Of a DNA stretch of 64,000 nt, positions 1 through 64,000 are shown piece by piece (within the stretch, counting starts at the first letter, position 1; every line of letters starts with the position of its first letter). Made by a program: the position numbers and the translations under genes. Origin of the DNA: Mugil cephalus (lineage: Eukaryota; Chordata; Actinopteri; Mugiliformes; Mugilidae); contig NC_061789.1 of NCBI RefSeq assembly GCF_022458985.1, positions 12,058,175 through 12,122,174 of the forward strand. The letters run 5' to 3'. The notes beneath the pieces are model-generated. The model was given only the letters and a program-made list of their open reading frames with translations, searched no databases and was not told where the DNA came from.

Positions 1-249
1 AAAATTGGTATCAGCCTTAAAAAATCCACATTGGTCGATCTCGATCTTTAGCTAGGTCTGTTGCTAATGACTGTAATGTGTTGGTGCTGAATGATAAAGC
101 AAATAAATCTTTGTTGGGTAATCTTTTTTTTTTTTTAACACGTTTCTTCAAGTCATATTTTTAGGGGTGCTTGACAGGCCTATAAGTACACGTATTTTCC
201 AGCTTCCAGCTGCACGTACTCTGCTAGTGGGGGAGTACAATGTATGGGC

Positions 250-345
250 TGCGCAGGTCCCATATATTGGCCGATACCGATACCAGTAAAAAACACAAAT
301 ATCGGCCCAATACGTTGGCCAACTGCCGATATATTGGCGAATCTC
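250..345. repeat. Dispersed repeat with CCGATA/TATCGG motifs
   Basis: The stretch carries repeated, partly palindromic motifs (GGCCGATACCGATA, ATATCGGCCCAATA, GCCGATATATTGGCGAA). I recognise this texture as a common interspersed repeat of fish genomes, but I cannot name the family and see no target-site duplication. Confidence 0.4.
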
Positions 346-574
346 TAATACAAAAAAACCCCACTTTTCATTGTGTAATCCTTACTGTTTATTACTATTT
401 ATTACCATTTAAAATGAAACAGTACATATTTCACTTGATTACGCAGACATCTAGAGAGAACACTCCAAAATGCTGTGTCCATAAACTTGAATTAAAAGGC
501 AACATCTGTATACATTTAATAGTCTCACACATGCATTTTTGCACAATTATACATATGTCATTGTGTACAGTTTA

Positions 575-937
575 TCAAACTTTCTGAAGCAGACTCACAT
601 CTATTTCCACATGTAATTTTACATGTAAGAGTTTGTGTTGGCAGAAGGTATATATAGTACAATATTAAAGCAGATTAGGATTAATAACCCTCCTGGGCCA
701 TTAGCTGGTACTTGACATTACACACATCCATAACACCATGTTACCAAGAAGACAAGAAGATGTTAACATAATAATAAACTCAGGATCTAATTAACAACAC
801 AGAAGTCATTTGTATCATAAGTTAAAAACAATAAATCACACTACTATCCATATGTTTCATTATTACGTGCATGATCAAACTTTCTGAAGCACACTCAGAT
901 CTATTTCCACATATGTTTTTACATACAAGAGTTTGTG
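575..937. repeat. Local direct duplication (575-640 and 872-937)
   Basis: Two stretches of about 65 bases both read ATCAAACTTTCTGAAGCA followed by ACTCA-GATCTATTTCCACAT and AAGAGTTTGTGT, with a few differences. They lie about 300 bases apart in direct orientation. No coding content is seen. Confidence 0.6.
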
Positions 938-1242
938 TATCATGTACAAGTACAATGTAAAAGCAGATTTTTGTGATGTGAATGCAGTATTTGTTTATGA
1001 CTGAGATCTTCTGTCCAGGAAGCAGAAGGCAGTCTACTCATTGGAAAGTTGCTCTAAGGAGGATCTCCTATGATTTACATCATTCTATAGTAGATTTACT
1101 TGTTTCACATTGTCATCACCTAGCTTTCATTAAGCTTGAGTAAAATCTCCCACAGTTAGATCAGTGAACTTACTGGTACCTGCGTAGACTGACTTTTTCC
1201 AAACATGTTTTTCTGAATATGTTTTTGGGCCTGAATCGTTTT

Positions 1243-2422
1243 CTATTCTTCCTTCTTTCTGAGTTGTTTATCTTGCTCATCTCGATACTTCTTTGCTTTA
1301 GTTTTCCTTTTCATACGTTTTAACGCCGGCCTTCCAGTGAAATATAGAGTGTAATGATCTGATATTTCATCGTTGCGGATGATGAAGTTAGAGACTTCCA
1401 TATTTCTGGTGATGATCAGATCCAGAGTGTGACCACGCCGGTGCGTTGGGCAAGATACATGCTGATGGAGGCCAGCATCCCACAACACAGCTTTAAACTT
1501 CTGGGTGGACCTCTGGTTTTCATCATCAACCCAGATATTGAAATCCCCAGTCACAATAATGCTGCTGTACCACTGAGTTTCATTCATGAGTCTTTGAAAC
1601 TCCTTAAGGAAGGTTTTGAAATGTCTGTTTCTCGTTGGATAATACACATTGATGAACAGGACAGGTTGGTCCCACTCACTGTGTTGTACAACTGCAGCCA
1701 CATATTCAAATGTTGTTATGAAGTCAAAATAGATCTGAACACCCTGGAACTCGTGTGAGTACAGGATGGCAACCCCTCCCCCTCTACTGCCCCTAACCTG
1801 ATAGTGAGAATCAAAGTTTGATGGTGAGATTTCAGAGAGTATTTCATTTGCGTTGTCCCTTGTCAACCATGTCTCTGTTGGGAGAAAGATGTCCAGGTTG
1901 TTTTCTCTTATGAGATTACATATACGCTGTCTTTTGTTGTTGAGTGACCGAACATTGAGCAAAGCTATTTCCACTGTTGTGGCCTCATCAGAGCTTTCAT
2001 CGTACTCTGATTCTTCCTCACTATCACTATCAGTATCATCGTCACTCTCTTCATCTGAACGCCCGTACTCCTTATCTCCCCGATCACCTCCTCCATTTTG
2101 ATCACCTCCATCTCCACCTCCAGACTGTGCACTACGATGTCTGTTTCTATTACTGTTGCTCTTTTCTGTGTGATGGCCTGTTTGTCTATGTACACGTTTT
2201 TGACATTCTTGAGAATCAACGGCCACCTTCTTCTTAGAAGGTCTGTTAGCCGACTGGTGAGATCTCACCATCAAACGAAGGCATTTGCTAATCACCCTAA
2301 TCTCCCTCTGAGTTAGGTTTGTACTCATATTGTGGTTTGTATGATTGTGTTGAGTGTGACTCTTTCTGGAGAGCTCTTCCTCGTATTCCCGTTGTCTTAC
2401 AGCCATATCTTGTAATGCCTTC
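1243..2422 (-). CDS. Exon C: intact AP-endonuclease-like (LINE EN) domain without reverse transcriptase
   Basis: This 1180-nt exon has an uninterrupted frame. About 150 basic and then acidic low-complexity residues (runs of D, E and S) precede an endonuclease/exonuclease/phosphatase domain of the non-LTR retrotransposon kind (L2/CR1/Rex1-like by its wording). All hallmark motifs are visible: LLNVRSLNNK (metal-site Asn), TETWL (catalytic Glu), RGGGVAI, VTGDFN (Asp/Asn pair), HTLDLIIT and ISDHYTLYF (Asp-His). After the His the frame runs about 40 basic residues and stops. The reverse transcriptase that follows EN in a normal LINE ORF2 was not found downstream to position 1. An open frame with every catalytic residue is odd for a dead LINE fragment and suggests either a young insertion or a retained host exon. 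Confidence 0.75.
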
Positions 2423-3829
2423 CTGTAAATAAAACAAGCAAAAGAACAGTTGGAATGTAATCACTTATTATAGGTCTGTCTGATGGTTGGTTAGCATGGT
2501 GCTAACAATAGTTTCTCGAATTGATTATTTGTGCAGGGTTGAGCAGTTTATATGGGTTATTGCTTCAACATGATAGGTTTGGCTCTGACTGATTAGTTTG
2601 TAGGGAGGTGCAGTGGTGTGGTGGTTAGCACTGATGCCTCACAGCAAGAACGTTCTTGTTTGAATCTATCATCCGACTGGACCCTCTCTGTGTGGATCCT
2701 CTAAAGGACAAGTGCTTACATAAAATTAATGAACTATTAGTTGGTGATTTAAAGCTAAAATGTGTAGAAGGTGATTTTGTCCTTTCTGTTTAACAGAAAA
2801 CATACTCTGCGTTGTTGAGCTGTTCCCTCAACACCTGGGTCATCTTTAGGATTTTGTCGGCTTCATCTCTCATTGATTGACTGGCTTCAGTCACATGGTT
2901 CTTCTCAATCATTTTTTTCCAGTTGTCAACTGCGTCAGGTAGAGCAAACATCATTCCAACAGCACCTCCTGCGACCTGATGATTGATAGAAGGATACATG
3001 TACATGCATTAATCATAAAATCAGTAAATTAATAGTCACTAACTAACCAACTGTTAACATAAGTATTTAAATATTACCTGGGCACATCCTTTAAGGAGTA
3101 TTTCTTTAGGTATTACTTTGATGAACTGTTTAACTCCTTCGTCAAAATAAAGTTTACCTCCATTTCCACAGAAGTCCATTGCAAAAATCAGTGACATACC
3201 AGACATCATGTTAAATCCTTTAGCCATCATGCAATGGACGAACTTGTCCAAAGGTTTGGTTATCTGTCCGTTGTGGAAAAATTGCAGCTTATCATTGCAG
3301 TAGTTGAAGTTGATCGTTAGACCAGATCTTCTCGCCATGGCTTTCAAAATTTCTGTCACTATGTGTTGATCCACTTCTTCAAGGTCTGGATTCTTCTTTT
3401 TAATCTCATCCTTCAGTTTCTTGAACAGTTGCTGGATTTTTTCTGCAATTTGCTTGCTCTTCTTGTCAATTTTTTCCTTCTCTTTCATGGTGTCACTGGA
3501 TAAGAAATATTCAATGGCTGCAGTTGACAAAGAGATGGTGGCTCCTACCCCTGAGTATAGAGATCCAGCAAAACCTAATAGTGGAGCAGCTGCCCCACCA
3601 GTGAACAAAGTGGCCACACCAGCTCCAATCAGGCATGCAGCACCAACCACCGCCACTGTGTTTCCAACACATTTGCCTGCAGTGCATTTCTCACTGAGAG
3701 ACTCCAGCTCCCTGGCCAGTTTCTTCAGCTGGTCTGCACAGTCCTCCCTCTTCTTGATCCAGGACCAAATCTGGTCCAGCAGCTCGTCTGCGGTGGCCAT
3801 GGCAGAAGACTCTGTGTCCACCTGATCTT
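1243..3829 (-). CDS. APOL-like protein predicted to continue into a LINE-type endonuclease exon
   Basis: Three exons read on the minus strand. Exon A (acceptor at 3829, ATG at 3800 in a GCCATGG context, to 3078) and exon B (2975-2806) encode an apolipoprotein-L-like protein: amphipathic helices (DELLDQIWSWIKKREDCA), then a long hydrophobic Gly/Ala-rich hairpin around residues 43-95 typical of APOL membrane-insertion regions, then helical segments and a final coiled coil ending LREQLNNAE. Exon A joins B in phase 0 (KGCAQ|VAGGAVG). B ends GCAGA|GTATGT, and exon C starts at 2422 after a strong polypyrimidine acceptor (TTTTATTTACAG). The phases fit (GA+G=Glu), giving NNAE-KALQDMAVRQREYEEEL, a continuing coiled coil, and then the endonuclease described separately. 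The total is 2073 nt, 690 aa from the ATG. If the exon B donor is skipped, the APOL part stops after NNAEYVFC. An upstream exon is possible because the frame is open to the acceptor. Gene structure is inferred; no transcript was seen. Confidence 0.68.
2602..2712 (+). repeat. tRNA-derived SINE-like fragment in the intron
   Basis: The text GGTGCAGTGGTGTGGTGGTTAGCACTGATGCCTCACAGCAAGAA, followed by a degraded TTTGAATC box-B-like motif and CTCTGTGTGGATCC, matches the very common fish SINE-like repeat (GTGGTTAGCAC ... GGTTCGAATC). It lies between predicted exons B and C of the APOL-like gene. A related copy in the opposite orientation is at 36600-36830. Confidence 0.6.
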
Positions 3830-4140
3830 CTGACTAGAGAGCAGAAAAATGTTATCAATTGGAGACTGACAATAGAAAGTCAGAGGACAAATTAAATTAT
3901 TGTAGCATCAAAGGAGCATTGCCACCAATTTGGAGGGGAAAAAAGTATTAGTATTGAGACATCTGTTTGCAAATGTTTCTTGGCAGATGTTGGTAGATTG
4001 GTTGTTTTAGTATTTGCTTTGCAAAGTTGTTGGACAGAGTCTGAGCCTAAAATAAACCAGGAAGAGTTGGCTCCCAGTAATTGAACAGACACTTTATGGG
4101 AAAAGTGCCTACTAAAATGTAATATGAATGGCTATGCTGA
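3830..4140. other. Intergenic/upstream stretch of the APOL-like gene
   Basis: I see no domain-bearing reading frame here. The short minus-strand frame at 3892-4092 resembles nothing I recognise. The stretch should contain the upstream intron or promoter of the APOL-like gene, because an acceptor sits at 3830. Confidence 0.4.
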
Positions 4141-5725
4141 TACTACTATGTTTGGTACAGGTGCCTAAGTCAAATTGATAGATCGAGCTTGGAGACAGCG
4201 GTACCTAGCTCATCAAGAGATCCATCCGTTGAATGAGCTAATGGGTGATTGTGATCTCAATATGATGGCAGCCAATGGAGAAGCAATCCTCTGTGATGGA
4301 TGGAGGTAATTGTCAACTTGCCTGGTACTGAGTATCCAAGCTATTCCATCAAAGTTCCATTTCTCGTGAGCCGAGTCAACCTGATGCGCCCACTTCTAGG
4401 CTTTAATGTCTTCCAAGAGATCATCTTAAGTCAAGTTACATATGAGTGACTGTCTGGTTAAAGTGCAATACACAAAGAGACCTTATGTTGAAATACCAGT
4501 GACCAAGTCCACCAAGCAGGACATAGTATTGGCCCGCCGCACAGCCCTGGGCAGCATTCAACTGATCAACAAAATTGTTGAAATGGACAGTGAACAGTGT
4601 TCAAGTGAATTAAGTTGGCACACCCTCTGTTGCTGCAGCAGCATTGTGGCATCCACCAGTTGACATTGCCCATCTACGTGTCGAGGAACAGCCAGTAGTG
4701 CTCTATGAAGAGTCCAACACATTCTGGCTTGACCATCTGATAAACATCTTGTCCAGCCCACCTGTGGGCGTATTTGAAGTGCCACACTGATGCATCAGCG
4801 AAAGGCCTCGGTGCAGTTCAATACCAGCGTCAGGATGGGAAGTTGAGGGTTGTTGCCTATGGGTCAAGAACATTGTCTGCTGCAGAGAAAAACAAGTGTT
4901 TGCACTTGGTAGCTTGTGTCTGTCTGAGAAATTTCGGGACCATCTTTTCTACACACCCCATTTCACTGTCTCTACAGAAAACAACCCCCTGACCTACGTA
5001 ATGAGCACCGCAAAGGTGAATGCTGTGAGTTACAGATGGCTTGCAGAATTATCGGACTTCCGATTTGAGATCCGGTACAGGCCAAGGAAGGTCAACATTG
5101 ATGCCAGCACTCTCTCTCAACTGCCACTTAGCATGACTGAATATGCAGCTGCCTGCACAGAAAAGTTACCAAAGGAGATGATCCAAGTGACGTGCAATGG
5201 TAGTCAAGTAGCAAAGGAAAAGGATGTAGCCTATGTGGCAATTTTGGAACAGTCCCAAGGAATAGAGCTGCACACACCTGGTCACCAGTCAACCATCAGT
5301 CATGAAAACCTCACCAAAGCACAGAGGGAAGACACAACCATCAACAAAGTCATCAGACTGAAAGAAAAGGACATCAACCGAACAAGTCAAATCAGAAGGG
5401 ATGCCAGTGATCCAGTAAAGAAACTTATCCTCAAGTTAGAAAGGTTTCAGCTGGAGAATGCCTTGCTGTGGAGAAAGACGGTCCAAAGAAAGCAACTGGT
5501 CTTACCTGAAAAGTACAGCACCAATGCCCTGAAACACGTTCATGATGAGATGGGGTATGTGGGAACTTAGAGGGTTGTTAACCTAGCCAGAGTCCAATTT
5601 TGCTGGTCCTATGTGAAGAAAGAAATTGAAATGTATGTAACCAGTAAATGTCCATTAATCAAACAAAAGAAGCGTGTGTCGCCAGTCAGAGCGCCAATGG
5701 GTAACCCAGTACAGTAACCCAGTAA
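4140..5725 (+). mobile_element. Ty3/gypsy LTR-retrotransposon fossil (internal pol fragment)
   Basis: The plus strand carries pieces of a Ty3/gypsy polyprotein in the usual order: a protease-proximal stretch near 4270-4440, the end of the reverse transcriptase with the RNase H region around 4780-5130, and the start of the integrase region around 5300-5725. It is clearly broken, with several disruptions, and no flanking LTRs were seen, so it is an old internal remnant with no reason to expect activity. Confidence 0.8.
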
Positions 5726-6849
5726 TTAGCCAGGGTACATGCCAAGTTCATTTGTCAAATGGCCTTTCGCCATACAGCATAGTAATGCAAATAAATAATA
5801 AGTCACTGGGTGGAAATGTTTAATAAAGATTGCATTCAGAGAACTGAACAGCAACCAGTGTCTTGTCTCTGCCTCTATCCTTATCTTTTATGTTATGTGT
5901 TAGAGAACTAGAGGCAGGGTTCAATCTTATTATTAGCTACTTACACAGTCTCAGCTTCGGGACCTGTAACACAGAGTTGCCTTCACGTACTCAGAGATTA
6001 TGTTCACTTTGTTTCTACCTGCTCGGCATTAACTCTCTGACATGAGCCAAAATCTTCAAAGCCGCATTAATCAATGTTTTTATTTCAGTCTTCAACAAGA
6101 AAGTGTCTCTTCTGCAAATAGAATCAAAATGTGTTTACTTATGCTCTGTCAATAGTAACAGTTGCATTATTCTTGACAGATGTGAGAAAAGCAAATGACC
6201 CTGAAGCAGCCACAAACGTCTGACTAGACTGTAAACATGTCTAAATATTTCACAGCTTATTAAGCATATGATTTTATTACAACAGAGTAATGGTGTGGGA
6301 GAAACAAGAGAAACAGCGAAACAGAAAGTTAAAGCAGTTATAAAAATCCAAAAATAAAGTCTTTTAAATATACAGCAGCATGCTCAGAGAGAGAAACCAT
6401 TAACATATCTTTATTAAACCCATGCTACATAAACAGCTGATTCTAAACCGTGAGTATCAATCTGTCTGGGCTGTAACACAGAGTCTTGTGCATGCAGGAA
6501 GGATCATGTAATATTGCCACTGTTACTAGAGCGATCTCTGTCTGAAGAGTTTTATTTTGTTGGATTTTTTTAAATTGAGATTGAAACTGAATTAAATTCT
6601 TCTTCTTATTATTATTACAGACTACAGAGACAGAAATCAACTGCAACAAAAGTAAAATTCATAAGCATATGCAGTTCATCTCATTTTAAATAATTGTAAC
6701 CTTACCTTTTCTTGATAACTCTAGACAAATAAAGTTTTATAATCTGCAGCCAAACTTGTGTCCTGCTCTGCCAGAGAGGACTGACTGACTGGCTCACTGA
6801 TGCAGCTCCATCATTAGAAGTCACATGATTTATTTTGAAACCATGTTTC
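5726..6849. other. Non-coding stretch between the gypsy fossil and the decayed gene copy
   Basis: No gene is supported. Part of it (about 6240-6345) is a diverged copy of 7618-7715, sharing TATTAAGCATAT, AGAAACAAGAGAA and GAAACAGAAAGT-AAAGCAGTT. It therefore belongs to the local duplication that also copied the neighbouring gene of unknown function. Confidence 0.5.
6240..6345. repeat. Segmental duplication copy (partner 7618-7715)
   Basis: The stretch from TTAAGCATATGATTTTATTACA to AAGTTAAAGCAGTT aligns base by base, with scattered differences, to 7618-7715. Both copies lie downstream (minus-strand sense) of a full or partial copy of the unknown gene, so the duplication unit probably covered gene plus flank. 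Confidence 0.65.
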
Positions 6850-6962
6850 CATGCACGGTCATCCGGTCGAAGAGGACTGACATTTATGTTTGGGATCATC
6901 TGTCCTCTGGCCTTCTTCACCGAGTTCCAGTGGTCTGGCAGTTTCGCAGATCGGTGTCCTTC
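6850..6962 (-). pseudogene. Decayed partial copy of the unknown 297-aa gene
   Basis: Minus-strand translation gives KLPDHWNSVKKARGQMIPN and NVSPLRPDDRAWK, closely matching KLPNHWNSMKKAGGQMIPN and TVSPFRPDDGGWK of the intact gene at 8138-9193. Only about 38 codons of the second coding exon remain; sequence on either side no longer matches the protein, and the amino-terminal half and the carboxy-terminal part are missing. The flank at 7078-7445 duplicates the upstream region of the intact gene, so this is a truncated tandem duplicate, not a separate gene. Confidence 0.8.
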
Positions 6963-8137
6963 ATGAATATGAATTCCTTACATGTTGTTGCTTCACGGCA
7001 GCACTTCTCAAATGCACATACCGCATATTTCAACTGACTAGTCTCTGAGAGGATTGTGTATAAAAAAGGCAAAAGGTAATTCCTTCACCTTTCCACCAGT
7101 TTATCCTAAAGATGCACTTAAAACATGTTCATTTAATCACTGCAATTACACTGCGATCTCATGAATAACTGAAACAAAAATGTCAACTCATGGAACAAAC
7201 AACATGCAGAGCTAATAAGTAAACACAAAGAGAAACTCATTTATGACTGTCACTGCCACCAGAGGTCACTGAAATATGAGTCCCTGCATCATGAAAGATG
7301 ATTCACTGAGGTTGAATGTGTAGACCGAGTTATTATCTAAAAATAGTAACAGAAATCCCCGCAGACACTTTGGACAGCAACACAACAGATTTCCTGTAAA
7401 CGAGCTGATTTGTAACAACACAACCGTGCTCTAATAACAACTTGCCAGTTTCACACAAAGACACATCTCATCTCTTCATAACTTAATGTACTTACGTACT
7501 TATATTTTCTGTCAATAGTTACAACTACAGTAATTATATGGACAGAGTTCACATTTACACTTTTGTTCCTGATGAAGTCTGAGCAGGTTTTAAAATGTCA
7601 GCTGTGTTCATAGTGACCATGTCTGAATATTAAGCATATTATTTAATTACATCAGAGTAAGACTTGTTGGAGAAACAAGAGAAGTAGTGAAACAGAAAGT
7701 GAAAGCAGTTCCTGTGAACAATCCTATTTATTCATTCACTTTTTATGTCTACTTTCTGTCTCTTTCTCAAGAGAATCTTGTGTTGTGGCTTTGAAACAGT
7801 TTTAATTTTCTGATTTGAAACTAGATTTAGGCCTTAATCTGAGAATTACTTTGGAATTAGACAAATGAGTTTCTGCACATATTTTCAGATGCTCACTTCG
7901 TCTTATTTTCTCTTCTGCTCCCAGAATCTGAAAAAAAAGTTAGTTCCACTCATCTCCCTGTTGTCTTTTGGGACAAAATGTACCAGTCTGACTCGCCTCT
8001 GTCCTTTAACTTAAAACTGATGTCCATGTTAACGGAGTTTGTTGTTGTGCTCTCAGAAGTTTTTGTCATGTCACAAAGTCTCAGTCTTCTCAACAAACAC
8101 GTGAGCTGACAGCTGTTGTTGGTTTTGACATCACTGT
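6963..8137. other. Intergenic stretch between decayed copy and intact gene
   Basis: It holds the duplicated flank 7078-7445 (see separate entry), the copy 7618-7715, and presumably the 3' UTR of the minus-strand gene that ends at 8138. The 63-codon frame at 7950-8141 lies directly below that gene's stop codon and has no recognisable domain. Confidence 0.5.
7078..7445 (-). repeat. Duplicated upstream flank, copy next to the decayed gene
   Basis: Shares long near-identical runs with 10505-10885, for example CACCAGTTTATCCTAAAGATG, TGACTGTCACTGCCAC, TCTAAAAATAGTAACAGAAA and CACTTTGGACAG, in the same order. By eye the two copies agree at roughly nine in ten positions apart from small indels. In minus-strand sense it lies just upstream of the decayed copy, as 10505-10885 lies upstream of the intact gene. 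Confidence 0.8.
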
Positions 8138-9193
8138 TCAAACAGTCATTCGAGTGTTGTCAATGGCGCAGGCATACTGCTCCTGTAGATACTTCCTGTC
8201 AAATTTCTGTCCAGCAGAATGGTCATTGAGACAAGAACTGAAGTGAACGGTGGCTTTGAACCTGGAGGACAGGGCCAAGGTGACCACAGAGAACGGGACA
8301 CTCTCTACTGAGAGGGTGAACGGGATGACGATGCGATTTCTTCCTGGACGACCATGTTTCTCTGTGAGAGATTCATAATATTTCCAACCACCATCATCTG
8401 GTCGAAATGGACTGACAGTGATGTTTGGGATCATCTGTCCTCCAGCCTTCTTCATTGAGTTCCAGTGGTTCGGCAGTTTCACAGGTCGATGTCCTTTATC
8501 AGTAATTTTACAGCCTTTTCCTGTCCTGCAATAAAATACTCTGTGCTCAGGCCTGATGGTTCCTGTAGCAACATAGTACGTTAAACCAGAAGTGACACAG
8601 TTCCAGGGAGAATAGAGGACCACGTCTGTGATGGTGGGCAGAGGCAGCAGACAACAGGCTGGGATCATGAAGTCTCTGATTGCTCCATGACACATAAAGG
8701 TGATGTCAACATGGTCACCGTGGTCCTTCTTCTCTTCCTCATCAATGATTTTTTTCAAGAAACGAAACACATCCACAAGTTGGACGAAGAAGCCTGACTT
8801 TGAGTTTTCTCTCAGCCACTTCAGGACAGTGCCATTCTTGCAGTTTTCCTCTGCAAGCTTTAGTAATGAATTTCTTTCCAACGTCATAATCAAGTGTTTA
8901 ACTCTGGATGACAAAGCTGCACTTCTGTAAGAAAAAGTGAAAGAGGTTTAAAGTTAAACCAACAAGCTGCTCAATCTTGTGTTCTTAGAAAGTTTGATGT
9001 CAAAACATAAACCTCAGCAACACCTTCAAAAAACATTTATTCACATCTCTTCAATCTCACACTCACAGAATTTCCTCCCGTTCTTTCTTCATCTTTCTCA
9101 GATTAGTCTCCAAAACGGCCTTTTCTCTTGGAACCTGGCACGGGTTGGTATCACAGTCTGACATGTTTCCCATTGTGCAGCTTCTCTTGCAAC
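8138..9193 (-). CDS. Unknown fish protein, 297 aa, two coding exons, possible N-myristoylation
   Basis: I do not recognise this family. Coding exon 1 has an acceptor at 9193 (TTTTTCTTTTTCAG) and ATG at 9173, and ends at donor 9067|GTGAGT; it encodes MGNMSDCDTNPCQVPREKAV and a charged helix ending KKEREEIL. Coding exon 2 (8924-8138) follows acceptor TTTTTCTTACAG, and the phase 2 join is exact. It encodes a mixed alpha/beta protein with conserved-looking segments (HVDITFMCHGAIRDFMIPAC, DVVLYSPWNCVTSG, RPVKLPNHWNS, GRNRIVIPFTLS) and ends AIDNTRMTV. Gly2 followed by Asn and by Cys7 suggests myristoylation and perhaps palmitoylation, hence membrane attachment. There is no signal peptide or membrane span. 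A 5' untranslated exon probably sits at 10063-10260. A decayed tandem copy lies at 6850-6962, which suggests a locally expanding family. The function is unknown. Confidence 0.75.
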
Positions 9194-10062
9194 CTGAAAA
9201 AGAAAAACAAAAAGTCTTTCACAGTGGAGTCCACACGTACATATTCTACAGACAGCTTAGCTGTTCATTGATGACTTTTGACAATGTTGTTATGAATTGT
9301 TCTTCATTTGTTTGACATAATATGTCCTCCAAGGATTCTGTAGTTTTCTGGGTAAATGTTGGTTGCCTTCATTATGTCAGAGGTTTTATACACTTACATA
9401 AATAACATAAAGAAAACATAAAGCCGTCCTGTATATGTTAGGCATGAGAGCCAGTCGGGTTTTGAATGCTGCTCCACCCTGTTACCCTGTCTCCAGCTGG
9501 AAGACAAGGCAGCAGGGTGGATAGTGTCTTCCTTTTAATCCCAGTGCAGATCAGTGGATAGATCTGTTTCACTGTCACCTAGTCTCTTCTACTACGGAAA
9601 TGAAATAAATCCAACAATCTGTCAGTCAGTCACGGACCGTGTCTGAACTACAGTCACAACAGGAACTATGAAAAACCTGAAAAACTTCACAAGGACACAC
9701 TGATCACAGATACAGCTGTGGGTGTTTGGCGTGTCCATCTACGTCAGACAGCAGAAACCACAGCTCTTCTCACACATCTTTGACATGTGGACGCATTGAT
9801 ACTGAATCTCTCTGATCACATTCCTTAAGCAGTATGAACATGAGGTGTCCAGAGCTGCATTAAATTCCTGTTTGTTGAACATAAGAGGAGATACATACAG
9901 GTTTGCTGTGAGCTGGTTTCTTCTACAACCTCTAAAACATCTTGAAACATGTACAGAAATCTATTACAAACATTTCAGGTGAGTTGGTTTTTCATTTGGA
10001 GACTGACTAGAAGAAAGGATTCAATGAGCTCATTAAATACAAAATTAAATTAGTATTCTTAC

Positions 10063-10260
10063 CTTTGTCTGAGCACCAACCTCAGCTCAGGGTTTCATCT
10101 GAGGCTCTTATGAACTTCTTTGCAGCAGGTTCTTGTTTCTTATTGGCTGATGCAGGCTCAGGTAAGAAAGCACCTGGATTGGCACCAACTGAAAGAGAAC
10201 CTTTAACCCATGAAAATGCACCGTGGCAAGTACCAGGATTTCCAGAATGAAAATTAGGCG
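10063..10260 (-). other. Candidate 5' untranslated exon of the unknown gene
   Basis: On the minus strand the sequence ends CAGACAAAG|GTAAGAAT at 10063, a near-consensus splice donor. It precedes the clear acceptor at 9193 of the first coding exon. The distal limit is a guess. An exon here fits the duplicated flank further upstream acting as promoter; transcript data would be needed to confirm it. Confidence 0.35.
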
Positions 10261-10504
10261 GAGTCTGTCACGATGTGAATGAGCCGAATATTTTCAGTAA
10301 GTAGCAGCATTTCTGTGAAGCTGTAACTCTGCATTTGGACTTTAATAATCACCAAGAGAGACAATACAATGATAAAGAGATATCTGCTCTAATATAACAG
10401 TTGAATATATGTTTTTTACTCCATGTGTTTAAATCTGAGCAGACAGTACACCTCCATACACTTCAGATTCATTTAGCTGCTCCTGCTATAAAAAGGGCTG
10501 TAAT

Positions 10505-10885
10505 TCCTTCACCTTCCCACCAGTTTATCCTAAAGATGAAGCTCTCCACTTAAAAACATTCATTAACTCACTGCAATTACACTGTGCTCTGATGAAAAAC
10601 TAAAATGAAAATGTCGTTTTGCAAACTCATATAGAACAAACAACATACAGAGCTAATAAGTCAATATAGAGAGAAACTCGTTTATAACTGTCACTGCCAC
10701 TAGAGGTCACTGAAACACGAGTTATTGCATCATAAAAGATGAATCACTGAGGTTGAATGTGTAGACTGAGTTATAATCTAAAAATAGTAACAGAAATCCC
10801 CGTGGACACTTTGGACAGTAACACAACAGAGTTCCTGTAAACCAGCTGATTTGTAACAACAGAATCGTGCTGTAATGACAAATGA
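10505..10885 (-). repeat. Duplicated upstream flank, copy next to the intact gene
   Basis: Partner of 7078-7445, sharing the same ordered blocks with a few small indels. Because both copies lie upstream of a copy of the unknown gene in minus-strand sense, the duplicated segment likely carried promoter and gene together. Confidence 0.8.
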
Positions 10886-11700
10886 TTAAAAAAAAAACTT
10901 TAAAAGTCGCTTTTTAGTTTGAGGTAACTTTAATTCAACTTTCAAACATCAGATCAAGTATTTGATCTATTCAAAACAACCTTCACACAAACACACAGCT
11001 CATCTCTTCACGTCTCTTCATCAGTCATCACACATCACTTTATATGGCACACATCACATTATAATAAACTTATTACTGTTTTATAAATAAGGCACACTGT
11101 GATTCAGGTGGCACAAAATTTATCATATGCAAATGTGGTGAAAACTCAACCTGAGCACTTCTTCAGTGTTTCTCTTTGTGACTGAATGAGCAGCAACCAC
11201 AAAAAAATATATATGTATATATATTTAAAAAATCAATTGGAAAAAAAACCCCCATCTGTGTGGTTATGACTTTGGCAGATGTTCCTGTTAGAATTTAATC
11301 AAATACTTGCTGTTGTAGTTTCTTTGGCTCACAACATGAAGAGATTGTGCTGAAGTGTTTTTGTGGGACTCTTAAGTGACGAGGAAAAACAATAAATCTT
11401 TAGAATGAGGCAAAAAAAACATGTTCTCATTCAGGTGTCGTGATTTGACCTCAGGCCTCTGGTGAGTTCGGTTTAAAAGGCCTCGCGTATGAGCTGAATT
11501 TGACGTGATAAAAACAAGTTAAAATAAACTGAGTGAGACTCATCAAGGCTTAATAGGTTCTTCATAAAGTGCTGATATGTCACTAAAATGTTTGAGTATC
11601 AGTTCAGACTCTCTGCAATTGAACTAAATATTGCACTATTTGTTGCTGTTGCTCCTCGGTTTCCATCATCTGTGATCGTCTTCACATCCGCAGCAGCTCA

Positions 11701-22522
<10,822 letters not shown>

Positions 22523-22571
22523 CCTCCTCTTTCTCCTGCCCCGTCACCTGTGTGGCCTCCGTGTGGTGTTG

Positions 22572-22579
22572 TGACGTCA
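22572..22579. promoter_or_regulatory. Palindromic CRE (TGACGTCA) upstream of wnk4
   Basis: The perfect 8-base cAMP-response element TGACGTCA lies 50 bases above the wnk4 start codon. CREB/ATF factors bind this full palindrome, and functional copies usually sit close to transcription starts. The transcription start itself is not known here, so use by wnk4 is inferred. Confidence 0.5.
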
Positions 22580-25025
22580 CAATAGGAGGATCTGTCGGGG
22601 GGGTCGTGGAGACACAGAGTTCAACAGGCAATCAACAGGTAACTGATTTATTTTGATAGTTTTTACGGATGTGGAACTTCATACGCCTTGAAAATTTAAT
22701 GCGTTAAAGTGTTACAATGAACGAGTTTTTTTTTGTTATTTTTATTAAAATGTTATATAATTCTATTATTTTATCTATTAAAACCATCATTTAAACAATA
22801 GTATTTTGAGTATTTTTTTGTAAAGGCATTTGAGCTCTGTTTTTAATATATTTAAATGATGGTTTACACACTGATTATATATATTTTTTTTCTTTTGTAA
22901 ACTCAGACACTTCAGTTAAAATTGAACAGACGCAGTTTTCTATCAAGTACATTGACGTTGTGATATTAAGTGTTTGTGTCGTACTCACTGTGAGTCTGGC
23001 AGCAGCAGAAACACTGGAACCAGTACGACCACAAAAAACAGCAGCTGACATTTAAAGACTGACGTCTTCTCCTTCTTCCCTTTCTTCTTCTTCTTCTTCT
23101 TCTTCTCCTACTCCTCTGAGAACGCACCAGGTCATTTCTGCGAGGTCTCGAGCTCTATCAGCACAGAACAGGCAGCTCGAGCTGCAGCAAGCCCCGCCCA
23201 CCCGACACCTGTCACCTGCCTGATAGAAACATGACAGACACATGATCTCCTGTCTTTACTTTGCTGAAGATACTGTTGACATTAATAATTATAAAAGTTC
23301 ATAAAAGCCTCCGAGCACACGGACGGCTGCACAAACACATGCATTATTTATCAGAAGGTCTATTTAATGGCAGTCAACTTCGCCCTGCGCTTCGTCCTGT
23401 CAGGCTGGTGTCCCGCTCTCTGATTGGTGGAGACTCATCCTGCAGACAAGCCTCGGGGCTAGAAAGCGCCTCGAAGTTCCGGGATTAAAACATAAACTGA
23501 AAGTTAAAAATGTTCTTTTAGATGTTTAACGTGTATAAAATGTAATTTATTTCAACGACCAACCTAATATTTTTTTCTATAATAAATTATAATAATTATG
23601 AATAATAACGTTGTAGTTTCATATTAAAAAGCTAGAATGTTTCTCGTTTTAAATGCTAATTGCATTATTTTATTGCATAATACATTTACTTATAAGTAGT
23701 AGTAGTTATTATTTTCTATTTTTATAGTAAAATGCACATACTATAATACTTATTTTTGTTATATGTGTCATGTGTTACAAAGTAAAATTTTTTTAGAAAT
23801 AGTTTTTATCGGTAATTTTCGTGTATTTTATTCATGAAGAATGTGTTTCAAGAATAATAATGAAACTGTTATAAAGTGTAATATCTACGTATATCTTCAT
23901 TTATTGTTCAGTGTTGTTTTACAAGTTGTTTCCACTAAAGGGCGCTGTTGGTGCTCTGGTCAGATATTTATCACCTCAACAGCATCACCCTTATTTTTCT
24001 TATTTATTTCTTTTATCAAAGCAGCATGTCAGCCATCTTCTGTTCAAAGTAACACCATCGAATTTAATTTGTCATTTATTAAAAAGAATTCATGCAGACT
24101 AAAGACTGAGATTATTTACTGTATGTATGTATTATGACAGTACGTCACAGAGTCATCTGTTCCTCCTCCTTCTGTCAGCCTGACAGTTTCTTTTTCTTCT
24201 CTGTTCAGGAGCACCAACCGGTGAGTACAGATCATCTCTTCTTTTTTCCCTATTAATGGTTTTATGTTTCTGTGGAGGTGAAACAAGAAGGTGAGAGCGA
24301 TCTGATGGGTCATCATTTAATAACACTGCTCTGTATTTGTCTGGTTGTTTTTAGTTTGTGAGGAAATGCAGAAAAAACAAACAAACAAAAAGAATAAATG
24401 GCATAACTGTATACGTGTGGCAGCGAATATAATCATATAAACCATAGCAACCCAACAAAAAAGAAATAATCAAACACTGATCAAATAATATCGGATCTAT
24501 AATACAGGCATCACATGTCGAACCTAAAACTCCCAAAATACTGCAGTTATCACGTGAAGAAGAACAAGAGTTTCAAAGTACCTGGTATTTCTACTCAAAG
24601 CAAATATAGTTTATCTGAGAAATAATCTTTACTTTTCTTCAGCATCTGATCAACAGTAAATCTGCAGTTTTTAATCTCTGCTTTAGGATTAATCTAGTTC
24701 TCATCTTAATCTGTCCTCTCATCTTCATCCTCTTCGTCATCACCGTCCTTTTGTTCTTATCCTGTCACTATCTCTCTCTGCTGTAATCTGGTCTGTCTTT
24801 GTTTTTCTTCTTTCCACTGATTTCAGTGAGTTTATTTTTATGTTCTCACAAGACTCCAGTGGTTTTAACAAAGATTCTCTTTTTCTTTTTAAAAAAAATT
24901 ATTTTGCTATTTCTCCCGATGTCTCACACTATGTCAGATATTTTAGAATATCCCTCTATAACCGCTTTTTCTTTGTGATTATTGACACCAGCAGCTGAAC
25001 ATGTGACCGTGTCAACGTTCGCGTC
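22580..25025. other. Intergenic region between divergent wnk4 and the LRRC3C-like gene
   Basis: No protein gene is recognised. It is AT-rich around 22680-22930 and 23510-23880, with a short CTT run at 23083-23106. A tiny possible 5' UTR exon at 24209-24220 (GAGCACCAACCG between CTCTGTTCAG and GTGAGTAC) would suit the plus-strand LRRC3C-like gene. The small frames in this interval look like chance. Confidence 0.45.
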
Positions 25026-26423
25026 ATGTCCCACGCTGAGAATCTGCCTCTGGCTTCTTCTTCTTCTTCTTCTGTGGTGGACGTCTCACCACAGCGGATG
25101 CTCTTCTTCCTCCTTCTTCTTCTGATCGTCCGCACCCCGTGTCCCGTGGTGACAGCATCGCCCCCGACAATGGCTCTGTGGCGCCATGGCAACAGAGTGT
25201 CCATCATCAACATCTGCCAACATCTGGAGACGGTGGATGGAGGACTGACGGTCCGCTGCAGTGGGCTCAGACTGAAGCAGGTGCATGTGTGTGATGATAA
25301 TGAGACACATGGTAGTGTTTCCTAACAGGGACTTTCAGTCTATCAATGTTCTTGAGGACTGGAGGTAGCATTTAACTTATTATTGTCAGGTCAGTGTTTG
25401 GTCTTTAGGTTAAAAGGCCAGTGTGATACTTCAGAGCGGAAAACCACAGCGTGTGATTAGCCTAGGTTAGCATAAGTATGGAAAGCAGGGATGTTGGAGT
25501 CCTCACAAAAGCAGGCACAGCACTGACCGCGTATTAGTGTCTCAATGGACCTGCTCAGGTGTGTTTTTTGTGTGCAGGTTCCTCTCGGGCTTTCTAATCG
25601 CACCACTCGTCTGTTTCTGAATAAGAACCTGCTCACCTCTCTGCCGGCTGACTCTTTCTATGATCTGTTCCTCCTCGATGAGCTGGACCTGTCATACAAC
25701 CAGGTACGGAACAAACACTCAGAGTCCAGGCACTCGTTCAGAGTTGGTTCATTCGTCTCTGTCTCTCTCAGCTGTCCTCCCTGGAAGCTGGTTGCTTCAG
25801 CGGGTTGGAGTCATCTCTCAGCTTCCTGGACCTCTCATCCAATCGTCTGTCCACGTTGGACCCGGCGGTCCTCGGCGGGCTTCAGGTTCATGCCAACCTC
25901 ACACACAACCCTTGGCATTGCGACTGCAGGATGCAGGCAAGTCACACCTGTGCAGGTGTGATGATATCAGTGTTGATTTGTGGTTGGTGTTTGTTAGTGA
26001 TTTCCTGTCTGTGTTCAGCTGTCAGTGCCGCAGCTGGTCGTAGACTCGTCGTCTCTGGCTGAAATTGTCTGTCAAACCTCCGACATCTCGAACCCTGGTA
26101 GGCTTTCAGAAGTGACTGAGACGCAACAAAGTTTTGTCTGATTTCTATGCTTTTACATCCTTTTGTCGTCACTCTCTCTGTGTTGTGCTGCAGGAGCTGT
26201 TGGGATTCCATTGGTCTTACTGGTGGAGGACTGGGATCTGTGTCTTTCTGTGAGGAGAACCACGGACATATTGACGCTGACCACCATGTTGCTCTGGTTT
26301 TTGATGCTCATTTGTTACTTCGTCTATTACATCCGTCAGAACAAGCTGTTCGCCCGGCAGCACTGGGATTACCTGAAATTCTTGGAAAACCGTGTTCCTT
26401 TTCCCGACTTTACACCTGCATGA
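25026..26423 (+). CDS. lrrc3c: LRRC3C-like leucine-rich-repeat membrane protein
   Basis: Five coding exons: 25026 (or ATG 25098)-25280, 25578-25703, 25772-25936, 26019-26097 and 26194-26423. From the ATG at 25098 the protein is 260 aa, starting with the signal peptide MLFFLLLLLIVRTPCPVVTA; the upstream ATG would add 24 residues. Next come an LRR N-cap-like stretch (VDGGLTVRCSG), three leucine-rich repeats (TTRLFLNKNLLTSLPADSF, LLDELDLSYNQLSSL, LSFLDLSSNRLSTLDPAVL), an LRR C-cap (NPWHCDC), and one transmembrane helix (TMLLWFLMLICYFVYYI) followed by RQNKLFARQHWDYLKFLENR, a tail typical of the LRRC3 family. Its position beside psmd3 matches LRRC3C in human 17q21. The third intron starts GCAAGT, a GC-AG intron. 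The function of this family is not established. LRRC3 or LRRC3B are excluded mainly by synteny. Confidence 0.88.
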
Positions 26424-26826
26424 AAGACTCCTTGAAGACCTATTAGATTCCTGCAATCTTTCCAAGGACCTATAGTGCTTCTCCAGAACTTTGACAAAGT
26501 CCCCCTGGGATCCTCATCAATAATCTTTTCATTTTAGCCACAGAAACCTCAAACTGTCTCAATGAATTAATGCTTCCTCAAAGTTTCCTAAAGCACCGTC
26601 CACTAATGAAGAAAACCTCTTGTCATCCATCTCTTTCTCTTTCCAGGCTCTGGTTGCCTTGGTAACCCGTCTTGTCCATATATGGCTGAGTGAAATGTGA
26701 AGACACCTCACTTTCTCTTCCTGCGTGGATGAACCCTGATGGCATCCTCAGCAAGCTGCTTCTCCATCCTGTTTCTGTCCTCAGTTTATCTGTATTCAGG
26801 TCATTGTTCAACTTGTTTTCATTCTC

Positions 26827-26832
26827 AATAAA
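26827..26832 (+). terminator. Polyadenylation signal of the LRRC3C-like gene
   Basis: AATAAA lies about 400 bases after the stop codon on the same strand, with a T/G-containing stretch following. It is the first canonical signal after the gene. Confidence 0.5.
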
Positions 26833-27334
26833 GTCTACCCCTGCTGTCTGTCTGACTCCATCTGTCAAATAAAACTCTCTGTAGTTGATTGGGGGGTTCT
26901 TACTGATCTCTACTGAACTAACATATTACACACTGAGACAATTAAACAATGAGATTAGCCGGCATGTTTCTACCGCAGTTAAGAGCAGACAAACACTAAC
27001 TCTACAGACCACCTTTACGTGTTTGTGTTGAAGTGTGGGCGACCAAAGCTTCTCCTGCACTCTTGGAAAATCAAAAGGTTCTGTTGGGGTTGGTTGCAAT
27101 CTGCTGCCTCTCCACTAGATGACGTGTCCACATCTTTTTGTGCTGAATAAATTGCCACAGAAACATGATGAACAGCTTCAAATGAGTAAAGTACTTTGTG
27201 AAAGTGTAAAGTTGTAAAGTGTTTAATCCATAATGGAGGACGTGACAACTTTCAGTTCTGTATAGTCCAACAACATAATGATTTAATCCAAAGACTTGCT
27301 CCTTAGGTTGATTGGTGATTGTTTGTCTCTCTTT

Positions 27335-27440
27335 TAGACTGGCGACCTGTCCAGGGTGTACCCCGCCTCTCGCCCGATGACAGCTGTGATAGAGATAGTC
27401 AGCAACCCCCGCGATCCTAGTGAGGATAAGCGGTTGTGAG
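27335..27440 (+). repeat. Dispersed retroposon-end repeat (ACTGGCGACCTGTCCAGGGT type)
   Basis: The wording ACTGGCGACCTGTCCAGGGT, CCCCGCCTCTCGCCCGATGA, CAGC and GAGGATAAGCGGT is a very abundant fish interspersed repeat that I associate with the 3' end of a LINE/SINE family. No coding capacity remains. Confidence 0.65.
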
Positions 27441-27701
27441 ATTTAACCCAAAATGCCTTAGTTTATTTACTAATACATTAAACGTGAACAGAAAAAAAAC
27501 AAAAACAAATAGAAACATTAAAATATCGATTATACTTATGGCAGTATTAGAACACAATCTTACACATTGCACAATACACTTAATAAATCAATAAATGAAC
27601 ATAATTCGTCTCTTCTGCGGAGAGGCAAAGATCGATCGATCTGTTATCTACTATCTGAGTCTGCGCTCTTGTTTCCGCCATCATTTGCTTCTGTCTGTAG
27701 G

Positions 27702-27719
27702 TTCCCACAATCCTCTGCG
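27702..27719 (+). promoter_or_regulatory. ZNF143/Staf-like site in the psmd3 promoter
   Basis: TTCCCACAATCCTCTGCG agrees at 17 of 18 positions with the Staf/ZNF143 consensus YWCCCRNMATSCMYYRCR as I recall it. It lies 133 bases above the psmd3 ATG. A YY1-like CCGCCATC is 22 bases further upstream. Both are common in housekeeping promoters, fitting a proteasome gene. Occupancy is inferred. Confidence 0.5.
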
Positions 27720-27851
27720 CTCCAAAATAGTTGCCAGTCATTGTGCGGATCAAAAGTAAAGTGAGTGGACGTGACTCTGCAGATTAAACTCCATCATTGA
27801 CCTACCGGAGCTCGTATTCCCTCACTGTTTGCCGTTTGTCTTCCAGACAAC

Positions 27852-33243
<5,392 letters not shown>

Positions 33244-33401
33244 GCCTCTCCGCTGACTTCCTGTGCAGACAGGAAGTGGTTGTGCGTGTTTGTAGACCAG
33301 TTATTCCCCACAATTACCCCCCTCCTCTTTTTGTTTCTCCTGCTGTGATCTTGCAGCTCTGAACGTCACTCTGCTGCTGTTTGTTGTTTCTCTCTGAGAT
33401 A

Positions 33402-33407
33402 AATAAA
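33402..33407 (+). terminator. Polyadenylation signal of psmd3
   Basis: AATAAA lies 159 bases after the psmd3 stop codon, followed by a GT/T-rich stretch (TTTTGTGTTTGTTTGTGTTTTG) typical of downstream cleavage elements. Confidence 0.7.
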
Positions 33408-33409
33408 TT

Positions 33410-34250
33410 CTCTGCCTTTGTTTAAACGGTTTTGTGTTTGTTTGTGTTTTGTTTTAATTAAATTAACAAGAAAACACATTGAAAAGGAAAGAGTAAACCA
33501 AGAGAAAAGTCATGAATATTAATAAAAAAATGGTCAGTAGAAATGAAACTAACTATTAATGAGTCAGATTGATCAGTTTTCCCTTTAATTGATCAGTTTT
33601 CTTTTTAAAATGTCCTACGCTTGGAAGCAGATAGCTGTTAGCTTCATCAGTACGTGAATGGTCAGGATACTGAAAATGTCATAAAAATAACAGATGTATG
33701 ATTCTTTGAGCTCTGCTGCTTCCCGGTGAAGTTATAATGGGGAGCTCTCTGAGGCAAATGCTGCCCCTGGTGGTGCCACAACCCAACTTCTATCAGCAGC
33801 CATCCATTAAGATCTGAGAAGTTTTGCCCTATCGTCATATTGTTATATATACCATTTAAATATGAGACATTCTCCTGTTACAAAAAAATTATTTATCTTA
33901 AATAAATGTTGGTATTTTTAAATATCTTAAATATCTGTGTTTTAGTAACATAAACCATTTAATATAAAAGTTCATGTCATTGTGAATGTGCTACCGTAAT
34001 AGTAAAGGACATCGGTGTGTAGGTAAGTGTCTAAAGCAACCATGCAGCATATTTTAAAATAAAAAAAATCACAGGAATTTACTGTAATTCATTGAAGGGT
34101 GTTATTATTGTGTAATAATGGGAAGTTGATTACAGTAGACATACTGTAAATTCACAGTAAAGTGCTGGCAACTCTGCTTCTATTAGTTTACTGTTAATTT
34201 ACAGGACAGTATGTTACAGTGCAGGTTCACGTAATCAAACTGCTGCTGAT
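33410..34250. other. Intergenic stretch after psmd3
   Basis: AT-rich, with no recognisable gene or RNA. It is followed directly by transposon debris. Confidence 0.45.
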
Positions 34251-34253
34251 TTA

Positions 34254-35010
34254 TTCATACACTACGTTGCCAAATGTATTCACTCACCCATCAAGATAAC
34301 CAAATTCAGGTGTTCCAATCACTTCCATGGGCACGGGTGTATAAAATATATTCATGCAGACTGCTTCTACAAACATTTGTGAAATGATGGGTCACTCTCA
34401 GAAGCTCAGTTCAATCCAGCGTAGTATCGTGATTAATAGGATGCGTCCTGTGCTACAAGTCCAATCATGAAATTTCGTCTCTACTAAATATTCCACAGTC
34501 AACTGTGAGTGGTTTTACAACAATGTGGAAGTGTTTCGGAATGACAGCGACTCAGCCATGAAGTGTCAAGACACGTAAAATGACAGACGTCACCAACTTT
34601 CTGCAGAGTCATGGCTGCAGACCTCCAAGCTTCATGCGGCCTTCAGATTAGCTCAGCGCAGAGAGCTTCATGGAGTCATTTGGACAATCCCGTGATCCCA
34701 ACTTTGTGGGAACAGTTTGGGGATGTTCCATCTCCTTCCTGTGACATCATGACAGTGAACCAGTGCACACAGTAAGGTCCATAAAGACATGGATGAGCAA
34801 GTTTTATGTGACCTGCACAGGGTCCTGACCTCAACCTGATAGAACACCATTGAGATGAATTAGATGAAGACTGCGAGCCAGACCTTCTTGGCCAGCAAGG
34901 ACGGACGCTGATCAAAGCCGTTCACTTTCTCACGCTAACTGCCTCAGAATAGCGGCAACTACTCACTCATCGGTGAACGAGCGGGAGTTACACAACAACT
35001 GAATGTCACT
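34254..35010 (+). mobile_element. Internally deleted Tc1/mariner transposon
   Basis: The left end reads TACACTACGTTGCCAAATGT and ATTCACTCACCCATC, then AGGTGTTCCAATCACTTCCATGG, the wording of a well-known fish Tc1-like element. Parts of the transposase helix-turn-helix region follow (CACTCTCAGAAGCTCAGTTC, TTCCACAGTCAACTGTGAGT). The text then jumps to the carboxy-terminal portion (GGTCCTGACCTCAACCTGATAGAACA, the Asp/Glu-containing PDLNPIE-type motif). The catalytic middle is missing and many substitutions are present, so it is a non-autonomous relic. Confidence 0.75.
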
Positions 35011-35169
35011 GAATGCCACACCACACTGAACTCCCACAGTGCATTGCAGTACATTTACTAGTTGCTGTCGAGTATTTAATTCAAATGCATTTTTATTTTA
35101 GTGTGTTTGAATTTGAAATTTGAATTGATGATGATCTTGTAACATTAAAATAAAATGTATTTCATTTTT

Positions 35170-35505
35170 TGTCGCTCAAAATATACGTCACAACTGCCGA
35201 CATGCGACACCCGCCGGCAGGTCCAGCCCGCTATTAATTGAATTTTTCTACCCCAGGTAAGCTAACCGTGGATAAATCCCTGTTATGTATGCATAAATGC
35301 AATTTCGTTTTCTCTGTAGCTGTTGTTTCATTTCACAAATGCAACACACTATAGGCCTAGCATAGAGGTGAAAACGATATATGCAGTGTTATCTTCATTT
35401 TAGATGTCAAAGGGGTTTTGTGGCTCCCAGTGTTTTCTTTTCTGTGGGAAATGGCTCCAAATGGCTCATTGAGTGTTGAGGGTTGCCGACCCCTGTTCTG
35501 GAGGA
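35170..35505 (-). mobile_element. hAT-type relic end
   Basis: On the minus strand the boundary reads CAGGGGTCGGCAACCCTCAA, a typical hAT terminal sequence, at 35505 and below. The adjoining text (AGGTCCAGCCCGCTATTAATTG, CTACCCCAGGTAAGCTAACCGTGG) is familiar from fish hAT debris. The other terminus was not located. Confidence 0.5.
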
Positions 35506-35509
35506 GCAG

Positions 35510-36600
35510 TAAAAAAATCCCATAAGCAAATACTTACGTATATGTATACAACAGGACATCCAGGTGCTTACTTCAGGTCAGTCCAGTCAGCAGCCTGTTT
35601 CCCAGCAGCCTCGCTGGTCTGAGCTCGTCCAGCTGGAAATGCCTCATGAGCTGTGTGAGTCAGCAAACGAGCTGCAGCCTCGTCCATCCTGAGGCGATGT
35701 TAAGGCTCCGATAAGATTATTTACGGGAACTAACCAAGCCTCTCAAGTATCCTCTCAAAATTATAAGCAACAACCGCTGATCGGGCATAAAATTGCGAGC
35801 GCCTCAGGCTTGTTCCAGCGGATCCCACAGATACTTGATGAGTCTGCCGATATCAGCGAGTATCATAGTGGCGGGGGTGTCTGGTCTGGTCTAGATTAGT
35901 GATACATGTCTAAGTAACATCCACACAAACACCAGGTTCAGAAGTTTCAGAACATTGAATTGTTACAAGATGTTATTAACTCCCTCTCTCGAAACTAGGA
36001 GTTTATTGGAACTGTTAAATCAATCAAATTACATAAATAAATAAAGATAAAAGTTCAAGAGAGATGCTGTGATTTGCAGGAGCTTTAAAATCGGAAACTC
36101 CTTCCTTCTGCCTGAAGGAGGCCGCGCCTGTTCAGAGAGACGGTTTTCCTTCTTTGAGAAATCCTGTGAGAAACCGTGAGTCAGGATGAAGCTCGGCTGT
36201 TTTTACGCTTTACTTCCTGTTGTGATATTGATGTGCAAACACCTAAAACGATTCGTAGCGATGTTTAGGGGTTAATCCTCTGTAATAGGTGTTGCACAAT
36301 GACGGTGATTTGTAGTCTGTCACTTCTTCCTGTTTGAGTCACTCGGATGTGGCGACGTCTAACTCAGTAATAAAAATATTATTGATATTAAATAATTTCA
36401 TGGCTTCCTCCTGCATCACGTTTAATGATGAATGCTTCTTGGCCGAAGTGCAAGTCACAGGATTAACTTCAAAACACGGCGAGCCCTCACTTTTCTCACG
36501 AATTTGATGTTGCCACGTGACGTTACTATGAAATAAAAATCATTGGCAGCTGCTTTAACTCCGCGTCTCCCGTCATCTTGTTTCTGCGTGACTGTAGGGG
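35510..36600. other. Gene-free intergenic stretch
   Basis: No domain-bearing frame, RNA gene or clear repeat family was recognised. It contains scattered stops in all frames and moderate base composition. Confidence 0.4.
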
Positions 36601-36830
36601 GCGCTGCACGGTGTGAGACAACATGCACATGCACACCTAGGGTCGATTAAGAGTCGATTTAGAGTCACCAATCAGCATAACAAGCGTGTCTTTGGAGGTG
36701 GGAGGAAGCCCCCGAGCACCCGGAGGAAACCCACCCAGAAAGGCCCGAGCTGGACTCGAACCCGGACCTTCTCGCTGGGAGGCATCGGCGCTTACCATCC
36801 TTCGGCTGTGATCAAAGTTTCTTCAAATAT
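36600..36830 (-). repeat. SINE-like dispersed repeat
   Basis: GGAGGTGGGAGGAAGC, ACCCGGAGGAAACCCACCC, AGAAAGGCCCGAGCTGGACTCGAACCC and GGACCTTCTCGCTGGGAGGC are the complement-oriented form of the abundant fish repeat whose other orientation reads GTGGTTAGCAC...GGTTCGAATC, seen at 2602-2712. The frame at 36613-36855 is a by-product of this repeat. Confidence 0.65.
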
Positions 36831-37559
36831 CATTTGCGTTGTCGGATTGTTGTGAAATCATTCTGACGCGTGTGTATTATAATGATTGCTCACCTCCTTG
36901 CTTCATTTCTTCTTTTTAAGAAATCCTGGGAAGCAGAACAGTGAGTAGAGGGAAAAAAAAAACCCAAACGCACTGCGTCATCATTGCCTTAAGTGGAATA
37001 ATACCTGATATTTGGTAACCAGTAGGCTCGATTCTCTGACTGTAATTTAGTGTAATATTCTGAGTGATGAGGTCTCCCCTGCTCAGATCTGCTCAGAACG
37101 ATTCGTTTGATGACAAGGGCGATCGGTTAGTTGCAGTTATTCACGAGTGATGCTGCAGCATTTTGGTTTTCAGACTTTTCTGTCGGTGCATTTAAAGTCT
37201 CTCTCCCTGCTATCTGAGGAACAGGAAGCGATGAGGAAGGGGAAGAAGGAACACAGCTTCCTTTCTGCGGATGATGGAAGATTGGAAAACGAACTCAAAA
37301 GAAAGTTGAAACCAATCAGTAATAATAAAAACAGTTTGCTTGGATGTGGCTGCATGTTTCCAGTCACCTCTACAGCTGCGGAGGCGAACTCCAGTCATGT
37401 TTCATACTCATAAATGGCATTTATAGTTATTAATATAATACACAGGTCTCAAACCATACATGCATTTATTTATTTATTATTATTATTTTTTTTTTTTGCA
37501 CAATTAAATAGCCTACACATGTAATTATGCACAATTTCTCAAAGTTTCTAATCTATGTT
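36831..37559. other. Gene-free intergenic stretch
   Basis: The 88-codon plus-strand frame at 37147-37413 has no recognisable domain and no splice or promoter support. Nothing else is seen. Confidence 0.4.
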
Positions 37560-37567
37560 AGTACATG

Positions 37568-38555
37568 CATTGGCGGTTTTACACAGGGGCCAGTTAGGGG
37601 CCCCTATTGTGGTCCCGGTGCTAAACGAATAATAGATTTATTAATTTCTTACGGCAACATGCGCTGGCTCGGAGATCGGAACTAACGCGACTCTATACAG
37701 ACTCCTTGAAGTGTTACACACTTCTGAAAGACCAGCAGCGTGAATTTGTAACTTTGGATATGAAAGCAAACAGCCAGCAGCGCTGCATGGACTACTGCAA
37801 AGTAGTAACATTTCGTAACATCAGGGACGAAATAACGTCACATATTCCTGTTTTACAGTTTGTGCACTACAGTGATAAAAATCTGTTTTTATTGCGCTTA
37901 ATCACGGGTTGGTCTTGCTATGTTTGTGAATAAGTAAAGCTATTGAAGTCAGTAAAGTAAACGTGATATCGTGCTTGGGAAATGTTTAATGAAAAACTCC
38001 AACGGCCTTCTGAGATGTAGATGCTACAATCCTCTCCCCTTTTCTTTTTAGGAGGCTATGGTCATGAAACGGAGCAAGAAGGACATTATGTCCTTTTTTT
38101 TTATTTTTTATTTCTATTTTTCCTCTTGACTGTACATAAAGAGTGAGATGATGAGTGTGATTTAGATAAAGGTGGTGTGATTGTACATTCAAGTCTCATG
38201 CTGTGAAGAAGAACTCTGCGTAGCTAAATGTTTAGATTAAAAAAAAGTGGCATTGTGCAGATAAAAGTGTTATTTTGTGCAGAAAGAGAGATCTTATGTC
38301 ATGTAAAAGACTAACGTGGTTTCAAGGTTTATTGAGCACATTTTATTTTATGTTTATTGAGACAAAGAATGTTGTATTCATATTTAATGTATTTTGTTTT
38401 GGTTTTAATCAACTAAACTAAATATTTTTAACGCTTAAATATTGCCCTGTTTTCACCTTATATGTGCCCCCCTGAAAAAAAAATAAAAATAAAATAAAAA
38501 ATAAATAAATAAAAAAAACCGGCCCCCCGGTATTTTTAGTGTAGAACCGCCACTG
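37568..38555. mobile_element. hAT-type non-autonomous transposon with TIRs and 8-bp target duplication
   Basis: The left terminus reads CATTGGCGGTTTTACACAGG and the right terminus, complemented, CAGTGGCGGTTCTACACTAA, so the terminal inverted repeats match at most positions. The flanks are AGTACATG (37560-37567) and CGTACATG (38556-38563), seven of eight bases identical, which is the 8-bp duplication expected of hAT insertion. The element is 988 bp. It contains a 75-codon frame (37706-37933), but no hAT transposase signature was seen. The good preservation of ends and duplication implies a moderately young insertion. Confidence 0.8.
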
Positions 38556-38830
38556 CGTACATGGAAGAGTGTTGGCAAAATGTGGAATTCGTCTTGGTTT
38601 AATATTTACAACAAGAACAATCCTGGGCTGACACCTCCAAAATCCTCAATATGTCACAAAACATGTGTATAAAACATATTTTCCCAGTGCAGGTACGCCA
38701 TAGAAACATACCGCTGTCATGCCCATGCCGACCCTACCCAAATCTGCACTCCTCACACACGCACCCTGCTCTTGTTGCGTGGCGTGATTCAACAGGTTTT
38801 TAGGAAGCTTCGTCATTTCGGGATTTATCC

Positions 38831-38865
38831 GGAAAATCCCGCGGCAGAGCAGATCGCATAAAAAG
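38831..38865 (+). promoter_or_regulatory. csf3 core promoter: kappaB site and TATA-like box
   Basis: GGAAAATCCC (38831-38840; complement GGGATTTTCC, a perfect NF-kappaB site) is followed 17 bases later by a TATA-like CATAAAAAG (38857-38865), about 100 bases above the csf3 ATG. Mammalian CSF3 is switched on by NF-kappaB and C/EBP through a similarly compact promoter. Spacing suggests transcription starts near 38890. Site use here is inferred. Confidence 0.6.
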
Positions 38866-38960
38866 TCCGAACGTTTGCAAATGGAAGCTGAACGAAAACC
38901 TTCGGATCTCCTCGGAGTACAACTACTGACACGCGGAGACACACAACCGCCCTGACTGAC

Positions 38961-41198
38961 ATGGACGCCCCGATAGGTAGGTTCACACCTGGAGCTCCGC
39001 CGCAACCAGGGGCTGCTCAAATCAGCAGAAGCGTGCATGGGAACAGGTCCGGAGTGACTTTAAGACTGAACCGGAATCAGGCATCAAAAGTTCATTCTAA
39101 AGTTCTATTTGAAGCTCCGCACATATTAAATATACGGGAGCTATAGGTCTATTCTGCTAACTGCGTATGTGTGTGTGAAGCTGTTGCCAAAATCCGCTGA
39201 CTAAGGATAAACAGAGGCTCTGCCATACCTTTGCGTTGACAGCTGTCCGGAGATGCTGCACACCTGTACACATGTGTGACAGGTGTGATGGATCCTTGCG
39301 CTGGAGGCTTTATAAGTATTTACATAAAATGATTAGATTCATCGATCAGGCTACTGATAACAATGCAACGTGCACCTGTTTAACATCCAGATGTTAGCAT
39401 TTAGCTGCACTTTAGCTGAGCATCCTGTTTGGTGTGACTTGAAGAAGTACTGTGAAATCGGATTATGTCTCTTTACAGACATTAGATGCCTTTTTGCAAT
39501 GTGAAGTTATTTATTTCCCTTAGAACGATAACTATTTTAACTATTTTTGCTTTTCCTGTTTTTTTTTTGTTTTTTTTGTTTTTGTTTTTTAACTTATCAC
39601 ATCCTTGTCCAAGTAACAGTAATGATACTTGGTTGCTGAAAATCTGGAGACTAATGATTCTATTAACATTCACTAAATTGTTTCCCAGTGTTTAAATAAT
39701 CAGTTATTTACCCATTACTCAGAGCACAGTTTATGTTTTCGCCATGTTAAATGTTGAATAGTATTTCGTGGCGCTATTGACCCTCCATACAGGAACTGAT
39801 CACATCTTTTTCTTCCTCCAGTTATTGCCATCCTGCACTGCTTCCTGTTTGCATCTTTGGTCCGATCAGCTCCTGTTAGCTCGCTGACCAACTGCCCGCC
39901 GGCATTCAGAGAGGCGGCGGAACAAGCGAAGACGCTGGTGGAGAAAATCTTACAAGACATCCCAGCTGTGCACAGGGCCACCGTCAACTCGGAGGTAAAC
40001 CCACATCCGGTTCCTGCTATGCCGAGCTATCCTACTGGCTTCCTCTCCCAGGTTTAATGACGCTGTTCTGTCCTCCTCAGAGTATGAACCCCTCTAGTCC
40101 GACCACAAACCTGCAGGTGATGGCCACGTCGATGGGCATCCCCGCCTCCCCCGTCCTCAAACCGCTGTCTGAACGCTTCACACTGGTAAGCCTGGTCATC
40201 ATAGGAAGTTCTTTCTGTTTTGAGGATCTTGAGGGTCTGGCAGGCCTTTGGGGGTGGTTCTTGTTACGTGTAAGGGGTTATTTACTAGGGTTTCACTGGG
40301 GTGGTTCTTGAGGATCATTGGAGTTACATTTGTTGGGAGTCCTCATTGGTTACATGGACAGTTAATTGGATTCTTGCAGATATTTTATGGTTTTCCCAGA
40401 TTGGGTTGTTCCCAGATGGTTATTTGCACCATCGTCCTTGGGCCTTGAGGAAGAAGTGTTAAGATAATCAGTGTGGTGCATTAAGAGGTCCATCAGGGTG
40501 AATGAACCAGAATATTGGTTCTTGGGTTGTCTATGTCTGTGAAGGGCTCTTCAGGCTCTTTTAAAGTGGTTCTCTGTGTCCTTGAGAAGGTTTTTCGGTT
40601 CCTTCTAGAGGAAAATACTGAACCATAAGAGTTAGATGATAAGGGTCGATCAGTAGTTGGGGAAGTTCTCATGATGTCTAGGTGGTTCTTTGGGTTCTTT
40701 TGTTTTGATGGTGTTTTTCTGTGGTTCTTGAGTGAATGTGGCTGGTTGAGTCGGCACAATGTCATGACCTAATGTGACGCGTTTGCATGTCGCCCCCTGC
40801 AGGACTTGTGTGTGAGTCGTATGTTGGAGGGCAGTCAGCTGTACCACGGGCTCCTGGGAGATTTGTCCAAGAAGCTGAGCGGACTGGAAGACCTCAGAGT
40901 CGACCTGAGGGACCTGCAGACCCACATCAGCAAGGTAACAAACGCCTGACCTGACATCGGCTCCGTGCGGCCGCGGCTACGCGGTTGGCTGTTCTTCATC
41001 CTAATTGCACGCTGTGTGTTTCAGATGAAAGACGCGGCCCAGCTCGGCGGCGACGGTTCGGAGCAGAACCCCAGCCTGAATCTTCAAAGTAGCTTCGACG
41101 TCCAGGTGGCGGCTCACGTGACACTGACGCAGCTGCGCTCCTTCTGCCACGATCTGGTGCGCAGCCTGAGAGCCATCGCCAACTCCTCCAGGCCATAA
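38961..41198 (+). CDS. csf3: Granulocyte colony-stimulating factor (CSF3/G-CSF)
   Basis: A secreted four-helix cytokine acting on CSF3R to drive granulocyte and macrophage development. Five exons: 38961-38976, 39822-39994, 40081-40185, 40803-40934 and 41025-41198; 600 nt, 199 aa, all in phase. The very short first exon (MDAPI) followed by a signal peptide completed in exon 2 (VIAILHCFLFASLVRSAPV) is the typical CSF3/IL6-family layout. Mature parts include SSLTNCPPAFREAAEQAKTL (helix A), SPVLKPLSERFTL, LCVSRMLEGSQLYHGLLGDL (the GxxLYxGLL-like helix B/C region), RVDLRDLQTHISK, and the last helix VTLTQLRSFCHDLVRSLRAI. Its place next to psmd3 matches the mammalian PSMD3-CSF3 pair. Fish have csf3a and csf3b, and I cannot tell which this is. 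The 3' UTR is AU-rich. Confidence 0.93.
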
Positions 41199-41635
41199 GG
41201 CCAACCCCCGTCCATCGGGGGGGGCACGAGCCGGCGCTGCATTTGAGGACACATAGTAAACTGCTGCTGTTGCGAAGAACCACTTTGCGATCCAGAATAG
41301 TGCCAGTCTGTGTGTGTCGCAGCATGTCGGGCTGCCATCAGATAGACATCGGCTTTAGGGAACAATCATAAGGAATGTGAACAGAGCCAGAGGATGAATG
41401 TTTGTGAAGGAGCTCCTGCAGGTCCGGACCTGCTCAGCCGACACACTCCTCTTCTTCTTTCCGCCTTTAAAAAGACTTCTCCACCGCAGCATTTTAAAGT
41501 AGTGCACTGAGAAAAACCTCCCGAATAATGTGGAGGGGTTCCCTTTCTTATCAAGACACTGTCAGATCTGCAGATCTGCAGATCAGCTGAATCAGCGCAC
41601 ATAGTAATACTTTAATGTTTTTCTGGTCTGTAAGC

Positions 41636-41682
41636 AGGTTATTTATGCTTTTATTTATTTATATTTATTGTATTTATTGATC
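41636..41682 (+). promoter_or_regulatory. AU-rich element in the csf3 3' UTR
   Basis: Several clustered ATTTA pentamers occur (TTATTTATGCTTTTATTTAT, TTATATTTATTGTATTTATTG) about 440-480 bases after the stop codon. Such elements cause rapid decay of cytokine mRNAs and are known in mammalian CSF3. More ATTTA motifs continue to about 42300. Confidence 0.65.
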
Positions 41683-41746
41683 CCCTTTTTAATGGATGCG
41701 TATGTCTGAGGTCATCGGAATCTCGATCTGTGTTTACATAACTCAG

Positions 41747-41750
<4 letters not shown>

Positions 41751-41811
<61 letters not shown>
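41751..41811. repeat. (GA)n microsatellite in the csf3 3' UTR region
   Basis: An uninterrupted run of about 30 GA units lies just after the AU-rich cluster. It could belong to the csf3 3' UTR if polyadenylation occurs later, for example at the AATAAA of 42376-42381 or 42746-42751. Confidence 0.9.
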
Positions 41812-41814
<3 letters not shown>

Positions 41815-42849
41815 TTACAGGAAACTCCAGGGAGTGAAGTGAAATATCTGTTGAGTAAATACAGTCATGGAGCAATGTTGCTTCACAGCTTATGAATCAG
41901 AGAGCTTATCATGTTTACACATCACTATAACGAAATGTTTTTATATCTCGGGATAACATGACGTGTGTATTTGCTTTATTTAGGAATGGTACATTTATTT
42001 ATCTATGTTGTGACATTATTTATAGCATAAAAATATTTATGGTTTGAATTTTCAGATTAAAATGACATGCATGTTTGTTTGTTCAGAACTTAACTATTTA
42101 AGTATGTCTATTGTGAAATGAAATATTTATGTATTGAAGTCTCAGATTAAAATGCAGGTTTTTTTTGATAAAAAATATATAATTTATGTATGTTTTAATA
42201 TTTCACAATTTTGTATATGTATTTATAAAATCAAATATTTATATTTTATATTTTTCGGATAAAATCGTGTTTTTCTATTTCCAGACAAACTGTATTTATT
42301 TAATTTTAAAATGAATTGTACTTTTTTTTTATTTTGGAAGAAACTATTTGTTTTTATACTTCAGAATGAAATGCCAATAAAGCATAATTTTAATCATAAC
42401 ATTTTATTCTTGTTTTTAATCACAGGAGGAAACGAGTATTTAGACTTTCAGAAGTTACAGATGAACACTCCCTTCATGATCTGGAACAAGTTTTTCTGTT
42501 GTGCTCTGGCACCAGTCCGACCTCTCTCAGCAGCTTTTGAGCCGATTCAGCAAATCGAGTGGAGAAGGAGTCGGTGAGGGTCGTCGCCCTCATGCCAGAG
42601 CCAGCGTGAAAAGAGAAGCAGAAGTGATGAAAGTAGATTGGATTAGAGAAGTTTATTTCAAGCATGATCCACAAAATAACCACACGCAATATGTCGAGTA
42701 CAGTTTAAAGGTCGAACAGAAGGTTCATTCACATCGCCTTGAACAAATAAAGAAAAGCTATGACACATCTTTATATTATGTGTTAATAACTCTGTTTTAT
42801 GTGCCGTATTCTTATGTTATGTGAAATATCTGTAAAGTTAGACATATAT

Positions 42850-45560
42850 TTCTTTTATTATTATTATTATTTTATTTTTTTTACCGTGCTGTGCCTGGAC
42901 CTCAGTATTTGGTTAAAAAACCTCAAGCCTTGAACCTTGAAACTGTAGAGTAATCAATGAGCGTAATTCACAGGGTCCAGATCTGGTGGACAGTTTTTAG
43001 CTCTTTCTAGGCCACCCAACTGGCCGACTGGCCGACTGGCCTCCAAGCCAGTCAGAGCATAAACAAAACATGACAACGGGGAAAGTTTAAGATGGAAAAT
43101 GGGAAAAAACTGAAGAAACGCGAGCGGATAGAGACTAGAGATTATAAATAACTTGAAGCTCATAGACACTTCTCCAGTGATTGAATGCAGAGGTGAAAAC
43201 AAGCAAAACCACTGAAACAGCACAGGGGGGAAAAAATAAATAGAACAGTTCGTTCTTCTCTAAATCTTACTTTTATTTGATTTATACCACTGTTGACTGG
43301 TCAGTGTGTTAAAGAAGAGTAGTCAATAACACCAGTGTTATGTAAGAAAACAAACAAAACATTGCAGTTGTACTACACAAAACCAAACAAGCTTAATATT
43401 GAATGCAAAAGGCTAATAATAATAATGTATATTTATATATTTAGGCACTAGGCCGAGCGTAATATAGAACACATATAATAGGTAGGGGGTCTCTACTTAA
43501 TCTTTCCATCAGTTTGGCCTGAAAAACATTGAAGACTCCTGCTTCAAACTATAACTGGTCCCTGGTCTGTGAGCTATTTTTCTAGTTTCCTCCACATCTT
43601 TAGCAGCTAGCTAACACCAAAATCAATGTTTTTACATTCAAAGTACCGATAGTCGATCTTCCTGTTTCCCCTTCTGCGTGATGAATAGCGACTACTGCCA
43701 CCTGCTGGTATGGAGGATTATTTCCTCCTACAGGACTAATATGCCAGCTGCCAGTGGGCTGTAGTCTTTATGATGTGTTCAAGCACTTGATTTTGATTTG
43801 GTGTGTGCATACCTTCATTAAAGTATTGAAAACCTCTGGAACTCCTTGCAAATATGAGCCACTAACCCAGCCACAAATCAATATATATATATATATATTT
43901 TTAACTTATTAATTGATGCATTGTACCTTTAGTTGTGGTTGTAGTCCTTCTTATCTTGTCCCTATTAAAGTGCCTGTTGGTGAATAGCACCTGCAACAGA
44001 TACATATCAAGGACACTGAAACATCTGCATCTAGTTTTATGTTTACTGTGCAAGAAATAATTAATAGACAACTGGACAGAACTCTTTATTCATTTTGTTA
44101 TTGGGAAAGAAGACTATATGTCTGGTGTACTGGGGATTGAAATTAATAGGGGCTAAATGAAAAGCCCAACTTTAATTTTTTCTTTTTTTTTCTGTCACCA
44201 CATTTTACCTTATATCCTGAAAAAAAAAAGAAAAAAGTAAACCTTGGGTTAATCCATTTTATCCTGGAAATAATCACAGGGAGGGACTGAGATTTGGATC
44301 TGACTAATTTCGAACTCAGATTTCCCACCAATATTTGAGTTTGAATTATTCTGAAATATTGATTATAGCTTCACTTGACATGTGTGGACAAGATTTTAAA
44401 GTCTGATATGGATTCATTGTAAATATTCCACTGCCATATCCCTCTGACAGTGAGATCACTATTTACCCTTCATATAAAGTGTGTGTATATGTGTAAAACT
44501 ACTTTGACTTATGTTATTCATACACTTATAAATACACAATAAAAAAACAAAGCAGGCTACTATGAAGTTCCATGCAAAAGCTTTTAGTACAACAATTTTT
44601 AACAATACAGAAAAACTTAACACAATATTTTAAAATATAAATAAATAGTGCATACAGCCCACTAGTACTGCCAATACAAACTGTACAATGGACTAGTGAA
44701 CTGTCCAGAGGTGCATATAGGAGCTTTGTAAAAAAAATAAAGTAAAATAAAAATAGAGCTAATGCATATGAAATAAGCGCTTGTGTGAGCATCTGTGTGA
44801 TCCATAGGTGTGAACTCAGGGAGACATAAAAAAAAAGAAGAACGGCTCCCAACCAAACGCGACTCGGTTCACATCGTTCATGTTAATGAGCTGGTCAAAA
44901 GATTCGGTTCGTTCGTGAACGTCACAACTCTACCTTCTAGTTTCAGGAAGGTTGGTCGTCGGTTCCTCCTTCCTCCTTCGTAAATGACAGTGACTTCTGA
45001 TTGGTCAAGACTCACCTTGCGTGTTAGAGTTTCAGTCATGACGTCCCGCAGATGACTCGATCAGGAAGAAACTCTGACGAAATGATGGAAGCCCCAAAGG
45101 ACAAAAACAACAAATTCAAAATTCAATTAATCAACAGAGGAAGCCACTTTAAGGAAAGGTTGGCAGCATACGTTTTCTAAAAAGGAATGAAATGATAAAT
45201 TATGATCAAGCTGACTAATCATTAATAAAAACAAATGATGTTTTTAGTTTTATCACCAGTTTTTATTCCACGTTTAAAATTTCTTTGATTTCAGTAATAA
45301 ATGTTTCTGTTTTTGCTCAATGACATCATCAAAATGCTTAGATGTTGGATTCAAAACTAAAATAAAATTTGTATTTTAAAGTGAAGCTGTCCTTTGAGAG
45401 CTTCTGTAACATTAAATATTAAATAAAGACACGCAGCCTGAAATTTTTTCATAGTTTTATAACTTCTCTGCAGGACGTTGTTTTCTTCTTCTTCTTCTTC
45501 TCGTCATTTTCAACGATCTTTCCGGGAAGTTCCTGGTTTCCAGGGTGTGTGCAAACTGGG
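42850..45560. other. Intergenic region between csf3 and samd14
   Basis: No gene is supported. It holds a short internal repeat at 43012-43050 (GGCCGACT units), an AT run near 43885-43900, and a repeat-like stretch at 44860-44930 (GATTCGGTTCGTTCGTGAAC). The small frames, including 44526-44856, look like chance. Confidence 0.45.
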
Positions 45561-45567
45561 ACTTTTT

Positions 45568-45573
45568 TTTATT
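45568..45573 (-). terminator. Polyadenylation signal of samd14
   Basis: TTTATT on the plus strand, AATAAA on the minus strand, lies 264 bases beyond the samd14 stop codon at 45837. It is the nearest canonical signal noticed on that strand. Confidence 0.45.
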
Positions 45574-45836
45574 GTGCTGGAACTTCACCCCATAGGAATC
45601 TTAAACCCAACTCTGGTCCTTAAACATGAATCCTGCCTGTTATCCCTCTTTGTCCTCCGCTCTGTGTCCCTCTTCTGTCCTCCCTCCTCATCTTGCTTTA
45701 CCTCCCCTCTTTCTACATGTTGTCTTCTCTCTTGTAGTTCCCAGTCCACCTGTTTCCTACTACCTGTCTCCCTTCTAGCCACCTGGTCCCGCCCTCCTCC
45801 CTCCTCATCGTACTCTGTCTCCCCCTGGTGGTGCTT

Positions 45837-47662
45837 TCAGCTCTTCCGCTGCTCCTGGTCTTTCCTCCGTTGCTTTTCTTTCTGTTTCTCCAGTTTGTCC
45901 AGGGCTTTTCTCTCCTTCTCTGCTGCAGTCTGGATGTCTTTGATGCGACGCTTCAGGGTGCTGCGGTCGGACGAACTGAGCACGCCCAGGGCCTGCAGAA
46001 GTTGAGAGGACAGCAGTAGTCCTGTTACTGCCTAAAGCTGAGGACACACTACAAGAACTTTTTTTTTCTTCCTGATTTTACCCAGTTTGGCAAAGTCTGC
46101 ATCAGTCTGCACTTGTTGGGCATAGTCGGCACAAAAATCTGTTTCGAGGAGGTGAAGACCCGGATCTGCAAGTGTTTGAGGTGAACAGACCTGACTTGAC
46201 CTCCGTCGCAGTCAATCACGCATGTTTGATTTTTTTGAGCTAACAGGATGCACAATCTGTATGCAGTCAGGTAGCATGAAGCCATTACTGGGCCCAACTT
46301 CAAACACATGTTACCAACAGCCAATGAAAAAGAGAGGGCGGGGCACAGGCAACAGCATCAGAAGACAACAGGAAGTAGATCGAATATCAAAACAATCATG
46401 GGGAACAGTGAGAGCAGGAGAGTGGCAACAAAGCAAACCTGAACCACGGAAAAGGAAGAGAGATTAATTGAGTTGTGGTAGGAGTGCTTATATATTGTTG
46501 GTCGCAGACGGCTACTGCACATGCAAGAGTTTGTGTAAGAGTTTGATGCGTTAAGTTGTCTTGGTTTGAGTCTGTGATTCCTCATCAGGTTCAGTTGTGA
46601 AGTGTGTGATCTGCAGTCTTTCAGTCATACAAAAATCTACTGCATCCAGTCTATTAGTGTGTACTCCTGGTCTTTTCAAAATCTGGAAAGACTGTGAAAG
46701 TTGTGTCCCCTGATTAGGTAAATGTACTCAATTCAAAGATTAGTAAGGAATTTTCTATTCCACAGTTTGTCTGATTAATAGAGGGTATGGACTGACGTCA
46801 TTGAGTCGCAAAAACAGTGAAATGTATCAGTAAATACAGGGAGACTGGAAAAAATGTAGATTATCGGATCAAATTAAGGACAATTGGTTTCGACAATGAT
46901 CCATACGAACTAGTATGGTTTTGAAAAAGTGGATTAGCCTCAGTTTTGATTAGTTTAAGTTAGTTTTAGTTCAATTCAGTTATGATAAATGTAGCTAAAT
47001 AAAAGATGCTAACACTAAGAGCTTTACTGAGAAGTGAAGTTAGCCATACAATAACGGTGCATACAAAAGGTGTGACTTCATCAAAAACTACAGCATAAAT
47101 TAATATTACCTGTCGCAAAATGTGAACCACAACACCAGGTTTCTGTGCCTGGATTCCAGTTGTTTCTTCATAATGCAGCGATTCACTTACTTATCTGTAA
47201 AAATGTATCTCTGACTGCTTTTCAAATCTGTTGGTACAATCAATCACACAACAGCTCTTTGCATTTTTTTTTAACTAATTTAACAGTTTAGACACTATTA
47301 AAGCCTATGATTCAAACTAATGCTACTAATCTCCATGCTCAACTGTCAATTTTTTGCAACTCACTGGCCGTAACCATGGAGACTTCACTTGTGGTGACGT
47401 CACGTGCATACCCTCTATTATCTTATTTATTATTTTATACTTAAGCAGTGTACTTGTGTAAATGTACATGGCTACCCTTGTGACAGGAACATCATCCTCA
47501 CCTTCAGCTTGTTGCCGTCCATCTGCAGCAGCTCCTGTCCATCAATGTCTCTCTCAGTGAATTCTGGGACGTACTGCTCCATGTTGAGACCTCGCAACCA
47601 CTGACAAACCTCCTGTGTTGTCCAGGAGGAGACCAGCGATGTGGGTTCATCACAGGGCTGAG

Positions 47663-47696
<34 letters not shown>

Positions 47697-50600
47697 GGGA
47701 GGAAGCTGTGAGCCGAAGCCATTAGATCTGGTTTAAACAGGACAGAAAGACAGGTGTGCGTTACCTCGTCAGAGGACTGAGACAGGGTGTGGTACGGGTG
47801 GGAGGATCTGGAAGAGGAGCAGTCGATGGGAGGAGAGGTGGAGGAGGAGGTGTGAGGAGGAGAAAACTCCTCACTGAGAGCTGACTCCTGCAGGAAGAAC
47901 AGACAAAGGAGGATGGGCGACAGCAGGTTTGAAATCTACACACACACACACCCTGTTAGAGCCATTAGTGGCTCTCTGATGGAAGTTTAATGAAGCTCTT
48001 TCCTCTGAGCGTTAATGGTGAAGGGAGAGGGAGAGAGTTGTAAACTCCAGAGATAAAACGAGACAAAGTGGAAACAGGAAGTGTGTCCATTTCCCCACTC
48101 ACACACAAACACACACACACAGACACACACACACTTCCCCCGGGCTGCAACAGCAGAACATTTCGCACCGACCACAAAACAAACCACATGTCACGTGACT
48201 CTTCCTGGTGGTTAAGCTAAAAGCCCGCAGGTCCGTCATGATGAGTAAATCAGAAAAATCAATGTGCAGAAATGCTGTAAACTGATCCACTGCATGTGTG
48301 TTCACATATAACCCTCATCATTCAAACACACACCTCATGATCTGGATGTAGCACCATTTCTGAAGCGGGTGGATACCAGTCGGGTCAGATTTATATATTT
48401 AATGTAGTAGTTAATGTAAACCTAATACAAAGACACAACCAGCGATTACCGTCAGCACTGTAATTACTAGTCGCAGCGCTATTATCCCTTACATGTATTG
48501 TCTTGCCCTTTATGCCGTATGTAAAGTGTGACCAGTTTTTCGTATCTGTTGTTCATGAACTGCGGTTGTTGCGATTGCTGTGGCATTTTAAAATGTCTCT
48601 TCTTCATCGATCAACCTACCCTCAAAAGATTCGTTCGTCCCATTTTCGTCGTCATTTTTATTCACTGACCAAAGTGTCAGTTATATTTCGTCACAGTTTT
48701 CATCATCATATCTGACTTTTTATTTAGTTTTCGTCCGTTAAAAAGTTTTGTTGACGAATATTTTTCGTCATACTCTTTGTCAAATTAACACTGTTCTGGG
48801 CAAACTGTACTTTTAGACAGCTTGTGGAAGTTGTTCCTCTTTTCTTTGCTGCAGCCAATGGATGATGTTTTCCTGGAGAATTTGAGGTCCTTTGGCAACA
48901 AGAGCTGCTAATCTGATTGAGAAAACTTTGTAGCAGCAGTTCGTAGCAGCAGAGACAAGGCAGCTGAGGAGCTGTATGAGATTGGTCATCAAAAAGTTTG
49001 ATCTAATAATCAAGGTCCGCTGGCGCAATGAGAATATAAATTAGAGTCTCATCTGCATATAAACGGACATTATCCTGAATCTATGCAATTTCTTTGCCAT
49101 CATCATGCTCTGGTCCTGCTTTTAATTAACAGAAGTTAATTCCTCATCATCTGCATCAGGTTCGTGTTCATCTGCAGAACTATTGTCATTGTAGCAAGGA
49201 GAAAAACAGACGACATGTAAAAATGGATGAAAGATCGCGTTTGTCTTTTACCTGTGAGTGAGACTTTCGGGGTCTTGGGGAGCTCAGCGGGGGGATCTTG
49301 GGGGAGCAGGGTGGAGTCCCAGAAGACGAGAGTGACCCCCGCCCTTCAGTGAACCAGGAGAATGAGACAAAAGATCCGGATGACCGAGACGGACTTTCGG
49401 ATGGCTCTCTGAGAAGAGAGACACATTCAATGTTGATCCCGTTAAATGCCGAGATTTCAGAAGGAGGTCTTGTATGTGTGTGTGATGGACTCACCTGCTG
49501 CCCACAGAGAGCCTGTTGGATTTATCTTTTCTCACTCTGATGTATGATCGTCTCAGAGTTACCCTGTTGGACAGTGGACATTTTCAGTGTCAGAGTTTAG
49601 ACGCATTTTTAAATTATGCTGATGATGATGCTCTTATATACAGTTAAGAGTATTTATATGGATCAGACTGTAAAGAAGCAGTGTAAGTCACTCAGACTAT
49701 TCTATGGTGTAAAATCTCCTGTCTAACTCAAAGAATTGTCTGAATTTTAGCAGTTTGCTCCCAGAACAAAACTTTTTAATGTTTTGTCCTTGTGACCTTC
49801 AAGGCCTCTGGGGGGTTTAAAACTTTAATCAGGTTTAGGGGCTGTTCTTCATACACCTGAAGACCATCTGAAACCACCACAGTCTGGACAAAACAACATG
49901 AACAGAGTTTCCAGACAAGTTTTAGGCTCCAAACATGGCCACTGACCAGCAGCTCATTCTGTTTCTATGCAGCAATGCATTTAAAATGATCTGTTACCTG
50001 GCTAGGCAGTCACTATATAGTGGTACCGTAAAGCAGTGGCTCTCAACTTTTTTGGGGTCCTAGACCCCCAGCGTATTTTTGATCTACGCTGAGGACCCCC
50101 CTATTGTCAGGGTAGATCAAAAATTAACTTAGCTTAATTTTAAGTGCCAACCTGATCATGCAAGTTAATGAGTTTCCCCACAACATCTTATTTTACAATA
50201 AGAGCATGATTAAGATATGAATGGTGTGTTGCAACAGTAGGGACATCATAATTTGAAATGGACGCAGATTAAGTTAAGTTTATATTAATAGCATCAATCA
50301 GTAACTTGAAACAGAACAATGCAACCAGGAGCGAGATGTCTTATTAAAATACAAATACTTACACTTGTGAAACAGATGTAATTAGAGAAAAAAAATCCTA
50401 TTGCCCTCTGTTGTTTAGGTGGATAAAGTTCTCAGTGTCATTTGAGTAAAATAATCCTATTTCTATAAATGTCATAGGATCTTTTTTAAACAATATTTTA
50501 TTTTCACTGATCCCTCGCAATTACATCACAGACCACTAGGGGCTGAGAATCGATGTTGTAAAGGACCTGGTGATGCAGGTTGCGTAGGGTCCTCACAAAG

Positions 50601-53089
50601 ACAGAAAGGTCAACACATGTGTGTATGAGTCTCACCCTAGGTCCAGGAAGCGTCTCTTGGTTTTCTTGTCGAAGACGACGGTCGGACTGCCGGGATCAGC
50701 TGGACTGGTGTCTCGACTCGTATCAGAAACCAGCACTGACACACCCACATGCACACACACACACACACACATTCATTATACAAGGGTGTTTGCAGGTGTG
50801 CAACTTTACCTTTAAACATGTGAGCTGTTTCCAGGTGTGTTAATAAGTAAAAGTGCGTGCTGTTGTGTTTGCAACCATGTGTGATGGCGTGTGTGCATGT
50901 CTGTCTACCTTCGCTGTCGGGCCTCCTGTTCCTCCTGGTGTAAAGAGGAGAGCAGTCGGAGGACGGGCAGGATTTGGATGGCGAGCTGCTGGGCGTCACC
51001 AGAGGCTCCTGGGATGTTGCATTGGTCAGCTGATGGTACCGGCCCCGCGGAGGAGCAGCCAATGAAGCACCACCGTCCTCTGGAGAGCGGCGCACCTGAG
51101 AACACAACGCGTAGCCACAAGTTCTTTCATTAACATTAAAATAATGTATATCAATGTACTTTCATCTCTGATGGGTCTCACCAGCGGTGTATCAAAGGAG
51201 AAGGCGGGGCTTCGAGTTGACAGCAGAGAATCAGGAGAGGGGCCTCGCATTGCCAGGTGCAGGGGTGATCGGGCGGAGTGTATTGGACTGTCCTGATAAC
51301 ACACACATAAACACACAATGTTATATTATAGTTGTTTGGCTTTTACTTAAAGTCAATGTGACGAGCTCTCACTTAATAAATGATTAAGACTTGACATATT
51401 TTGACTATTTAAACATCTCTTCACCTTCCTGTCGAGGCTGTCGTCGCCCTCCGTCGAGCTAACGCTGTCACGGTAACGAGACCTGGAGGGCCGGTGCCTT
51501 CGCGTTTTGACGGACAGCTGGGCTCGGCCTTTCTGGATGCTGTTGTCGAGCAGCTCGGTCTCTGGGATCGCCTCGTTCAGGTCTGAAACCAATCATTCAC
51601 ACTTCAGTTTCGCACATGTACAGATTTACAGCTGTGCTGCCGGGGCAGAGGAGGTTTGTGGGAGATGAACCCTGACCCCGTGATGACCTTGTCTGCACGT
51701 TATTAATCTTTATTGAACACTTTGATTTTCTTCTCTTTATATTCTCGAAAATGTGATGATGTGGTGACGATATTTTTTCCTGTTTTCACTGGTGTTTTAT
51801 TTTGAAGGACACATTCATGTTTATGCTGCAGTTTTTTGTGATGATGCGTAATGTGCTTGCCTTCCTCCTCTTCCTCCTTCCACTCAGGGCCCCATCAAAT
51901 ATTCAACATGCTGACCATCTCACCCCCCGCCCCCATATACACATGAATCAGCGACTACTCATTCATAACTTTTTATGGAATTGTTGTAATTATTTTTATT
52001 ATTATAACTTTGTCTTCTTCTATATAACCTTGTTTTTCTTATTCATATTCCGTCTTTGTGCGCAGAGTTCAGACTTGTACAACGATCTGTGCAAAATATA
52101 AAGGCTTCCTGTCTCTCCTCCCCCACACTGAGCTGACAGCAGTTTATTTCCCATGGGGGGGAGGTAAACCCAGAGTAGGTGGGAGGGAGAGATAGATGCG
52201 CGGGGAGAAGAGTGACGGAGGTTCTGGTGGTAAAACATTAAATTCAGGTGACAGGGAGAGAAAATAAAGATTTAATGAAAGTTTGATTAATGGAGAGGTG
52301 AAAGAGAGACGTTCAGTGAGAGGAAGAGAGGGGGGAGGGCTCAGAGGAGAACAAATCACATTAGAGGGGGAGGAAGGAGAGACATTAGATGATATTAGAA
52401 ACAGGAGAGAGAACAAAGGAGCGAACGTCAGCTGTTGGTAATCCCAATGATCGTCTCTGATCAGCCACTGGAGCAAACTATAGATTTTAAGCAGAAAACA
52501 ATTCATTGGTCTTCAACAGGGGGTTCGCGACCCCTAGGGGGTCTGCGAAGGTATCGCAGGGGGGTCGCAAAATATTCCGTTGATTATATATTTTTCTATA
52601 TTTTTTTTGATTTTTACCCACAATTTTCCCCAACATATTTGAATTTCTTTAAATACACTTTAACTTGGATCCATATTTCAGTAAAGGTGTCACTGGAGGC
52701 AGAAGACGTTATCTTATACAGGAGCTGTCTCAATGTCCACCGTTTCACACAGAGTGAAACGCTGGATGACACCTGTCAATCAAAGCCTCCTGTACACAGC
52801 AGGCCCCGCCCCTGTTGCTGCTGGGCCAATCACAAGGCTGCATATTACACACTGACTCTGTCAGGTACCCCGCAATTGGCCGAAAGCTTGCAGTAGTAAC
52901 AGAAGAGAAGCTAACAGTACATGATATGTATAGGTATGTTTATGTTTACGCCAGTTGCACGGCCACCCTACTGTTGCACATATTTGAAATAATAAAAAAA
53001 AATGTAATAGCTTAAAGCAAAATGATAATCTCTGTGTTTATGTGCGACTCACCGAACACGTTGTCAGTGTCGTCCAGGCCGGCAGACAT
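45837..53089 (-). CDS. samd14: SAM domain-containing protein 14 (SAMD14)
   Basis: SAMD14 is an adaptor with a carboxy-terminal SAM domain related to the neurabins; in mouse it is a GATA2 target that supports KIT signalling in blood progenitors. Exons (high to low): 53089-53053, 51582-51425, 51292-51182, 51095-50909, 50735-50636, 49563-49495, 49408-49252, 47887-47765, 47657-47502 and 45992-45837. The total is 1254 nt, 417 aa, the human length as I recall it, with all phases consistent. Conserved blocks are KGRAQLSVKTRRHRPSRSRY, RYHQLTNATSQEPL, KKTKRRFLDLGVTLRRS (neurabin-like segment), KDKSNRLSVGS, FVSFSWFTE, PYHTLSQSSDE, the SAM domain (WTTQEVCQWLRGLNMEQYVP, ERDIDGQELLQMDGNKLKAL), and a basic coiled-coil tail ending QEQRKS. 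The start is the only ATG before the phase-1 donor that reads into the family's amino terminus. The acceptor of exon 5 is less certain. Confidence 0.93.
48595..48795. repeat. Dispersed transposon end inside a samd14 intron
   Basis: Text such as TTTTGTTGACGAATATTTTTCGTCA and TTTTCGTCGTCATTTTTATTCACTGA, with TTAACACTG at the edge, is familiar from an abundant fish DNA-transposon end rich in TTTCGTC and GACGAAA words. I cannot fix both boundaries. Confidence 0.5.
50034..50130. mobile_element. hAT-like terminal fragment in a samd14 intron
   Basis: CAGTGGCTCTCAACTTTTTTGGGG closely follows the hAT terminal consensus CAGTGGTTCTCAAC, and the following text about GACCCCC resembles fish hAT ends. The opposite end was not found with certainty; related-looking sequence continues to about 50540. 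Confidence 0.5.
52505..52996. mobile_element. hAT-type relic in samd14 intron 1
   Basis: The stretch begins TTGGTCTTCAACAGGGGGTT and CGCGACCCCTAGGGGGT. Further on it has GGCCCCGCCCCTGTTGCTGC and GCACGGCCACCCTACTGTTG, wording I associate with a dispersed non-autonomous hAT family of fish. It ends near an A-rich run (AATAATAAAAAAAAATG). No transposase remains. Confidence 0.5.
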
Positions 53090-53404
53090 GGCTCAGCAGT
53101 TACTGTCCAGAGAGACAAACAGAAAACGACAGAATTAAAGAGGCAGGAAGTAAATGTTGAAATGAAGCGAGCCAATCATGTCGAAGCTAACCGATCGCCA
53201 CCCAGTCAGCGATGTTGTTTGAGGCTAATGCTAGCACTTCGATGGACTGAACTGATGAGACGAGAAGTGGCAACATGTAGCTGAGCGACATGAACACCAT
53301 GAATGAACTAAACAAGTGTTAACGTGTTCATGATCCTCAACACAGACACACAGCCACCACCCTATGCTAATGCTAATGGTCAGAGAAAACTATTTTTTCA
53401 ATTG

Positions 53405-53530
53405 TATGTGAAGGTTCTCAGTCGTCCAGGTTATGATAATCCAAAAGGCGTTAAAAACTAGACATATAAAGTTTCTTGAAGACATTTCGCCGCTAATCTG
53501 AGTAGCTTCTTCAGTTTCAAGAGACAGGTA
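53405..53530. repeat. Dispersed retroposon fragment upstream of samd14
   Basis: GTGAAGGTTCTCAGTCGTCCAGGTTATGAT, AGACATTTCGCCGCTAATCTGAG and TAGCTTCTTCAGTTTC are words of a very abundant fish interspersed repeat. Family assignment is not attempted. Confidence 0.6.
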
Positions 53531-54460
53531 GTTTAAATAGGAAACTCTGTGGGTGAGACACATCAGAAACCTGCTGGACGTATTATTATTATTTTTTTAA
53601 TTGTTTTCTACTCTGACCCACAGTTTGGTTATTAAGAACCTGAAACACAGAAAAATCAATTCATATGATGAGCTCTGTGGATGATACTCCAGTACCAATG
53701 ATCGGTCAGATGATGTGCCGTAAACAACAAACCAGCTGATCAGTGCAGCAGAGGAAGCAGCTTTCCAAAATAAAACTCTGCTCTGAGATCATCTGTCCCT
53801 GCAGATTTCTTCCTCCCCCTCGCCACCCCCACCCCTCCACCCCCCACCCCCAAGCAGTTGACCTCTCAAAAGGCTCATTAAGGACTCAAAGTGAGTCCTG
53901 AGGCAGGAAGTCAGGAGGGAGACGTTGAGGCTCAGCTGATGCTGCTGACCCACTTCACGGCAGGACTCACCGCTTTCAGTCCATCTCACTGAACATCACA
54001 ACACACACACACAGACACATTGTAACCTGCTGTACACCCTATGCAATGATGATGAAGTTCTGATGAGGACGTCTCAGCAGCTGTTTCTGAACATGTTTCT
54101 CCGAAATTTATATCAGTCCTCAGTTAATCCTTATCAAAGTCGCCTTCATCTGATGCTGCTTGTCCTTCTGTGATGTTTGTAGATCAGCTGATCGTGACAG
54201 AGTCTCAGCCGCACACGGAGGAGGAAGGTAAATCCTTTTAGAAGCAGGTGGTTCTCAAATTAACCTCTATGGTGATGGTTTCCATCTGTGTTGGCCTGTC
54301 TACCTACTTCTTCAGCATCGTCTCAGAACATCTTCACCTGTCAGAGCTCATAATCACATGTGACTCATTTTCCAGAATCTAAAGTTGGCAGATCGTGACA
54401 TGACACAGGTTGACTCATGAAACAAGTATAACGAGCTTGTGTTTGGCGGCAAACCCTCAA
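53531..54460. other. Gene-free stretch upstream of samd14
   Basis: No supported gene. It contains a C-rich/purine-asymmetric patch at 53805-53855 (CCCCCTCGCCACCCCCACCCC). The minus-strand frame at 53789-53989 is a composition artefact. Confidence 0.4.
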
Positions 54461-54464
54461 TATA

Positions 54465-54674
54465 CGCAGAGCAGCCACAACATTATGACCACTGACGGGA
54501 GAAGCAAATGACACTGAGCATCTTGTGACAATTCAATGTTCTGATGGGATTTGTTGGACCTGGCATTCATGTGGACACGTAGCGCCCACGTGCACCAGGC
54601 CGGGCACCCCCACCCCATAGCTCCGACGCTCCTTAATGGCAGCAGACATCACCAGCAGGATGCAGCCTGACGCA

Positions 54675-54722
<48 letters not shown>

Positions 54723-54851
54723 CTGTTCAGGAACAACTCAGAAAACAAGGTGTTGAGCCGGAGGACACCATCAGGATCCCCGTGTCCCTTCTCTGATGAG
54801 TCACAACAATATTCGGAAGGTGGTCATAATGTTATGCCTGGTCAGTGTATA
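54465..54851. mobile_element. Deletion derivative of a Tc1-like transposon with an internal CA repeat
   Basis: The left end reads AGCAGCCACAACATTATGACCACTGACGG and the right end AAGGTGGTCATAATGTTATGCCTGGTCAGTGTATA, an imperfect inverted-repeat pair. Between them is a trace of transposase (TGGCATTCATGTGGACACGTAGC) and a CA microsatellite at 54677-54718. The complete elements of this family are about 1.3 kb or longer, so most of the coding region is lost. Confidence 0.75.
54677..54718. repeat. (CA)n microsatellite
   Basis: About 20 CA units lie inside the Tc1-like relic. It is one of several simple repeats clustered within 1.5 kb. Confidence 0.9.
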
Positions 54852-55489
54852 GTGCCAGATATCTTCAGACACATTCTGGTGCAGACAAGATCAGGGAGTT
54901 CTCAGCTCACAGCCTGAAACACCTGAGCGGAGCCGAGAGTTCAGTGGATCGCCGATATCTCGACGTCTCCGTCGGGCTTCAAACGCCGACAGGTGACGTT
55001 GGACGAAGAGAGAGGTGGAAAGACGCAGACACAGGCTGGAGAGAGACAGAGATAGAGAGAGAGAGAGGGGGAACTGGGCAGGTAGCCCAGGACGAAGGCC
55101 ATCTGCTGCCTCGCCCTGCAGGAAATAGCCGGACAGAAGCCGAAGCTCAGAAATGTCCAGCAGCAACACACTCGGGTATAAGCGCACATTCACGCAACAG
55201 ACAGCGGTCACGTTGGGCTGACACACACAGTGGAAAATGTTTCCACTTGATGACATTTGTGGGCTTCGCACACACCGCAACACACAATACACGTTAGTTT
55301 GTGTTGCGTGTCAATCTCTGTTGCGAGTCACTGTTTGTTGTGTGTCAGCCTGTGCTGCTGCCAGTCCGTGTTGTGCTTCTTTGTCGACTCTCAGCGGCAC
55401 CGAACGACGTCCCCGGCTTGAAATGGAGCAGACATGCAGGGAGCATCAGACCTATCTGTGGGCTGCTGTTAGACTGGGTGGAGATGCTC

Positions 55490-55614
55490 AGACACACACA
55501 CACACACGGGCACGCACACACACACACACACACACACCGCTCTAATGAGACAAACACCCTGACAACACAGCGCCGCTCATTCCCAGAAGACAACAGGAAA
55601 ATGCACCGTCAGAG

Positions 55615-55653
<39 letters not shown>

Positions 55654-55814
55654 TTTGTCAGAAGAAAAGATGGAGGCTGAGGAGCAGATTAAAGTCGTGA
55701 TGACAGACGTGTATAAAGACACAGGAGAGGTAAACAAACCCGCAAACAAACAAACACATCAACTCACCTTTCTGTCTCTCTCTCTGTCTGTTGTCATGGC
55801 ACACCACCCTCTCG

Positions 55815-55860
<46 letters not shown>
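55490..55860. repeat. Cluster of CA, GT and CT microsatellites
   Basis: Three runs follow each other: (CA)n at 55491-55538, (GT)n at 55616-55651 and (CT)n at 55815-55858. The long frames around 55301-55873 exist only because such runs have no stops. Confidence 0.9.
55670..55729 (+). other. Weak candidate first coding exon
   Basis: An ATG at 55670 opens MEAEEQIKVVMTDVYKDTGE and the frame meets a donor-like GAGAG|GTAAAC at 55729. The peptide is not low-complexity although it sits between microsatellites. No downstream exon was found, so this may be chance. Confidence 0.2.
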
Positions 55861-56069
55861 GGTAGGTTACTGATGACCGCGTCTCCCAGGGTTCCACGGG
55901 GCTTTCTCCGCTTCAGATGACAGTGTGGGCTCCGACCGGAGGACTGTGGGCGCTGTAGTTTCCTCGTCAGGACCCTCCGCTCTTGAGCGAATGCTGGCTC
56001 ACTGCAACTCAGCAGAATACTGCAGCCTCCATCTGAGCGAGCAGCACCAAGGACAGCTGAGACACTCTG

Positions 56070-56112
56070 AGGGAGGAGGAGGAGGAGGAGGAGGAGGAGG
56101 AGGAGGAGGAGG
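56070..56112. repeat. (GGA)n trinucleotide repeat
   Basis: About 13 GGA units on the plus strand. Purine-rich runs like this can adopt triplex or G-rich structures. No gene reads through it convincingly. Confidence 0.9.
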
Positions 56113-56409
56113 CTGTGATCATGCAGGGAGGAGAGAAGCACGATTGGATGGAGGAGAGAAGGAGGGATGAGGAGAAGACAAACAGGAAAATGAAAGGAGC
56201 GAAAAGGGGCAGCACAGAAAAATAATCTGATGAAAACATGGACGAATAAAAATATATAAATAATATATAATAACAAATAAATAATTAAATAAATATAGTT
56301 AGAATTCTAAAAATAGATACAGTTTCAGGCAGATTAAATGTAACCAGAAAGAAAGGGGATGTTAAATTCAAATTTTTTTCTCCTTATTTTTTCAGTTGTG
56401 TTGAATGTT

Positions 56410-56615
56410 CAAACCATAGACTGTATAAATATGGACTTTGCTCTGTTCTACCTCCACCAGTGACAAAGAAATATTGGAATATACACTGTACTTATTCATT
56501 TATTATCTCCAACTACTAACCTACTTACAATTATTATTGTTTGTACTTTTGCATTTTAATTTGGCCCAAGTCCCGTCCACTAACAGTTTAGACCAGGGGT
56601 CTTCAACGTTTTTCA
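56410..56615. repeat. Dispersed repeats (related to 32275-32430) and a hAT-like end
   Basis: CATAGACTGTATAAATATGGACTTTG and TTTGGCCCAAGTCCCGTCCACTAACAGTTTAGA repeat the wording of 32275-32430. Next to it, CAGGGGTCTTCAACGTTTTTCAGG at 56594 looks like a hAT terminal sequence. Boundaries are approximate. Confidence 0.5.
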
Positions 56616-57420
56616 GGCAAAGAAAGTAGGGTTCGCTTGGTAGTAGCGTGTTTTCACTTTAGTATCTCCGGCTGCTTCTCCATCTCTGCAATTTTGGAAT
56701 TGAATGTTTTCGATCAATAAAGATGGAACACTTCAAGGAAAGGTTAACCACGGGGGCTCGGAGACGCAAACACTTGCATGACTCGACTTTGGGGAGATTA
56801 CAGCTAAGGCTTTAGTCGCCACCGTTGAGAGTGAAGCAGGAAGTAGAAACTAAAATTAACCTGACTAGAAAAAATTCTCAGTGCTGACTAAGGTTTTTAC
56901 AAAGGGAGACAGACTGAGAAGCGCACAAGTATAAATGGTTTGTGAAGGCTACATGCATAAACTGCGGTCTCTATGTCCATCAGTACACTAAAAGTGCCTT
57001 AACGTGGAGGAGGTGGAGCTTATGACCTGTATTGTACCTAACCCTAACCGTAAGCCTCGCTCTAATCATAACCCTAGCCACTAACCCTATGCCCCCTTTA
57101 ACATGGTTTTTCCATTGGTTTTTCCTCTTAAATATCTGCAGTGTCTTCCACTTCCTGGTCTGTTGCATTCTGGGTACTTCAAACGTCTCTCTTTTGATGG
57201 TTCATTTTGGCTGCCTTTTGGATTTAAGATCTTAGTGTCACATATTGGACGAGCCGTCTCATAGTGCCGCTTCCATTTTTATGCTTTGTATACATACTTT
57301 TCACTGTTTTGAAATTTCAACATGTTCAACCATGATTGTACCCCGTTACCTGCAGTGACTCCTTCTCAGATGGGTGACTTCACATTCCACTAAATGTTTA
57401 AGATAACTGTTTCTTTATTC
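56616..57420. other. Gene-free stretch
   Basis: No supported gene. The telomere-like CTAACCCTAACCG words at 57035-57085 (CTAACCCTAACC, CTCTAATCATAACCC, CTAACCCTATG) are degenerate and short. Confidence 0.4.
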
Positions 57421-57479
57421 TTCCCCATAGAAATGACCTGTCCATGGGATGTCAGCTACTATATACAATCAATGGGTAA

Positions 57480-58020
57480 CAGTGGAGGAGAGCTGATCTT
57501 TGCTCTGATTGGCTGGACTGGTGCAACCTAGCGGTGCTAACCAACAGTCTTTGCTGGTCAGGTGGTGAGTTATGTTTTTTTTTTATCTTCCTATCCGCCT
57601 ATCTATCCCCACCCATACAACACATTGTGGCATTTTGGCCCTGAAGGTTATTTCTTTATTTCAGGTAAACCTTACCAGAAGTTACCTGGTGGAGTTTTGT
57701 CCTTCTTGATGTGAGACAATTAGTTGTCGTGTTAAGTCAAGGTAGTGATGTAGCAGCAGCAACAAGAGCTCAGCATATGAGGAACCCCTTCATCACTGTT
57801 AAAGCTGTCTTAGTTATCAGGTTACCAAAGCTCTGATGGTAATTCTGTCTTCATTATGAAACAAAGTCAATCAAATAATAAAACGGGATCTTGAAAGAGT
57901 TTTAATGTCAGTGACTCACACCTCTCCATAAATACCTGTGTGCAAGTTCAAACTGTCTTCTTGAAGTGACTCAGGGTAAGTTGACATATTCCTTAGAGTT
58001 ACTTTGAGGTGATCAGGCTG
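57480..58020. repeat. First copy of the right-end tandem repeat unit
   Basis: It contains CTGATTGGCTGGACTGG, CTAACCAACAGTCTT-GCTGGTCAGGTGGTGAGT, GTAAACCTTACCAGAAGTTACCTGGTGGAG and CTTGAAAGAGTTTTAATGTCAGTGACTCACACCTCTCCATAAA. All recur at 61190-61700, 62010-62400 and partly at 62700-62870, so this is a diverged member of a local tandem array. Confidence 0.75.
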
Positions 58021-58189
58021 GATTTGTGTGAATCTGAACTGGATGTCTTCATTTGTAACTGTAACTCTGGTTTATATGTTATATTTTACTGGACACATGG
58101 ACTTGGATTGATACTAAACATACTGATACCGATCCACTACTGGATCCACTACTGTGGAAATCCTGGGGATTTTGGGGGGCGGTTCCAGT

Positions 58190-58316
58190 TGCATTATCTT
58201 TTCACGTCCGATGTCCAACGTCAGTCTCAGTGTTTCCAAGCATATTTAAGGAGCTGAAGTTCACATGCTAAATATTTTTTCAGTAGCTCAGATTGTCCTG
58301 CATCGCTCCAAAGAAG
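58190..58316 (+). other. Candidate 5' untranslated exon, copy 1 of a duplicated gene start
   Basis: The text ATGTCCAACGTCAGTCTCAGTGTTTCCAAGC ... GATTGTCCTGCATCGCTCCAAAGAAG|GTAAGA ends in a good splice donor and is repeated nearly unchanged at 63280-63389. It precedes a small coding exon at 58633-58741 in both copies. Its own beginning is not known. Confidence 0.45.
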
Positions 58317-58632
58317 GTAAGATGTCTCTACACAACAAAGATTTGTAGGTCGTGTGAAGTTTGTCAGCCTCAGTAACATTTTTGAGACAAACTCCCACTG
58401 CAGGTATCCAGGTTGTCAGCTCCTCCTTGCTAAAACATGTCATGACCACTGTGTTCATATCATTTAGCCCATTCTCATGTTTTGAAATTCAACATGTATG
58501 AATCAAGCTTTAGTTTAGCTCAGCTGAGTCTGTGTCATCGCAGGATGTTTGTGACAGAATTCATTCAGCCCAGAAAAACATTTACCATTTCTTAGACTTG
58601 TTGTTAACAGTAAAGTTTTTGCCATTCTCCAG

Positions 58633-59654
58633 GTCGTAGGAGGAAAAATCAGAAGAGTTCAGCTATGAACAACATCACATTAGACACCACTCAGAGTCTG
58701 AGAGACCTGCAGCTGGAACTGGAACTGGAACTGGAAATTCTGTGAGTCTCTAAAAATTCATATAGCTACAATCTATCAAAAATTTCTCACAACAATTAAA
58801 CATGTAGATCTCACATGCGTCAGCTAAGGTCAGTGTTCATGACTCCACCATGAGAAAGAGACTGGGCTAAAATGCTCTGCACGGTAGAGTTCAAAGACCA
58901 AAACCACTGCTGAGCAAATGGAACATAACGGCAGGTATAATTTTTTGGCACATCTTGATGATCCCCAAAACTTTTGGGAAAATACTCTGTGGACTGATGA
59001 GGCAAAAGTTGAACTTTTTGGAAGGTGCGTATCACATTACATCACAGTAACACCACATTTCAGAAACAGAACATCATAGCAACAGTAAAATCTGGTGGTG
59101 GTAATGTGATGGTCTGACATAAACCAGAACTTGGCGTAAAAGATTAATACTCGCTTTTTCTTTATCACAACCATCAGAGGAATAATGACAACTAGGGTCC
59201 ACTATTGATGACGTGTTACACAATTGAATTAAGGTTCAACTATTTGATAAACTCAACCTCCAAGACTAAAATGTCAGCAGTATTAAACCTTAAAATACTT
59301 TAACCAAATAATAAATACTTATCTTTTGAACCATAACAGGACACACAACATGCAGGGGTTTCATGTAGTGACATGCGTTGGCCTGTGTCTTACCGTTGGC
59401 CCACTACACCAAACTGTGGAGTCTTGCCATGACACAGGGTGCGTCTTCGACATAATTTCACAGACCTAACTATAACCCTTCCATCTTTATACTGTCTATG
59501 GTACAAACAGAACCCTTCTGCTAAATGTCTCATCAAAGGGTTTTAGATTTACATTTTAGGACAAAACTGAAGATGATTAACAGATTTTTTTCAGATTACT
59601 CAGAGACTCCTCCGTCAGTCTTGACAACAGCTTTGCTCTGTTTCCAGTTAACAG
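58633..59654 (+). CDS. 5' coding exons of an unrecognised gene, copy 1 (partial)
   Basis: Exon 2 follows acceptor TTGCCATTCTCCAG at 58633 and starts with ATG at 58665: MNNITLDTTQSLRDLQLELE, then an acidic helix ending LEIL, donor 58741|GTGAGT (phase 2). A possible exon 3 (59595-59654, acceptor TTTTTTTCAG, donor AACAG|GTAAAA) continues in frame with LLRDSSVSLDNSFALFPVN. No further exon was found before 60 kb, and a Tc1 fragment sits between exons 2 and 3, so this copy may be broken or non-functional. The exon 2 layout (short charged helix ending EIL, phase 2) resembles exon 1 of the unknown gene at 8138-9193, but homology is not shown. Confidence 0.4.
58815..59125 (+). mobile_element. Tc1/mariner transposase fragment
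   Basis: GAGAAAGAGACTGGGCTAAAATG, CATCTTGATGATCCCCAAAAC, TTTTGGGAAAATACTCTGTGGACTGATGAGGCAAAAGTTGAACTTTTTGGAAG and CTGGTGGTGGTAATGTGATGGTCTG match the central transposase of an abundant fish Tc1-like family (TLWTDEAKVELFG and GGGNVMV motifs). Only about 300 bases remain and no terminal repeats were seen. It lies within the presumed second intron of the neighbouring partial gene. Confidence 0.85.
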
Positions 59655-59659
59655 GTAAA

Positions 59660-60079
59660 ACTTAGCAGATGTTACCTCTGCTTAATGTGAGACCATTAGT
59701 TGTGTGTTACGTCAATGTAATAGCAGCAACAAGAGCTCAGCATATGAAGAACTCCTTCATTACTAATAAAGCTGTTGTCAGTTCATTGATCACCACATAA
59801 ATCAATACATGTTACATAGATTATGTCTGTTAGTCTGTCTGTGAAGATGATTCAAAAAACTCAAACAAGTTCAGCAGAAATCAAACTTTAAATCATCCAA
59901 AATCAACTAAAAACATTCTAATATTTCCAATGGTTTATGAATAAATTGAACTTTTATTCATCTTTAGATTTATAAACTGTTATTGAAAGACAGTTTGTGT
60001 TTCCATCTTAGTGACACTAGATGTCACTGTTGTCGTTGATGACTTTCAGCTGCTGCTCAAAGTGATAATACAGTCCTTT
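59660..60079. other. Gene-free stretch with part of the local repeat unit
   Basis: 59665-59790 repeats the words AGTAGCAGCAACAAGAGCTCAGCATATGA and CTTCATTACTAATAAAGCTGTTGTCAGTT found at 57750 and 61615, so it is another diverged piece of the tandem unit. The remainder shows nothing recognisable. Confidence 0.5.
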
Positions 60080-60990
60080 TGATATTTTATCCAGAATCCT
60101 TTGCAGACAATGACTTTGACAGTCTGGAACAAATGGACATCAGCTTAACTAGTTTTAGTGCTTTTTTGCCTTTGGTCTTGGCGTTTGGTCTTCAGTGCAC
60201 GTGGAGAACAGAGCATGTGGGTTTGGAGAATGGCGCAATATTTGGCAGAGTTCAATGTGACATCACAAACACTGAGATAACCAACACCAGCAGCACTCAT
60301 GAATCTGCAAACCATGATACTGCCTCCACTATTTTTGACAGTAGGTACTGTACATGGTGGAGATACTGCTTCGGCTGGCCATGGAAACTGGACTCATCTG
60401 ACCACAGAATCTTCTTCCAGTTCCTGACTGTCCAGTTCTTGTGTGCTTGGGCCTAACCAGGCTAACCTCTATCAATCATTGATCAGGGGCTTCTTGACAG
60501 CCTTGTAGGACCTTAAGCCATGATCTAAAAGTCTGGACACCAGTTTGGTTTGACAACTGCTGTTGGAGCTCCTGGGATGTCATGCGGTGTTTTTACCTGC
60601 ACATGTAGATCAGGATGTAGTAATTTTTTTCTGAAGAAACCCTTGGACGCCCACATCTTGGTTGTCTTACAAGTTGTTGGTTTGTCTGTATTTCTGCAGG
60701 GTGGATCCAGTACTGAAAGACTGCATCTGCACTTCTGGCGATCTGGTGGCAGCTGTACTCTTCCTAACTGAGAATCTGTATCTTCAAGTTTTTTTCCTGC
60801 ATTAGGTTTCTTGTTTTAGCCATTTTTGTTTCTGAAGAACTTCTAAATGTATTGGCTTTATATAGACACCAAGCATGGCAACAGAAAAAAATGGTCTTTT
60901 AATAAAAAACACGGCCTTCATTAGTGGATCACTCAAACTTTCTTTTGTATTTTTATGGAATTAATCAGTTTAACCAAGATTTGAATGCCT
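60080..60990 (-). mobile_element. Second Tc1/mariner relic, opposite orientation
   Basis: Minus-strand translation around 60230-60420 gives KKILWSDESSFQWPAEA-, PTVKNSGGSIMVCRFMSAAG- and -VGYLSVCDVTLN-like text, the central DDE region of a Tc1-like transposase (WSDES, GGSIMVWG). Stops and shifts are present within it (for example a stop after KSTKTS), and no intact frame remains. The outer limits are approximate. Confidence 0.7.
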
Positions 60991-61039
60991 GTTTCAGGAT
61001 TTGTTTAGTATTTTGTCTGTGACTGTACTAAAAGAAATC

Positions 61040-62870
61040 GCACTGTATGGTTCCAGTAATTGTCACACGTCATCCTAATCATGTAGTCTTCATGGTGCTG
61101 TCTTAGTTATAAAATGTAACACTGAGGTCCAATATCAAATATATTTAACCTGCTTTATATTCTGCTGAATGAAGATCGGACCAGAAATTCCCAAAGCTCT
61201 ATCTTCAAGATTTCTGTCTTCACTATGAAACAAGGTCAATCAGATAATAAATCAGGATCTTGAAAGAGTTTTAATGTCAGTGACACCTCTCCATAAACAC
61301 CTGTCTGTAAGTTCAAACTGTCTTCAGTGGAGGAGAGCTGATTTTCACTCTGATTGGCTGGACTGGTGCGACGTACCTGTGCTAACCAACAGTCTTAGCT
61401 GGTCAGGTGGTGAGTCATGTTTTTTTTTTAATTTTTTTATCTTCCTATCCACCTATCTATCCTCATCCACACAACACATTGCCTTATTTGGATTTTTGGC
61501 ATTTAAGATAATTTCCTTATTTCAGGTAAACCTTACCAGAAGTTACCTGGTGGAGTTTGTTCCTTCTTAATCTGAGACAATTACTTGTAATTTTAAGTCA
61601 AGGTAGTGATGTAGTAGCAGCAACAAGAGCTCAGCATATGAGGAACCCCTTCATCACTGTTAAAGCTGTTGTCAGTTTATTGATTGCCACATAGATTTGT
61701 TGATGTCTGATACTGCAAAAAGACTGAACAAATAAAAATAAAACCCTGAGCGAATTGATGCACCAGTTGTGAAAAACATGTTACATTTAGTAAAACATAG
61801 TCAAACATAGAGTATGTCTGTTCGTCTGTCTATGAAGATGATTTAAAACAAAAGCTGATTGTAGTAACTGTCACACATCATCCTAAGCATGTAGTCTTCA
61901 TGGTGCTATCTTAGTTATCAAGTGTGACACTGAGGTCCAATATCAAATATATTTAACCTGCTTTATGTTCTGCTGAATGACGATCAGACCAGAAAGTCCC
62001 AAAGCTCTGATGGTAATTCTGTCTTCACTATGAAACTAGGTCAATCAGATAATAAATCGGGATCTTGAAAGAGTTTTAATGTTGGTGACTCACACCTCTC
62101 CATAAACACCTGTCTGTAAGTTCAAACTGTCTTCAGTGGAGGAGAGCTGATCTTCACCCTGATTGGCTGGACTGGTACCACATTCCTGTGCTAACCAACA
62201 GTCTGGGCTGGTTAGGTGGTGAGTCATGTTTTTTTTTTTTTATCTTCCTATCCACCTATCTATCCTCACCCACACAACACATTGCCTTATGTAGATTTTG
62301 GCACTTAAGGTTATTTCCTTATTTCAGGTAACCCTTACCAGAAGTTACCTGGCAGAGTTTGTTCTTTCGTAATATGAGACAATTAGTTGTCATTTTATTG
62401 ATCACCAATTAGATTTGTTGATGTCTGATACTGTAGCAAGACTGTACAAATAAAAATGAAACCCTGAGCGAGTCAATGCACCAGTTGTGAAAAACATGTT
62501 ACATTTCAAATCACACATAGAGTATGTCTGTTTGTCTGTCTGTGAAGATGATTTAAAACAAAAGCTGATTGCAGTAATTGTCACACGTCATCCTAATCAT
62601 GTAGTCTTCATGGTGCTGTCTTAGTTATCAGGTGTGATACTGAGGTCCAATATCAAATATATTTAACCTGCTTTATATTCTGCTGAATGACGATGGGACC
62701 GGAAAGTCTCAAGGCTCCGAAGGTAATTTTGTCTTTATTATGAAACAAAGTCAATCAGATAATAAATCGGGATCTTGAAAGAGTTTTAATGTCAGTGACT
62801 CACACCTCTCCATAAAGTTCAAACTGTCTTCTTAAAGTGAGGTTGACATATTCCTGAGAGTTACTTTGAG
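61040..62870. repeat. Tandem array of 0.7-0.8 kb units
   Basis: Anchor text CACACGTCATCCTAATCATGTAGTCTTCATGGTGCTGTCTTAGTTAT begins units near 61065, 61870 and 62582, giving spacings of about 805 and 710 bases. Each unit continues with CACTGAGGTCCAATATCAAATATATTTAACCTGC, a GAAACAAGGTCAATCAGATAATAAATC block, and the CTGATTGGCTGGACTGG block; the last unit is cut short at 62870. By eye, units agree at roughly nine in ten positions. No coding exon is seen inside them. Confidence 0.8.
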
Positions 62871-62871
62871 G

Positions 62872-62985
62872 CAGAGATGGGATCAAGTCACTTATGTAAG
62901 AGTCTCAACTAAGTCCCAAGTCATTTTTTGGGGGTCAAGTCACAGGTTAAGTCAATTACAAGTCAAGTCACTAATACTCTGATCT
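62872..62985. repeat. Insertion of an AAGTC-rich dispersed repeat
   Basis: GCAGAGATGGGATCAAGTCAC ... AAGTCCCAAGTCATTTTTTGGGGGTCAAGTCACAGGTTAAGTCAATTACAAGTCAAGTCACTAAT is an abundant fish repeat built of AAGTC words. It interrupts the match between copy 2 and copy 1 of the duplicated block. Confidence 0.6.
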
Positions 62986-63279
62986 TTAAATTATATTTTT
63001 CTCCGTTTCCACACAGACTCACAGAGCTGCCAGTGAGACTGAAAACTAGTTAATATTAGAAGTAATTCTTTTTTATTTCAGTAAAATAATTTCAGTAAAA
63101 TAAAGTATTTCCTGCCTAAAACATTATATAAATATGACCATTTACTAGAATCCGTGTTAATCAGCTGTTTGTTAAATGTGAGGTTTGGTTGTGGAATTCC
63201 CCGGGGATTTTGTACTGCTGTAGTTTCTCTTTCATTTGCTTTATGTTTTCACCTGGCACTGAATTGACCAATCAGACTG

Positions 63280-63389
63280 CAATGTCCAACGTCAGCCTCA
63301 GTGTTTCCAAGCACATTCATGAGGAGCTAAACTTCACACGCTAAAGATTTTCTCTGCAGAGCAGATTGTCCTACATCGCTCCAAAGAAG
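63280..63389 (+). other. Candidate 5' untranslated exon, copy 2
   Basis: AATGTCCAACGTCAGCCTCAGTGTTTCCAAGC ... GATTGTCCTACATCGCTCCAAAGAAG|GTATGA repeats 58190-58316 with few changes and keeps the GT donor. It is the first exon of the second gene copy if the locus is expressed. Confidence 0.45.
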
Positions 63390-63709
63390 GTATGATGTCT
63401 CTACACAACAAAGATTTGTAGGTTGTGTGAAGTTTGTCAGCCTCAGTAACATTTTAGAGACAAACTCCCACTGCAGGTATCCAGGTTGTCAGCTCCTCCT
63501 TGCTAAAACATGTCATGACCACTGTGTTCATATCATTTAGCCCATTCTCATGTATTGAAATCAACACATATGAATCAAGCTTTAGTTTAGCTCAGCTGAG
63601 TCTGTGTCATCAGAGGATGTTTGTGACAGAATTCATTCAGCCCAGAAAAACATTTACCATTTCTTAGACTTGTTGTTAACAGTAAAGTTTTTGCTATTCT
63701 CCAAGTCGT

Positions 63710-63807
63710 AGGAGGAAAGATCAGAAGAGTTCAGCTATGAACAACATTACATCCGACTTCGCTCAGTGTCTGAGAGACCTGGAGCTGGACCTGAAACTGG
63801 AAATTCT
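63710..63807 (+). CDS. 5' coding exon of an unrecognised gene, copy 2 (runs off the window)
   Basis: ATG at 63737 opens MNNITSDFAQCLRDLELDLK and the helix ends LEIL at donor 63807|GTGAGT in phase 2, exactly as in copy 1. Compared with copy 1 it has two fewer Leu-Glu pairs (the LELELELE stretch is shorter) and several substitutions, while the flanking introns are almost identical. The rest of the gene would lie beyond 64000. I do not recognise the protein from this short helix. Confidence 0.45.
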
Positions 63808-64000
63808 GTGAGTCTCTAAAAATTCATATACCTACAAATCTATCAAAGATTTCTCCTGACAATTAAGCATGTAAACTATGCTGAGCTGCTTAAGACAGTA
63901 AAGTTGTTTTAAAATGCACTATATAATACGAGTTCATTTGGAATGTGTTTTTTAATTTGGACTATATAGTGCTGATAGATATGTGTGATCTTTACTTTTT

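Follow-up and report, generated by a model that had tools for sequence, protein, structure and literature searches.

A likely fusion of an APOL-like gene with a LINE-type endonuclease, present in two tandem copies in the genome of Mugil cephalus

Ruminant Bcnt is the one host gene known to us to have taken in a LINE endonuclease, and in it the endonuclease reportedly sits inside the protein and not at its end. This bucentaur gene, p97Bcnt (bcntp97), is reported to be a host gene carrying the endonuclease of an RTE-1 LINE and to be associated with tandem duplication (Iwashita 2003; further papers of 2006 and 2009). Endonucleases of this general kind also occur in Helentrons, rolling-circle transposons with a CR1-like endonuclease at the C-terminus of their Rep/helicase; these elements are present in fish, and their endonuclease is nearest those of CR1 LINEs (PMC4067079). 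Here we describe a gene from Mugil cephalus (genome of 634.8 Mb in 24 contigs) in a window of 64,000 nucleotides, by which we mean the whole stretch of DNA that was analyzed (C20:12058175-12122174). We consider it likely that this is a protein-coding fusion of an APOL-like gene with a LINE endonuclease, formed before a tandem duplication and kept since then in both copies.

The predicted gene comprises three coding exons, A, B, and C, preceded by a probable noncoding exon (Table 1). Joined in silico on the minus strand, the coding exons yield 2073 nt in a single frame of 690 amino acids, which bears out the first-pass annotation of this DNA in its claim that all the joins are in phase. Exon A sits in an open frame spanning 3833-3054 of the minus strand in the ORF list, and exon C contains 392 open codons, against at most 168 in 500 base-shuffled versions of the same exon. 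Splice sites were ranked by a simple position-weight score with weights that were not fitted; on this scale the exon C acceptor falls in the top 0.23% of the window's minus-strand AGs, in agreement with the earlier description of a strong acceptor leading into an open frame, and the exon A donor falls in the top 2.6% of GTs. A donor is likewise present at the end of exon B (AGA/GTATGT, with the slash at the exon end), but it ranks in the top 10.5% of GTs, a middling position, so that calling it good was generous. The donor of the noncoding exon, at 6705, scores highest of the minus-strand donors from 8000 to 3000, and both it and the noncoding stretch 6800-6706 are conserved in the tandem paralogue described below. 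A transcript spliced A-B-C is very likely.

Table 1. Predicted features of the fusion gene; nucleotide positions are those of the window.
Feature	Window position	Protein position	Strand	Remarks
Probable 5' noncoding exon	~6800-6706		minus	Ends in strong donor AAAAG/GTAAGG; exon start guessed
Exon A	3800-3078		minus	Putative APOL-like membrane-insertion region; ATG at 3800; 723 nt; acceptor 3833 or 3829, donor 3077
Exon B	2975-2806		minus	170 nt; APOL-like region ends and putative coiled coil begins here
Intron B-C	2805-2423		minus	Aligns with the paralogue intron: p-distance 0.074, 5 indels
Exon C, last exon	2422-1243		minus	1180 nt; ends in stop TAG; holds a putative coiled-coil start, then a linker rich in acidic residues and glycine, the LINE-type endonuclease, and a basic tail
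First 22 codons of exon C	2421-2356		minus	Counterpart of the relatives' short last exon
Linker	2355-1966	aa 321-450	minus	Low-complexity, fast-changing
Endonuclease domain, LINE type	1965-1330	aa 451-662	minus	Pfam, PDB profile, motifs
Basic C-terminal tail	1329-1246		minus	13 K/R in 28 aa; past the end of the aligned LINE stretches

Several other elements lie around the gene. A Gypsy-type RNase H fragment (4744-5570, plus strand; PF17919 at 3.7e-10 and PF17917 at 6.2e-10) sits inside the presumed first intron on the opposite strand, within a stretch of about 2.2 kb (~6234-4041) that has no match in the paralogue, where 73 bases are found instead. Positions 8138-8947 of the minus strand hold a 269-aa open frame with no Pfam match at 0.1. 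A portion of this frame (8378-8496) recurs with 84% identity at 6843-6961, a short way upstream of the APOL-like gene (region 6702-6977, minus strand). The final 7 kb of the window contain several repeats of 82 to 97% identity (57480-63873).

The fusion is present twice in the genome. Of 979 candidates recovered in a genome search with exon C, 105 were scored: one is the gene itself, one is a locus at 85% identity, and the remaining 103 reach 40% at most. The 85% locus (C20:12049379-12050170) has no stops and falls within a paralogue at C20:12051866-12049376, approximately 10 kb from the window gene and outside the window, whose exons (C20:12051866-12051132, 12050990-12050821, and 12050393-12049376) match those of the window gene in splice sites, phases, and frame and encode 640 aa free of stops. 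A corresponding search with exon A gave seven matches among 21 candidates, namely itself, the same neighbor (81%), a fragment (65%), and four relatives (34 to 36%). Exon B is 97% identical between the copies at the DNA level, with both splice sites kept. The neighboring duplicate with the same fusion suggests a kept gene and not debris. Between the two fusion genes lies a third, partial APOL-like copy consisting of the end of A, the intron, and the start of B (C20:12053077-12053450; L048), at which no endonuclease match was found.

Comparison of the two copies provides a view of coding constraint. When the copies were aligned as DNA, with codons disregarded, all eight exon indels (two in A, none in B, and six in C) are multiples of three, against 8 of 23 in introns and flanks (Fisher p 0.0016). 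In neutral simulations that started from exon C of the window gene, no run of 20,000 at the pair's pooled noncoding rates ended with both copies open; the probability of this outcome was 0.0001 at half the pooled rates and 0.00095 when only substitutions were allowed. Because the pooled rate is inflated by the 3' flank (p 0.253, in what may be a poor alignment, versus 0.059 to 0.097 in the other three noncoding stretches), the half-rate figure is the fairer one. When the observed changes were placed randomly in exon C, 4.4 stops were expected and none was seen (P 0.0085), and for the endonuclease and tail alone 2.1 were expected, with a P of none of 0.114. Counts of nonsynonymous changes under the same random placement in exon C gave P 0.0010, a value confounded by the clustering of changes in the linker, and we therefore used the stop counts alone. 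Estimates of dN/dS between the copies were 0.77 for the endonuclease (one-sided Fisher p 0.29), 0.72 for exon C (p 0.093), 0.24 for exon B, 0.21 for the tail, 1.26 for exon A, and 0.85 for the whole gene, and in this one pair no part of the gene has a value significantly below 1 in a one-sided test. The copies differ at 6 of 70 LINE-conserved columns versus 22 of 134 variable columns (p 0.089), a weak avoidance. The reading frame has clearly been kept, and one pair measures the strength of selection on the endonuclease poorly.

The label "APOL-like" needs some qualification. The Pfam ApoL family (PF05461) matches the fusion gene at 21.4 to 22.7 bits (22.7 for the A+B protein), under the cut-off of 25.9 bits, whereas two relatives of exon A on contig C3, 36% identical to it, clear that cut-off at 34.4 and 28.2 bits; we therefore retain the first-pass name APOL-like and do not call the gene ApoL. 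The alignment of exon A with one of these two C3 genes (E 2e-25) covers residues 15-177 of 259, and that with the other covers no more than this span; a search of PDB with exon A returned chance-like matches only. A hydrophobic stretch occupies approximately aa 40-78 (KD19 above 1.4 from aa 40 on, by a simple count), and a heptad register spans the B/C joint, where 65% of the 17 a and d positions in a 59-residue stretch are apolar (a raw fraction, with no random control). At aa ~165-205 of the fusion protein, within exon A, the copies diverge strongly and carry in-frame indels, which marks a possible site of diversifying selection.

Relatives of the gene offer a view of how the fusion may have arisen. 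Three of them (two on C3 and one at C20:12044257-12045686) have A-like and B-like exons followed by a short last exon, and no scored endonuclease match lies near these three or, with coordinates compared by eye, near any of the 24 genomic ApoL matches. The short last exons, which were read by eye from the DNA and in the third case also from an open frame, occupy the same place and phase as exon C and read Q-KMFRRLAAKKKEK, Q-KMFGGLAAV, and E-KLCQTLAKMETRRRRSCVIL, each followed by a stop, while exon C of the window gene starts E-KALQDMAVRQREYEEELSRK and then continues. Aligned by eye, these last exons begin KALQDMA (fusion), KLCQTLA, KMFRRLA, and KMFGGLA. The short last exon that the relatives have in the position and phase of exon C indicates that the endonuclease was inserted into, or appended to, a last exon that was already there and had lost its stop. 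The first-pass proposal of a joint between an APOL-like gene and a LINE endonuclease stands, given the paralogue and the coding-type indels, but its picture of a newly captured last exon gives way to one in which an old exon was extended. In the route that we propose, the short last exon of the APOL-like gene would have lost its stop codon, reading would have continued into the linker and a LINE endonuclease domain without reverse transcriptase, and tandem duplication would have followed the fusion, with both copies since kept as coding genes.

Exon C matches PF03372 (Exo_endo_phos; 2.7e-14, 53.9 bits versus a cut-off of 24.5) and PF14529 (Exo_endo_phos_2, of the retroelement type; 6e-8, 33 bits versus a cut-off of 27.4). 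All the endonuclease signatures reported in the first pass were located (LNVRSL at aa 453, TETWL at 480, GDFN at 590, and SDH at 652), together with HTLDLI at 629. When a profile of the domain and its LINE relatives from the same genome was compared with PDB, the top matches were L1 endonuclease (2v0s at 1.7e-9 and 1vyb at 2.9e-9), followed by bacterial exonuclease III at ~1e-4; phmmer searches of PDB with exon C or the endonuclease alone gave weak, chance-like matches only. Among 24 columns invariant in nine LINE rows, 21 are kept in the window gene and 22 in the paralogue, and the residues N, E, GDFN, T and D of HTLD, and SDH, which we take to be catalytic, are retained in both. Two LINE-invariant columns are altered in both copies, the R of VYRP to Y/H and the H of GDFNIH to W. 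In a genome search the linker matched only itself, among seven candidates, and comparison of the copies indicates that it evolves fast through in-frame indels.

No reverse transcriptase was found to follow exon C, as had been stated before. Pfam detected no such domain in exons A to C, in 9 of the 24 ORFs of at least 70 aa in positions 1-8000, or in one further ORF, and the RT-related matches in the scanned ORFs were to Gypsy-type RNase H only, on the opposite strand. The motif [FYL][AVMLI]DD does not occur in the six frames of 1-8000, and a search with LINE reverse transcriptases taken from this genome gave no match in window positions 1-12000 (E 0.01). Among the exact 12- to 16-base repeats listed for window positions 1-2600, none is an obvious target-site duplication around the endonuclease.

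Of the 103 other endonuclease loci, 28 were fetched. In all 28 a reverse transcriptase follows on the same strand; in the two fusion copies none does. In a Pfam scan of 10 LINE stretches, RVT_1 was recovered in five (one match each in L053, L054, L055, L057, and L059). One LINE endonuclease frame, L053:6133-7173, gave no Pfam hit at the 0.001 threshold. In a midpoint-rooted tree of 30 rows, in which the bootstrap was unsettled and the paralogue row was flagged for composition, the fusion pair forms its own branch (100/100) among LINE endonucleases, on a stem of 0.97 changes per column and adjoins one LINE family with weak support (88/75). LINE reverse transcriptase fragments 6 kb beyond the paralogue (C20:12041288-12043381; L047 1289-3382, plus strand) were considered as the missing portion and rejected, since they lie on the opposite strand and are 62 to 79% identical to the L057 family, whose endonuclease is only ~32 to 33% identical to that of the fusion. 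Searches of viral contigs and genome contigs brought up no close relatives; a Prevotella locus (L001) matched over 12 residues, which we took as chance, and a DNA pattern for the GHTLDLxIT motif had no match in the viral contigs.

The two halves of the gene could also lie next to each other by coincidence, with the APOL-like gene ending in exon B and exon C representing a neutral LINE fragment downstream. Read through without splicing, exon B does run into a stop at 2790 (...NNAEYVFC), its donor is middling, and the dN/dS of the endonuclease is not significantly below 1. Against this, the whole layout is kept in the duplicate with all exon indels in frame, simulated neutral decay keeps both frames open in no more than ~1 of 1,000 runs, and exon C begins like the short last exon of the relatives. 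Normal 5' truncation of LINEs leaves the opposite of a fragment with an endonuclease and no reverse transcriptase. The first-pass annotation had named a polyadenylation site right after NNAEYVFC as an observation that would speak against a fusion, but there is no AATAAA or ATTAAA in 2790-2423, from the exon B stop to exon C, and the nearest ones past the exon C stop codon are at 520, 403, and 393. We regard coincidence as very improbable and the fusion gene as the preferred reading of the locus.

Within that preferred reading, the source and the present state of the endonuclease can each be viewed in another way. Derivation from a Helentron, and not directly from a LINE, would account for a LINE-like endonuclease with nothing behind it, and it draws on the presence of Helentrons in fish and the closeness of their endonuclease to CR1 LINEs (PMC4067079). 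A genome search with Helitron_like_N, however, gave six partial matches, four of them with an internal stop, and no scored endonuclease (105 of 979 candidates) was seen by eye within 100 kb of these; the fetched relatives of the endonuclease are LINEs with a reverse transcriptase in every one of the 28 cases, and Rep, helicase, and RPA domains were found in neither exons A to C nor the 10 ORFs scanned. A Helentron source, perhaps one now extinct, is improbable on this evidence, if less so than coincidence. The fusion might instead be translated with an endonuclease that is no longer an enzyme and serves as a nucleic-acid-binding or inhibitory module, for example against LINEs; the weak dN/dS constraint and the two replacements shared by both copies beside the motifs (VYRP and GDFNIH) favor such a role, which we nevertheless consider unlikely because both copies retain N, E, GDFN, the T and D of HTLD, and SDH. 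With these core motifs kept, the domain is fairly probably still a metal-dependent DNA-nicking enzyme.

A function can be proposed for a fusion protein with an active endonuclease. The APOL part and the coiled coil would insert in membranes and oligomerize, the flexible acidic linker would hold the nuclease at the membrane or at a membrane-bound target, and the C-terminal domain with its basic tail would nick DNA. We put forward as a tentative possibility that the tethered nuclease may act in cell-autonomous defense, most likely against foreign DNA or retroelement intermediates, based on what is known of APOL proteins and on the many amino acid changes in exon A. A shade more doubtful is the suggestion that the protein could represent a new cell-autonomous defense enzyme combining membrane attack and DNA cutting in one molecule, with exon A as its arms-race face, and any immune role is speculation. 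If the product is indeed an active, membrane-held nuclease, it would allow the idea of domesticated retroelement enzymes in defense to be tested directly.

Comparison with known systems places the gene between several of them. The endonuclease is C-terminal here and reportedly internal in p97Bcnt. Like ApoL family members (PF05461), the protein may have a hydrophobic membrane-insertion region followed by a coiled coil, and it shares the exon layout of the C3 relatives that pass the family cut-off; unlike them, it has ~370 extra residues made up of linker, endonuclease, and tail. With the endonuclease of LINE ORF2 (CR1/L2-like) it shares Pfam domains and core motifs, and L1 endonucleases are its top PDB matches, but it lacks a reverse transcriptase, is no more than 40% identical to the other scored endonucleases, and is confined to one locus pair. 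A LINE-like endonuclease at the C-terminus of an unrelated protein is also the arrangement in the Helentron Rep/helicase/endonuclease (PMC4067079), which differs in the Rep, helicase, and RPA domains that had no match in the scanned exons and ORFs. Among the matches listed from open-license PMC titles and the starts of abstracts, no APOL-endonuclease protein is described, in keeping with the first-pass remark on the architecture; a host gene that has taken in a LINE endonuclease is already on record in p97Bcnt. In both genes, a host gene has acquired a LINE endonuclease in connection with tandem gene duplication; the host gene differs, the p97Bcnt endonuclease is reportedly of RTE type, and recruitment there is reported to have come after duplication (2006 paper), whereas here the fusion appears to have preceded it. 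The present case goes beyond a lone annotation in having an intact duplicate, relatives in the prefusion state, and a visible stop-loss route in the last exon. A second, independent capture, in a further family of host genes, would point to repeated reuse of such nucleases.
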